Counted from the first letter of the stretch, positions 1 to 64,000 are shown. The stretch: 64,000 nt of DNA from an uncultured Candidatus Pelagibacter sp. (GCA_905618805.1 CAJQSZ010000002.1:1-64000); one strand, 5' to 3'. The notes: generated from the sequence alone by a model not told the origin. Translations and numbers: made by a program.

Positions 1-27
1 TTATTATTACATCATATTTTTTAATCA

Positions 28-1110
28 TTAGTATTTACTTTCATTTTTAACTTCATCGACACTATGAACCATGCTTTCATAAAAACCAGCTTTGGTTATT
101 TTTACAAAATTAGGTCTATTTTTTAAAAAAGTTATCTTTTTTGCACCAAGATAGCCCATGGAAGATTTAAGACCACCAATTAATTTATAAATTATGCTTT
201 TTACATCTCCTTTGTATTTTACAAATCCCTCTACACCCTCTGGAACATATTTGGAGGCATCTTTTTGTTTCTTTTGAAAATATCTGTCTGCTGATCCTTT
301 ATTCATAGCTCCTACAGAGCCCATTCCTCTAAAGCTTTTGTATAACTTACCGTTTTTTTTAATTAATTTTCCAGGTGTTTCTAAACTTCCAGCAAATAAA
401 GATCCTATCATTACCGCGTCAGCACCTGCAGATAATGCCTTAGCAATATCCCCTGAATATTTAATTCCACCATCAGAAATTATTTTTGTTTTTTTATTTC
501 TAACACCTTTTTTTACTTCAATAATTGCACTTAATTGTGGAACACCAATGCCAGCTACCAATCTAGTTGTACAAATGGATCCTGGACCTATTCCAACTTT
601 AACAATATCAACACCAAGTTTTATTAAAAATTTAGCTGCCTCTGCTGTAGCAATATTTCCAGCACATAAAGTAGTTTTTTTTGTTTTCATTTTTTTTATT
701 GCTTTAATTATTTCTGCAACTTTTTTACTATGCCCATGTGCTGTATCTACAACAATTAAATCTATACCTTCTTTAAGAATTGCTTCTGCTCTTTTTAGTT
801 CTAAAGGACCTGCTCCTACAGCCGCACCAACTAATAGCTTTTGTTTTTTTACTTTTCTAATTTCTTGGATTTGTTTTTTAATATCTAGGTTTCTGTGAAT
901 AACCCCTATTCCACCTACTTTAGCTATAGCTATAGCCATTTTACTTTCAGTAACAGTATCCATAGCTGAAGATAACAGGGGAATTTTAAGTATTAGGCTT
1001 TTTGATAATAAGGTACTTGTGTCTACTTCAGAAGGTAAAACTTCTGAGTATTTTGGTGCCATTGTTACGTCGTCAAAAGTGAGTGCTTCTTTTATAGGAT
1101 CCATAATCAT
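28..1110 (-). CDS. guaB: IMP dehydrogenase, short form without CBS pair
   Basis: Motifs LTFDDV, SSAMDTVTE, GIGPGSICTTR, SDGGIKYSGDIAKALSAGADAVMIGS; no CBS segment between HRNL...RKVK and LLVGAAVG. Confidence 0.95.
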   Translation of the reverse strand: MIMDPIKEALTFDDVTMAPKYSEVLPSEVDTSTLLSKSLILKIPLLSSAMDTVTESKMAIAIAKVGGIGVIHRNLDIKKQIQEIRKVKKQKLLVGAAVGAGPLELKRAEAILKEGIDLIVVDTAHGHSKKVAEIIKAIKKMKTKKTTLCAGNIATAEAAKFLIKLGVDIVKVGIGPGSICTTRLVAGIGVPQLSAIIEVKKGVRNKKTKIISDGGIKYSGDIAKALSAGADAVMIGSLFAGSLETPGKLIKKNGKLYKSFRGMGSVGAMNKGSADRYFQKKQKDASKYVPEGVEGFVKYKGDVKSIIYKLIGGLKSSMGYLGAKKITFLKNRPNFVKITKAGFYESMVHSVDEVKNESKY

Positions 1111-1141
1111 TTATATATGATTCTTTTTAAAATTAAAGGCT

Positions 1142-1753
1142 CTATCTTAATATTTTACAAATAATAAAGCTTTCCTTAGATTCTTTTCTGCTAGCTTTGG
1201 GTTTAAATACCTTCACTTCTTTAAATATTTTTTTTCCTAAGGCAACTATTTCATTAAATGATGAACCTAAAAAAATTTTAGACACAAAACGTCCTTCTTT
1301 GATCAAAATTTCCTTTGAGAAATTCATAGCTTCCATTGCTAGTTCACCTGTATAAATCGCATCAATGTCTTTTATACCAGTTGTGTTTACGGCCATGTCT
1401 GACACGACAACATCAACTTTTGATTTAAAAAGTTCTTTAATCTGTATCTGTGAATCTAACTCAGTAAAATCACCTTTGATTTGAATTGTATTTTCAATTT
1501 TCTCCATACCCTTTAAATCAATTGAAACTATCCTTCCACTTTTTACTACTCTTGCAATATACTGAGACCAACTACCCGGTGATGCCCCTAAATCAATTAT
1601 AGATATTCCATTTTTTAATATCTTAAATTTTTCATCTATTTCTATTAATTTATAAGCTGACCTTGCTCTATAACCATCTACTTGAGATTGTCTGACATAG
1701 ATATCTCGTTTTTGTTTATTAAGCCAATTTTTTGAAATTCTATTTTTTTTCAA
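1142..1753 (-). CDS. rlmE: 23S rRNA (uridine-2'-O)-methyltransferase RlmE/RrmJ/FtsJ family
   Basis: RSAYKLIEIDEKF, DLGASPGSWSQ, VVSDMAVNTTG motifs. Confidence 0.93.
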   Translation of the reverse strand: MKKNRISKNWLNKQKRDIYVRQSQVDGYRARSAYKLIEIDEKFKILKNGISIIDLGASPGSWSQYIARVVKSGRIVSIDLKGMEKIENTIQIKGDFTELDSQIQIKELFKSKVDVVVSDMAVNTTGIKDIDAIYTGELAMEAMNFSKEILIKEGRFVSKIFLGSSFNEIVALGKKIFKEVKVFKPKASRKESKESFIICKILR

Positions 1754-2665
1754 CTATATGCCAAATCTTAAACTTTTAGATAATGAATTTTTTTGGATAG
1801 ATTGAATTTTAATCTTAACAGTTTTATCTAATCTCATATCGTTATTACCATCCCAAATTCCTGCTGCTAAATGCATGATACCTATTTTATAGTTTGGTAA
1901 GTAGGGCTCTACAAATGTATTTTCTACCTCATTAAACTTAGGCAATAAATTACTAGCAATCCAATTACAATTTAACGGTAAAAACTCAGTTTCTAGATCA
2001 TCTATATACACAGACATATTGATAGCTAGGCCTTCTGAGCCAAAAACATTTCCTGACTTTAATGTTTGATAAAGATTTTTTTGCCACGATACCCAGCCGG
2101 GTGAATTTTTTTCTAACGAAAAAACACCTATGTTTATGTGTGGAGCAAAAGCTAATTTTCTTGCTTTAGATAGCCCTATTTTAGATTTAACCGCATGCTT
2201 AAAGTTTTGTGATTTGATTATTGCCAGTCTTCCAAACAACCATTTAACCTTGGACATTATCTTATAACCAGGTCCTAATGTTTGAGTAATTCCTAATTTT
2301 CCATCCTCACAAGCTTTAAAGTACAATTCAACAGAATCCCAATCATTGACCCAGGCATCACAATCTATCCATAAATATTTTTCATAATTTGGAAAATACT
2401 TTGGCAAAAAAGCTCTTGATACTTGACTTTTTAACCATTCTTTCCCTTTAACCTTAAATGCTGGAACCTCTATATCCCACTCAGCTGATTTAATTTCATC
2501 TACTTTTTTTGATAATATTATTTTTTGTTCGCTTGTTAATCCAGCATCTAAAATACAGATTGCTATATCTTTGCTTTTTTCAAAACTTTTAATAGAATCC
2601 ACCAATTCATTTAATAGTTCAAAATAATTTGAGTCGGCTAATGAAACAATTACATTTTTCTTCAT
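1754..2665 (-). CDS. glycosyltransferase (GT8-like, DxD motif WIDCDAWV)
   Basis: ORF with DxD-type motif in GT-A-like context. Confidence 0.6.
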   Translation of the reverse strand: MKKNVIVSLADSNYFELLNELVDSIKSFEKSKDIAICILDAGLTSEQKIILSKKVDEIKSAEWDIEVPAFKVKGKEWLKSQVSRAFLPKYFPNYEKYLWIDCDAWVNDWDSVELYFKACEDGKLGITQTLGPGYKIMSKVKWLFGRLAIIKSQNFKHAVKSKIGLSKARKLAFAPHINIGVFSLEKNSPGWVSWQKNLYQTLKSGNVFGSEGLAINMSVYIDDLETEFLPLNCNWIASNLLPKFNEVENTFVEPYLPNYKIGIMHLAAGIWDGNNDMRLDKTVKIKIQSIQKNSLSKSLRFGI

Positions 2666-3475
2666 TTATAAGATGTCTTCTAAATCATCAATCTCATCTG
2701 TATCATTAATAATATTTTTTTCTTTTTTTATTTTTTTACAGTGAAAAAAACTTATTGGAATTAAGCTTAAATATAAGAATATACTAATTATTAATATCTT
2801 AAATGTGTAGACTAATAATGCCCCAAAAAATAAGACTATTCCAAATAATAAAAATTTTGTCATGGCTCTTGGTATAACTATCTTTTTAAATGAATACGTA
2901 GGAATTGTACTTATCAATAGTATTGAAACTATAATAAAAAATGCTGGTACTAATAAATCGTAATTAATTTCAAAAAAAATTTCTCCTAATCCACTAAAGC
3001 TTAATACTAAAGGCATTAAAACTAAAATCCCTCCTGCTGGTGCTGGCACACCTTCAAAAAAAATATCTCTCCAAGATGGTTCTTCGTCAGAATTAACATT
3101 AAATCTTGCGAGTCGTAAGGCTACACAAACTACATACATTAAACAAACAAACCAACCCAATTTATCTAGGTATTGTAAATTCCAAAAATACATTATAAAC
3201 GCAGGTGCTACACCAAAGCTAATTACATCTCCTAAAGAGTCGAGTTCTTTTCCTATCTTTGATGTTCCTTTAATTAATCTTGCTATTCTACCGTCTAACG
3301 CATCCATCAAACCTGCAAATAATATTGCAACTACAGCAAGTGCAAATTTACCATCTAAAGCAAATTTAATTGAGGTTAAACCAATACAAACTCCAATCAA
3401 TGTGATTGCGTTAGGAAGGATCATTCTTGCTTTTTTATCAGAAACTATTTTAAAATTGTTTTTAGGCTGTTCCAT
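2666..3475 (-). CDS. pssA: CDP-diacylglycerol--serine O-phosphatidyltransferase
   Basis: CDP-alcohol phosphatidyltransferase motif DALDGRIARLIKGTSKIGKELDSLGDVISFG; adjacent to psd. Confidence 0.93.
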   Translation of the reverse strand: MEQPKNNFKIVSDKKARMILPNAITLIGVCIGLTSIKFALDGKFALAVVAILFAGLMDALDGRIARLIKGTSKIGKELDSLGDVISFGVAPAFIMYFWNLQYLDKLGWFVCLMYVVCVALRLARFNVNSDEEPSWRDIFFEGVPAPAGGILVLMPLVLSFSGLGEIFFEINYDLLVPAFFIIVSILLISTIPTYSFKKIVIPRAMTKFLLFGIVLFFGALLVYTFKILIISIFLYLSLIPISFFHCKKIKKEKNIINDTDEIDDLEDIL

Positions 3476-3478
3476 AAA

Positions 3479-4126
3479 CTATCTTTTTGCTAATAGTGTT
3501 TCACCAGCAATTGTCTTTTGTCCTACTTTTACTAATGTTTTGTAATTTTCAAAATAAACATCTGCTCTACTTCCAAATCTAATCATCCCAATCCTCTCAC
3601 CTTGCTGAAGTTTTTGATCTTTGCTGGATTCACATACGATTCTTCTAGCGATTAAACCTGCTATCTGAACAACAATAACGTCTTCACTTTGATTATTTGT
3701 TATCTTGTAATAATTTCTTTCATTATCTTCACTCGCTTTATCTAGTGATGCATTTAAGAATTTTCCAGGTTTATAAAGTATTTCTGAAATTTTACCCTCA
3801 CAGGGAGTTCTATTAACATGACAATCAAAAACATTCATAAAAATACTAATTTTTGTAAATTTCTTACTTTCTAATCCTAATTCTTTTGGGCCGTCTACTT
3901 CATGCACCATTAAAACTTCCCCATCAGCTGGGCTTGTTAAATAATTATCATCATTTATTGAAATTCGTTCTGGATCTCTAAAAAAATAGTAAACCCAAAT
4001 AGACAAAACTAGCCCTACTAGTCCAAGAAAAGTACTTAAAAAATATAAAAAAATAGTTATAAAAATTGCTATAGCTAAAAATTTATAACCTTCTGAATGA
4101 ATTTTTGGAAAAATCTTCTCTATCAT
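3479..4126 (-). CDS. psd: phosphatidylserine decarboxylase
   Basis: SPADGEV, MNVFDCHVNR, RFGSRADVY (GS processing site). Confidence 0.93.
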   Translation of the reverse strand: MIEKIFPKIHSEGYKFLAIAIFITIFLYFLSTFLGLVGLVLSIWVYYFFRDPERISINDDNYLTSPADGEVLMVHEVDGPKELGLESKKFTKISIFMNVFDCHVNRTPCEGKISEILYKPGKFLNASLDKASEDNERNYYKITNNQSEDVIVVQIAGLIARRIVCESSKDQKLQQGERIGMIRFGSRADVYFENYKTLVKVGQKTIAGETLLAKR

Positions 4127-4203
4127 AAGCTTCTGTTTGATAATTTTTTATTAATATGTATATAAAGCACTAAATTACAATTACTAATATATATTAATCA
4201 AAT

Positions 4204-5418
4204 ATGGCTAAAATTAAGGTTAAAAACCCAGTTGCTGAACTTGATGGCGATGAAATGACAAGAATAATATGGGAGTTTATCAAAGGTAAGCTTATTCTTC
4301 CATACTTAGATTTGGGTATAGAATATTTCGACTTAGGTATGAAAAGTAGAGATAATACTAATGACCAAATAACAATAGACTCGGCTGCTGCTATTAAAAA
4401 GATTGGTGTTGGTATTAAATGTGCAACAATTACCCCAGATGAAGCAAGGGTTGAAGAGTTTGACTTAAAAAAAATGTGGAGATCTCCTAACGGAACTATA
4501 AGAAATATTATAGGAGGAACGGTATTTAGAGAGCCAATAGTTTGTAAAAATATACCTAAGTTAGTTCCTTCATGGACCGATCCTGTAATTATTGGAAGAC
4601 ATGCATTTGGAGATCAGTACAGAGCAACAGATTTTAAAGTTCCTGGAAAAGGTAAAATGGAAGTTAAATGGACAGCCGAAGATGGTAGCCAAGAAATAAA
4701 ATATGAAGTTTTTAATTTTCCTGGGCCTGGTATAGCTTTATCAATGTATAATTTAGATAAATCAATAGAAGACTTTGCAAGATCATGTTTTGGTTATGGT
4801 TTAATTAAAAGATGGCCAGTTTATCTTTCAACAAAAAATACAATTCTAAAAGTTTATGATGGTCGGTTTAAAGATATTTTTCAAAGTATTTTTGATAAAG
4901 AATTTAAAATAAAATTTGAAAAATTAAAAATTACATACGAACATAGACTAATTGATGACATGGTAGCATGTGCTATGAAATGGAGTGGTAAATATATCTG
5001 GGCTTGTAAAAATTATGATGGTGATGTTCAATCTGATACTATGGCACAAGGTTATGGTTCTTTAGGGTTAATGACTAGCGTTCTACTAACTCCAGATGGA
5101 AAAGTAATGGAAGCTGAGGCGGCACATGGTACAGTCACGAGACATTATAGAATGCATCAACAGGGTAAAGAAACTTCTACAAATCCAATTGCTTCAATAT
5201 TTGCTTGGACCAGAGGTCTTGCACACAGAGGAAAACTAGACGGAAATGAAGAACTAATTAATTTTTCAAAAACTTTAGAAAATGTTTGTATAGATTGTGT
5301 TGAAAATGGATCAATGACCAAAGATTTAGCAATTTTAATTGGACCTTCAAGTAAGTATTTAACTACTAATGGTTTTTTAGATGAATTAGATGGTCAGCTT
5401 AAGCAAAAGCTTAATTAA
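4204..5418 (+). CDS. icd: NADP-dependent isocitrate dehydrogenase
   Basis: [37 protein letters not shown]; eukaryote-like IDH family. Confidence 0.95.
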
Positions 5419-5428
5419 TTAATTTTTT
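5399..5428 (+). terminator. hairpin TTAAGC-AAAA-GCTTAA followed by T-rich tract, overlapping the 3' ends of icd and alaS
   Basis: Perfect 6-bp inverted repeat inside the last codons of icd, T6 run just downstream. Confidence 0.5.
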
Positions 5429-8080
5429 AATATTTTCAAATGATTCTTGGATTTTATCTGGTAGTGTTCCTCCTGCTTGTGCAAAGTCAACTCTGCCGCC
5501 CCCACCTTTTCCACCAATAATCTCAGAGCCAGCTCTAACAATTTTTACAGCATCAAATTTACTTTCTAATGTTTTGGTAACACCCACAGCTAATCCAACT
5601 TTATTATCGTTGATTGCATAAATTATTACTAATCCTTCACCAATTTCTTTTTTTCCTTCATCAATTAACTTGCGTAAATCTTTAAATGGTAAATCTATGA
5701 TATTTTGAAACCTAACCTTAATCCCATTAATAACTTGATCATTAATTTTATTTTTTGTCTTGTCTTTTAAAATTGAGCCAACTGAAAGTTGATCAAATTG
5801 TTTATTAAGCTCTTTTATTAAAAATACTTGGTTGTTATTTTTGAGATTAGGCTTCCCACCTAATTCAATAATTTTTAACGTTAGTTCTTTTACATTTGCT
5901 TCATTCTTTTGATTTGACAAATTTGATAAATTTTCTTTATCATTTAAAAAGTTATCTAATTGGATGTCCCTTAATGCTTCAATTCTTCTTACTCCAGCTG
6001 CAATAGATGATTGGCTTATTATCTTAAATTTCCCGATATCAGCAGTGTTTATAACATGTGTCCCTCCACATAATTCTGTCGAAAAAAATTTTCCATTTTC
6101 ATTTCCCATAGATAAAACTCTGACCTCATCACCATATTTTTCACCAAATAAAGCTAGGGCACCATTCTCAACAGCCTCCTTAGGTGTCATTATTCTTGTT
6201 TTAACTTCTGATTTTTTTTGAATTATTGAATTAACATGATATTCAACTTTTTTTATCTCTTCCTCTGAAATGGGCTTCATATGACTAAAATCAAATCTTA
6301 ATCTATCAGATTCAACTAACGATCCTTTCTGAGTTACATGCTCTCCCAAAACTCTTCTTAATGACTCGTGTAATAGGTGGGTAGCAGAATGATAGGCTCT
6401 AATATTGTTTCTTTTTTCAATGTCAATTTTTAGTTCTATATTGCTATTAATCTTAATAGAACCTTTTTTAACTTTTCCATAGTGTGCAAATAAATCTCCT
6501 AGTTTTTTTTGTACATCAGATACTTCAAATTCAAAACTTTCCGTAGAAATTATTCCAGTATCAGCTACCTGGCCACCAGATTCTCCATAGAAAGGCGTCT
6601 GATTTGTAATTATAATTCCTTCATCATTTTCCTGAAGATCTTCAACTTCTTTATTGTCTTTAAGAATTAAAGTTATTATGCCTTCTGCTTTATCTGTTGT
6701 GTATCCTAAAAAATCTGTTGCTCCCAATTTATCTCTAATACCAAACCAAATTTTATCTAAAGAACTATCTCCTGATCCTTTCCAGTTTTTTTTTGCAAGT
6801 TCCTTACTTTCTTTCATCAATAGGTCAAACTTATTAGCATCAACTTTTAATGATTTATTTTTTAAAATATCTTCTGTCAAATCTAATGGAAAACCATATG
6901 TATCATAAAGTTTAAAAGCAATATCTCCTGGTAGAATTTTTTTAACTTTAAATATTTCATCGTCTAAAATTTTAATTCCCCTGTCTAATAAAACTAAAAA
7001 CTTTTCCTCTTCTGTTTTTAAAGTTTCTTTTATTAAAGATTGTGCTCTTTCAAGTTCTGGGTAATTATTAGACATCTCTTCCAATAATGTTTTAAAGACA
7101 TCATAAAAAATTGGTTTCTTCGAGCCTAACAAATGTGAGTGTCTCATGCCACGTCGCATAATTCTTCTAAGTACATACCCCCTACCTTCATTTGAGGGCA
7201 AAACACCTTCAGCTAATAAAAATGAGCTTGCACGCAGGTGATCTGCTATTACTCTAAAACTTGAGCTATTAGTTTCGTCTACTTTTACATTTAATGAATT
7301 TGAAGCAGATTGAATTAATTTTTTGAAATGATCTGTTTCATAGTTGTCATGAGTTCCTTGTAATAATGCAGCTACTCTTTCAAGACCCATACCAGTATCA
7401 ACAGATGGTTTTGGAAGATCAATTCTCTTACCTTTTGAAATTTGTTCATATTGCATAAATACAAGGTTCCATATTTCAATAAATCTGTTGCCATCCTCAT
7501 TTTTTGATCCAGGAAGACCTCCATCTAAATGCTCTCCATGATCATAAAAAATTTCTGAACAAGGTCCACATGGTCCAGTATCCCCCATAGACCAAAAGTT
7601 ATCTGATGTTGCTATCTTGATTATTCTATCTTCACTAAAGCCAGCTATTTTCTTCCAATAGTTAAAAGCTTGTTCATCATTATGGTATACAGTTACGTAG
7701 AGACGGTTTTTATCAATTCCAAACTCTTTAGTTATCAAATTCCATGCATATGTAATTGCTTCTTCCTTGAAATAATCCCCAAAAGAAAAATTTCCAAGCA
7801 TCTCAAAAAATGTGTGATGCCTTGGCGTATAGCCAACATTTTCAAGATCGTTGTGCTTTCCACCTGCACGTACACACTTTTGAGATGTGGTTGCTCTTAC
7901 ATAGTCTCTTTTCTCTAATCCAGTAAATACATTTTTGAATTGTACCATTCCAGAGTTAGCAAACATCAGTGTCGGGTCGTTATTTGGTACCAAATTACTA
8001 GACTCAACTATCTTGTGATTATTTTTTTCAAAATAATTTAAAAATGTTTCTCTTATTTCGTTTAATGTTTTGTCTGCCAT
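5411..8080 (-). CDS. alaS: alanyl-tRNA synthetase
   Basis: Full-length AlaRS; motifs [40 protein letters not shown]. Confidence 0.97.
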
Positions 8081-8130
8081 ACTTTTAAAGTACAGCTTTT
8101 TTATTTGATGTCTAGATAAGTGTAAGGGAA

Positions 8131-8157
8131 AAAAGGCGCTTAAATTAAGCGCCTTTT
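8131..8157 (-). terminator. intrinsic terminator of recA
   Basis: Perfect inverted repeat AAAAGGCGCTTAA-A-TTAAGCGCCTTTT, U-tract in minus orientation. Confidence 0.85.
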
Positions 8158-8183
8158 AATAACTAAAGATGACTTTACTTTAA

Positions 8184-9332
8184 CTAATTTTTTTTGGGTG
8201 GTGTAACTTCTTCATTGGTTTCCACCATAGGGTCTTCTATTTGATCTTTTGCAGCTTTTTCTGGATCAAGTGGATTTCCCTCAATTTTTTTTGCTATTAC
8301 TCCAGCTTTTTCTCTTATTGCCATTTCTATCTCTGCAGCAATCTTAGGGTTTTGCTCTAAATAAATCTTAGCATTTTCTCTACCTTGGCCAATTTTTTCA
8401 CCTTTATATGCATACCAAGCACCAGATTTTTCAACAATCTCAGCTTTTGCTCCAAGGTCGACTAATTCACCTACTTTACTAATACCCTTTCCATACATAA
8501 GGTCAAATTCTACAACTTTAAATGGAGGTGCTACTTTATTTTTAACTACTTTAACCCTTGTTGAGTTACCAATAATTTCATCACCATCTTTGATGGCACC
8601 AATTCTTCTGATGTCCATTCTTACTGATGAATAAAACTTAAGTGCATTTCCACCTGAAGTGGTCTCTGGACTTCCAAACATAACCCCAATCTTCATCCTA
8701 ATTTGATTTATAAAAATCATCATAGTATTTGTGCTTGAGATTGAACCTGTTAACTTTCTTAAAGCCTGACTCATTAATCTTGATTGAAGTCCTACATGGT
8801 GATCTCCCATTTCTCCTTCAATTTCTGCTCTAGGGGTTAATGCTGCAACTGAATCAACAACAATTACAGAAATGGAGCCTGATTTAACTAACGTGTCAGC
8901 GATTTCTAATGCTTGTTCCCCTGTATCTGGTTGTGAAATTAATAATTCCTCAGTATCTACACCAAGTTTTTTTGCATAGACTGGGTCTAAAGCATGTTCC
9001 GCATCTATAAATGCACATATTCCACCTGTTTTTTGAGCTTCAGCTAAAACTTGTAGGGCTAGGGTTGTTTTTCCAGATGATTCAGGACCATAGATTTCAA
9101 TTACCCTCCCTTTAGGTAAGCCACCTATCCCAAGCGCAACATCTAAACTTAATGAACCCGTTGATACCGATTCAATATCCATTGCTCTTCTTTCGCCAAG
9201 CTTCATTACAGAGCCTTTTCCAAAATTGTCTGTAATTTGTGCTATTGCAGCATCTAATGCTTTATTTTTTTCGCTGCCTTCTACTTGCTGTGCTTTTGTA
9301 GTTTTAACTACTTTTAATTTGTTTTTATTCAT
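8184..9332 (-). CDS. recA: recombinase RecA
   Basis: [40 protein letters not shown]. Confidence 0.98.
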
Positions 9333-9437
9333 TTTATGCCTTTTTTATTAAATAATTAGTGATCGAATCGTGTGTTAAATGTACACATTTTGTTCTTTTT
9401 ATCAATAGTTAATTTTTTTAAAGAAAAATTGGCTTTA

Positions 9438-10733
9438 TTACTTAAGTTTTAAGTGGCTGCTATTCAGCTGACCAATGGACTTTAATACATTGAATTGAGC
9501 AAGCAGGTAATTTCTTTCTGAATTTGCTAAAGCGATTCTAGAATTGAGTAAAATAGAATTGGATTGAATAACATCCAGGGTAGATCTTCCAAGTCCAGAC
9601 TCATATTCTACTGTTATCCCTTCATTCGCTATTTCAGCTGCCTTGACTTGAGATTTAACTGAATTCAATAAACTTTTTGAAGACTGAAGCGTAGACCATG
9701 AGATTGCTATATTACTGTTATTGGTTTTTGTAACACTATTTAACAATAATTTTTTTCTATTTTTTAAGTTTCTACTTTTATTAAGTGAGGCAATATTTTT
9801 TCCACCTGCATATATTGGCCATGTAACAGTTGCTTTTAAAATATTTTTATTACGCTCATCATATAATGAGCTAAAGTCTTTGGATCTAGAGTTTTCATAA
9901 GAAAGTTTTGCAGAAGGCGCTAAATCAGACTTAGAAATAATTACATCTTTTTCTGATTGTTCATATTCTAACTTTGCTATAATTAATTCAGGATTATATT
10001 TTTTTGCAATATCAATTGCGTTATTCAAACTATTTGGAAGCATAATATTAATATCAAAATTTTTATTCAAACTATTTGTATCTACAATCGGTCCAATAAT
10101 ATTTTTATAATTCAGCTTATTGGATATGACTTCATTTTGAGATTGAATAAAATTTGCCTGCGCTCCAGCTAATGATGACTCCGATTGAGCCAAATCAGAT
10201 AAGGTAATTTGTCCTCTTTCAAGTCTAGCTCTATTAGTTTCAACTTGTCGTTCTAATAAATTAAGGTTGCTTTGATTAATCGTTAATTTTTCATTAGCCA
10301 ACATCAAACCAGAGTAAGCTTCGACCACTTTTAATAAGACCTCCTGTTCTTTTTTTAATAACTTTATAGTAGCAAGGCTAATTCCAATTTTATTTTTTTT
10401 AACATCTGCACCTATACCAAAGTCTATTAATGTTTGTTCAATTTTTATAGATTGAGTAGAAGGATCGACATCATTAACTGACTGCTCCACACCCACTCTG
10501 TTAGTCAATTTATTTGTATCTTCTCGACTTTCACTTCCAGAAATTGTGACTGATGGTAAGTAATTACTTTTTGAAATCTTTAAATCTTCCTTTGAAATAC
10601 CAATATTTTCTCTCTCAGCATTTAACTCAGTATTATTTTTATAGGCTTCTGTAAGAGCTTCAAATAAAGTTACTGCTAAGACTTGTTGGTTTAAGAATAA
10701 AACTGAAAAAAAAATTAAAATTATTTTTTTCAT
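9438..10733 (-). CDS. TolC-family outer membrane channel protein
   Basis: Signal peptide, TolC-type repeats (ALTEAYKNN.EL.A..., ...LDVIQS...LL.S...). Confidence 0.88.
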   Translation of the reverse strand: MKKIILIFFSVLFLNQQVLAVTLFEALTEAYKNNTELNAERENIGISKEDLKISKSNYLPSVTISGSESREDTNKLTNRVGVEQSVNDVDPSTQSIKIEQTLIDFGIGADVKKNKIGISLATIKLLKKEQEVLLKVVEAYSGLMLANEKLTINQSNLNLLERQVETNRARLERGQITLSDLAQSESSLAGAQANFIQSQNEVISNKLNYKNIIGPIVDTNSLNKNFDINIMLPNSLNNAIDIAKKYNPELIIAKLEYEQSEKDVIISKSDLAPSAKLSYENSRSKDFSSLYDERNKNILKATVTWPIYAGGKNIASLNKSRNLKNRKKLLLNSVTKTNNSNIAISWSTLQSSKSLLNSVKSQVKAAEIANEGITVEYESGLGRSTLDVIQSNSILLNSRIALANSERNYLLAQFNVLKSIGQLNSSHLKLK

Positions 10734-11659
10734 TAATTTTTAAATTTTATCTTTTCAATTTGATGATTGCTATTTAAATTCATAATTATAGATGAGCTTT
10801 TTATAGCATCTTTAAACATTTGTTGAGTAATTCTTTGATAGGTTTGCATAAAATTTATTACATCTCCACTGCTCATAATCTTCAAATTCTTTTTATTTTT
10901 TGTTTGTACCCAAAGTTTTCTCTCTTGTTTTAATCTCCAATTTCTTAATATATTAAAATTTTTTGCCTTTAAATAAAGCAATCCATCCAACTGTTTAAAT
11001 AATACCTTATATTTTGTTTTCAATTGGATATTAACGTGAAATCTCCACTTAATACCCTGATCATAAACCCTCTCAAGTGAATTAATTGGGGTTTTTAACT
11101 GTTTGTTTGTTTGAGCTTTAGCACCAACGCACCAACCTTCAAAAATTACCACATCCGGTTTAGATTTAAGTTTATACCATGAGTTTTTTTTACTACGATC
11201 ATCTATTGCTTTATTAAACTTTGGAACTTCCAGGAATTTAAAGTTTTTTGATTTAACTTTTTTGAAGAATTTTAACATTAAATCTATGTCGTGAGTTCCC
11301 GGAACCCCTCGTGTCATTAATAAAGGATGTTTATTTTTAGATAGTAATTTTCTATCTCTCCTTGTCTTATAAAAATCATCAATTGAAACTTTAAAAACAT
11401 TTAACTTAAAATATTCTTGTAGAATTAAAGTCAAAATTGATGAGATGGTAGTTTTACCTGAACCTTGTCCACCAGCCAAGCCTATAATTAAAGTTTTTTT
11501 CTTATTAGTTTTTTTGTAAATCCACTGACTTACTGGAATTAAAAAAGATTTAATCATCTTTTCTTTATTTTTAAATTTATCTCTCTTTGTTTCTTGAGAT
11601 GCAATAAATTTAAAACAATTTTTTTTTACTTTAGCAAAACATTCACCAACTTCATTCAT
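10733..11659 (-). CDS. glycerate kinase-like P-loop kinase (plant-type GLYK family)
   Basis: GLAGGQGSGKTT, SIDDFYKTRRDR, RGVPGTHD, FEGWCVGA. Confidence 0.8.
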   Translation of the reverse strand: MNEVGECFAKVKKNCFKFIASQETKRDKFKNKEKMIKSFLIPVSQWIYKKTNKKKTLIIGLAGGQGSGKTTISSILTLILQEYFKLNVFKVSIDDFYKTRRDRKLLSKNKHPLLMTRGVPGTHDIDLMLKFFKKVKSKNFKFLEVPKFNKAIDDRSKKNSWYKLKSKPDVVIFEGWCVGAKAQTNKQLKTPINSLERVYDQGIKWRFHVNIQLKTKYKVLFKQLDGLLYLKAKNFNILRNWRLKQERKLWVQTKNKKNLKIMSSGDVINFMQTYQRITQQMFKDAIKSSSIIMNLNSNHQIEKIKFKN

Positions 11660-11665
11660 AAAAAA

Positions 11666-12028
11666 TTATTTTTTATCAAGAGGGTGGTTTTGACCATCAT
11701 TTACAGAAACATCTTTTAAATCAAAAATATTCATTTCATCAATGCAGCCTAAATTAAATCCTGTCATTGCTGGGTTGGCTCTTGGATTGTGATGTGTATA
11801 AATTCCACAATTAGAACAGAAATAATGCTTCGCAACTTTTGTATGAAATTGATAAAGTTTTAATTTATCCTTACCCTTAATAATTTTAAAATCTTCATTC
11901 TTAACCATTGACATAACTGCATTTCTTCTTTTACAAATTGAGCAATTACATTGTAGCACCTTTTGCATATCTCCATCTAAATTAATTTTAGCTTCTATCT
12001 CTCCACAATGACATGTTAGTTTTTTCAT
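11666..12028 (-). CDS. GFA/CENP-V family zinc-binding protein
   Basis: CHCGEIEAKI, CNCSICKRR, FCSNCGIYTHH. Confidence 0.85.
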   Translation of the reverse strand: MKKLTCHCGEIEAKINLDGDMQKVLQCNCSICKRRNAVMSMVKNEDFKIIKGKDKLKLYQFHTKVAKHYFCSNCGIYTHHNPRANPAMTGFNLGCIDEMNIFDLKDVSVNDGQNHPLDKK

Positions 12029-12038
12029 TTATTTCTCC

Positions 12039-12596
12039 TTAAGTATTTGTTTCAATTTTAAATATTACCTCATTCCTCCTAAGCATTGGTAAGGTAAATG
12101 GGTTGTTATAAGTTGCTCTAATTGGTTTGCTTATTATTGATATTTTATCTTTCTTTAATTGATCTTCTAACATATTTTTATGTTTATTATAATTACCATC
12201 TGATGCCCTGCCCGAATATACTATAGCAGCGTAAAACCCACCTTTAACATTTAAAACTTTAACTTCTGAATTGTTTGGGTTTGGCACATTGTTCTCATTA
12301 AATTCAGTAGGTATATAAAATTGCATTGTCATATTTCCATTTTTCTCTGTTTGTGTAACTGGTGTGGTCATCTTTATTTCTTTTTTATCTTTATTGTTTC
12401 CAGAGATGTATTTAAATAATTTTTTAAAACCACTATTTTGATCAGAGGTTTCAGTTTCAACAACCAATCGATCAGGATACTTTCTAATCTCATAAAGTTT
12501 ACTTTTGCTAACTGTTGTATATTTCACTTCATCAGCTGCCATAACACTAGAAACTGCGATTAAACTTAAGATATAAATTGATAAAATTTTTTTCAT
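12039..12596 (-). CDS. SOUL family heme-binding-like protein, exported
   Basis: Signal peptide; YEIRKYP, F.KLFKYISGNN, KIKMTTPV-type motif (KEIKMTTPVTQ). Confidence 0.85.
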   Translation of the reverse strand: MKKILSIYILSLIAVSSVMAADEVKYTTVSKSKLYEIRKYPDRLVVETETSDQNSGFKKLFKYISGNNKDKKEIKMTTPVTQTEKNGNMTMQFYIPTEFNENNVPNPNNSEVKVLNVKGGFYAAIVYSGRASDGNYNKHKNMLEDQLKKDKISIISKPIRATYNNPFTLPMLRRNEVIFKIETNT

Positions 12597-12743
12597 TTCA
12601 TTGTAGTTAAACTATCTCTGGTTGAAGTTATCCACAAGGCTACAAAATATACTTTGGATGTTCACCTTTTGATTCACCTTTGATTCAGTTACAGACTCAA
12701 AATACAACCTCTTGCGTGTACTGTATAACTAGTCTATAAATAA

Positions 12744-12758
12744 GAACAAAATAAGAAC
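12744..12758. promoter_or_regulatory. candidate LexA/SOS box GAAC-N7-GAAC (= GTTC-N7-GTTC)
   Basis: gaac aaaataa gaac immediately before the umuD ATG; matches the alphaproteobacterial direct-repeat SOS box. Confidence 0.7.
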
Positions 12759-13154
12759 ATGAAACTAACTATTCCCTTTTATCTACATAAAGCAGGTGCT
12801 GGTTTTCCCTCTCCTGCAACAGATTACATTGAAGAAGATGTAGATCTTAACGTTCATCTAATTAAAAATGTTCCAGCAACTTTCATTATTAGGGTTCAAG
12901 GAAAATCTATGACTGACGTTGGTATATATGATGGTGACTTATTAGTTATTGATAGAAGTTTAAAACCAAAAAACTTTTCAACAGTAGTTGCAAATGTTCA
13001 TGATGAGTTGGTTGTTAAAAGTTTTGTTAAATCAAAGGATGGACAATTTTTAACATCAGGCTCAAAAAATATTGAAGATAAAATAATTATTGGAGATGAA
13101 ACTGAAGTGTTTATCTGGGGAGTTGTGACTTATGTCATCCATTCAACGTACTAA
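12759..13154 (+). CDS. umuD: UmuD-like S24 peptidase / translesion synthesis accessory protein
   Basis: [10 protein letters not shown] cleavage region, [16 protein letters not shown] catalytic Ser, ELVVKSF Lys. Confidence 0.92.
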
Positions 13155-14412
13155 AAAAATAGCACTTGTTGATTGCAATTCTTTTTATGTTTCTTGTGAA
13201 AGATTATTTAATCCTAAAATTAGAAATAAGCCTGTAGTCGTTTTGTCAAATAATGATGGCTGCATTATTGCAAGATCAAATGAAGCAAAAGCTCTTGGTA
13301 TAAAAATGGGAGAACCCTACTTCAAAGCTAAAGATATAATACTTAGAAACAAAGTTTATGTTTTTTCTTCAAATTATTCTTTGTATGGAGATTTATCTAG
13401 AAGAGTAATGAGAACGTTAAAAAGATTTAATCCTGAGTTAGAAATATATTCTATTGATGAAGCCTTTTTAGATTTAAGTAATTATCCAGATAATGAAGTT
13501 GAAGATGTTGCAAAAGAAATTAGAAGTATTGTTTTACAATGGACAGGAATACCTACAAGTATTGGTATTGCAAAAACTAAAACTTTAAGCAAGATTGCAA
13601 ATCATATAGCAAAGAAAAAAAAATCTGGTGTAACAAATTTAATAGGAATAGAGAATATTGATCTATTATTAGAAAAGATAGATATCAATGATGTGTGGGG
13701 AGTTGGTAAACAGCTTACAAAATTTTATCATCAAAATGGAATTTATAATGCTAAACAATTAAAAAATATGTCAAACACTTGGATTAAAAAAAGCTCTAAT
13801 GTTTTAAGCTCACGAACTGCATTAGAACTTAGAGGTATTCCATGCATTCCACTGGAAACCAAAACCTCAAAAAGAAAAAGCTGTGTTGTATCAAGATCAT
13901 TTGGTACAAGAGTTGATAAATTTCAAGAGTTACAAGAAGCGGTTGCAAGTTATTGTTTAAATGCTTCGGAAAAAATTAGATCAGAATCTTTAATTGCAAA
14001 ATCAGTAACAGTATCTGTTAGAACAAGCCCTTTTCAAAATAGAGGGGTTTACTATTCAAATGCTAAAACTATAGATTTTCCAATTGCTACCAATAATAGT
14101 ATTGAAATAGTTAAGACTGCTTTAATCGCATTAGATAAAATATTTATAAATGGATACAGGTATCAAAAAGCTGGCGTAACATTGACTAACTTGATTAGTT
14201 CAGATGGTAGTAAAAATTTATTCTCATCTGCAAAAGATGAAAAAATCAATACTCTAATGAGATCTATTGATAGTACAAACTATAGGTATGGTCGATCAAC
14301 ACTCAGTTTGGCTAGCGCTGGTGTAAATAAAAGATGGAATATGCGAAGAGATCATTCTTCAAAAATTGATACAGCTGATTTTCACTCTCTACCAATAATA
14401 AAAGCTATTTAA
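13132..14412 (+). CDS. umuC: Y-family DNA polymerase V catalytic subunit UmuC
   Basis: [46 protein letters not shown]; overlaps the 3' end of umuD. Confidence 0.96.
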
Positions 14413-15292
14413 TTTTATCAATACTTTGAATATCTTTTAAAGATTCATTAAATTCCAACATATTTTCTCGTTTTGATAATATCATTATAGAAATCAACAT
14501 GGCGATTACAGCAACAACTGGCATTAATGTAACTATTGAAAAATTATTTATAATTAAAAATAAATAAGCTATTAAAAAAAATATAGACCTGATTAATAAA
14601 TTTTTCTTAAAAACAGCCATGATTGAAAGAGAATGCTTTAATAGATTAATAAAACTCATTTTAGAGGGGCCAAAATATCTAGTTCCTCTTGTTGATGAAA
14701 CTGATGTTAAATCTTCATCTTTAATAATCTTAGCTAGTGAACCAGAAAAACTACTCCAAGTAGCAGAATCGTTAACCATTTGATTGATTGCAGACTTAGG
14801 AAGACAAGTAAAATTACCATATTTTATAAGTTTACCGGTAAAAACAAAAGTTAGGTATTTATGGGATAAATAACAAAATCTAAAAAAAAGTCCTTCTGAT
14901 CTTTTAACTCTATTGGCAGTAATAACTTTTTCAGGATATTCATAGGCTTTGCAAAGAAGTGGTCCAAGCTCCTCGGGTCTATCTTCCCCATCAGCATCCA
15001 TAGGAATAACTAAATCAAAATCTCTATTAGCACTAATATATTTTAATCCAGCAGCATTACATCTTGCGTGTCCCTTATTTTCTTTCATGTTAACTACTTG
15101 AACCGACTTTAGACTATTAAAAGTAGAGGTATTAATTGGTCTTTCTTCTGTGGAAGCATCATTAAAAATTATAGCTGATATATGAGCAACATCAGAATCC
15201 CACACTTCAAGCCCTTTATCAATATTTTCTAAAAGTTTAAAAACTGACTGCCAGTCATTATAAACTGGAATCAAAATTATAATTTTTTTCAT
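14405..15292 (-). CDS. glycosyltransferase family 2, polyprenyl-phosphate sugar synthase-like, with C-terminal TM helices
   Basis: [36 protein letters not shown]. Confidence 0.8.
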
Positions 15293-16683
15293 CTAATTCT
15301 ACCCATCATTACAACTTGAGGATTCATATTAAAACAGTGAACCTTACCCAACCCATCAAAAGCTTCAATCTTTTTATTTTTACATGGCTTTAATTCATTG
15401 CCTATTAAAACAACTCCTTTATCATACATATTCATATCATTCCAAGTAGGTCTAGATTTTAAATGGTAAGATAAGTTTCCTGCAAACCACTCATCACCAA
15501 TAATAGATTTAATTTCTTCACTAAAATTTTCATTCCATTCAACTTGAACTTTGTTAGCAATTTCTCTTCCAGGATAGTCTGTTCTTTTATCTATTTTTGT
15601 AATTGAAATATATGCATAGGCAAATGGAGAAAAAATAAATAAAATCAAAAATACTGATATGAAGCCATTAAGTTTTTTTAAATCTATCTGCGCTTGAAAC
15701 AAATAAACAATTAACACACCGAAAAATAAATAAAAGGGTGTCATCCACATTGTTTTTATTTTTGATCCTATAATCATCGAGGTTAAAAACATTAATCCAA
15801 TGGGAACTAGATTAATAAATACCAAAAATAATAATTTTTTATCTTTTAAAGATATTTTAAACTTAAATTTCTTTACTAAAAAAAATGACATAACAAAAAA
15901 TGGAATTAATATTCCCATTTGTTTGCCTAAAAATATTAATGGATAAATTATGTGATCTAATAAATTTGAGCTCTCCAGCCCTGTTCTTGCTAAACCATAA
16001 TTAATAGTTGCATAATTATTATTTGTTAGCCAGATTAAATGTGGAACCAACAATACAATAAAAACTTCCAGAGAGATTAAATATTTAAAATCAAATTTTT
16101 TATATTTAGTTATAAAAATTACGTAAAAAAATAACGTATCTATTGCTAATAACAGATAGATAAAAAGATATTTTGACAAAAAACCGATAGCTGCAAACAC
16201 ACCTAACCAAAGGCAGTCTTTTACCTTTATTTCTTGTTTATCGAATAATTTCCAAGAATAATATCCACAAAGCGCCCAAAAAGGTAATTGGCAAACGTTT
16301 ACATTAAATTCAGGAGTTGTGAAATTATAAAAATAAATACCTTCTAATAAAAGAACCGATATTAAGCTTAAAGTTTTTTTTTTGAATAATTCTTCTGCAA
16401 ATTTAAAAACTACAATAAAAGCTATTACTACAAATATTTGACTTAATAAATAATACGCCCAGTCTTGAGAGCCAAAAATTTGGTAAAAAATTTCAAGGAA
16501 AAAAGCACTTCCTGGTGGATGTTTATTAAAACCCCAATCTAAATTACTTCCCCATGCTAATGCTTCAATTGTATCAAGTGGTAAATTACTATTTGTTAAT
16601 GAAGGAATCAACGTCCATAAAATTAGATGTATTGTAATAAAGCTATAAAATAATTTTTTAATGTTTATTCTATTAAAATTCAT
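15289..16683 (-). CDS. ArnT/PMT-like GT-C glycosyltransferase (multi-pass)
   Basis: NLPLDTIEALAWGSNLDWGFNKHPPG signature of GT39/GT83-type enzymes; many TM segments. Confidence 0.75.
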   Translation of the reverse strand: MNFNRINIKKLFYSFITIHLILWTLIPSLTNSNLPLDTIEALAWGSNLDWGFNKHPPGSAFFLEIFYQIFGSQDWAYYLLSQIFVVIAFIVVFKFAEELFKKKTLSLISVLLLEGIYFYNFTTPEFNVNVCQLPFWALCGYYSWKLFDKQEIKVKDCLWLGVFAAIGFLSKYLFIYLLLAIDTLFFYVIFITKYKKFDFKYLISLEVFIVLLVPHLIWLTNNNYATINYGLARTGLESSNLLDHIIYPLIFLGKQMGILIPFFVMSFFLVKKFKFKISLKDKKLLFLVFINLVPIGLMFLTSMIIGSKIKTMWMTPFYLFFGVLIVYLFQAQIDLKKLNGFISVFLILFIFSPFAYAYISITKIDKRTDYPGREIANKVQVEWNENFSEEIKSIIGDEWFAGNLSYHLKSRPTWNDMNMYDKGVVLIGNELKPCKNKKIEAFDGLGKVHCFNMNPQVVMMGRIR

Positions 16684-16790
16684 AATGGACTTATTCTGTT
16701 ATTATCTATTTCTATCTAAATTTATATGATTTAACCCTACTTGACACATATTAATTGCTGAATATACTCCGGCCACTTAAATTTAAATAT

Positions 16791-17333
16791 ATGGCTAAAA
16801 TCTCTAAATCTTCTAGTAAAAAAACTGCCTCTAAAGTAAAAAAAGTTAAAACAGCTATTAAAAAAGCTATAGCTACAATAAAAATACCAATTATTAGTGA
16901 AAAGAAAATTAAAGCACCAATTAAGATTTCAAAAACATACGCACCAAAAGATACTGAAAAATACATGTGTGATAAACACCTAGCTTTTTTTAAAATAAAA
17001 CTTACTGAATGGAAAAAAGAGTTAGTAAAAGCAAACAATGAAGCTCTTTACCATGGATCAATGGACGACAACAGTGTTTCAGCAGATATGGTTGATCAGG
17101 CAAGTTCATACACAGATAAAGCTGTCGAAATGAAAGCTATTAATAGACAAATAAAATTGATTTCTAAAATTGATAAAGCTCTATTAAGGGTTAAAGATGA
17201 AACTTACGGATTTTGTACAGATACGGCAGAACCAATAGGGTTAAAAAGATTAATAGCAAGACCTGTTGCAAACCTGTGCATAGAGGCTCAGGAAAAACAT
17301 GAAAAAGAAGAAAAAGTATACGCTGACGAATAA
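16791..17333 (+). CDS. dksA: DksA/TraR-family transcription factor with degenerate (CxxT..CxxA) zinc finger and Lys-rich N-terminus
   Basis: YGFCTDTAEPIGLKRLIARPVANLCIEAQ; start taken at MAKISKSS, not the upstream ORF start at 16755. Confidence 0.88.
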   Translation: MAKISKSSSKKTASKVKKVKTAIKKAIATIKIPIISEKKIKAPIKISKTYAPKDTEKYMCDKHLAFFKIKLTEWKKELVKANNEALYHGSMDDNSVSADMVDQASSYTDKAVEMKAINRQIKLISKIDKALLRVKDETYGFCTDTAEPIGLKRLIARPVANLCIEAQEKHEKEEKVYADE

Positions 17334-17348
17334 ATTTTACAATTCTCT

Positions 17349-18134
17349 TTAACTTGCATCGAGAACTGCGTGTAAAAATTGCTTAGTTCTTTCATTTTTT
17401 GGATTATCAAATAATTGTTCTGGAGGTCCTTGTTCAAATATCTTTCCTTCATTAAAAAAACATACACGATCTGATATTTCTCTAGCAAAGCCCATCTGAT
17501 GTGTAACCATAATCATAGTAAGATCATGTTCTTTATTTAAAGATCTAATTACATTTAAAACTTCACCAACAACCTCTGGATCTAGTGCAGATGTGATTTC
17601 ATCTAAAAGCATAACCTTTGGTCTCATAGCTAAAGCTCTAGCAATTGCGACACGTTGTTGCTGTCCACCTGATAGTCTTGATGGGTGTTCATCTTTTTTA
17701 TCTGACAGTCCAACTAATTCTAATAAATCAAGAGCTCTTTCTTTTGCTTCTTCTTTTTTCATACCAAGTACTTCTATTGGCGCTTCAATACAATTTTGAA
17801 GAGCCGTCATATGAGGGAAAAGATTAAATTGTTGAAACACCATTCCTATTTTTGATCGTCTTTCTCGTAAATATTTTTCGTTTGCCACTATAAGTTTTTC
17901 TTTATCAGGCATATGAGTTAATGGCTCTCCCTCTAAATAAATTATACCCTGATCAATTTTTTCTAATGTCATTAAAGTTCTTAATACAGTTGTTTTGCCC
18001 GACCCCGATGGCCCAATAATTGAAACCATTTCATTTTTTTTAATTTCTAAATTAAGTTTATCTAAAACAACAAGATCTCCATATTTTTTTGTAACATCAA
18101 AAAATTTTACTAAAATATCATCAGAATTATTCAT
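17349..18134 (-). CDS. ehuA: polar amino acid ABC transporter ATPase (EhuA-like)
   Basis: [34 protein letters not shown]; linked to EhuBCD-like genes. Confidence 0.85.
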
Positions 18135-18812
18135 TTAATTTTTTACCTTTCCTTGAGCCTTGTTAACAAATCTTTCTAATTTTCTAATTCCTATAGCAGC
18201 AGGTATAGATAGAGCTAAAAAGATAACTCCAACCATAGTATATGGCTCCAAATAACGGTAGTGTTCCCCACCTACGGCTGTTGCTGCATGAAATAATTCT
18301 GCAACACCAATTGTTGATAATAAAGGAGTATCTTTAAAAATTCCCACCAAATAATTTCCCATTCCTGGTATCGCTATTGGAAAAGCTTGAGGAAAAACTA
18401 TTCTCCTATATGTATATATTGTAGAAAAATTTAATGCTCTGCATGCTTCCCATTGAGATTTAGGAACACCTTCCAAGGCTCCTCTATAAACTTCTGAAAG
18501 ATAGGTACCAAAATGAAGGCCTATGGTTATCATTGCTGTTACCCAGGCAGATAAAATTAAACCAAATTGAGGTCCAACAAAATAAACAAAAAATAATTGA
18601 ATAAGAAGTGGTGTCGAGCGAATAAATTCTACTACTTCTCTGACTATTATATTTATAACTTTATAAGGAGTACGTTGACCTAACAAAAATAACATACCCA
18701 CTATAACTGCTATTGCATAACCTATTCCAGCAGCCATTATAGTATTTAATGTTGCCCACAATAATTTTGGTAATATTTGATATGTAAAATCCCATCTCCA
18801 TTCTGCGTTCAT
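18135..18812 (-). CDS. ehuD: polar amino acid ABC permease (EhuD-like)
   Basis: HisM-type permease, EVYRGALEGVPKSQWEA motif. Confidence 0.78.
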   Translation of the reverse strand: MNAEWRWDFTYQILPKLLWATLNTIMAAGIGYAIAVIVGMLFLLGQRTPYKVINIIVREVVEFIRSTPLLIQLFFVYFVGPQFGLILSAWVTAMITIGLHFGTYLSEVYRGALEGVPKSQWEACRALNFSTIYTYRRIVFPQAFPIAIPGMGNYLVGIFKDTPLLSTIGVAELFHAATAVGGEHYRYLEPYTMVGVIFLALSIPAAIGIRKLERFVNKAQGKVKN

Positions 18813-18813
18813 A

Positions 18814-19485
18814 TTATATTTTTTCCTTTCCTATTTTTCTTGCAGCAAGAATTTCTAGCCAACGTAAGAAAGGGACAAGAAAGAACCTAGATATTATATA
18901 ATAAATTATAAGTGCAGTTCCGAAGCATTGAGCAGATAACCATGTAATTGCATTAATCTGTTTTGCTTCAAATGTTAAATCAACAACTGTGACTAATGCA
19001 ACTAATGCAGTAGCTTTTAAAAGTTCTACAGTTAAATTTGCTGCTGGTGGAAGTATAATTGGAAAAATTTGAGGGATAATAATTCTTCTCATTCTTTTTG
19101 CTGGACTTAAATTTAATGCATAAGCTCCCTCCCACTGACCTTTAGGTACTGCTAAGATTCCACCTCTTACAATTTCTGCTCCATATGCACCAAAATTTAA
19201 TCCTATTGCAACTACACCTGATGTGAATGCTTCTAGTGATAAACCAAAGAAAGGTAGCACATAATAAAACCAAAATAATTGAACCATTAAAGATGTTCCT
19301 CTAAAAAATTCTATATAGACAGTTGCAATGCCTTGAATAACTGAATTATTTGATACCCTCATTAGTCCAAAAATTATTGAAATAAGTGCATAAAGAATAG
19401 TAGCACAAATTAATACTTTAACTGTAGTAACCGTTCCTAATAATAGTGTAGATCCATGTTCAACTAAAAATGAAAAATAACTCAA
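18814..19485 (-). CDS. ehuC: polar amino acid ABC permease (EhuC-like)
   Basis: HisM-type permease, EIVRGGILAVPKGQWEGA motif. Confidence 0.78.
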   Translation of the reverse strand: MSYFSFLVEHGSTLLLGTVTTVKVLICATILYALISIIFGLMRVSNNSVIQGIATVYIEFFRGTSLMVQLFWFYYVLPFFGLSLEAFTSGVVAIGLNFGAYGAEIVRGGILAVPKGQWEGAYALNLSPAKRMRRIIIPQIFPIILPPAANLTVELLKATALVALVTVVDLTFEAKQINAITWLSAQCFGTALIIYYIISRFFLVPFLRWLEILAARKIGKEKI

Positions 19486-19509
19486 GCTTAATACCTTTAG
19501 ATTATATTT

Positions 19510-19544
19510 AAAAAAATCAGGCGACTTTTCTATATCGCCTGATT
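19510..19544 (-). terminator. intra-operon terminator/attenuator between ehuB and ehuC
   Basis: 10-bp perfect inverted repeat AATCAGGCGA...TCGCCTGATT followed in minus orientation by U7. Confidence 0.8.
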
Positions 19545-19564
19545 AAATTAATTTATTTTTTATA

Positions 19565-20413
19565 TTATCTGTTGCAAGCCCAAGCAGTTGTCATATGGGC
19601 AGGCTGAATTTGTGCCTCACCATATCCATACTTACCTGCTCTTTTCATCATTTTAGCTGGATTAGCCATAACTTTTGCTAATGCTTTATTAAAATTATCT
19701 TTAAATTCTGTATCAGTTTTTCTAAAACCCATACCAACTACATTTAAAGTTTCTTCAGGCATTTTTTTAGGATCAGCTATTTCAAACATACCATTGCTTT
19801 TTTCAACATGTTCTTTTCCACCAAATAATGTTTGTACAGCAACATCAGCTCTTCCAGCTTTCATAGCGGCTAGAATTCCTACCTCACCTTCAACTAACAT
19901 CATTTGACTTTCAGGCACACCATATTTTTTAGCAGCTGCAACTGTGTTAAAGCCAGCACCAGTTACAAGTTTTGCACCTGTTTTAATGACATCTGCATAA
20001 TTATAAATTCCTTTAGGATTTCCTTTTGGAACCATCATGGCATCACCAAAAACACCTATAGGATCTGAAAAGTTCATACTTTTACATCTACTAGGTGTAA
20101 TATACATACCACCAGTAATCATATCTGAACGACCAGCATTTATTCCTGGTATCAATCCTGACCATTCAAAAGTTTTAAATTCCATTTGATCTTCAGTAAT
20201 TCCCATTTCCTCAAGAACTGTCAATGCAATCATATTAACAAATCCTAAGGGTTGACCATTATCTCCTGCATAAGCCCATGGCACAGCAGTACCAAATCCA
20301 AGTCTTAACTTGCCACCATTTTTTAGTTTGTTAGTTAACGTTTCGGCACTAACTGTAGAAATACTAAAAAGGATTACAAGAAAAACTCCAATTGATTTTA
20401 AAAATTTATTCAT
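19565..20413 (-). CDS. ehuB: ectoine/hydroxyectoine-type solute-binding protein (EhuB-like)
   Basis: Signal peptide; SBP family 3; GLIPGINAGRSDMITGGMYITPSRC resembles EhuB. Confidence 0.75.
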   Translation of the reverse strand: MNKFLKSIGVFLVILFSISTVSAETLTNKLKNGGKLRLGFGTAVPWAYAGDNGQPLGFVNMIALTVLEEMGITEDQMEFKTFEWSGLIPGINAGRSDMITGGMYITPSRCKSMNFSDPIGVFGDAMMVPKGNPKGIYNYADVIKTGAKLVTGAGFNTVAAAKKYGVPESQMMLVEGEVGILAAMKAGRADVAVQTLFGGKEHVEKSNGMFEIADPKKMPEETLNVVGMGFRKTDTEFKDNFNKALAKVMANPAKMMKRAGKYGYGEAQIQPAHMTTAWACNR

Positions 20414-20520
20414 TTTTATTCCTTTATTTAAGTTTATTTTAATAATTAAAACAAAAATGAAGTTGTTTGTACATCAAAAAAGTTAATGCAACTTAAAGTT
20501 GCTTAAACAAAATATTTTTT

Positions 20521-21312
20521 CTAGCTGCTGATCTCTAGCTTATCACCTGAGTTAATTTCACCATCATCTAGCGCAGTTAAATAAATTCCCATTTCAAAAT
20601 GATCATATTTTTTTTTTAATAATTGAAGCAAATTTAAAGAATTGTCATCTGTTTTTGGTTTTAAATTAATTGCAACACATCTTGGGATATTTTTTTCAAC
20701 CTTAAAAGATACATTGTTGATCGTGATAATTTTTCCTATCCATTCTCGTTCTTGCCAAGGACCTAATCCATCTATACAGATATTTCCTCTAAATCTTGGG
20801 ACTTCAATTTTTTTATCAATTTTTTTTTGAAAATCATTAATACTTTGTATGTTTAAGAGTGAAACTGAATTAATAAAATCAATTTTGTTTGAAATAGAAG
20901 TGTCAAAAAAAGGGAATTTTTCATTTTTCATCAAAATTATTGGCTCTTTTAAAGAATTTTCTAATTCAATAATTTTATTTGAAAGTAATTGACGCTCACT
21001 TAATTCATTGACATTAATTGTTAAAACTTCTTGATCCTTGGACATTAATGTTAATTTGTTTTCCTTAAACAAAAAATTATATTTATTTAGGACTGGAGAA
21101 TTTTTAAGAGTTAAAACTTTATTCCATTTACCTTTTCTCTCTTCAGGGCTTTTTTCGAATAATCGTGCATTATCCAATTCTAGGTTTTTGGCAAATGCAA
21201 AAATTCTATCTCCTACAATTCCAATATTTTTTTTAATTGTACATCTATCAATACTTTGAAATGATATAGATTTTACTGGACAATAATTTATTGAAGAAAT
21301 AGTTGTGCTCAT
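20521..21312 (-). CDS. MOSC domain protein
   Basis: N-terminal MOSC_N-type start (YCPVKSISFQ), FRGNICIDGLGPWQEREWIG, PRCVAINLKP. Confidence 0.85.
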   Translation of the reverse strand: MSTTISSINYCPVKSISFQSIDRCTIKKNIGIVGDRIFAFAKNLELDNARLFEKSPEERKGKWNKVLTLKNSPVLNKYNFLFKENKLTLMSKDQEVLTINVNELSERQLLSNKIIELENSLKEPIILMKNEKFPFFDTSISNKIDFINSVSLLNIQSINDFQKKIDKKIEVPRFRGNICIDGLGPWQEREWIGKIITINNVSFKVEKNIPRCVAINLKPKTDDNSLNLLQLLKKKYDHFEMGIYLTALDDGEINSGDKLEISS

Positions 21313-21330
21313 ATAATATTTTTAAATAAT

Positions 21331-21520
21331 ATGCCTAAATTGTCTTCAAATCAACTTCAAGAGTATACTGAATTTTCTAGTAAAGTTGAAGAAAGTATTT
21401 ACAGGGCCAAAAAGCATTTACTAAAGACCAATGGTGATTACTAAAGCACTATCAAGTACTCTTACAATTTGTAATAATTTAGAAGAGGTTTATATTCAAG
21501 GTTCATTAGTAGTTATGTAG
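21331..21520 (+). pseudogene. possible frameshifted remnant: ORF 21331-21444 (MPKLSSNQLQEYTEFSSKVEESIYRAKKHLLKTNGDY) then +1-frame ORF 21431-21520 (MVITKALSSTLTICNNLEEVYIQGSLVVM)
   Basis: Two short open frames abutting with a frameshift inside an otherwise non-coding 650-bp gap; no family recognised. Confidence 0.3.
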
Positions 21521-21962
21521 GTGGAGAGAAATCTCTTGTTGTGCATATAAAATTTATCTTTCCACTTATATATCCCCCCATTTTGTAATATTTTTTCGTA
21601 ATTTTTTGCCATAATTTTTTCAGAAATATATTTTTTTTGAAATCAATTTCGGCCCCCTTTAACTGTCTGAAACAGACTATATATAGTAAACTATTAGGTT
21701 CACTTCCTGTGTAAGGGGTATTGACCTTTTAAAAACCAATGAAAAACCCAATCTGTTTAGGGTCCTAATTAATTATTGCTTTAGATATGGGGTTATTAAA
21801 CTAATGAATTACTAATGAATTTTCCGGATTCTGTGTTAATGTTTCCATAAGAACAATAAAGAGAGTGACATAACTCGTCGTTTTACTAGGTTTAAAAGGT
21901 ACTAGGGTAGTTACGAAAGTGGGATCAGTCGTCTTTAAATTTAATTATTTAAGGAGGTTTGA

Positions 21963-23129
21963 ATGAAATTTGGATATTTTTGTAACACTACTAATTGGAA
22001 TCATAAACCATACCATCAACTATTAAATGAAACCCAAGAAATCACTACTTACTGTGATGAAAATAATTGGGACTCTATTTGGTATACGGAACATCACTTT
22101 AATCATGAAGGAATGGAAGCGTGCACAAACCCTTTAATGATGGGGGTGGACGCTGCTGCTAGAACTAAACAAATTAGAATTGGTCAAGCCTGCAATGTAA
22201 TTACTTTTCATAACCCGATACGTCTTGCAGAAGATATAGCTTTATTGGATCAATTATCAGATGGGAGAGTTGATGTTGGTATTGGTAGAGGAATATATGG
22301 CAGAGAAGCTATCAACATGAATAAAGAAGCAGACTTAAAAGATCAGGCAAAAAATTTTAGATTATTTGATGAGACTTTAACAGTAATGAAAAAAGCTTGG
22401 ACAGAAGAATTTTTTAGTCATCAAGGTGAGTTTTATACCTACCCTACCCCTGGTTTTGTTTGGCAACATGATATGAGTCCACCTAGTGAGAAATTTTTAG
22501 ATATAAAAACAAGTGAAATAAAAAAAATTAGCGTTGTTCCAAAACCGAAACAGCATCCACACCCTCCTATATGGCAAGTAGTTGATGGAGCAAGATCGAT
22601 TGAATGGGCTGCACAAAATGGTTTAAACACTATAATGTGGATACCTACCGTTAGAGCTTTAAAGAAAAGATTTGAGATTTATAGAGATGCAAAATCTAAA
22701 GCAGAAAATAGAGATGTGCCATTAGGAGAGGGTGTATCTTTAGTTAGAGATATGTTTGTAGCAGAAACTATGGAGGAAGCAGAAAAAATGGCTGGTGAAC
22801 ATATAATTAATTATATGAAATGGGTTTGTCATTGGAGAGGGTTGGGAAATCATATGGATCCAGATGAAGAGTTACCAGAAACTAAACATAAATTAGATTT
22901 ACTTAATTATGATTTTTTACATAAAAGAAATTTATTATTTGGAACCCCTGAATATGTGGTTAATAAAATAAATGAATTAAAATCTGAATTAAATTTACAA
23001 AACTTACAAGTATGGTCTAACTTTCCTGGTATGGAGCATGAAGCTTGCATGAGAAGTATAAAACTGTTTAATGATGAAGTGATACCAAAAATTAATTTAG
23101 ATAATTCAAATATAGAAAAGGCTAGTTAA
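21963..23129 (+). CDS. LLM-class (luciferase-like) flavin-dependent oxidoreductase
   Basis: WYTEHHFNHEG, IRIGQACNVITFHNPIRLAEDIALLDQLSDGRVDVGIGRG; strong SD AAGGAGG. Confidence 0.92.
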   Translation: MKFGYFCNTTNWNHKPYHQLLNETQEITTYCDENNWDSIWYTEHHFNHEGMEACTNPLMMGVDAAARTKQIRIGQACNVITFHNPIRLAEDIALLDQLSDGRVDVGIGRGIYGREAINMNKEADLKDQAKNFRLFDETLTVMKKAWTEEFFSHQGEFYTYPTPGFVWQHDMSPPSEKFLDIKTSEIKKISVVPKPKQHPHPPIWQVVDGARSIEWAAQNGLNTIMWIPTVRALKKRFEIYRDAKSKAENRDVPLGEGVSLVRDMFVAETMEEAEKMAGEHIINYMKWVCHWRGLGNHMDPDEELPETKHKLDLLNYDFLHKRNLLFGTPEYVVNKINELKSELNLQNLQVWSNFPGMEHEACMRSIKLFNDEVIPKINLDNSNIEKAS

Positions 23130-23716
23130 TGAAACTTGAATTAAGAAAATTTACAAAATTTGTTGATAAAACTTTTATTGAAGGTGGTAAAGAAGCTAAG
23201 GAACCAGTGTTATTAGTATCTGTTGCTGCTGTATTTAAAAATCCATGGCATGGAAAAGGTTTTGTTGAAGACTTAAAACCAATTATTTTAGATTTAGCTC
23301 CTAAACTAGGTACTATTCTAGTCTCAGAATTAATAAAAGAAATGGGCTCTCCTGAAAAAATCTTAGCTTATGGTAAGGCTGGAACTGTCGGATTAAATGG
23401 CGAAATTGAGCATGCATCTGCATTTATTCATACATTAAGATTTGGAAACAAATTTAGAGATGCTGTTGGGGGCACTTCTTATTTAAGTTTTACCAATACA
23501 AGAGGCCCTGCTGGGTCTAAAATGTCAATTCCAATGATGCATAAAACAGATTCTGGTCTAAGACCTTATTATCTTACACATGAATTCACTATTCATGACG
23601 CCCCATTTGACGATGAAATAGTAATAGCAATTGGTGGTGCATCAAGTGGTAGAGCACATGCTAGAACTGGTGATAGATATCAAGATATGAAGGAAATGGG
23701 ACTAGATCCCAAATAA
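23129..23716 (+). CDS. DUF1185 / 'amino acid synthesis' family protein
   Basis: NPWHGKGFVEDL, GKAGTVGLNGEIEHASA, HARTGDRYQDM typical of the family. Confidence 0.8.
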   Translation: MKLELRKFTKFVDKTFIEGGKEAKEPVLLVSVAAVFKNPWHGKGFVEDLKPIILDLAPKLGTILVSELIKEMGSPEKILAYGKAGTVGLNGEIEHASAFIHTLRFGNKFRDAVGGTSYLSFTNTRGPAGSKMSIPMMHKTDSGLRPYYLTHEFTIHDAPFDDEIVIAIGGASSGRAHARTGDRYQDMKEMGLDPK

Positions 23717-23720
23717 ATTG

Positions 23721-24503
23721 ATGCCTCACAATTTTGATCCTAGTCAAAATTATCATTCATTCATTGATAATAAAACTGAGCCATTAGTTTTCGTTCATGG
23801 TGTTGGTCTAGATCACAAAATGTGGGACTCTCAAATTACTGCTTTAAATAACTACTCAATAATTACCTATGATTTATTAGGGCATGGAAAAACTCCTTAC
23901 AATAAAGAAGAGGTCACATTAAATGATTTTTCAGATCAACTAGATTATTTATTGAAATTTTTAAAAATTGATAAAATTAACCTTGTGGGTTTCTCTCTAG
24001 GATCATTAATTGCATTAGATTTTGCATCAAAATTTCAAGATAAATTAAAAAGCCTTACTGTAATAGGAACAACATATAAAAGAACTGCAGAACAAAGAGC
24101 TTTAGTTATAGAAAGATTTGAGCAGGCTAAGCTAAATAAACCTATTTCAAAGCAGGCACTAAAAAGATGGTTCACAGATAAATATTTAGATAACCATCCA
24201 GAAATTTATGATCAATTTATCAAAATTTTGACAAAAGATGGTGATAATCATCTGAACTTTTTAAAAGCTTACAAGCTATTTGCTTATCACCAAGATGATG
24301 TTGGTATAATTAAAAATATTAAAACTAAAACTCTTGTCATGACGGGGTCAGGTGATTCAGGCTCCACAGTTCAGATGTCAAAATCCTTATCTGATGATTT
24401 AATGAATTCAAGTTTTATTGAAATAAATAATGGAAAACATCTTTGTAGTATAGAGTGTGCAGATGATGTTAATATTAATCTTAAAAATTTTATTAATAAT
24501 TAA
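23721..24503 (+). CDS. alpha/beta-fold hydrolase (RutD/PcaD-like)
   Basis: FVHGVGLDHKMWD, YDLLGHGKTPY, GFSLGSLIALDFA nucleophile elbow; ATG at 23721 preferred over TTG at 23718. Confidence 0.85.
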   Translation: MPHNFDPSQNYHSFIDNKTEPLVFVHGVGLDHKMWDSQITALNNYSIITYDLLGHGKTPYNKEEVTLNDFSDQLDYLLKFLKIDKINLVGFSLGSLIALDFASKFQDKLKSLTVIGTTYKRTAEQRALVIERFEQAKLNKPISKQALKRWFTDKYLDNHPEIYDQFIKILTKDGDNHLNFLKAYKLFAYHQDDVGIIKNIKTKTLVMTGSGDSGSTVQMSKSLSDDLMNSSFIEINNGKHLCSIECADDVNINLKNFINN

Positions 24504-25985
24504 ATGACAAAAATTAGAAACTTTAAAATGTTTATAGATGGCCAGTGGGTTGACTCTGAGTCTGGCAAAACAATTGAAACTTTAAATCCAGAGAATAACG
24601 AAGTTTGGGCAACTGTACCCGAGGCAAGTACAAAAGATGTTGATAAAGCAGTTAAGGCTGCACAAAAAGCTTTTGAAAACTCGTGGTCTAATTTACATCC
24701 AAGAGAAAGAGCTAAATATTTAAGATCTCTAGCAGATCAATTAAGAGATAATGCTGAACATCTTGGTACTATTGAAACTGTTGATACAGGAAAAATTTTT
24801 AGGGAGACCAAAACACAAGCTAGCTATATTGCGGAATATTATGATTACTTTGCGGGTCTTGCAGATAAAGTTGAAGGCACTGTTGTGCCAATAGATAAAC
24901 CAGATATGCAAGTAACAACAACCAGAATTCCTATTGGTGTAGTCGCTGCAATCATTCCATGGAATTCTCAAATGTTATTAACTGCTGTAAAACTAGCACC
25001 GGCATTAGCAATGGGAAATACAGTGGTAATAAAAGCTTCTGAACTTGCACCCGTAACTTTATTAGAATTTGCAAAATTAGTTGAAAAGTCAGGAATACCA
25101 AAAGGAGTAGTTAATATAATCACAGGTTTAGGTGACCCTTGTGGAAAGGCGCTAACTACACATAATCTTGTGGAAAGAATTGCATTCACTGGTGGGCCTG
25201 AAACAGCAAAACATATTATAAAAAATTCTGCTGAAAACTTATCCCAAGTTAGTTTGGAGCTTGGTGGAAAAAGCCCAGTCGTTGTATTTAATGATGCTGA
25301 ACAAGAAAATGCTCTTAATGGAATTACTGCGGGAATTTTTGGTGCAAGTGGCCAGAGTTGCATTGCAGGATCAAGGCTTTATATCCAGTCTGAAATATAT
25401 GATGAATTTTTAAATAAATTAGTAGCAAAAGCAGAAAAGATAAAATTGGGCGCACCAATGGATAAAGATACTCAAATGGGTCCTTTAAATAGTTTTAAGC
25501 AGTTAGAAAATATTGAAAAAAATATTAAAACTACTGTTGAACAAGGTGGAATAATTAGGTGTGGAGGCAAAAGATCCAGCATATCCAATAAAGGTTATTA
25601 TTTTCCTGCAACAATAATTGAATGTGAAAATCATAACTTACCTGCAGCTGAAAATGAATTATTTGGCCCAGTATTATCTGTAATGAAATTTGATACAGAA
25701 GAACAGGCTATTAAATTAATGAATGATAATAAGTACGGATTGTCTTCTGGGGTTTATTCATCCAACCTTGGAAGGGGTATGAGGGTATCTAAAGCTGTTA
25801 GAGCAGGAATAGTTTTCGTAAATACATATAGGTTAATTTCTCCTATGGCACCATTTGGAGGAATTAAAGATAGTGGTTATGGAAAAGAGGCAGGCATTGA
25901 GTCTATTAAAGAATATACAAGAATAAAAACGACATGGTATAATTCTTCGGATAAACCGATGACTGACCCATTCACTATGGGTTAA
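24504..25985 (+). CDS. aldehyde dehydrogenase family protein
   Basis: PWNSQMLLTAVKLAPALAMGNTVVIKASE, LELGGKSPVVVF, GQSCIAGSR catalytic Cys. Confidence 0.95.
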   Translation: MTKIRNFKMFIDGQWVDSESGKTIETLNPENNEVWATVPEASTKDVDKAVKAAQKAFENSWSNLHPRERAKYLRSLADQLRDNAEHLGTIETVDTGKIFRETKTQASYIAEYYDYFAGLADKVEGTVVPIDKPDMQVTTTRIPIGVVAAIIPWNSQMLLTAVKLAPALAMGNTVVIKASELAPVTLLEFAKLVEKSGIPKGVVNIITGLGDPCGKALTTHNLVERIAFTGGPETAKHIIKNSAENLSQVSLELGGKSPVVVFNDAEQENALNGITAGIFGASGQSCIAGSRLYIQSEIYDEFLNKLVAKAEKIKLGAPMDKDTQMGPLNSFKQLENIEKNIKTTVEQGGIIRCGGKRSSISNKGYYFPATIIECENHNLPAAENELFGPVLSVMKFDTEEQAIKLMNDNKYGLSSGVYSSNLGRGMRVSKAVRAGIVFVNTYRLISPMAPFGGIKDSGYGKEAGIESIKEYTRIKTTWYNSSDKPMTDPFTMG

Positions 25986-25989
25986 ATAT

Positions 25990-26847
25990 TTGACTGCAAG
26001 ACACTATATTTTAGTTTTATTTATTATGTTTGTTTTTGGAAGTTCATATCCAATTAATAAACTTGCCTTAAATACTTCCCTGCCACCTATGTTAGCTGGA
26101 TCTTTAAGAATGTTTATACTTTTTATTTGCCTTCTTCCATTTTGCAAATTCAAAATTCCAGATAGAAGATATTTTCTTCCATTAATAGGTTTTTCCTTGT
26201 CAATGGGTTTTGGTGTAATATTTTTTTTAAATTTATCTTTAGGAAAAGCAACTTTTGTTGCTCCAATAATTATAGGCGCACAACTTGCAATACCTTTTGC
26301 AATTCTTGCTAGCTCAATTTTTCTTGGAGAAAAAGTTAATACTAAACAATGGTTATTAATATTGATTTCTTTTTTTGGAATTTTTATGATTGGATACGAT
26401 CCAAATTTAAAAGGAGAAATTTATGCAATTTTTTTATGTAGCGTTTCAGCTTTTTTTTATGGAATTTCAAGTGTGCTCTCGAGATATATAAAAGAAGTAG
26501 ATGTAAAATTTACAAATATGGTTATGGGGTTTACTGGCTTTATAACTATTTTATTATTTTCAGTTTTCTCTGAAGGTAATACAATCAATCATTTAATGAA
26601 CATAAATACTAATACTTGGCTTCTTTTACTTCATAACGGAATATCAGTATCTGTTATTGCTCATACCTCTATGTTTTATCTTTATAAATTTTATTCAGTT
26701 AATAAGGTTATGCCCTTCTACTCTTTATTCCCAATATTTGGTTTAATCCTAACTTTCTTAATTTTTGAAGAAATTCCTTCACTACTTAGTGCAATTGGTG
26801 GGACAATTGTGATTATTTCGGTCTATCAGCTTCAAAAAATAAAATAA
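25990..26847 (+). CDS. EamA/DMT-family transporter (TTG start)
   Basis: Ten-TM DMT pattern; start codon in the track is TTG. Confidence 0.82.
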   Translation: MTARHYILVLFIMFVFGSSYPINKLALNTSLPPMLAGSLRMFILFICLLPFCKFKIPDRRYFLPLIGFSLSMGFGVIFFLNLSLGKATFVAPIIIGAQLAIPFAILASSIFLGEKVNTKQWLLILISFFGIFMIGYDPNLKGEIYAIFLCSVSAFFYGISSVLSRYIKEVDVKFTNMVMGFTGFITILLFSVFSEGNTINHLMNINTNTWLLLLHNGISVSVIAHTSMFYLYKFYSVNKVMPFYSLFPIFGLILTFLIFEEIPSLLSAIGGTIVIISVYQLQKIK

Positions 26848-26922
26848 ATCATCTATTGAAAATTTTTTAAAATAAGCTTTAATTTCTCTTTTATAAATTG
26901 TTAACAATCAAAGAGGAAAATA

Positions 26923-28104
26923 ATGAAAAAACTATTTATTGCTGCATTTATATTCGTTTCAACTTTTACAACGAATATATTCGCAGAAGTTAAGATGGGA
27001 ATTATATTGGGATTTACTGGTCCCATTGAATCTCTAACACCAGCCATGGCTGCATCTGCAGAGCTTGCTTTTAAAGAAGCATCCGATTCAGGTTCACTAT
27101 TAGGTGGCGAAACTATTACAGTAGTAAGAGCAGACTCAACTTGTGTTGACTCAGCGGCAGCAACAGCAGCAGCTGAAGGTGTTATTGCACAAGGTGTAGC
27201 AGCTATTATGGGTGCTGACTGTTCAGGTGTAACAGGTGCCATTGCTTCAAACGTTGCCGTACCAAATGGTGTGGTAATGATTTCACCATCAGCAACCTCT
27301 CCTGGTTTAACTGAGTTGGCTGATAAAGGTTTGTTCTTTAGAACAGCACCATCAGATAAAAGAGGTGGACAAGTTTTGGCTGATGCAACTAAAGACAAAA
27401 AAATAAAGAATATAGCAATCACTTATACGAATAATGACTATGGAAAAGGCCTTGCAGATATGTATAAAATTGGTTTAGCTTCTCATGGCATTAAAGTAAC
27501 AACTGAACTTGCTCATGAAGATGGAAAGGCTGATTACTCATCTGAAGTAGCTACATTAGCTTCAGCAGGTGGTGATGCATTAGCTGTACTTGGTTATTTA
27601 GACCAAGGTGGTAAAGGTATAATACAGGCTGCTTTAGACTCTGGAGCATTTGATACTTTTGTTCTTGGAGATGGAATGGTTGGTCAATCACTTGCAGATA
27701 CATTTGGTAAAGATTTAAAAAAATCTATAGCAACAAGACCTGGATCAACAGGTAAAGGTGCACAAATATTTGCAAAAGTTGCTGGCGCAGCCAATATAGA
27801 TCCTGACGCGCCTTATACAGCCTCATCATATGATGCTGGTGCTTTACTTGTTCTTGCAATGCAAGCAGGTGGATCAGCTGATAGAGCCTCTATTGCTAAA
27901 AATGTAATGGCGGTTGCTAATAGTCCTGGAACAAAAATTTACCCAGGTGAACTTAAAAAAGGTTTAGACTTGCTAGCTAAAGGTAAGAAGATTAACTATG
28001 AGGGAGCAAGTGATGTTACTTTCACAAAAGAAGGTGATGCCACTGGATCTTTCTTGGAGCAGGTAGTTAAAAAAGGAAAATTTGAAACTACTAAACAAAG
28101 ATAA
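26923..28104 (+). CDS. LIV-type (branched-chain amino acid-like) ABC solute-binding protein
   Basis: Signal peptide; IILGFTGPIES, Peripla_BP_6-type domain. Confidence 0.88.
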   Translation: MKKLFIAAFIFVSTFTTNIFAEVKMGIILGFTGPIESLTPAMAASAELAFKEASDSGSLLGGETITVVRADSTCVDSAAATAAAEGVIAQGVAAIMGADCSGVTGAIASNVAVPNGVVMISPSATSPGLTELADKGLFFRTAPSDKRGGQVLADATKDKKIKNIAITYTNNDYGKGLADMYKIGLASHGIKVTTELAHEDGKADYSSEVATLASAGGDALAVLGYLDQGGKGIIQAALDSGAFDTFVLGDGMVGQSLADTFGKDLKKSIATRPGSTGKGAQIFAKVAGAANIDPDAPYTASSYDAGALLVLAMQAGGSADRASIAKNVMAVANSPGTKIYPGELKKGLDLLAKGKKINYEGASDVTFTKEGDATGSFLEQVVKKGKFETTKQR

Positions 28105-28120
28105 TTAATATCTTAATTTT

Positions 28121-28158
28121 AAAACCCTCAGCAGTGAGAGTTGTTGAGGGTTTTTTTT
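28121..28158 (+). terminator. intrinsic terminator
   Basis: ACCCTCA...TGAGGGT stem followed by T8. Confidence 0.9.
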
Positions 28159-28162
28159 ATAC

Positions 28163-28924
28163 TTAAATATTACTTATAATTCTAAAAATACCTAATATTG
28201 AAATAAAGATAAGAAAATAGAAAACTACTTTTCTATAAGTTTCTTCTTTGCTATTTACAAAAAAATTATTACCAATAAAAACACCTATTGGTAAAATAAA
28301 AATTAATGGAATAACCCTATAAACAGTTGTCAGATCAACAATTCCAGCAAAAAAACTTAAAACAAAAGCGTAAATATCTGTTAAAAAAAATAAAGCTGCC
28401 AAGGAACCTCTGATTATTGATGGCTGTATACTTGTAGTTAATAAAAAAAGTGCTATTGGCATTCCACCCAATGTTATAAGTCCATTTAGAGTTCCAGAAA
28501 TTATTCCTGTAAAAATTTTTCCATAATCATTATTAATCTTTTGATTTGAATAACCTTTCATTAATAAAAATGAAAAAAATATTATCGACAAACAAACAGA
28601 TAGATGTGTTGTTTCTGGGTTTAAATGTCTTAATAAATAAAGACCTACTGGTGATCCAATCATTATTCCTATCAATATCTTAAGAACAAATCCCCAATCA
28701 ATCTTATTCCAAATATAAGGAACCATAAAAATGCTAATTATTACTTCTAATGCTAGAATTATAGGAACTATTTCTATTGCTGGAAGTATAAAAGAAAAAC
28801 CAGAGATGCATGTGGCTGAAAAGCCAAAGCCATTAAATCCTCTTATGATAGATGCAACCAATACTGTAAACATCATGAAATAAATTTCAACTAAACCATG
28901 ATGAAAATATAGTAAAAAATCCAT
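28163..28924 (-). CDS. TauE/SafE-family sulfite/organosulfonate exporter-like membrane protein
   Basis: Multi-TM; RGFNGFG, GIISGTLNGLITLGGMPIALFLL pattern of the family. Confidence 0.8.
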   Translation of the reverse strand: MDFLLYFHHGLVEIYFMMFTVLVASIIRGFNGFGFSATCISGFSFILPAIEIVPIILALEVIISIFMVPYIWNKIDWGFVLKILIGIMIGSPVGLYLLRHLNPETTHLSVCLSIIFFSFLLMKGYSNQKINNDYGKIFTGIISGTLNGLITLGGMPIALFLLTTSIQPSIIRGSLAALFFLTDIYAFVLSFFAGIVDLTTVYRVIPLIFILPIGVFIGNNFFVNSKEETYRKVVFYFLIFISILGIFRIISNI

Positions 28925-28938
28925 CTTATTTTTTTTCT

Positions 28939-29007
28939 TTAAAAAATATATTTATCACCAATGTACATAGCCCATGCTACTGCTGCTCCAAGTATAATAT
29001 ATTTCAT
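28939..29007 (-). CDS. 22-aa predicted membrane micro-protein MKYIILGAAVAWAMYIGDKYIF
   Basis: Intact ATG..TAA frame beginning 7 nt past the livM stop, filling the livM-tauE gap; hydrophobic helix with charged tail. Not in the ORF track. Confidence 0.45.
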   Translation of the reverse strand: MKYIILGAAVAWAMYIGDKYIF

Positions 29008-29014
29008 AATAATT

Positions 29015-30385
29015 TTATTTTATTTCTATTTTCTCAGGAAGTATACCTTTAGGGCGGTACCTCATAATTAACAATAAACCTATTCCCATCATTAAATATC
29101 TAAAATAAGGAACGCTCTCTGTTAAATGTACTTTAAGCTCATGAGTCTCTGGAAGACCCACTGTGGACAAGTTAATCAAGAATAGGGATATTGGTGCAGC
29201 CTCAATCCACAAAAACCATACTGCAAATCCTCCTAAAATAGCCCCAAAATTATTTCCACTACCACCAACAATTACCATTACCCAAATTAAAAAAGTATAC
29301 CTCATAGGTCTGTAGCTACCAGGTGTGAATAAACCATCTTGTGTTACAAGCATAGCACCCGCAATGCCAACTATTGCTGATCCTAAAATAAATATTAACA
29401 AATGTTGTTTAACAACATTTTTACCCATTGCATTGGCTGCTTCTTCATTGTCTCTAATGGCCCTCATCATTCTTCCCCAAGGAGAGTAAAGTGCTTTTTG
29501 AGTAACTATTAATAAAGCTATAACTACAATTAAAAATAAACCTGAATAACAAAGTTTTACAAAAACTGAAGATCCTTCAATAACTAACTGATTAAGTGCG
29601 GCTTGTTTATCTGCAATATTGGAAATTAATTCTAATTTACCTGAATTAAATTTTGTAACTAAATTTATAAACCATTCAGCTTCCTGAAGATTAACCTCAT
29701 AAGGAACTGGTCGATCTAATCCAATTACGTTCTTAACACCTCTTGCTAACCAATCTTCATGTTTGATTATAGCAATAACAATTTCTGAAATAAGTAATGT
29801 AGCAATAGCTAAGTAGTCTGCACGCAAACCAAGAGCAACCTTACCTACTACAAATGCTAATCCCGCAGCAAAGAAGGCTCCAACTATCCATGAAAATACT
29901 ATTGGCAGACCTAAGCCACCAAGAAATCCTGTTGTTGCTGGGTTTACTGCTTCGATTGCTTCAATGCCTGATTCAGAAGTAATTCTTATAATTACAATTC
30001 CAGCAATTATAATTCCTGCAATTCCATAAGTTCTTATTTTTGTTTTTTCAAAATGTTTTAAAATGAACCTAATGATAAAAATCATCGCAATTATCAACCA
30101 TAAACACATTAAAATATCAAATCCACCTGCACGCCATGCTTCTTCAACAGGATCAACTGATATTAAAACTGCAGCTAACCCTCCTAACGCTGCATAACCC
30201 ATAAGACCAAAATTAATCAGACCAGCATAGCCCCATTGTACATTTGCCCCCATTGTCATCACTGCAGAAATTAAACACATATTAAAAATTGAAAGGGCAA
30301 CATTCCAAGACTGAAATATTCCAACTAAAATAATTAAACCCATCATTATTGAGTAAGCCAAAATAATATTTAGATTCTTTCTCAA
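29015..30385 (-). CDS. livM: LIV-type ABC permease (LivM-like)
   Basis: GLRADYLAIATLLISEIV, WGRMMRAIRDNEEAANAMGKN. Confidence 0.88.
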   Translation of the reverse strand: MRKNLNIILAYSIMMGLIILVGIFQSWNVALSIFNMCLISAVMTMGANVQWGYAGLINFGLMGYAALGGLAAVLISVDPVEEAWRAGGFDILMCLWLIIAMIFIIRFILKHFEKTKIRTYGIAGIIIAGIVIIRITSESGIEAIEAVNPATTGFLGGLGLPIVFSWIVGAFFAAGLAFVVGKVALGLRADYLAIATLLISEIVIAIIKHEDWLARGVKNVIGLDRPVPYEVNLQEAEWFINLVTKFNSGKLELISNIADKQAALNQLVIEGSSVFVKLCYSGLFLIVVIALLIVTQKALYSPWGRMMRAIRDNEEAANAMGKNVVKQHLLIFILGSAIVGIAGAMLVTQDGLFTPGSYRPMRYTFLIWVMVIVGGSGNNFGAILGGFAVWFLWIEAAPISLFLINLSTVGLPETHELKVHLTESVPYFRYLMMGIGLLLIMRYRPKGILPEKIEIK

Positions 30386-31392
30386 AGTACTTTACCTTTA
30401 AATATGCCATTTGGTCTGTAGAGTAAAACAATCACCAGTATAGAAAATGATACAGCAAATTTATAATCAGTTGATAATAATTGCACTAAAGTTTCAGGCT
30501 CCATACTTTCTGGTAAAATATACATAAAAAATTTCTTATACGCATAAGTTATAAATATCTCTGAAAAAGCTATAACGTACCCACCTAAAAATGCTCCAAA
30601 TGGGTTTCCTATGCCACCAACAATTGCTGCAGCAAAAATTGGCAGCATATTATTAAAATATGTAAAAGGTTTGAAGCTTTTGTCTAAACCATACAATGCG
30701 CCTCCAATTGTTGCCAAAATGCCTGCTATAATCCATGTAATCATGACTACTCTTTTAGGATCAATTCCTGATAATAGAGCCAAATCTTCATTGTCTGAAT
30801 AAGCACGCATACTTTTTCCTGTTTTAGTTTTATTTAAAAACCAAAATAAAATTGAAACCAATATTAATGTTATAAATATTGTTAATACTTGACTGGATTT
30901 AATTGCTAGACCTTCATTAAGTCCTGTCATTTCTTTAAACTCACCTGCTTTAATTATAAATTTTTCCCCATCAAAAAATCTTCTATCACTAGGGCCAATA
31001 ATTATTCTAACTACAGCTTGTGTTACAAACATTACACCAATACTTACCATTGCAAGTTGTACTGGAGGGCTCTTGTTAACCCTGTAGTATCTAAATACAA
31101 ACTTATCTACAAAAAGCATATAACCAATCATAAAAAATATTGCAAAAGGTATAGCAAGAAGAGCTGTTGGCAAAACTCCTAGAGAAATACCAATTGATTG
31201 AAAATACCAAGTAATTAAAATGGTCACCATTGTTCCAAATGCCATCATGTCTCCTGTTGCAAAATTAGCAAATCTTAAAATCCCATAAATTATAGTTACA
31301 AATATTGCGCCAAGTGCTAGCTGTGAACCATAGGTAAGAGCAGGAACAAAAATATAATTTAATAATAATATAATGGCATTTAAAAAATCCAT
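30382..31392 (-). CDS. livH: LIV-type ABC permease (LivH-like)
   Basis: LALGAIFVTIIYGILRFANFATGDMM, GKSMRAYSDNEDLALLSGID. Confidence 0.88.
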   Translation of the reverse strand: MDFLNAIILLLNYIFVPALTYGSQLALGAIFVTIIYGILRFANFATGDMMAFGTMVTILITWYFQSIGISLGVLPTALLAIPFAIFFMIGYMLFVDKFVFRYYRVNKSPPVQLAMVSIGVMFVTQAVVRIIIGPSDRRFFDGEKFIIKAGEFKEMTGLNEGLAIKSSQVLTIFITLILVSILFWFLNKTKTGKSMRAYSDNEDLALLSGIDPKRVVMITWIIAGILATIGGALYGLDKSFKPFTYFNNMLPIFAAAIVGGIGNPFGAFLGGYVIAFSEIFITYAYKKFFMYILPESMEPETLVQLLSTDYKFAVSFSILVIVLLYRPNGIFKGKVL

Positions 31393-31393
31393 A

Positions 31394-32101
31394 TTATCCT
31401 CCTAAAAATGAGCTTCTTACTCTTGGGTCATTTAATAATTCTTTACCAGTTCCTGAATAACGATTTTCACCAGTAACTAGAACATACCCTCTATCAGAGA
31501 TATTAAGGGCTTGTTTTGCATTCTGCTCAACCATCAATATTGCAACATTAGTTCTTTTGACTTTAATGATATGATCAAATAATTCATCCATTACTATTGG
31601 GGATACGCCTGCTGTAGGCTCATCTAACATTAGAACAGATGGCTTGATCATTAATGCTCTACCAAGAGCTACTTGTTGCCTTTGACCTCCTGACAATTCA
31701 CCAACCAACTGATTCCTTTTTTCTTTTAATATTGGAAACAGTTCATAAATTTCGTCTATAATATTTTGATAATCACCCTCTCTTAAGTATGCACCCATTT
31801 CCAAATTTTCTTCAACACTCATGCCTGCAAAAACATTTTTTGTTTGCGGTACAAATGAAATTCCCTCTCGAACTCTATCCTGTGGTGAAAGTTTTGAAAT
31901 ATCTTTTCCATTAATTGCAATAGAACCAGATTTTAAATTTATAAGACCAAGTAGTGCTTTCATGGCAGTAGATTTTCCCGCACCATTCGGTCCTAGAATT
32001 GATACTATTTCTCCTCTATTCACATTAATAGAGCAAGAATTAATGATATCCGGTCCAGTACCATATCCACCTGTCATTTTTACACCTTCAAAGAAAGCCA
32101 T
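31394..32101 (-). CDS. livF: LIV-type ABC ATPase (LivF-like)
   Basis: GPNGAGKST, LSGGQRQQVALGRALM, MLDEPTAGVSP. Confidence 0.92.
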   Translation of the reverse strand: MAFFEGVKMTGGYGTGPDIINSCSINVNRGEIVSILGPNGAGKSTAMKALLGLINLKSGSIAINGKDISKLSPQDRVREGISFVPQTKNVFAGMSVEENLEMGAYLREGDYQNIIDEIYELFPILKEKRNQLVGELSGGQRQQVALGRALMIKPSVLMLDEPTAGVSPIVMDELFDHIIKVKRTNVAILMVEQNAKQALNISDRGYVLVTGENRYSGTGKELLNDPRVRSSFLGG

Positions 32102-32886
32102 TAATTATCATCCTTTATTTTTGATCCTCTACCTAGGTAGCTTTCGATAACTTTCTCATCTTTTTTTGCTTCCTCTGCAGTTCCTTCAAATAAAACTGAA
32201 CCTTCTGCCATAACAATAACTGGGTCACATAATCTACTTATAAATTCCATATCATGTTCAATCATACAGAATGTATAACCTTCTTCTTTATTTAATTTAA
32301 GTATTGCCGTTCCTAAGTCTTTAAGTAATGTACGATTAACACCGGCACCTACTTCATCAAGTAATACTAGTTTAGCATCAACCATCATTGTTCTTCCTAG
32401 TTCTAATAATTTTTTTTGACCTCCAGATAAATTTCCAGCTAATTCATTAGATAGATGCTTTAAATTTAAAAAATCTACCACATCTTGGGCCTTTTGTTTT
32501 ATTACAAGCTCTTCTGTTCTAACTAAGTTAGGTTTTAATAAAGCTGTCATTAAGTTCTCACCTGATTGATTTGCTGGTACCATCATTAAATTTTCTAGTA
32601 CTGACAGATTAGTAAATTCGTGGGCAATTTGAAAGGTTCTTAATAGTCCTTTTGAAAATAGCTCATAAGAAGGAACATCTGTGATGTCCTCATCGTTAAA
32701 GAAAATTTTTCCACTTGATGTCTCAAGATTTCCTGCAATCAAATTAAATAAAGTAGTTTTTCCTGATCCATTAGGTCCAATTATTCCAGTAATTGATTCT
32801 TTTTTAATCCTTAAAGAGCAATTTGAAACAGCAGCAATTCCGCCAAAAAATTTAGAAACATTTTCTATTTTTAGAATGTGTGGCAT
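32101..32886 (-). CDS. livG: LIV-type ABC ATPase (LivG-like)
   Basis: GPNGSGKTTLFN, LSGGQKKLLELGRTMM, LLDEVGAGVN. Confidence 0.92.
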   Translation of the reverse strand: MPHILKIENVSKFFGGIAAVSNCSLRIKKESITGIIGPNGSGKTTLFNLIAGNLETSSGKIFFNDEDITDVPSYELFSKGLLRTFQIAHEFTNLSVLENLMMVPANQSGENLMTALLKPNLVRTEELVIKQKAQDVVDFLNLKHLSNELAGNLSGGQKKLLELGRTMMVDAKLVLLDEVGAGVNRTLLKDLGTAILKLNKEEGYTFCMIEHDMEFISRLCDPVIVMAEGSVLFEGTAEEAKKDEKVIESYLGRGSKIKDDN

Positions 32887-32903
32887 AATAAAAATTTAAT
32901 TAA

Positions 32904-33605
32904 CTATAATCTAATTAATTTTGCAAGTTTTCTTAAATATGGATATAAAATTTTAATAAAAATATTATAGTTCCATAATTTTTTATAAGGGTTAGGCTCT
33001 TCAAATAAATTAGATAATTTATAGAATTTACCTAAACCATTTTCACCAAAATATTTAGTATAATGAGTTTTTTCCATGTTGTTATAATAAAATTCTTTTA
33101 CTGCGTCACTTGTTAAATCATAAACGATACATTGCCAGAATTTTGCTGATTCTTTTTTTATATTATAGCTTTTTCTGTATTCTATGTTGTCAATATCATC
33201 TATGAAGATTGCTCCATCTTTTTTGACATATTTAAAATATAGATTTAATAATTTGATAACATGAAAATTTTCATGATAACTATCGATATAAATTAGGTCT
33301 ACGCCCTTTTTTTTTATTTCTACAAAACTATTTAAAACATGGTCTATTTTTAAATCATCACTTTCTAAGAATTTCCAATTTTCAGCATTTGATACATTAC
33401 TACAGTCATTTATATCAACAGAATATACTTTTCCATTCAGTTTTTCTGTAAGCCAAATAAAAGCTTTAGTGGATGCGCCTCTTTCAACGCCAAACTCAAG
33501 AATAGTAGGGTTTTTTTTCTGTCTTAAAAAATTGCCCATTTTTGCTAGGTGACTTCCCTTGGGAAATTTTTCTATATATTCGTTTTCTAATATATTTTGA
33601 TTCAT
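32904..33605 (-). CDS. class I SAM-dependent methyltransferase-like protein
   Basis: ILEFGVERGASTKAFIWL, VYSVDIND, LIYIDSYHENFHV, IFIDDI. Confidence 0.65.
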   Translation of the reverse strand: MNQNILENEYIEKFPKGSHLAKMGNFLRQKKNPTILEFGVERGASTKAFIWLTEKLNGKVYSVDINDCSNVSNAENWKFLESDDLKIDHVLNSFVEIKKKGVDLIYIDSYHENFHVIKLLNLYFKYVKKDGAIFIDDIDNIEYRKSYNIKKESAKFWQCIVYDLTSDAVKEFYYNNMEKTHYTKYFGENGLGKFYKLSNLFEEPNPYKKLWNYNIFIKILYPYLRKLAKLIRL

Positions 33606-33610
33606 GATGA

Positions 33611-34378
33611 CTACCTTTCTAATCTTTTATTAATGTTGTTTAGTGTTTTTTCTAACTTTTTATAAAAACCTAATTTTGTTAACTCTCTCAAACTCTGCTC
33701 ATTTAACCCCTTTGGTGTTTGAGCATCATTTACTAGTTGTTTTAAATCTTTTTTTGAATTTACAACCGCATCTTCTGATAAAGCCAAAAATAAAGTGGTA
33801 ATATATTTTTGTGCAATATTTTTTTTAATACCTCTTTTAACCAACCAATCAGTCATCACTCTTAATAGTTCATAAAATGGAGCCATCATTGCAGAGACAG
33901 CCCAAAAATTAATTGAAGATTTTTCATTTTTAATCTCAATAGCCGATCCAATTTTATCAAAAAACTCTTTGACTTTTTTATTAGGAGGACAAATTGGAAC
34001 GGGTCCTTTTTTTAAAGAAATTGGTGGTAAAGGTATTGCTCTTATAATTTTTGCCTTAACTTTAATCGCTTTTTTTAATTGGTCTAAGGTTATAGTTGAT
34101 ATAAAACTTATAATTATTTGACTAGATTTAAAAATTAAATCCTTAATTATCTTTTTTCCTACAGTCGGGGTTACTGATAAAAAAACCCAATTACAGGTAT
34201 TCAATATTTCTTGATTATTTTTTGCTATTTTTATTTTACTGAATTTTTTTTTTAATTTTTTAGATGTTTCTTTGTTTCTTGGGGATATAACTATTTTTTT
34301 ATAAATTATATTTGATTTACTTATGCCAGTTATTACAGCAAATGCTATTCTTCCTGTACCAATAAAACCGATGTTCAT
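33611..34378 (-). CDS. pyrroline-5-carboxylate reductase-like NAD(P)-binding protein
   Basis: MNIGFIGTGRIAFAVITGI, RAIPLPPISLKKGP, C-terminal helical domain. Confidence 0.72.
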   Translation of the reverse strand: MNIGFIGTGRIAFAVITGISKSNIIYKKIVISPRNKETSKKLKKKFSKIKIAKNNQEILNTCNWVFLSVTPTVGKKIIKDLIFKSSQIIISFISTITLDQLKKAIKVKAKIIRAIPLPPISLKKGPVPICPPNKKVKEFFDKIGSAIEIKNEKSSINFWAVSAMMAPFYELLRVMTDWLVKRGIKKNIAQKYITTLFLALSEDAVVNSKKDLKQLVNDAQTPKGLNEQSLRELTKLGFYKKLEKTLNNINKRLER

Positions 34379-34423
34379 TACTCTATAACTTGTAACGAGT
34401 TTATATTTTTAAGCTATAAATAA

Positions 34424-34457
34424 AAATAGCCCGTAACAAAATTGTTATGGGCTATTT
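34424..34457 (-). terminator. intrinsic terminator downstream of the OMP gene
   Basis: AAATAGCCCGTAACAA-AA-TTGTTATGGGCTATTT (one G-T pair), AT-rich flank. Confidence 0.85.
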
Positions 34458-34492
34458 AAAATATTGTTAAAACTTAGAATTATTTATTATTC

Positions 34493-35212
34493 TTAGTTTT
34501 TTCCAAAAGTGTAAGTCAACGCGATTTTAGCTTGTAAACCTTCTAGATTTTTTGCAGCAACTTCATTGTGGTTAACTGATCCAACGGCAGCGTTAACTGT
34601 TCCTTTGGCAATTCCATTATTTGTTGTTACGTTATCTAACTCAAGGTAACTAGTTTCTACTCTAAATCCAAAACCAGTTTCTTTGATAAATTTAGAATAA
34701 CCAAGACCCATCATACTTCCACTTGTACTTTTGTTTGCGTAAGTACTTCCAGATCCCATTACTTCTTTAATATCTAAGTCAGTCTCTACTGAACCAGCCT
34801 TAATATACATTCCAGTAAAATATGGTAAATTCAATTTTACGTACTTTGTATTCATATCATTAAAGTCTACAGACACATTAGCCTTTTGCCCATTTACATC
34901 ATTTTGTCTAGTTGTGTTAGTAGGAGTTGTAATTGAATCAGGCGTATGTTCGTAACCTAAAGAAACCCAATTACCAATACCAAGCTCAACAAATTGAGAT
35001 GTGTAACCATCAGTAAATACACCGTGTTCTGTTTTCTTCTGATAAACTACACCAGCACCATTCTCAGTTGTTTCTGTTGCAGAAGCACCGAAAACACCTT
35101 GGTTTGCAGCAAGTCCAGCAGTCACAGAAAACATTCCAAGACTTGGTCCAACAGCTTTAACTGACACAGTACTAAGTGCTATAAAAGCAATTGTTGTTAT
35201 TATTTTTTTCAT
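34493..35212 (-). CDS. outer-membrane beta-barrel-like protein of unknown function
   Basis: Signal peptide; alternating amphipathic strands; C-terminal ...KIALTYTFGKN. Confidence 0.6.
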   Translation of the reverse strand: MKKIITTIAFIALSTVSVKAVGPSLGMFSVTAGLAANQGVFGASATETTENGAGVVYQKKTEHGVFTDGYTSQFVELGIGNWVSLGYEHTPDSITTPTNTTRQNDVNGQKANVSVDFNDMNTKYVKLNLPYFTGMYIKAGSVETDLDIKEVMGSGSTYANKSTSGSMMGLGYSKFIKETGFGFRVETSYLELDNVTTNNGIAKGTVNAAVGSVNHNEVAAKNLEGLQAKIALTYTFGKN

Positions 35213-35447
35213 ATTTTTCCTTTATTCTTAATTATCTCGTTAACGTTTATTTATATATATTGATGCATTATGTACAATATTCATCATAATTTGACAGGAA
35301 ATTTTGCCGTTAAGTAATTTTTTTAATATTAATGGTATATTTACAACACTATTTAACCTGTAAAATAGCCAATTATTTCATTACTTATTTTGATTTTGCA
35401 TTTTCAACTTCTGGTATACTGGATAAAAATTATTTTTTTTATTTTTA

Positions 35448-36353
35448 TTAAAAAAACTTTCCTCTGATTCTTAAAAGTTCTCTGCTTAATTTTTTGTTTT
35501 CTTCAAAAGGCTTTCTCCCATGAAGCCAAAAATAGTTATTTGCAATAATTGATGAACCTACAGATAGTTTTGTTATTACTTTCTTTTCACTACCCTCCAA
35601 GTTATCAGACAATTTTTGTAAGAAAATTCCTTGAGCCATATTTTGTGGTTCAGGAAATTGATCTATGTATGAAATTTGAGGTCTTTTCTTTTCGTCTTCA
35701 AAAAATACAGGATGTAAAACTTTGTATTCTATATTTTTACTTTTTGGAGACCCCCAAACAAAATCTTTTTTTCCAATTGGCTCTTTATACAGTTCATCAA
35801 GATATTCCCAGTCATCAAGGTGTAACATTGCAGTTTCGCCTCCTTTAACGTGTTCCTCTTTAATTTTTGTCATCAATATCCAGTCTGTAATTTCTTTTAC
35901 ATAAGTACCATCCGTGTGAAGGTCCATGTTGATGTAAGCTTTTCTTAAATAAGAGTCACTCATATCATTATGCTTTATGTGAAACCTTGCATAATATTTT
36001 CCTGCCATTGAATCATGATTGGGGTTTCCTATTAAATGAGCAACTGCTGTAGATAGTTTTACCAAAAACTCACTATTTATTTTAGAGCTTAAATTTTTTG
36101 GTCCAATTACAAAACATCCTGTATTTCTATCCCTTATAATCGATTTCATTAATTCACTCAATTTATTGTTTGTTAAATCATCTAGGCTCTTGGCTAATGT
36201 AAATCGTGTAAATGGTTTGTACTCAAGAGCAGTTATATTAAATTTATGAAAAGGAAATATTAATTTGTCTAAAATTTCATCTTCGATCTTAATATTTATA
36301 ATTCTTTTAGATTTTTCATGACTTGTTATATCAAAGCCATTTATTTTTTTCAT
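35448..36353 (-). CDS. glaH: CsiD/GlaH-like Fe(II)/2-oxoglutarate-dependent glutarate hydroxylase
   Basis: MDLHTDGTYVKEITDWILM, GGETAMLHLDDWEYLDELY, YIDQFPEPQ, NYFWLHGRKPF, RELLRIRGKFF closely resemble E. coli CsiD from memory. Confidence 0.82.
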   Translation of the reverse strand: MKKINGFDITSHEKSKRIINIKIEDEILDKLIFPFHKFNITALEYKPFTRFTLAKSLDDLTNNKLSELMKSIIRDRNTGCFVIGPKNLSSKINSEFLVKLSTAVAHLIGNPNHDSMAGKYYARFHIKHNDMSDSYLRKAYINMDLHTDGTYVKEITDWILMTKIKEEHVKGGETAMLHLDDWEYLDELYKEPIGKKDFVWGSPKSKNIEYKVLHPVFFEDEKKRPQISYIDQFPEPQNMAQGIFLQKLSDNLEGSEKKVITKLSVGSSIIANNYFWLHGRKPFEENKKLSRELLRIRGKFF

Positions 36354-36390
36354 ATCTGATGTTAGTTAAACTTAGTAAAAAAAGCAATTA

Positions 36391-36714
36391 TTAAAAATTT
36401 GAACTTAAGAATGCTAAAAGTAAGGCAGATAAAACTGTTGGATAAACAAAGTTCTTCTTACTAATTATAAATATCATTAAGCAAATAAAAACAACTATAA
36501 ATCTAGTAAGATAATCAACTTCAGCTAGTGCTCCTGCTGGAAATATAACCAGTCTTGCAAGTAACGCTGACAAAGTTGAGTAAGCAAGACAGTTAAACCA
36601 CTTAAAAATTTTTGAATTTTCTTTTATCTTTTTAGATGTTATTACACCAAAAAATCTTGAAATATATGTTGCTAAAGATGTGACCAGAATTGCTAGTACT
36701 ATGTTAATTGCCAT
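36391..36714 (-). CDS. azlD: AzlD-family branched-chain amino acid exporter subunit
   Basis: Small multi-TM protein downstream of AzlC; start moved to MAINIVLAIL. Confidence 0.72.
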   Translation of the reverse strand: MAINIVLAILVTSLATYISRFFGVITSKKIKENSKIFKWFNCLAYSTLSALLARLVIFPAGALAEVDYLTRFIVVFICLMIFIISKKNFVYPTVLSALLLAFLSSNF

Positions 36715-37409
36715 TTTAACTCCCCTATAAAAAATGCTAAAGTTCCAGCTGTAAAACCACCAACCAATATGCACCATTCTGGTGATACAAAGTAAAATAA
36801 AATTCCAAATACAGAGCCTAATATAACTGCTAAACTCATTTGAATAGTTTTCATCGCACTAACCATTACACATGTAAAATAAACTGGATTTACTATTGCT
36901 AATCCTATCATCATGTCTTTGTTTAAATGGTCTGCTATAGAAAAACCAAACACAGTAGCTGAAACTGCTACCAGTAAATTTGCTGTACCTACACCAATCC
37001 AAAAATCTAAACGGTATCTTCTTTCAACTGATTTGTAATTTTCTTTCATTATCAGCCAAGCTGAAACAGCAATAAAATGACAGGCTAAATAGTATTTTAA
37101 TCTTGGTTGACTTTTATGAGTTAGTAATGGAAATAATGATACCGTCATTGGATAAAGCCTTGCATTAACTAGCCAAACGGCCAAAAAAATATTTAATAAA
37201 GAGGCGCCAACTATTAATGACTCAGCCATAATTAATGAGCCTGGCAAAGCGTATGTTAAAAGTGTTGAAAAAATACTTTCTTGAATATTAAGACCAATAT
37301 TTTTGAATAAAGCCCCAATGGCTATAAAGCTTGCAGCTAATGCAATTGCAGGACTGTCAGTTCCCTTGATAGAAATAAAACCTTTTAAAAAATATTTAGT
37401 ATTAACCAT
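36699..37409 (-). CDS. azlC: AzlC-family amino acid exporter subunit
   Basis: ALPGSLIMAESL, NARLYPMTVSL typical of AzlC. Confidence 0.82.
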   Translation of the reverse strand: MVNTKYFLKGFISIKGTDSPAIALAASFIAIGALFKNIGLNIQESIFSTLLTYALPGSLIMAESLIVGASLLNIFLAVWLVNARLYPMTVSLFPLLTHKSQPRLKYYLACHFIAVSAWLIMKENYKSVERRYRLDFWIGVGTANLLVAVSATVFGFSIADHLNKDMMIGLAIVNPVYFTCVMVSAMKTIQMSLAVILGSVFGILFYFVSPEWCILVGGFTAGTLAFFIGELKWQLT

Positions 37410-38194
37410 TAACCACCAAGGAATAGTCTACCAACATCAGGGTTTTTTAATAAATCATCTCCTTTGCCAGCAATCGCTGTTTGACCTGATACTAAAACAT
37501 AACCAATATCTGCAAACTCTAGTCCTTTTTTGGCATTTTGCTCTACTAAAATAATTGTTTTCTTTTCTGTTATTTGAAGATCTCTTAAAATTTCAAAAAC
37601 CATATCAATATATCTTGGCTCTAGTCCAATAGACGGTTCATCAACCAATAGTACTGATGGTTTCATTACTAACGCTCTAGAAATCTCTAACAATCTTCTT
37701 TCTCCCCCTGATAAAACTTTAGCAGGTTGGTTTCTTCTATTTCTTAATCTTTCATATTTTTCAAAAATTCTTTCTGCTTCTTGATAAGATTCGTCTGTAT
37801 TTTCTTTGGCATAACCACCCATCAATAAATTTTCCTCAACTGTCATATCTGGGAAAACAGAATTATCTTGAAGAATATATGCTATCCCACATGATGTAAG
37901 TTTTTGAGCTGGAGTTAAATGTGTAATTTCTTTTCCATCAATTTCAATTTGTCCTGAAAAAATATTTGTGAAACCATAAATTGAATGAAGTATTGTAGAT
38001 TTTCCTGCACCATTAGGTCCAATCAAACATAATGATTGTGCTTTACCTGCATACAAATCAAAATCATGAAGTATTTCCATCTTGCCATAACCAGCTGATA
38101 ATTTTTTGATCGTTACATGATTATTATCAGGAGATAGTTTTTTTAACTCTTCTGGTCCTGGCGCTTTTCCTAATACATCATATTGATTTGACAT
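37409..38194 (-). CDS. livF: LIV-type ABC ATPase (LivF-like), second system
   Basis: GPNGAGKSTILHSIYG, LSGGERRLLEISRALV. Confidence 0.9.
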   Translation of the reverse strand: MSNQYDVLGKAPGPEELKKLSPDNNHVTIKKLSAGYGKMEILHDFDLYAGKAQSLCLIGPNGAGKSTILHSIYGFTNIFSGQIEIDGKEITHLTPAQKLTSCGIAYILQDNSVFPDMTVEENLLMGGYAKENTDESYQEAERIFEKYERLRNRRNQPAKVLSGGERRLLEISRALVMKPSVLLVDEPSIGLEPRYIDMVFEILRDLQITEKKTIILVEQNAKKGLEFADIGYVLVSGQTAIAGKGDDLLKNPDVGRLFLGG

Positions 38195-38934
38195 TATTGT
38201 GCTCCTAAGTAAGCGTCTAGTACACGCTTATCATTTTTGATTTCATCTGGAGTTCCATTCGCTAACATTTGACCATGTGCTAAACAAAAAACTCTTTGTG
38301 CTAAATTCATGATTACTTTCATATTGTGCTCTATAACCAATAAAGTAATTCCGTAGTCTTTATTAACAGTAATCAAACGATCAATAATTCCATTAATTAA
38401 TGTAGGATTAATTCCAGCTGTTGGCTCATCCAATAAAAGCATTTTAGGCTCATTCATTAATGCCATAGCAAGTTCTAGTAATTTTTGTTGTCCAAATGAA
38501 AGATCTCCTGCCCTAAGTTTTCTTTTTTGATGAAGGCCTACAAATTTTAATAACGTCTCAGCTTTATCTGTTAAATCGGATGGTATCTTTTGAAATACTG
38601 TTAATATTCCATCATTTTCTGGCTTATTACTAATTAACATATTTTGAATACAGTTCAATTTTCCATAAATTCTAGTTTGTTGAAATGTTCTAAGTAATCC
38701 AAGTTTTGCAACAACAGGAACTGGTAGCTCTGAAACTTCTGTACCATCAAATTTTATTGAACCATTATCGATTGGATATGTTCCTACAATTGAATTAAAT
38801 AAAGTAGTTTTACCAGATCCATTTGGACCAATTAATCCAACGATTTCTCCTTGTTCAACTGACATTGAAATATCAACATTGGCTTTAACACCACCAAAAG
38901 ACTTACTTACATTTGATATATCTAATATAGCCAT
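38194..38934 (-). CDS. livG: LIV-type ABC ATPase (LivG-like), second system
   Basis: GPNGSGKTTLFNSIVG, LSFGQQKLLELAMAL. Confidence 0.9.
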   Translation of the reverse strand: MAILDISNVSKSFGGVKANVDISMSVEQGEIVGLIGPNGSGKTTLFNSIVGTYPIDNGSIKFDGTEVSELPVPVVAKLGLLRTFQQTRIYGKLNCIQNMLISNKPENDGILTVFQKIPSDLTDKAETLLKFVGLHQKRKLRAGDLSFGQQKLLELAMALMNEPKMLLLDEPTAGINPTLINGIIDRLITVNKDYGITLLVIEHNMKVIMNLAQRVFCLAHGQMLANGTPDEIKNDKRVLDAYLGAQ

Positions 38935-39986
38935 TACTTTAATTCCACCTGTGCTTTTAGATCAGCTTCATCAACAACTTCACCAAATCTTTCAGGATAC
39001 TTTTCTCTTAACCATCCCATTACACCTTCTGGAAAATAAACTACGATCACAATAATTAAAACTCCAAGAGCTACATACTGCCAACCCAAGAAATAAGTCC
39101 AAAATCCTTCTTTAAATAAATGAAATAAAGTTGCACCAACAAGTGGGCCCCATAAAGTTCCTTTACCCCCAAGGATTGCCATTAAAACCATAAACACACC
39201 AAATGTCGGTCCAGCAAAAGCAATTTCAGTTGGTTCAATGTAGCCATTGATATGACCCATTAACCCTCCAGCTATTCCAACAAAGAATGCAGATACCATC
39301 CAACCAATAATTTTGTATCTCATTGTGTGAATTCCCATTGCTTCGGCTTTATCTTCATTGTCTCTTATCGCATTTAAAACTAAACCAAATCTTGTGCTGT
39401 AAGCCCATTTTAAAGTTACAAATGTTACAAGTGCTAGGGTAAAACTTAAGTAATATAAAAATTGCGAAGACGATGCATTAGATCCAAGCCCTTTTGGCCA
39501 AACTGGGACAGTCATTCCTTGACCTGCACCAATAATCTCAATTCCACCTGCAAGTTCACCTGCTGCTATTCCTAACGCTAAAGTACAAATTGCAAAGTAG
39601 TGTCCTCTTAAACCTAAAATCCCATAACCAATTACACCTGCAATTATTGTTGGAATAATTCCTGCTAATAGTATTCCCACACCAAAACCTTGAAAAAATT
39701 GAGGAATAGTGTGAACAAAAGTTTTTTCTCCCCCTGCATCAGTCCATTCAGCAAGTGAAAAGAACATTGCTATTTGTGTACTTGAAGCAACATACATTCC
39801 AATACCAAAAAATAGTATATTTCCAAATGTGTTGTAACCCATCTGTCCACCTTGAACATCCCAAGTCATAGCTAAAACAATTAATATATAAAGAAATGAA
39901 AGCTGAAGTTTATAAGCTGGAAATATGAATGCTCCAGCCAACCCAAAGATTATTAAGCCAGCATATAAAAAAGTGTTTTTATTCAT
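38934..39986 (-). CDS. livM: LIV-type ABC permease (LivM-like), second system
   Basis: GLRGHYFAICTLALGIAAGELAGG, LNAIRDNEDKAEAMGI. Confidence 0.9.
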   Translation of the reverse strand: MNKNTFLYAGLIIFGLAGAFIFPAYKLQLSFLYILIVLAMTWDVQGGQMGYNTFGNILFFGIGMYVASSTQIAMFFSLAEWTDAGGEKTFVHTIPQFFQGFGVGILLAGIIPTIIAGVIGYGILGLRGHYFAICTLALGIAAGELAGGIEIIGAGQGMTVPVWPKGLGSNASSSQFLYYLSFTLALVTFVTLKWAYSTRFGLVLNAIRDNEDKAEAMGIHTMRYKIIGWMVSAFFVGIAGGLMGHINGYIEPTEIAFAGPTFGVFMVLMAILGGKGTLWGPLVGATLFHLFKEGFWTYFLGWQYVALGVLIIVIVVYFPEGVMGWLREKYPERFGEVVDEADLKAQVELK

Positions 39987-40879
39987 TATTTTAAATACTC
40001 TCTTTTTCTTGCTAATTTAAATCTTCTATAGACTAGAATAATGACTAGTAACGAGAATACTGCTGCAATTCTAAATTCTGTTCCAAGCAGATAATCTGCC
40101 CACTCCTCAAATACTCCAAGCCCCATACCAGATATTGCAACAGCTGGTAAATTTCCAAGTCCTGCAATAATTACAATCATGAAAGATCTAACCGTGTACG
40201 GTAATCCTGTGTAAGGGTGAAGTGTGAATGTAATTGCAATACATGCTCCTGCTATTCCACATAAAGCTGCGTTGATACCAAAAGTTGCTGCATAAACTTT
40301 CTCAGTATCAACACCTAAAATTTTTGCTGCTCTTGCATTTTGAGCCGTTGCTCTAATTGCTCTACCTAGTTTTGATTTCTTCATGTAGATGACAAGAATA
40401 ATTGCAGATATCACACAAACTGCTCCTGAAAATATTTTTGCATTAGGAAGTGTTACTGAATTATTAAACAGCATTGTTGTTCCAAAATTTGACTGAGCGA
40501 CTACTACGTCTGCACCAAATGCAAAATTCATTAACTGTTGGGCTAAGATACTAATTCCAAATGTAGCAAGAATTGATGTAAATAAATCTTTGTCTACTAC
40601 TTTATTGATAACAAGCTTGTACATTCCCCAACCCACACAATACATAATGATTGGTGATACAATCACCCCAAAAGCTGGGTGTATTCCTGATAAATACATA
40701 AAGTATGCGATGTATCCACCCATGATTACTAATTCTCCTTGAGCAATGTTTATTATATTCATTACTCCCCACTGCAATGCCATTCCATAAGCAATTAATG
40801 CAAACAAAATACCAAGAAGTATTCCGTCCATTGACGCTTGAACCATTAAAATAGGAGCTTGGAAAATTAATAAATCCAT
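39986..40879 (-). CDS. livH: LIV-type ABC permease (LivH-like), second system
   Basis: GILFALIAYGMALQWGVMNIINIAQGELVIMGGY, GRAIRATAQNARAAKILGVD. Confidence 0.9.
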   Translation of the reverse strand: MDLLIFQAPILMVQASMDGILLGILFALIAYGMALQWGVMNIINIAQGELVIMGGYIAYFMYLSGIHPAFGVIVSPIIMYCVGWGMYKLVINKVVDKDLFTSILATFGISILAQQLMNFAFGADVVVAQSNFGTTMLFNNSVTLPNAKIFSGAVCVISAIILVIYMKKSKLGRAIRATAQNARAAKILGVDTEKVYAATFGINAALCGIAGACIAITFTLHPYTGLPYTVRSFMIVIIAGLGNLPAVAISGMGLGVFEEWADYLLGTEFRIAAVFSLLVIILVYRRFKLARKREYLK

Positions 40880-40898
40880 AAATTTTTTAGATGTTTAT

Positions 40899-40931
40899 AA
40901 AAAAATGCCCCCTATTACTAGGGAGCATTTT
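40899..40931 (-). terminator. terminator/attenuator between the solute-binding protein gene and livH
   Basis: AAAATGC-c-CCCT-loop-AGGG-a-GCATTTT stem, U7 in minus orientation. Confidence 0.8.
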
Positions 40932-40943
40932 ACATATTAGGTA

Positions 40944-42185
40944 TTATCTTTTTGACCAAGATGGAATTGGGTGTACCAACTCAGCAGATGCCCATTTTGT
41001 AGGAGCAACAACTTTGTTTTCACACTTACTACCATCATCATTACATGATACTTGGAAAAGTACCATTGGCTTAGATACATTTTGACCACCTTCAGCAAAT
41101 TTTATGTTTCCATAAAAAGTTTGCATGTCAGTTGCAGCTAAAGCATCTCTAACTTTTTTAGTATCAAATGATTGTGCTCTTTCGAACGCATCTTTATAAA
41201 CTAATAAAGCAGCTGATGATTCTGCAGCTTGGTATGGTGGTGCATATCCAAAAGCTTTTGTAAAGTCAGCATCATATTTCATACCACCACCAAAGAACTT
41301 ATCTTTGTATGATAGAGATTTATGCCACTGAGAAGCACAAAGTGCATACTCGGAAGCTTTACCATGTTGCTTAGATAATTTAGCAGCATCACAGTGAGTC
41401 ATTGCTAACATTTTCACGTCAACTTTCATCTCTGAGATTTGTCTAACAGCTGTTAAGGCACCTTTAGTATGACCTGAAACTACAAGAACATCTGGATTAG
41501 TAGCTTTTACTTTAGATAAAGTAGCAGCCATATCGTTAAGCTCTTTTGGTAATTTGTCATCTATAATGATTTTAGAACCTGTTCTTTTAGCAGCTTCAAC
41601 AATACCCAATCTCACATCTTGTGAGAAAGCGTCTTGTTCAAATGCCATTGCAATCTTAACTGGTTTTCCACCATTTTTTTCAACTGCAAGATCAATCGCT
41701 ACATCAAGATATAAGTTAGCTGGAGCTAGTACTGCAAATAAATATTTGTAACCTTTAGTGAATAACGATCTAGACGCACCGTTTGCTTCAACCATAGGAA
41801 CTTCATATTTTTCAGTTACAGGTGCCATGGCTTTTGTAAGTCCTGAGCTGTATGGCCCAAGCATGAACTTCACACCATCTTGTTGGATTAATCTTTCTGC
41901 AAGTTGAGCTGCTCTTCCTGAGTTTGATTCATCATCGTAATAAATAATATCAAACTTGTAAGTTTTTCCACCAACCTTAACACCACCCATGCTGTTAATT
42001 CTCTCAACTGCTAGATTGTAGCCGTTTTGAGTATGAACACCATTAGATGAATATTTTCCAGTCAATGAAACAGCTGCACCTAAAATAATTTTATCACCAA
42101 CAACTTTTGCAAAAGATATTGTTGAAGCTGAAATTAAAAGTGCAATAGCAGAAACTAAAGTAATAAGTATATTTCTGATTTTCAT
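40944..42185 (-). CDS. LIV-type ABC solute-binding protein, second system
   Basis: Signal peptide; ILGAAVSLTGKYSSNGVHTQNGYNLAVERIN. Confidence 0.9.
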   Translation of the reverse strand: MKIRNILITLVSAIALLISASTISFAKVVGDKIILGAAVSLTGKYSSNGVHTQNGYNLAVERINSMGGVKVGGKTYKFDIIYYDDESNSGRAAQLAERLIQQDGVKFMLGPYSSGLTKAMAPVTEKYEVPMVEANGASRSLFTKGYKYLFAVLAPANLYLDVAIDLAVEKNGGKPVKIAMAFEQDAFSQDVRLGIVEAAKRTGSKIIIDDKLPKELNDMAATLSKVKATNPDVLVVSGHTKGALTAVRQISEMKVDVKMLAMTHCDAAKLSKQHGKASEYALCASQWHKSLSYKDKFFGGGMKYDADFTKAFGYAPPYQAAESSAALLVYKDAFERAQSFDTKKVRDALAATDMQTFYGNIKFAEGGQNVSKPMVLFQVSCNDDGSKCENKVVAPTKWASAELVHPIPSWSKR

Positions 42186-42273
42186 TTTTATTTTTCCTCT
42201 ATTAGTTTTAAATTTAAAAATTAATTAAACTCCTAAATTATATAACAAACAAGTCTGTAATAAAGATTGCGAC

Positions 42274-42888
42274 TTAATATTTTTGAATAAAAGCTATGAT
42301 TATAGCAATTAATATAAGTACGCACGCTGAAATTGTATTTATAACTTTTGGATTTGCTTTTATCCAAACAATTAATTTTCTAGCAAGTATAGCGTAAGCA
42401 ATTAAAGATAAAAAATCTAAGACCACATACGTTGTGATCAAAATTAAAAATTGAACAATGTAATTTGCATTAAAATCAATAAATTGCGGAAAGATTAAGG
42501 GAAAAAACATCCAAGCCTTAGGACTTGTTCCTGCAACTAAAAATCCATCTTTAAAAAATGAAAAAAAACTTTTTGATGAAATATTATTTGAACTTATATC
42601 TTTTGGTCTTGAGTGATAGATATCATAAGCAAGGTAAAGTAAATAAGCTATCCCTACCCACTTAAAAAGATTTAAAAAATTTGGATTTTCAATAAAAAAA
42701 GATCCAAGAACAAAAATTACTAAAGTTGCCTGAATAATATTTGCTGTAACATCTCCTAATGCTGTCCAAATACATTTTTGAACTCCATAATTCATTGAAT
42801 ATGAAATAATTACAATTCTAGGTGTTCCAGGAGTAATAAATAAAAATAAGATTATTTGAAGAAAAAGAAAATAATTTAAGGGGAGCAT
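42274..42888 (-). CDS. LysE/RhtB-family amino acid exporter
   Basis: FITPGTPRIVIISYSMNYGVQKCIWTALGDVTANIIQ, LVAGTSPKAWMFF. Confidence 0.82.
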   Translation of the reverse strand: MLPLNYFLFLQIILFLFITPGTPRIVIISYSMNYGVQKCIWTALGDVTANIIQATLVIFVLGSFFIENPNFLNLFKWVGIAYLLYLAYDIYHSRPKDISSNNISSKSFFSFFKDGFLVAGTSPKAWMFFPLIFPQFIDFNANYIVQFLILITTYVVLDFLSLIAYAILARKLIVWIKANPKVINTISACVLILIAIIIAFIQKY

Positions 42889-42899
42889 TTTATCGTTTG

Positions 42900-42947
42900 G
42901 ATAGTCCTAAAAAAACCAGGAGCTAAAGATGGCTAAATAGGACTATC
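42900..42947. repeat. 10-bp inverted repeat GATAGTCCTA-N28-TAGGACTATC in a divergent promoter region
   Basis: Read directly from sequence. Confidence 0.85.
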
Positions 42948-42996
42948 GTAAAAATCATAATACCACGCTCATAAAATAAATGCATTAATCATTTTT

Positions 42997-43308
42997 TTGA
43001 AATATAAGAAATCCATGAAAAAAAAAGGTCACACCCCCACAACTAGGGTTAAAAATCCAGAACCCCATATATCAGACCCTGACTGGATCATCTGGGCGGC
43101 TTGGGCCGATCGTATTACTTTTGAGGAAATTGAGGAAAAGACCGGAAAGACAGAAGCTGAAGTAATCAAGATTATGAGACGATCTATAAAACCAGTTTCT
43201 TTTAGATTGTGGAGAAAGAGAGTTAATCAAAAAAGTATAAAACACAGAAAAAAATTTGAATATTCTAGGAAAGAAATTACTAGTAAAATTAAAAAAGGTG
43301 ATTATTAA
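42997..43308 (+). CDS. TIGR03643/DUF2805-like small protein
   Basis: DPDWIIWAAWADRITFEEIEEKTGKTEAEVIKIMRRSIKPVSFRLWRKRV. Confidence 0.78.
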   Translation: MKYKKSMKKKGHTPTTRVKNPEPHISDPDWIIWAAWADRITFEEIEEKTGKTEAEVIKIMRRSIKPVSFRLWRKRVNQKSIKHRKKFEYSRKEITSKIKKGDY

Positions 43309-43314
43309 CTACTT

Positions 43315-43569
43315 ATGAAAAATATAACAATTTATACAGGACCTCTTTGTGGTTTTTGTGATGCAGCAAAAAAATTATTAACTAGAAACAATGCTACATA
43401 TAAAGAAATTAATATTGCAACAGTTGATGGTGCGATGGATGAAATGATTACAAAAGCTAACGGTAAAAGAACAGTCCCTCAAATTTTCTTTGATGATCAA
43501 CACATTGGTGGCTATGATGATGTCAGAGCTTTAGAAAAAGAAAATAAACTACAAGATTTATTAAAATAA
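43315..43569 (+). CDS. grxC: glutaredoxin 3
   Basis: IYTGPLCGFCDAAKKLL, RTVPQIFFDDQHIGGYDD. Confidence 0.92.
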   Translation: MKNITIYTGPLCGFCDAAKKLLTRNNATYKEINIATVDGAMDEMITKANGKRTVPQIFFDDQHIGGYDDVRALEKENKLQDLLK

Positions 43570-43583
43570 ATTATTTTAGAATA

Positions 43584-44291
43584 TTACTTAAAAGAAGCTG
43601 TTACTGCTGGCGGACCAGGTGTTACAGAGCTAGTACAATTAGCAGAAAAACTAATACCTGCAGATAAATCAAAAGCTATCTCAAATGTTGGTAATCTCCC
43701 ATTTTTTAATGTTAATGGTGTCGCTAGTGCAAATCTAAATTTCATATTAGGTTCACCGTTAGCAATATTTCCATTACCTGAAGAATTATCTGCTCCATTA
43801 ATACCATTAGTACTAGTTGTGCCAATCATATTGCTATCTATTGTGGCTCCACTTGGAACTCCAATTATTTGAGAAACAGCTGTTCCTGAAGATGCTCCTC
43901 CTACTGCAGCCGGTGAAGTTATATCAAAGTCAGCACCTGTCTTAGTTACACACGAACCTACCGTACCAGTCATTGTAAATGCTCTAGATAAAACTATTTG
44001 GGCAAAGGAATATGTTACTCCAGATTGTGCTTTGTTTAAATTTCCCAAAGATCCTGCTGACGCACCAGCAGATATGGCACCTAAATCAAATGTTGATCCA
44101 TCTGCATTAGTTCCTAAAACTACTGGATCTAAGCATTCTGTTAATGAGCTTCCTGGACCACAAAGATTTACAGCATAAATAGTATTAAAATAAGTTGTTG
44201 GTGTTCCTGTTGCAGCTTTAGAAATGTTAAAACTTAATGATAAAGTTAAAAAGATAAGTATTAGTAAAATTTTATTATATATATTTTTCAT
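43584..44291 (-). CDS. secreted Ser/Thr/Gly-rich protein of unknown function
   Basis: Signal peptide ending SKA-ATG; four Cys after the signal; low-complexity beta-rich composition. Confidence 0.55.
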   Translation of the reverse strand: MKNIYNKILLILIFLTLSLSFNISKAATGTPTTYFNTIYAVNLCGPGSSLTECLDPVVLGTNADGSTFDLGAISAGASAGSLGNLNKAQSGVTYSFAQIVLSRAFTMTGTVGSCVTKTGADFDITSPAAVGGASSGTAVSQIIGVPSGATIDSNMIGTTSTNGINGADNSSGNGNIANGEPNMKFRFALATPLTLKNGRLPTFEIAFDLSAGISFSANCTSSVTPGPPAVTASFK

Positions 44292-44294
44292 AAA

Positions 44295-45182
44295 TTATTG
44301 TTTAGTAATAATAACTGCTCCTTGAGTTTCTATTACAAGATTATTATTTCTTTTCACTTTATCTGATAATGTTGAAGTCATATCTCTCGCATAAAACATT
44401 TCCTTACTCATAAACCCATCTATTAAACTTGGTTTAGAATTTCGTGGAGGATAAACAAAGGTAATATTTAATGAGCTAATATCATCTCCCCCATCATTGC
44501 CACTTTTATCAAGTTCTCCTGTTAGAATTAAAGATGAGGTTAAGCTCATCTCAGTTTCATACTTTCTTCCTTTTGTATCATTGCTAGCAATATCTGCATC
44601 ATGCTTGTATCCAGTAAAATTAAATTTCATCCATGGCATATATGGTGTTTGAGAACTTAACGTGTAGTCCATTCCTCCTAAAGATTGTTCTTTTCTTTCG
44701 TCTGCAACTTCTTGAAGACTAGCTGAATAATACTTATTGAAGTTAAAATCCAATATTCCTGCTTTTGCCTCTAAGCCTATACTGGCTCTAGAATGATCTT
44801 TTTGTAAATCTTTGTCGTAAAAAATATTAGATCCAAACATATAATTTTTATCTTCACTTAACATTCGATAGCCTAAGCCAAAGTTACCTATATAACGAAG
44901 GTTTGGCACACCAACATCTTGAGTGTGAAGACTAACTTGAGTAAAAAAGTTTGAAGTCTCTTTCTTATGAAGGTCTCTAAGTATTAATATATTAAACTGT
45001 GGATCATTATCATCTTTATCGGATAACTTAATGTCAAATTCAGTCGTTCCATCTCCAGGTATTACGCCCAAAACATACTCTGATATTTTTTCTGAAGCTT
45101 TAGATAAAGCTTTTCCCTTAACATCTGCATTAGCTACAGTCGATATTGATAAGGTGATGATAATTATTATAAACTTTTTCAT
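44295..45182 (-). CDS. inverse-autotransporter-like (intimin/invasin barrel) outer membrane protein
   Basis: LRYIGNFGLGYRMLSEDKNYMFGSNIFYDKDLQKDHSRASIGLEAKAGILDFNFNKYYS... resembles the intimin-family translocator. Confidence 0.65.
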   Translation of the reverse strand: MKKFIIIIITLSISTVANADVKGKALSKASEKISEYVLGVIPGDGTTEFDIKLSDKDDNDPQFNILILRDLHKKETSNFFTQVSLHTQDVGVPNLRYIGNFGLGYRMLSEDKNYMFGSNIFYDKDLQKDHSRASIGLEAKAGILDFNFNKYYSASLQEVADERKEQSLGGMDYTLSSQTPYMPWMKFNFTGYKHDADIASNDTKGRKYETEMSLTSSLILTGELDKSGNDGGDDISSLNITFVYPPRNSKPSLIDGFMSKEMFYARDMTSTLSDKVKRNNNLVIETQGAVIITKQ

Positions 45183-45202
45183 TACAGTAGTTTTTACTGT
45201 AA
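45182..45202. repeat. 8-bp inverted repeat TTACAGTA-GTTTT-TACTGTAA at the start codon of the barrel gene
   Basis: Read directly from sequence. Confidence 0.85.
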
Positions 45203-45247
45203 AAATTTGAATTTTGAAGGTAAAAAAAACCCATAATGAGTTAATTA

Positions 45248-45742
45248 TTATTTAATTTTTTTAAGGATCTTAGAAACTCCACCATTCTTTTGAATAGCCT
45301 TGATGGCTTTTTCCATTGATAAAAGATCAATAGGAGCAATCTTTTTAGCCAATATTTCGAAGTTATCTCCAACAGTTAATCCCTCTGTAACTGAATACTC
45401 TAACTGTTTAGTTTTACATAGTGCGTCAACTTTTCTACGAACAGTTTCTTTTGGCATATCCAGTATCTGAGATACAGAAAAAAGTGATAATTTATCTAAA
45501 TATTTTTTTTTATTTTTTGATAAGCCTTTTACAAGTGGATACATTTCACCCCACTCCAAATCTTCATGTTGGTATTTTTCATGTGATGGATTGAGAGTTC
45601 CATATAAAAAATGTGTAAACACTGCGATCGTTATCATATGAGAATCATAATCAGTCTTGAATATTTTTTTGCTTTGCCTGTAATGATCAATGTGATGCGA
45701 TAACACATGATAAACTACTTCGTTTGGTTTATTTTTTACCAT
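45248..45742 (-). CDS. predicted winged-helix DNA-binding regulator
   Basis: FSVSQILDMPKETVRRKVDALCKTKQLEYS helix-turn-helix-like segment. Confidence 0.5.
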   Translation of the reverse strand: MVKNKPNEVVYHVLSHHIDHYRQSKKIFKTDYDSHMITIAVFTHFLYGTLNPSHEKYQHEDLEWGEMYPLVKGLSKNKKKYLDKLSLFSVSQILDMPKETVRRKVDALCKTKQLEYSVTEGLTVGDNFEILAKKIAPIDLLSMEKAIKAIQKNGGVSKILKKIK

Positions 45743-45748
45743 TGAATT

Positions 45749-46945
45749 CTAAAGTAAGTTTTCTTTAAAGAAATTTATAAACTGAGGCATGTATTCATCC
45801 ATATGTTTACCACCTATCGTAACACCTCTTTCAATACATTTTTCTTTTTTAAATATTCCAAACATTTTTTTGAATGTTTTAACTGGTTCATCTTCTGAAG
45901 CTTTCCTGGCAGCTTCCATAGATGGAAAAACTTTGTATTTATTTAAAACAAGATCAATCATTGGACCTACAACAAATCCTTCATTATCAACAAATATTTC
46001 TGGGCACTTATTCAAGTTCTGTGCTCTAACTTTTTTTGGTTTAAAGCCAGCATGCCAATCATGATACCACCCCTCTTTAATATCAATTTTTATTTGTCCT
46101 GGTTTTGCTTTAATTCTTTTTACATGTTCCTCACAATCTTTTGCTAGGGTATAATTGTCTAATTCACCATGAACATAAAGTAATTTTGTATTAGATGTTA
46201 ACTCTGGTTCTAAAAATAAACCTGCCAACCTACATTCGGCTGCTTCACCAAGAATTGCATCAAAACCTTTTGTTCCTTGAACAAAATTTGATGTGAATTT
46301 AACCTCTCCTAAATAAAGAGAGTTCGTTCCACCTCTTGAGTGTCCAGTGGTTCCAAATTTACCATTTGATCTTGGGTGAGATTTTAATAATTCTAAAGCC
46401 ATCATAGCATCAATTGCACCACTTATAGCTGGTACTCTGGATTGATCTCTGTATGTTTCTTTTGCTCCTCGGTGGCAAAAATTATCCACAAACATTACAC
46501 CAATTCCTTCTTCTAAAAGATTTTTATAAGCATGATAATTAAAGTCATTCCAGATATACATTGCTGGTCCACCACTACTATGAGTAATAATTACAATTGG
46601 AACCTTGCCAGTTCCTTCAGGTAAAGTAAGTAAGCCTGTTATTTCAATTGGATTTTTTTTATAACTTCCACTGATTACATTTTGTACATCAAAAGCTGTA
46701 TATGAATTTAATTTAATTATTTCACTTTTGTTATCTTTATAAAGCTTATGATTTGCAATAAAATTTAATACTGATTTTTTCTTTGTACATTGTGCACTGT
46801 AATCTAAGTTTGGAGTAACACCTTTAGTTGAGTGTGCATAAACATTTGATGCAAAAAAAATTGCTATCAATATTAAAATTATTTTTTTCATAGAATTATA
46901 AATGAAGATGAAAGTACATATAGCTGAATAAGCTTTAAGTACCAA
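45749..46945 (-). CDS. exported dienelactone-hydrolase-family alpha/beta hydrolase (ATG at the signal peptide probably downstream of the listed start)
   Basis: TTGHSRGGTNSL nucleophile elbow; GWYHDWHAGF His; MKKIILILIAIFFASNVYA signal peptide. Confidence 0.75.
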   Translation of the reverse strand: MVLKAYSAICTFIFIYNSMKKIILILIAIFFASNVYAHSTKGVTPNLDYSAQCTKKKSVLNFIANHKLYKDNKSEIIKLNSYTAFDVQNVISGSYKKNPIEITGLLTLPEGTGKVPIVIITHSSGGPAMYIWNDFNYHAYKNLLEEGIGVMFVDNFCHRGAKETYRDQSRVPAISGAIDAMMALELLKSHPRSNGKFGTTGHSRGGTNSLYLGEVKFTSNFVQGTKGFDAILGEAAECRLAGLFLEPELTSNTKLLYVHGELDNYTLAKDCEEHVKRIKAKPGQIKIDIKEGWYHDWHAGFKPKKVRAQNLNKCPEIFVDNEGFVVGPMIDLVLNKYKVFPSMEAARKASEDEPVKTFKKMFGIFKKEKCIERGVTIGGKHMDEYMPQFINFFKENLL

Positions 46946-46985
46946 TAATTAAAAACCTATTTTAAGTTTATTAACACTAAAAAAT

Positions 46986-47360
46986 TTATTTTTTTGGTTT
47001 AAAAGTTAAACAAACACCATTATTACAATACCTTTTACCAGTTGGGTTTGGTCCATCTTCAAAGATATGACCGTGATGACCACCACATTTTTTGCAATGA
47101 TATTCAACTCTCTCGTAACCCAATAAAGTATCTGTCTTAGTTTCAAAGGCATCAGGTAATGACTGATAAAATGATGGCCAACCTGAACCACTTTCATATT
47201 TAGCAGTTGAGTCAAATAATTTTTCATCACAATTAGTACAGTGATAACCACCTTCTCTCTTCTCACTATTTAGTTCACTAGTATCAGGGGCTTCAGTTCC
47301 ATCTTCAAATAAAACTAATTTTTGTTCTGCAGTAAGGTCTTTATTAATTTTTTTTGTCAT
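46986..47360 (-). CDS. msrB: peptide methionine (R)-S-oxide reductase
   Basis: YHCTNCDEKLFDS, SGSGWPSF, YHCKKCGGHHGHIFEDGPNPTGKRYCNN. Confidence 0.96.
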   Translation of the reverse strand: MTKKINKDLTAEQKLVLFEDGTEAPDTSELNSEKREGGYHCTNCDEKLFDSTAKYESGSGWPSFYQSLPDAFETKTDTLLGYERVEYHCKKCGGHHGHIFEDGPNPTGKRYCNNGVCLTFKPKK

Positions 47361-47364
47361 GAGT

Positions 47365-48315
47365 TTATTCTAATACTCTCAAAGGTTTATCAGCAACACA
47401 AGCCTCTAAGCCTTCAATCATCTGTGTATAAAACATACTATAATTTTCTGCAGTTACATAACCGACATGAGGCATTAATAGTGCATTTGGTAAAAACCTT
47501 AATTTATTACCCTCTGGCAAAGGTTCTTTTTCATAAACATCAAGACCAGCACCAGCAATAACATTTGTTGATAGCGCAATAATTAGATCATCCTCATTAA
47601 TAATTGATCCTCTTGATGTGTTAATTAGAAAAGCTGTCTTCTTCATCATGTCTAACTCTTTTAATTTTATTAACTCTTTATACCTTTCTCCACCCTGAAC
47701 ATGGATGGATATAAAATCAGAATTTTGAAATAGGTCTTCTTTACTGCATGGTAAAACATCTAATTCTTTGCAAGTATCCAGGTTTAAATTTTCACTCCAC
47801 GCCATAATTTGCATACCAAATGCTTTTCCAATTTTTGCAACTTGAGAGCCCACTCTACCGAGTCCAACTAACCCTAAAATTTTTCCTTTAAGTTCAAAGC
47901 CGATAGTTGATTGCCAATAACCTTGATACATATTATCAATTTCTTCTTTAAAGTTCCTAGCTAAACCTAAGATTAAACCCCATGTTAATTCAGATGTACC
48001 TGAAAGACCAATCTCAGTTCCGCATACCATAATTTTTCTTTTTTTTGCTGCCACTAAGTCTATTGCTTTATTTCTTGAGCCACTTGTTATGATATATTTT
48101 AGGTCGTTAAGATTATCTATTAAATTTTTTGTAATAAGAGTTCGCTCTCTCATTATTAATAATGCTTCAAAATCTGATAATTGCTCTATCGCATCAGCTT
48201 CATCAGCGAAAGGTTCACTGAATATTTTAAATTCATATTTCCCTGATAATTTTTTTAAATCAACAAACTCATGAGAAACATTTTGATAATCATCTAAGAT
48301 TGCAACTTTAAGCAT
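47365..48315 (-). CDS. D-2-hydroxyacid dehydrogenase family protein
   Basis: GLVGLGRVGSQVAKIGKAFGM, LINTSRGSIINEDDL, DVYEKEPLP. Confidence 0.92.
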   Translation of the reverse strand: MLKVAILDDYQNVSHEFVDLKKLSGKYEFKIFSEPFADEADAIEQLSDFEALLIMRERTLITKNLIDNLNDLKYIITSGSRNKAIDLVAAKKRKIMVCGTEIGLSGTSELTWGLILGLARNFKEEIDNMYQGYWQSTIGFELKGKILGLVGLGRVGSQVAKIGKAFGMQIMAWSENLNLDTCKELDVLPCSKEDLFQNSDFISIHVQGGERYKELIKLKELDMMKKTAFLINTSRGSIINEDDLIIALSTNVIAGAGLDVYEKEPLPEGNKLRFLPNALLMPHVGYVTAENYSMFYTQMIEGLEACVADKPLRVLE

Positions 48316-49207
48316 TTTTAATCTTTCTATTTGATAAAAGAATTCCTGTTAAAATAAATATTGCGCCTAACATATGATAAAACATAAATTTTTCATTAAA
48401 AATAATTATTGCCATAATTGCACTTAATATAGGCATCATATGAAGAAACACGCCCGCCCTATTTGCTCCAATTAAAGAAACTCCTTTGATCCAAAAAATA
48501 AAAGAGGCAAGACCTGGAAATAATACTACATAGAATAATATTATAAAAAAATTTTGATCTGGAACAATTCTAAAATTCATTTGATATTCTATAAAATAAA
48601 TTGGAATTAAAAAAATGAATCCAAATGAAATTACAACTTCTAATAATGTCAACTGAGATAGTTCATGTTTTTTTTTCTTTAAAAGTGCAGAATAAGTTGC
48701 CCATGATAACATTCCAAAGACCATTGTAATATCACCTTTATTAAAATCTAAATTTATTAGTATTCCAAGGTTGGCTTTGGTTATAATTAAAATCACCCCA
48801 ATAAAAGAACATGAAACACCCAATATTTGAAAAGTATTAGTTTTTTCAATTTTTAAGATTGATGAAATAAAAATTATCATTACTGGTATTGTTGATATCA
48901 TTAATACTCCACTGATTACTTGAGTAAAATTTAATGAGTAATAAACAATTGAATTAAATATAGTCACACTTGTTACCCCAAGCACCATGTAATATTTATA
49001 ATTTTCTAAAATATACTTTCTCTTTTTTAATATTTCTTGAATTGTAAATGGCGCTAAGATTATCCAAGCGAACAACCATCGATAAAAATTTAATGAAAAG
49101 GGTGGTATTTGATATTGACTTGCAAATTTTCCAACCAGAAAATTTCCTGACCAAAATAAAGTAGCTAAAAATAAAAATATATAAGCAACATTATTTTTAT
49201 TTATCAC
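48308..49207 (-). CDS. EamA/DMT-family transporter
   Basis: Ten-TM DMT pattern, GANRAGVFLHMMPILSAIMAIIIFNEKF. Confidence 0.88.
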   Translation of the reverse strand: MINKNNVAYIFLFLATLFWSGNFLVGKFASQYQIPPFSLNFYRWLFAWIILAPFTIQEILKKRKYILENYKYYMVLGVTSVTIFNSIVYYSLNFTQVISGVLMISTIPVMIIFISSILKIEKTNTFQILGVSCSFIGVILIITKANLGILINLDFNKGDITMVFGMLSWATYSALLKKKKHELSQLTLLEVVISFGFIFLIPIYFIEYQMNFRIVPDQNFFIILFYVVLFPGLASFIFWIKGVSLIGANRAGVFLHMMPILSAIMAIIIFNEKFMFYHMLGAIFILTGILLSNRKIKNA

Positions 49208-50449
49208 TTAGCTAAACCTAAGAGAGCTATAAGGTTTTAAATCTAGATTTGTATTTTCTCCAGCAATCATTCCTGAAATTATTTTCCCTGAAATTGGTCC
49301 TAATGTCCATCCTAAATGATGATGTCCAAAACAATAAAAAACATTTTTATGTTTTTTTGAGGGTCCTATTACAGGTAAATAGTCTGGCAATGTTGGTCTG
49401 AAGCCTAACCATTCATCCTCATGTTCAGGTAAATCACCCATCATATATTTTGCATTATCAATTAAATTTTTAACTCTTGATTTGGATAAAGGGTTATCTA
49501 ATCCACCAAATTCAACAGTGCCCACCACTCTAAGACCCTGCTCCATTGGAGTAATTCCAAATCCTCTATTTTGAAAAATTACAGGTCTACTTAAAAGGTG
49601 ATCACAATCTTTAAAATGAACATGATACCCTCTTTCAGTATCAAGGGGTATTTTTTCATCTAAATTATCAGTTAATCTTTTAGAAAACGAACCACAAGCA
49701 ATAACAATTTTATCAAAAATAAAGCTTTGTGTTTCAGCTTTTATAACTGGCTTTTCCTCATTAAAATTTATGTCTTTGATGTTCATTTTTAAAAACTTGC
49801 CACCCTTTTTCAAAAACAGATTATAAAGTTTTAAAAGAATTTTTTTAGGGTTTCTAGCGTGTCTACCATGCTGGTAATAAACACCTCCATGATAGATTGG
49901 TTTTATATTTGGTTCTAAGTCATGAATTTCTTTTGGTGTAACTACTTGTTGATCAACACCTAACTCATTTCTAACATTAATTTCTAACTCTCTACTTTTT
50001 AAGCTTTGATCGTTCCAAATATACAAGATACCTTTTTTTTCAACCAATCCTCCAAGTTCTACCTCATCAAATAGTTCGTCATAAGCAGGTAATGCTAAGT
50101 CCAAAATTTGGTGCATATTCTTTGCGGTGTGCATCATTTTTTTTGTAGTGCAGTTTCTTATAAACTGTAAAAACCAAGGAATCATTTTTGGAACATAATT
50201 CCATTTAAGAGCCAGTGGACCAGTGGAGCTTAAAAGCATTGCTGGGACATCTGATAAAACATCTGGTCTATTTATTGGAACCGATGCATATGGAGAAAAA
50301 TGACCCGCATTACCATATGATGCAGCAGGACTACCTGGCTCTTCCCTATCAAAAATTGTAACATCAAATCCTTTTTTTTGAAGAAAGAGTGCATTAGATA
50401 TTCCCTGAATACCCGCTCCTATAATTCCTATTTTTAAATCTTTAATCAC
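49208..50449 (-). CDS. FAD-dependent D-amino acid dehydrogenase-like (DadA family) oxidoreductase
   Basis: IGIIGAGIQGISNALFLQKKGFDVTIFDRE, GFRPTLPDYLPVIGPS, GHHHLGWTLGP. Confidence 0.85.
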   Translation of the reverse strand: MIKDLKIGIIGAGIQGISNALFLQKKGFDVTIFDREEPGSPAASYGNAGHFSPYASVPINRPDVLSDVPAMLLSSTGPLALKWNYVPKMIPWFLQFIRNCTTKKMMHTAKNMHQILDLALPAYDELFDEVELGGLVEKKGILYIWNDQSLKSRELEINVRNELGVDQQVVTPKEIHDLEPNIKPIYHGGVYYQHGRHARNPKKILLKLYNLFLKKGGKFLKMNIKDINFNEEKPVIKAETQSFIFDKIVIACGSFSKRLTDNLDEKIPLDTERGYHVHFKDCDHLLSRPVIFQNRGFGITPMEQGLRVVGTVEFGGLDNPLSKSRVKNLIDNAKYMMGDLPEHEDEWLGFRPTLPDYLPVIGPSKKHKNVFYCFGHHHLGWTLGPISGKIISGMIAGENTNLDLKPYSSLRFS

Positions 50450-50517
50450 AATACTTTATACAATTTTTATTTAGAGTATTTCTAGTGACATATTCGACAG
50501 ATTTACACTCAAAATAT

Positions 50518-51639
50518 TTAAGATATTAGTTGCTTATGGTTGATTTTAGCACTCATGACAATTGCAAACCCAATCATTGTAGCTAACATTGAAGAACCTC
50601 CATAGGACATGATGGGTAATGGCGATCCTACTATTGGTAACATTCCTAAAACCATAGACATATTTACTGCAACATAAAAAAATATTGACGATCCAAAACC
50701 ATAACAAAAAAGTTTTGCAAAATAGCTCCTTGAAATTGATCCTATTTTTAAAACTCTATAAATAATAATTATATAAATTAGTAAAAGACCTAACGATCCT
50801 ATAAGGCCATGTTCTTCAGCAAATAGAGTGAAGATAAAGTCTGTATGTTTTTCTGGCAAAAATTCTAAATAACTTTGAGTTCCCTTCAAAAACCCTTTGC
50901 CTGTTATGCCACCTGAACCAACTGCTATTTTAGATTGGATTATCTGGTACCCTGCTCCTAAAGGGTCACGACCAGGATCGAGAAAGGTTAAAATTCTTAA
51001 CTTTTGGTATGGTTTTAATAAAGAGATAACAAATGGTGATGAAATTAAAATTATTATAAAAGAATATAAAAAATATTTGATATTTAATCCTGCTAGCCAA
51101 ATAACAACTAAACCACTTGCTGCAATTAATATTGATGTCCCTAAATCAGGCTGACTAATTACTAGCATTATTGGTAAAATTAAAATTATCATAACTAACA
51201 TTACACTTTGTAGAGTATTGACCTTCTCAAAACCTAAACGGTGATAGTATTTTGCAAGACATGTAATGATTGCTATTTTCATCAACTCTGATGGTTGTAA
51301 GTTAATAAAATATAGGTTTATCCATCTTTGTGAGCCAGAGGCTTTAACTCCATATAAAGAAACCCAAAATAAAAAAAATAAAATAACTGCATAAAAAATA
51401 TAGGAAAAAAAATGCCAGGCTTTTATGTGAAAAAAAGATAATCCAATCATCATGGGGAAAAAAATTAAGAATTTTATAATATGACTTTTGCTATGGAATA
51501 AAATTTCTCCACCATCTGTTGAATACATAGAGAAGGCGCTGATTATACCTAATAACAATATGCAAGTTAACAAAATAAAATCAAAATTTTTTAATTTTTG
51601 GAACAAAGTTAACTGTGAATTGAATGAGTTATATTGCAT
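50518..51639 (-). CDS. rodA: rod-shape peptidoglycan polymerase RodA (SEDS)
   Basis: QPSELMKIAIITCLAKYYH, QPDLGTSILI, AEEHGLIGS, PLPIMSYGGSSM. Confidence 0.95.
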   Translation of the reverse strand: MQYNSFNSQLTLFQKLKNFDFILLTCILLLGIISAFSMYSTDGGEILFHSKSHIIKFLIFFPMMIGLSFFHIKAWHFFSYIFYAVILFFLFWVSLYGVKASGSQRWINLYFINLQPSELMKIAIITCLAKYYHRLGFEKVNTLQSVMLVMIILILPIMLVISQPDLGTSILIAASGLVVIWLAGLNIKYFLYSFIIILISSPFVISLLKPYQKLRILTFLDPGRDPLGAGYQIIQSKIAVGSGGITGKGFLKGTQSYLEFLPEKHTDFIFTLFAEEHGLIGSLGLLLIYIIIIYRVLKIGSISRSYFAKLFCYGFGSSIFFYVAVNMSMVLGMLPIVGSPLPIMSYGGSSMLATMIGFAIVMSAKINHKQLIS

Positions 51640-53607
51640 TTAAATTTTTAAAGATTTATTATTTTTAACTTTTTCTCTAAGTTTATGTCTATCTATAATC
51701 AATTTAAAAAGTTTTTTTGCAATTGGGGCCGCTGTTGAGCTACCTGATCCACCATGCTCTATGACTATACTTAAAGCATATCGTGGATTTTTATAAGGTC
51801 CAAAAGCTATAAATAAAGCATGATCTCTATCATTGTAAGCAATTTCAGAAGTTTTCAAATCCAACTCTCTATCTCTTGCAGTTATTCTTTTAACCTGAGA
51901 TGTTCCTGTTTTACCAGCAAATTGATATTTGGGATTTTCTATTCTCGATGAATAAGAGGTTCCTCTTACTTCGTTTGTAGATGCAAACATCGCCTCATGT
52001 ATGAGTTTTATATTTTCAAAATTTTTATATAAAGTGTTGTGTCTTTTCTCTTTTGTAAATGAAAATAAACTCTCACTCGACTCATTCAGACCTTTATTTA
52101 TTTGCTTATTAATTTTATAATTTTTTTCAATTAAAGATTTTACTTCCTCATATGTTTCATCATTTTCATTAACAGTTATTTTGGGATAAATTTTATGCCC
52201 ACCATTCGCTAATTGTGCCATCATTAAACATAGCTGCAAAGGTGTAGTTTGTGTATAACCTTGTCCAATCCCTGTTATTAATGTTTCACCTATAAGCCAC
52301 CCTTCTCCCAATTTTTTTTTTTTCCATTGTGTATCTGGCATTAATCCACTTTTTTCATTACTGAAAACCTCTTGTAAAACTTTTTCACCAAGACCGAATT
52401 TATTTGCTGTTACCTTTAATCTATCTACACCAAGTTTTCTTGCAATCTCATAAAAGTAAGTGTCGCATGATTGTTTCATTGCATCTTTTAAATCTACGAT
52501 CCCATGACCTTCTTTTTTCCAGCAGTGATATGTTTGGCCATACATTTCTGTTTTGCCTGTACAGTTAACTTTAAAATCTTTATTAATAATATTATTCTCT
52601 AGAGCAGAAAGAGCCACAATGGGTTTAATTGTTGAGCCAGGTGAGTACAGGCCTGATAAAGTTTTGTTAACTAATGGTTTTAATGGATTATTTCTTATTA
52701 ACTGCCAATCATCTTGACTAATACCAAAAAGAAACAAATTTGGATCGAATGAAGGCGAAGAGTGCATTGCTATTATTTCTCCTGTGTAAATATCCATCAC
52801 ACTAATTGACCCAGCTACACCCTTTAGAAGGGTATTGGATAATTTTTGAATTTCTGTATCGATCGTGAGTCTAATTTTTTTACCCTGTTCACCCTCTTTG
52901 TAATCAATTTGTTTAATTCTTTTACCGTAAGCATTAACTTCATATCTCTCCACTCCATTATCGCCTATCAACAAATCTTCAAATGACTTTTCTAGTCCTG
53001 TTTTACCAACTTTAAGTCCAGGTACGTGGTGGTTTTTAATTGTTTCATTTTTTAAAATGTCTTCTTTACTTGCTTCACTTACATATCCGAGAATATGAGT
53101 ATAGTTATCAGCAAATGGATAGTAACGTGAAACAGATATAACTGGTTTTGCACCAACTAAATCGTATAAATAATAGTTAACTTTTACAAACTGCTCCCAA
53201 GTTAAGTTGTCTGAAATAACTATAGTTTCCCAAGACTTTTGTTTTTTTTTTTTAATTAATATCTTTTTAAATTCACGGTTACTTAGCTCTAAAATATTTT
53301 TTAATCTTAGCATTAAATATCTAAAATTTTCTACTTCTTCGGGGGTTACATGAAGTTGATAAACCTCAGAATTGCTTGCTATAATATTATCAAAATAATC
53401 AACAAACTCACCTCTAATTGGAGGTAATCGCCATTCACGCAATCTATTTTTATCAGAGAGAGTTAAGTATTTTTTATTATCATTTATTTGTAATGAAAAT
53501 AATCTTAAAAAGATTCCTGTAAATATAGTAATTTTGGCAGCACCTAAGATAAACATTCTTCTATTAATCGTTTGAAGTTTTCTAGCATTAAAATTCTCAC
53601 CAAACAT
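51640..53607 (-). CDS. mrdA: penicillin-binding protein 2
   Basis: YSPGSTIKPIVAL (SxxK), SCDTYFY, AGKTGTSQ (KTG). Confidence 0.96.
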   Translation of the reverse strand: MFGENFNARKLQTINRRMFILGAAKITIFTGIFLRLFSLQINDNKKYLTLSDKNRLREWRLPPIRGEFVDYFDNIIASNSEVYQLHVTPEEVENFRYLMLRLKNILELSNREFKKILIKKKKQKSWETIVISDNLTWEQFVKVNYYLYDLVGAKPVISVSRYYPFADNYTHILGYVSEASKEDILKNETIKNHHVPGLKVGKTGLEKSFEDLLIGDNGVERYEVNAYGKRIKQIDYKEGEQGKKIRLTIDTEIQKLSNTLLKGVAGSISVMDIYTGEIIAMHSSPSFDPNLFLFGISQDDWQLIRNNPLKPLVNKTLSGLYSPGSTIKPIVALSALENNIINKDFKVNCTGKTEMYGQTYHCWKKEGHGIVDLKDAMKQSCDTYFYEIARKLGVDRLKVTANKFGLGEKVLQEVFSNEKSGLMPDTQWKKKKLGEGWLIGETLITGIGQGYTQTTPLQLCLMMAQLANGGHKIYPKITVNENDETYEEVKSLIEKNYKINKQINKGLNESSESLFSFTKEKRHNTLYKNFENIKLIHEAMFASTNEVRGTSYSSRIENPKYQFAGKTGTSQVKRITARDRELDLKTSEIAYNDRDHALFIAFGPYKNPRYALSIVIEHGGSGSSTAAPIAKKLFKLIIDRHKLREKVKNNKSLKI

Positions 53608-54107
53608 TAATTGGCTTTACCTAAAAGGAAATCATCATAGAATCTAAATATATATGAAAAAACAAGATATAATAAAAATGTGCCTATAATATTTGCCATT
53701 TGATTAAAATAATTAATTTCATAGTTAAAAAATAAAATTAAATAAGAGTATGTAATAAAATTTAAAATTAAGATTGTGATTAAAAAAGATATCCAATCTT
53801 TAATTAAACTTGGCCTTAATGTTATATTTCTAAGATATGCAGCAGCAGTACATAATAATAAATAAGATAAACTACTTATTCCCATTGGAAGTCCATTAAC
53901 TACATCATTGAATAGGCCAGCTATAAAAATTAAAATATAACCAATACCGCCTTCTTTTTTTAGATTATAATAAAATATTAAAATATAAGCAAAATTAAAT
54001 GAAAAATACTTAAATTCTGAATTAAAATCAATTTCATTCAATATAGAAGTAAAAAGTAGAAATGCTGGTGTGTATTTATATAGAAAATATTTTTTACTAT
54101 TATTCAT
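53607..54107 (-). CDS. mreD: rod shape-determining protein MreD
   Basis: Small multi-TM protein, position between mreC and mrdA. Confidence 0.85.
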   Translation of the reverse strand: MNNSKKYFLYKYTPAFLLFTSILNEIDFNSEFKYFSFNFAYILIFYYNLKKEGGIGYILIFIAGLFNDVVNGLPMGISSLSYLLLCTAAAYLRNITLRPSLIKDWISFLITILILNFITYSYLILFFNYEINYFNQMANIIGTFLLYLVFSYIFRFYDDFLLGKAN

Positions 54108-54116
54108 ATTGGTTTT

Positions 54117-55346
54117 CTAATTTTTTTTAGTAGGTCCTTTATTTAATATACAAGCTCTATATTCAGCTGTGTTAATCTTAAAAAGTTGTGGTTTAAAGAT
54201 ATTTTTTCTACACTTGTGTCCAAATAATAGATTTAACTCTAAGAATTCTAAGTTTTCATTTTTATTCATATTTTCTTTATTTTTTTTGTTGCTTTCACTT
54301 AGTTCTTTTTGAGCATTAATGAGATCTTTTTTTATTCTAATATTTTCTGATTGAAGTTTAAATTTTATTTCTTCATTAATCACTTTTTGTTGTTTAAGTA
54401 CTTCAATATCTTGCGCTTGATTATTTAGTTGAGTAATTTGACTATTGTTTTCTTTAAATATTTTTTTATTGGATTGATCAATATTTATATTTTCTTTTAT
54501 ATGAGATGAAATTTTTACATATTTTAATTGAGAAAAATCTCTATAAAAATTTACTACTAATTTTTCATTGATTAAATTATCTACTAAATTAATTTCACCT
54601 ATTGGAATTCCACTTTTAAAAATTCCTCCTACTCCAGATGTTACAACAATCAATTTTTCAAAATTGTCTATGATTAACTCTTTTTTTTTTATATATTGTA
54701 ATTGCCCACTTGCTTCATCTAATCCACTCAAAATTCCTTGTAAATTAATTGGTTGAATGGTGATCGGAACTTTAGAATTGATATCAGATATTAACAAAAC
54801 ACGTGATGTAAGAAAATTTACTTCAACTACCTTTCCTACTAAATAGATATCATCATAAACTGCCATTCCTGCTTGAACTCCATTTCTACTCCCTTTATTT
54901 ATAACTATAGATCTTAAAAATGGACTTACTTTATCAATTAATACTTTTGCATACGCTTGCTTATCCTCTACAAAATAATCATCAATCAATTTTTTTAATT
55001 CCACATTTTCAAATGAGATAATTTTTTTTTCTAAGTCTTTGTTTTTTAATTCCTGTAATTGATTTTTTGTTATCAAGTAATTATCATAATGATTAAAATG
55101 ATCTGACACTTTATTAATGGATTTTTTTATAAAATTTTCTGGTATGTTTACAGCATAAGATGAAAAATAAATTATTTCCTTAATTGCATCTCTATTATAA
55201 TTTACAATCTTAAAATTATAGTTTCCTAATATTAAAAATATAATCGAAAATAGTATTAAACTTAATAATGAAAATTTTTGTTGGTTACCTTTTTTTAAAA
55301 AAGCAGATCTTATTGCTATTATAAAATCATCTCTGCTTGTTTCCAT
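54117..55346 (-). CDS. mreC: rod shape-determining protein MreC with long C-terminal coiled-coil extension
   Basis: AKVLIDKVSPFLRSIVINKGSRNGVQAGMAVY, operon position. Confidence 0.93.
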   Translation of the reverse strand: METSRDDFIIAIRSAFLKKGNQQKFSLLSLILFSIIFLILGNYNFKIVNYNRDAIKEIIYFSSYAVNIPENFIKKSINKVSDHFNHYDNYLITKNQLQELKNKDLEKKIISFENVELKKLIDDYFVEDKQAYAKVLIDKVSPFLRSIVINKGSRNGVQAGMAVYDDIYLVGKVVEVNFLTSRVLLISDINSKVPITIQPINLQGILSGLDEASGQLQYIKKKELIIDNFEKLIVVTSGVGGIFKSGIPIGEINLVDNLINEKLVVNFYRDFSQLKYVKISSHIKENINIDQSNKKIFKENNSQITQLNNQAQDIEVLKQQKVINEEIKFKLQSENIRIKKDLINAQKELSESNKKNKENMNKNENLEFLELNLLFGHKCRKNIFKPQLFKINTAEYRACILNKGPTKKN

Positions 55347-55351
55347 TATTT

Positions 55352-57953
<2,602 letters not shown>

Positions 57954-58059
57954 AGCTAATAATTTTGGAAAAACTATAATACAATCTATAATAGAGAATG
58001 CAAAATAATTGTTATATTTTGTCTATAATTTGTGATCGATTTAGGTTTTTAGTAAAAAA

Positions 58060-59648
<1,589 letters not shown>

Positions 59649-59649
59649 T

Positions 59650-61416
59650 TTAAACTAAAGCTTTCCCTTTACCTGATATTTTGTTTTCAGTCTGATCTTT
59701 GGGTCCTAATAGCATTTGGTTATGTGGTTTGCCAGAAGGTATCATTGGATAACAATTTTCATTTTGATCTACATGGCAATCAAAAATTACAGGTCCATCT
59801 GTATTAATCATTTCTTCAATTTTTTCATCTAATTCATCTGGATTATCAGCTCTAATTCCAACACACCCATAAGCTTCAGCCAATTTAACAAAGTCTGGTA
59901 ATGCTTTTGAATAACTTTCAGAATAGTTTTTTTCATGAAGGAGTTCCTGCCACTGCCTAACCATACCCATGTATTGATTGTTTAAGATAAATATCTTTAC
60001 TGGCAGGTTGTATTGAACCGCTGTTGACATCTCTTGTATGTTCATTAAAATTGAAGCCTCACCCGCAATATCAACAACTAATTTCTCAGGGTGAGCTACT
60101 TGAACACCTACCGCAGCAGGCAATCCATAGCCCATAGTTCCAAGTCCACCAGAGGTCATCCATCTATTGGGTTTATTAAATTTATAATGTTGTGCTGCCC
60201 ACATCTGATGCTGTCCAACTTCAGTTGTGATGAAAGTATCTTTATTCTTTGTTAATTCATAAAGTCTTTGAACTGCATGTTGAGGTTTAATAACTTTATC
60301 ACTGTTAATAAAATTTAAAGATTGTTTCGTTCTCCATTTTTGAATCTGTTGCCACCATTTTGAAATTTTCTGTTTATTAGATTTTTCTAAATTTAAATTT
60401 TTATTTTTTAAAGTTTTTGTTATAGATCTAATAACATCACTAACATCACCTACAATAGATAGATCAACTTTTACAATTTTATTAATTGATGAAGGGTCAA
60501 TATCGATATGAATTTTTTTTGAGTTTGGGGAAAAATCATCAATTTTTCCAGTGATACGATCATCAAATCTTGCGCCAATATTAATTAATAAATCACAATC
60601 ATGCATTGCGTTGTTAGCTTCGTAAGTTCCATGCATTCCAAGCATTCCTAGGAATTGATTGTCATCTCCTGGGTAAGCTCCTAATCCCTGAAGTGTTGAT
60701 GTAATTGGAAATCCAGTTAATAAAACTAATTCTCTTAATAATTGACTAGCTCTAGGACCTGAATTAATTACCCCTCCACCTGTATAAAAAACTGGTTTTG
60801 AAGCTTTCTTCATTAAGTCAACTAATTGATCAATATCTTTTTGATTAAATTTATTAGAAGATTTTTTTTTTTGTTTTTTTTCTTTTTTAGGTTTAAAATA
60901 TTTTGCTTTAGCAAACTGAATATCTTTTGGAATATCAACTAGTACTGGCCCTGGTCTTCCTGTTGTAGCAACTTCAAATGCTTCATGCATTATTCTTGGA
61001 AGATCATTAATATCTTTAACTAACCAATTGTGTTTTGTACAAGGCCTAGTAATTCCAGTCGTATCACATTCTTGAAAAGCATCTGTACCAATTAAATGAG
61101 TAGGAACTTGTCCTGAAATACAAACCAAAGGAACTGAATCCATATAGGCATCAGTTAATGCAGTTACAACATTGGTTGCACCAGGTCCAGATGTAACTAG
61201 TACAACACCAGGTTTACCAGTTGATCTTGCGTAACCTTCGGCTGCATGACCGGCTCCCTGTTCGTGCCTAACTAAAATATGTTTTATAGAAGGGTGGTTT
61301 TTTAATTCATCATATAGAGGAAGAACTGCTCCACCTGGATAACCAAAAATATGTTCTACTTTTTGGTCTTCAAGACACTTAAATACTATTTCTGCTCCAG
61401 AATATAAATTACCCAT
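59650..61416 (-). CDS. ilvB: acetolactate synthase large subunit
   Basis: FGYPGGAVLPLYD, RHEQGAGHAAEGYARSTGKPGV, TPP-binding GEASILMNIQEMSTAVQYN. Confidence 0.96.
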   Translation of the reverse strand: MGNLYSGAEIVFKCLEDQKVEHIFGYPGGAVLPLYDELKNHPSIKHILVRHEQGAGHAAEGYARSTGKPGVVLVTSGPGATNVVTALTDAYMDSVPLVCISGQVPTHLIGTDAFQECDTTGITRPCTKHNWLVKDINDLPRIMHEAFEVATTGRPGPVLVDIPKDIQFAKAKYFKPKKEKKQKKKSSNKFNQKDIDQLVDLMKKASKPVFYTGGGVINSGPRASQLLRELVLLTGFPITSTLQGLGAYPGDDNQFLGMLGMHGTYEANNAMHDCDLLINIGARFDDRITGKIDDFSPNSKKIHIDIDPSSINKIVKVDLSIVGDVSDVIRSITKTLKNKNLNLEKSNKQKISKWWQQIQKWRTKQSLNFINSDKVIKPQHAVQRLYELTKNKDTFITTEVGQHQMWAAQHYKFNKPNRWMTSGGLGTMGYGLPAAVGVQVAHPEKLVVDIAGEASILMNIQEMSTAVQYNLPVKIFILNNQYMGMVRQWQELLHEKNYSESYSKALPDFVKLAEAYGCVGIRADNPDELDEKIEEMINTDGPVIFDCHVDQNENCYPMIPSGKPHNQMLLGPKDQTENKISGKGKALV

Positions 61417-61435
61417 TTGGGCAATCTATTCGACT

Positions 61436-62377
61436 TTATGTTAATTGGTCAAGTTTAACGGATGATTTATTTAATTTTTTTATATAATCAGCAATCTTAG
61501 TTGGATTTATTTTTTCCCAATATGTCATCCGACTTCTCGCCCATGTAGCTTGTCTTTTGGCATATTGTCTTGTTTTAATTGAAATTAATTCTCTTGCTTG
61601 ATCCAAATCAATTTTTTGATTTAAGTACTGTGTCAATTCGTCAATTCCTATTACCTTATTTACACTCAGATCTTTTTTGATTTTCAATTTAATAAATTTT
61701 TTTACCTCATTTATTGCCCCTTCCTTAATCATCTTGGTTGTTCTTAGGGATATTCTTTTAATCAACTCTTCTCTTTTAAAATCTACATATAGCTTTAAAA
61801 ATTCATCATCTTTAAATTCAGGTTTAGTTTTTTTTATCCATTCATACATAGAAATTTTTGTATATGATTTAATCTCAAAGGCTCTGATCGTTCTTTGGAT
61901 ATCGTTAAGATCAAATTTATTTTTAATTTTGGGATCAATTTTTAAAAGTTGTTTATAAAATTTTTCCTGTCCAATTTTTTTTTGTGTTAATCTAATTTTG
62001 TTTCTAAATTTAAGGGGTATTTCTGGAATTTTAACCAAACCATTAATCAAAGACTGAAAGTATAATCCAGTTCCACCAACTAAAATTGGAATTTTTTTTC
62101 TATTTCTAATTTCTTTAATTTTATTTTTTGCTGCTTTTAACCATTGACCTGTAGAAAAATTTTTTTTCAAATCAATAATGCCATATAAATGATGTTTGAT
62201 ATTGTTTTGATCTTCTTTATTAGGTCTAGCAGTCAGAATTTTTAATTGTTTATAAACTTGCATACTATCTGCATTGATTATTTCACCGTTAATTTTTTTG
62301 GCAATTTTTACAGCAAAATTTGATTTACCTGAAGCAGTAGGACCTGAAATTAAAATTATCTTGGACAGTTTGTCCAT
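61436..62377 (-). CDS. miaA: tRNA dimethylallyltransferase
   Basis: ISGPTASGKSNFAV, INADSMQVYK, LVGGTGLYFQSLINGL. Confidence 0.95.
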   Translation of the reverse strand: MDKLSKIILISGPTASGKSNFAVKIAKKINGEIINADSMQVYKQLKILTARPNKEDQNNIKHHLYGIIDLKKNFSTGQWLKAAKNKIKEIRNRKKIPILVGGTGLYFQSLINGLVKIPEIPLKFRNKIRLTQKKIGQEKFYKQLLKIDPKIKNKFDLNDIQRTIRAFEIKSYTKISMYEWIKKTKPEFKDDEFLKLYVDFKREELIKRISLRTTKMIKEGAINEVKKFIKLKIKKDLSVNKVIGIDELTQYLNQKIDLDQARELISIKTRQYAKRQATWARSRMTYWEKINPTKIADYIKKLNKSSVKLDQLT

Positions 62378-62379
62378 TA

Positions 62380-63792
62380 CTAATCTAACTTAACACCAAT
62401 ATATCGTCTTTGGTTCTGAGAATTGTAGATTACAATCAAAATTGTTTTTTGGTTAGATTTTAGAGCAGCTTCAACTATATCTTCAAGATCCTTTATGGAT
62501 TTTATTTTTTTCTTTTGAGCCTCAACTATTACATCACCTATATTTAAATAACTAACTGGGCTATTTTTACCAATATTAGTAATAACCAATCCTGTTGTCT
62601 GGTTAGGAAGTTTTCTTTCTTGAATATCTTTTTGATTCAATAGTCTTGCTATAATTTTTAAAGATTTAATTTCTGATATTTCTGGTGTTTCTATGTTAGC
62701 TTCTTTTTTTTCTTCCTTAAAGTCTTCTGAAGTTTCTAATCTTCCTAATTTAATTTTTTTAGTAATTTCTTTTTTATTTCTCCAAATTTTGACTTCAACA
62801 GTTTTTCCAACCTCTGTTTGTGCTACAATTATTGGTAGCTCTTTCATTTCATTAATTTTAGTTCCATTAAATTCTAAAATGATGTCTCCCGCTTTAATAC
62901 CCGCTTTATCTGAAGGGCTCTTTTCTGCAACACTTGCAACTAACGCTCCTCTTGGTTTGTCTAATTTTTCAACATCTGCAATTTCATCAGTCACCACTTG
63001 AATTCTAACTCCAAGCCATCCTCTTTTGGTTTCACCAAATTCTATTAATTGATCTACAACTTTTTTTGCATTGTTAGATGGTATAGAAAAACCTATGCCA
63101 ATTGATCCACCTTTACCTAAAATTGCTGTATTAATTCCAATAACATCCCCATTCATATCAAATAATGGACCACCTGAGTTTCCAGAATTAATAGACGCAT
63201 CAGTTTGAATATAATCCTCATAACGCGAAAGACCTATTGATCTATTTCTAGCTGAAATAATTCCAGCTGTTACCGTTCCACCTAACCCGAATGGATTACC
63301 AATTGCAATTACCCAGTCTCCAATTCTTGCTTTATCAGAATTTCCAAATTTAACTGGTATAAATTTTTTTTTTGAATCTATTTGAAGAACTGCAATATCT
63401 GACAAAGGGTCTGCACCAATAATTGTAGCTTTATATTCTTTATCTCCACCAACTCTTACAACAATATCTTCTGCGTCTTGAATGACATGATTGTTGGTGA
63501 TCACAATTCCTTTTTCATCAATTATAAATCCTGACCCTAGTGCTGCAGATTTTCTCGTTTGTGGTGTTCCAAATTCTTTAAACATATCTTCAAAGGGAGA
63601 TCCTGGAGGAAACTTAAATCCAGGAAATGGATTACCATTCGTCGTTACAGTTGTTGTTGTTGAAATATTTACAACTGAGGGCATTAATCTTTCAGCTAAG
63701 TCAGCAAATGAAGCTGGTGCATCTTTAGCACTTACTTGCATTGCTAAAGTAATTGTAAAGACTGCTATTAATAATTTCTTAATTTTATTCAT
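62380..63792 (-). CDS. DegP/HtrA-family periplasmic serine protease
   Basis: TNNHVI, SDIAVLQ, TDASINSGNSGGPL catalytic triad; two PDZ domains. Confidence 0.95.
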   Translation of the reverse strand: MNKIKKLLIAVFTITLAMQVSAKDAPASFADLAERLMPSVVNISTTTTVTTNGNPFPGFKFPPGSPFEDMFKEFGTPQTRKSAALGSGFIIDEKGIVITNNHVIQDAEDIVVRVGGDKEYKATIIGADPLSDIAVLQIDSKKKFIPVKFGNSDKARIGDWVIAIGNPFGLGGTVTAGIISARNRSIGLSRYEDYIQTDASINSGNSGGPLFDMNGDVIGINTAILGKGGSIGIGFSIPSNNAKKVVDQLIEFGETKRGWLGVRIQVVTDEIADVEKLDKPRGALVASVAEKSPSDKAGIKAGDIILEFNGTKINEMKELPIIVAQTEVGKTVEVKIWRNKKEITKKIKLGRLETSEDFKEEKKEANIETPEISEIKSLKIIARLLNQKDIQERKLPNQTTGLVITNIGKNSPVSYLNIGDVIVEAQKKKIKSIKDLEDIVEAALKSNQKTILIVIYNSQNQRRYIGVKLD

Positions 63793-63978
63793 TTAATTTT
63801 TTATATACCAAATAACAATAAATCCTATAACTGCAAATATCAATCCACCTGTTCTTAACTGACTATTAGTCACATCATTTAATTTTAATAACATGCTTTT
63901 CATTCCTGACGGGAATAAAGCATATAAAATCCCTTCTATAAAAAGAAAAAGGCCAAAAGCTACAATTAGCTCGTTCAT
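63793..63978 (-). CDS. DUF2065-family small membrane protein
   Basis: FGLFLFIEGILYALFPSGMKSML...LRTGGLIFAVIGFIVIW. Confidence 0.8.
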   Translation of the reverse strand: MNELIVAFGLFLFIEGILYALFPSGMKSMLLKLNDVTNSQLRTGGLIFAVIGFIVIWYIKN

Positions 63979-64000
63979 GTATCTGATTTATTTTTTAGGC

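Follow-up and report, generated by a model that had tools for sequence, protein, structure and literature searches.

Introduction

The SAR11 group ranks with the most abundant bacteria of the ocean. Pyridine-type betaines serve phytoplankton as osmolytes. For trigonelline degradation (Tgn), the 2018 account by Perchat reportedly has the ring opened at C5-C6, after which an aldehyde dehydrogenase (ALDH) and then a hydrolase lead to methylamine, formate, CO2 and succinate semialdehyde. The ring is opened by TgnA/TgnB (PMC8269262), and TgnF, a DUF1185 homologue, was reported to stimulate the TgnE-dependent oxidation of succinic semialdehyde, the last dehydrogenase step of trigonelline degradation in Acinetobacter baylyi ADP1 (PMC7913881). 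As far as its citation in PMC13390433 describes it, a conserved pathway for homarine in which N-methylglutamate dehydrogenase takes part was published in 2026.

The window analysed here is a 64,000-nt stretch of DNA from an uncultured Candidatus Pelagibacter sp. (CAJQSZ010000002.1:1-64000), and its host is a SAR11 (Pelagibacteraceae) genome, 64% complete, with 810 kb spread over 58 contigs. The relatives found for the window were Pelagibacter, and two SAR11 RNA families were located within it by Rfam search.

Gene content and recurrence of the cassette

Four genes on the plus strand follow one another almost without gaps. They encode an LLM flavin-dependent oxygenase with a putative ring-opening role (21963-23129; 388 aa; PF00296, 1e-45), a DUF1185/AA_synth protein resembling the helper TgnF (23129-23716; PF06684, 8.7e-64, 215 bits), a PcaD/TgnD-like alpha/beta hydrolase in which the alignment shows the Ser-Asp-His triad to be kept (23721-24503), and an ALDH of a TgnC-like subfamily (24504-25985; PF00171, 1e-163). 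The LLM and DUF1185 genes overlap by 1 nt and the next two gaps are 4 and 0 nt, with the hydrolase starting at the ATG at 23721 (called mechanically, the start would be the TTG at 23718). The initial annotation had described these four genes as nearly contiguous, which is borne out, and gene calls and domain matches agree with the positions of all six genes that it listed. The chorismate-mutase-like fold that it attributed to DUF1185 is found in PDB entries 2qtp and 3byq (PMC2954203). In the fold search with the hydrolase, the best matches were PcaD-like 2xua and others; the AlphaFold model of the LLM protein (pLDDT 48) was unusable.

A search with the DUF1185 protein led to about 80 SAR11 loci, and the order LLM-DUF1185-hydrolase-ALDH was kept at all of those whose contig was long enough. 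In an unrelated alphaproteobacterium (genome G199, locus L118), the same order is directly preceded by a PF01613 flavin reductase. Since the order recurs both in SAR11 and in this distant genome, the linkage of the genes is not a matter of chance, and the co-occurrence elsewhere that the initial annotation had proposed to look for is confirmed by the neighbourhood check. The LLM gene was detected in 86/298 genomes of the family (47/140 among the high-quality ones), and the four genes form an accessory cassette carried by about a third of the SAR11 genomes sampled. The isolate HTCC9565 has part of the cassette, located where a contig ends (L029). Apart from the host genome's own, no further LLM relatives were found in the 269 genomes of the phylum that were searched, and the viral contigs searched contained neither an LLM relative nor the leader motif described below (0 of each). 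In a second type of SAR11 cassette, a 566-aa ThDP enzyme of the acetolactate synthase/Xsc kind lies between LLM and DUF1185; this enzyme (about 60%) also accompanies DUF1185-type clusters in other alphaproteobacteria.

When the window was compared with divergent SAR11 cassettes, fourfold sites were mostly 30-50% identical in every gene. Protein identity in this comparison was 85-94% for DUF1185, the best-conserved protein of the cassette (85-98% within SAR11), 75-90% for LLM, 75-80% for ALDH and 47-55% for the hydrolase. Protein identity was held while fourfold sites diverged, indicating that all four genes are kept as proteins, with the constraint strictest on DUF1185 and loosest on the hydrolase.

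Relationship to trigonelline-type operons

A compact operon made up of the set DUF1185-hydrolase-flavin reductase-LLM-ALDH was found in Leisingera, Chimaeribacter, Shinella, S. meliloti (pSymA), Acinetobacter and others, plasmid records included, and in Acinetobacter sp. PK01 (L129) three of these genes are named tgnA, tgnB and tgnC by NCBI. Identity of the window proteins to those of such operons was 56-58% for DUF1185, 51% for ALDH, 20-29% for the hydrolase and 24-31% for LLM. By identity and Pfam score the DUF1185 protein belongs with TgnF, and the ALDH, which in the tree lies in the TgnC-type subfamily apart from SSADH and is not nested inside the TgnC clade itself, counts as TgnC-type. 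In the LLM tree, the SAR11 and G199 proteins form a clade (SH-aLRT 95) that lies outside the AcTgnB clade, separated by a long branch; together with its low identity, this means that the window LLM is not a TgnB orthologue. The SAR11 hydrolases likewise fall outside the Tgn hydrolase clade, though fold and catalytic triad are kept. Since LLM and hydrolase both branch outside the Tgn clades, with ALDH inside the subfamily, the locus most likely works in a Tgn-like manner but, judged by its oxygenase, does not belong to Tgn.

No PF01613 flavin reductase (TgnA) was found in the window cluster, as the initial annotation had already noted for the locus, nor in the 64%-complete host genome or any of 7 SAR11 genomes that are nearly complete. 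Every SAR11 genome checked has PF03358 FMN reductases, whether or not it carries the cassette, and these are for this reason possible but unspecific sources of FMNH2. As the G199 cluster shows, oxygenases of this clade can be accompanied by a reductase. Succinate-semialdehyde dehydrogenase (TgnE) is absent from the cassette, with a 40% homologue elsewhere in the host genome. Another DUF1185 pair adjoins 6-hydroxynicotinate reductase.

Proposed function and the homarine alternative

With somewhat more confidence than doubt, the four-gene cassette with its own leader RNA is predicted to carry out a Tgn-like oxygenolytic opening of an N-methylpyridinium carboxylate, that is, a betaine of the trigonelline or homarine type. 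The LLM oxygenase, supplied with reduced FMN by a reductase encoded elsewhere, would cleave a C-C bond and open the ring; the ALDH would oxidise the aldehyde from ring opening; the hydrolase would split an N-acyl enamine into formate, methylamine and a C4-C5 acid; and DUF1185 would assist a late imine or aldehyde step. This supports the view of the initial annotation that the genes are a catabolic unit built on a flavin oxygenase and probably directed at an N-heterocycle, the substrate itself being a prediction.

The Tgn-like reading draws on the gene order in SAR11 and in G199, the tgn-type operons, the DUF1185 and ALDH identities, the DUF1185 pair beside 6-hydroxynicotinate reductase, the literature on TgnF and TgnA/TgnB, the selection on the proteins, the cassette boundaries and the leader. 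Weighing against it are an LLM that is not orthologous to TgnB and a hydrolase outside the Tgn hydrolase clade, the lack of a PF01613 reductase in the SAR11 genomes checked and of an adjacent second (succinate-semialdehyde) dehydrogenase, and the ThDP enzyme of some SAR11 cassettes, which is superfluous to the Tgn scheme. A methylamine module co-occurs with the cassette in 22/29 cases (Fisher p 4e-8); the unrelated control PhnJ behaves alike (11/13, 3e-5), so the co-occurrence reflects clade or genome content and was dropped as support for methylamine release. A DAO gene beside LLM at one locus (L189) was considered as an N-methyl oxidase and proved to be a truncated glycerol-3-phosphate dehydrogenase.

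A serious contender, which we nevertheless do not favour, is that these genes represent the homarine (hom) pathway as it exists in SAR11, in which ring opening of homarine would give an N-methyl-dehydroglutamate and then N-methylglutamate and glutamate. A conserved pathway with N-methylglutamate dehydrogenase exists, as introduced above, and a pathway ending in a C5 acid would need no more than the single ALDH seen here. Among phytoplankton osmolytes, homarine exceeded trigonelline in marine particles, with values that were later corrected 25-fold downward, and the abstract of the 2026 homarine paper is said to name SAR11. Against this, a TgnAB-type opening of homarine has been argued in one paper to be sterically unlikely.

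A conserved leader RNA ahead of the oxygenase gene

In every type of SAR11 cassette, the 110 nt that precede the start of the LLM gene are conserved. In the window they contain a conserved, aptamer-like leader RNA (21856-21939, plus strand) with an outer stem P1, the conserved segments ACAUAACUC and AAGUGGGAUC, and a hairpin P2 with a variable tip, followed by a hairpin (21930-21957, plus strand) predicted to hide the GGAGG Shine-Dalgarno sequence at 21953-21957. The consensus reads ACAUAACUC-RUCG-variable-CGA-AAGYGGGAUC, then RRUCGUCUU, then the Shine-Dalgarno sequence. The element precedes the LLM gene in 66 distinct SAR11 cassette leaders, and the window leader scored 62.6 bits (E 4e-11) with covariance model R1; in locus L031 the leader lies at 5053-5140. 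With the covariance model, every intact SAR11 cassette leader examined carried the element, and searches of Tgn-type clusters, of loci lacking the cassette and of 400 kb from each of genomes G401 and G434 did not find it; in the G199 cluster no leader RNA was found either. Among the selected genome stretches in which copies were sought, one decayed extra copy was seen, 315 nt upstream in L004.

No Rfam 15 family matched the leader, the best sub-threshold match, RAGATH-12 (E 2), being at chance level, and it is not mentioned in the searched passages of the 2009 survey of SAR11 RNAs (PMC2704228).

Hairpin P2 was predicted by RNAalifold. With P1 added, 91% of cells were paired, compared with 35-50% in slid versions, and 0/500 shuffles reached the paired percentage or the covariation score of the model. 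The majority of P2 pairs are invariant and for that reason speak neither for nor against the fold; P1 varies, and its register drifts in window-type leaders. The poorer fit of P1 to the window's sequence than to most others, together with the invariance of most P2 pairs, counts against this part of the proposal. The Shine-Dalgarno sequence was paired in 36/36 distinct sequences, compared with 68% when the upstream part was shuffled, and the mean energy of its hairpin was -8.4 versus -4.4 kcal/mol. The 3' arm of P1 (about 21928-21936) shares nucleotides with the 5' arm of this hairpin, and only one of the two structures can form at a time. An expression platform that excludes the aptamer, as riboswitches have, is present in silico, and the modelled layout is that of a translational switch. 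The leader is consequently a candidate new riboswitch that, on these models, could turn expression of the genes on or off: P1 would form, presumably upon ligand binding, and block the SD-hiding hairpin, whereupon the oxygenase would be made, with control at the level of translation.

Possible, if doubtful, is the alternative of a cis element that binds a protein or senses temperature, in place of a metabolite-binding riboswitch. Competing folds alone prove no ligand, and hairpins that hide the Shine-Dalgarno sequence are common in AU-rich leaders, as the shuffled sequences show. However, the most conserved letters lie in the junctions and the bulge and not at the stem tips in 43/43 sequences, as in aptamers, and the leader accompanies one catabolic cassette. 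Because the leader travels with the cassette, the signal is probably its substrate or an intermediate. In its most specific form, the riboswitch proposal is put forward tentatively and rated rather unlikely: the leader may represent a new class whose ligand is an N-methylpyridinium betaine (trigonelline or homarine) or an intermediate formed by ring opening, and that turns on a SAR11 ring-opening pathway with an LLM of a non-TgnB clade.

Boundaries and genomic surroundings

Downstream of the four genes lie an EamA transporter (25990-26847, plus strand), a LIV-type solute-binding protein (SBP; 26923-28104, plus strand) that is part of a widespread liv system, and a convergent TauE-family gene (28163-28924). 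Copies of the SBP, 71-84% identical, are present in many LLM-negative SAR11 genomes, often adjoining livMHFG. At the cassette-free loci L243-L245, potABCD-like, DoeA-like and EutA-like genes are followed by EamA or nothing and then by SBP and livMHFG, while at L242 and L246 other genes precede EamA-SBP-liv, with no cassette genes between them; EamA is present at L242, L243 and L246 and absent at L244 and L245. Loci that bear the cassette, L192 among them, share these flanks and differ by exactly the four genes. Because SAR11 genomes lacking LLM can have EamA and the SBP but none of the four genes, both are flank, and TauE, absent from many cassette loci, was likewise ruled out as a member by the cassette-free loci. 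The extent given in the initial annotation (21963-28104) is consequently wrong on either side: it takes in EamA and an SBP regarded as the cluster's own, both of which lie outside the unit, and it overlooks the leader RNA (21856-21957), which lies within it.

The upstream flank in the window, a MOSC gene and an EhuB-like ABC system, is unlike that of other loci, indicating that the cassette sits in variable surroundings. This EhuB-like system, and the DoeA-like and EutA-like genes beside the cassette in many SAR11 loci, would suit another N-heterocycle or a cyclic osmolyte such as an ectoine-like compound as substrate. However, the same neighbouring genes are found at loci that lack the cassette (L243-L245, L247) and score below curated cut-offs, so the adjacency reflects a shared hot spot, and a substrate of this kind is improbable. 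Very improbable is the SsuD-like desulfonation or Rut-like pyrimidine pathway raised in the initial annotation, to which the LLM fold, the alpha/beta hydrolase and the nearby TauE-family gene had pointed, since the SsuD model (TIGR03565) gave 29.5 bits against a cut-off of 518 and the RutD model 74 against 238, no RutB or RutC family member is among the cassette genes, and TauE is flank.

Comparison with known systems

To describe the cluster as undescribed-looking goes too far. The same protein set makes up the neighbourhood named tgnA/tgnB/tgnC by NCBI, and a homarine pathway has been published, to the extent reported in PMC13390433; the features left as new are the divergence of the oxygenase, the organisation as a mobile cassette and the leader RNA. 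If the published hom genes are these genes, the enzymes are already known and the RNA alone is new. A SAR11 cassette with a candidate RNA switch would link a compound class to its consumers, and the leader would offer a cheap route to the substrate, as its binder is likely to be the substrate or a near relative.

As a short leader, the RNA resembles the SAR11 cis-regulatory RNAs described in Meyer 2009 (PMC2704228), namely the SAM-V riboswitch and the rhtB and SAR11_0636 elements, some of which end at the start codon; it differs from them in that it matches no Rfam family. The homarine catabolism of Ferrer-Gonzalez et al. (2026; doi 10.1038/s41564-026-02313-7), as cited in PMC13390433, is likewise a bacterial pathway for a marine N-methylpyridinium betaine. 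The window's hydrolase weakly matches PDB 3kxp (1.6e-5), the alpha-(N-acetylaminomethylene)succinate hydrolase of the vitamin B6 pathway; both are alpha/beta hydrolases, but PcaD-like structures match it better. The 3kxp enzyme acts on an N-acyl enamine that resembles the Tgn intermediate. The G199 cluster shares the gene order and is 56% (LLM), 62% (DUF1185) and about 51% (ALDH) identical, but adds the PF01613 reductase, a LysR regulator, DAO and a Rieske oxygenase with sub-threshold similarity to glycine betaine monooxygenase.

By sequence comparison, the nearest described system is Tgn and not Rut or SsuD. Both Tgn and the SAR11 cassette join an LLM oxygenase, a TgnC-type ALDH, an alpha/beta hydrolase and a DUF1185 protein (TgnF) in one operon. 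The SAR11 cluster differs in gene order, in an oxygenase of another LLM clade, in a divergent hydrolase and in lacking a reductase and SSADH, and it carries a leader RNA where Tgn has a GntR regulator.

Neighbours of the SAR11 cassette

Close to the cassette, the window carries an ABC transporter (17349-20413, minus strand), whose binding protein scored 165 bits on the ectoine EhuB model (cut-off 191), suggesting a putative ectoine-like importer of amino-acid type. In many SAR11 genomes the cassette site is flanked by genes resembling DoeA (ectoine hydrolase) and EutA and by a potABCD-like transporter, and these neighbours were found both with and without the cassette (L005 4752-6667; L192, with cassette; L243-L245 and L247, without). 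Among seven near-complete SAR11 genomes (G401, G407, G413, G425, G434, G195 and G281), no PF01613 flavin reductase was found, while an LLM oxygenase was present in five of the seven.

At locus L004, a second, decayed copy of the leader RNA (6413-6473) lies upstream of the intact copy and is perhaps the scar of an older cassette insertion. The window also contains the Rfam RNA elements SAR11_0636 (12620-12709) and rhtB (42882-42965), both on the minus strand.

DUF1185 clusters in other contexts

In two groups that are unrelated to each other, DUF1185 clusters repeatedly include an additional gene for a ThDP enzyme of the acetolactate synthase/sulfoacetaldehyde acetyltransferase kind (L031 6304-8004; also L060, L190, L195, L185, L186 and L188). 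Upstream of the ThDP-type cassette, a TauD-type dioxygenase, a choline-dehydrogenase-like GMC oxidoreductase, EamA and a 2OG-Fe(II) oxygenase were often observed (L031 698-5036; also L060, L190, L193 and L195).

At L172 (2335-9411) and L173, a DUF1185-hydrolase pair adjoins an amidase and two unusual fused RidA proteins of more than 400 aa, each containing three RidA (L-PSP) stretches. On a Sulfitobacter mediterraneus plasmid (L133 5083-8585), two adjacent DUF1185 genes adjoin 6-hydroxynicotinate reductase and UPF0280, and this pair is a further N-heterocycle setting for DUF1185.
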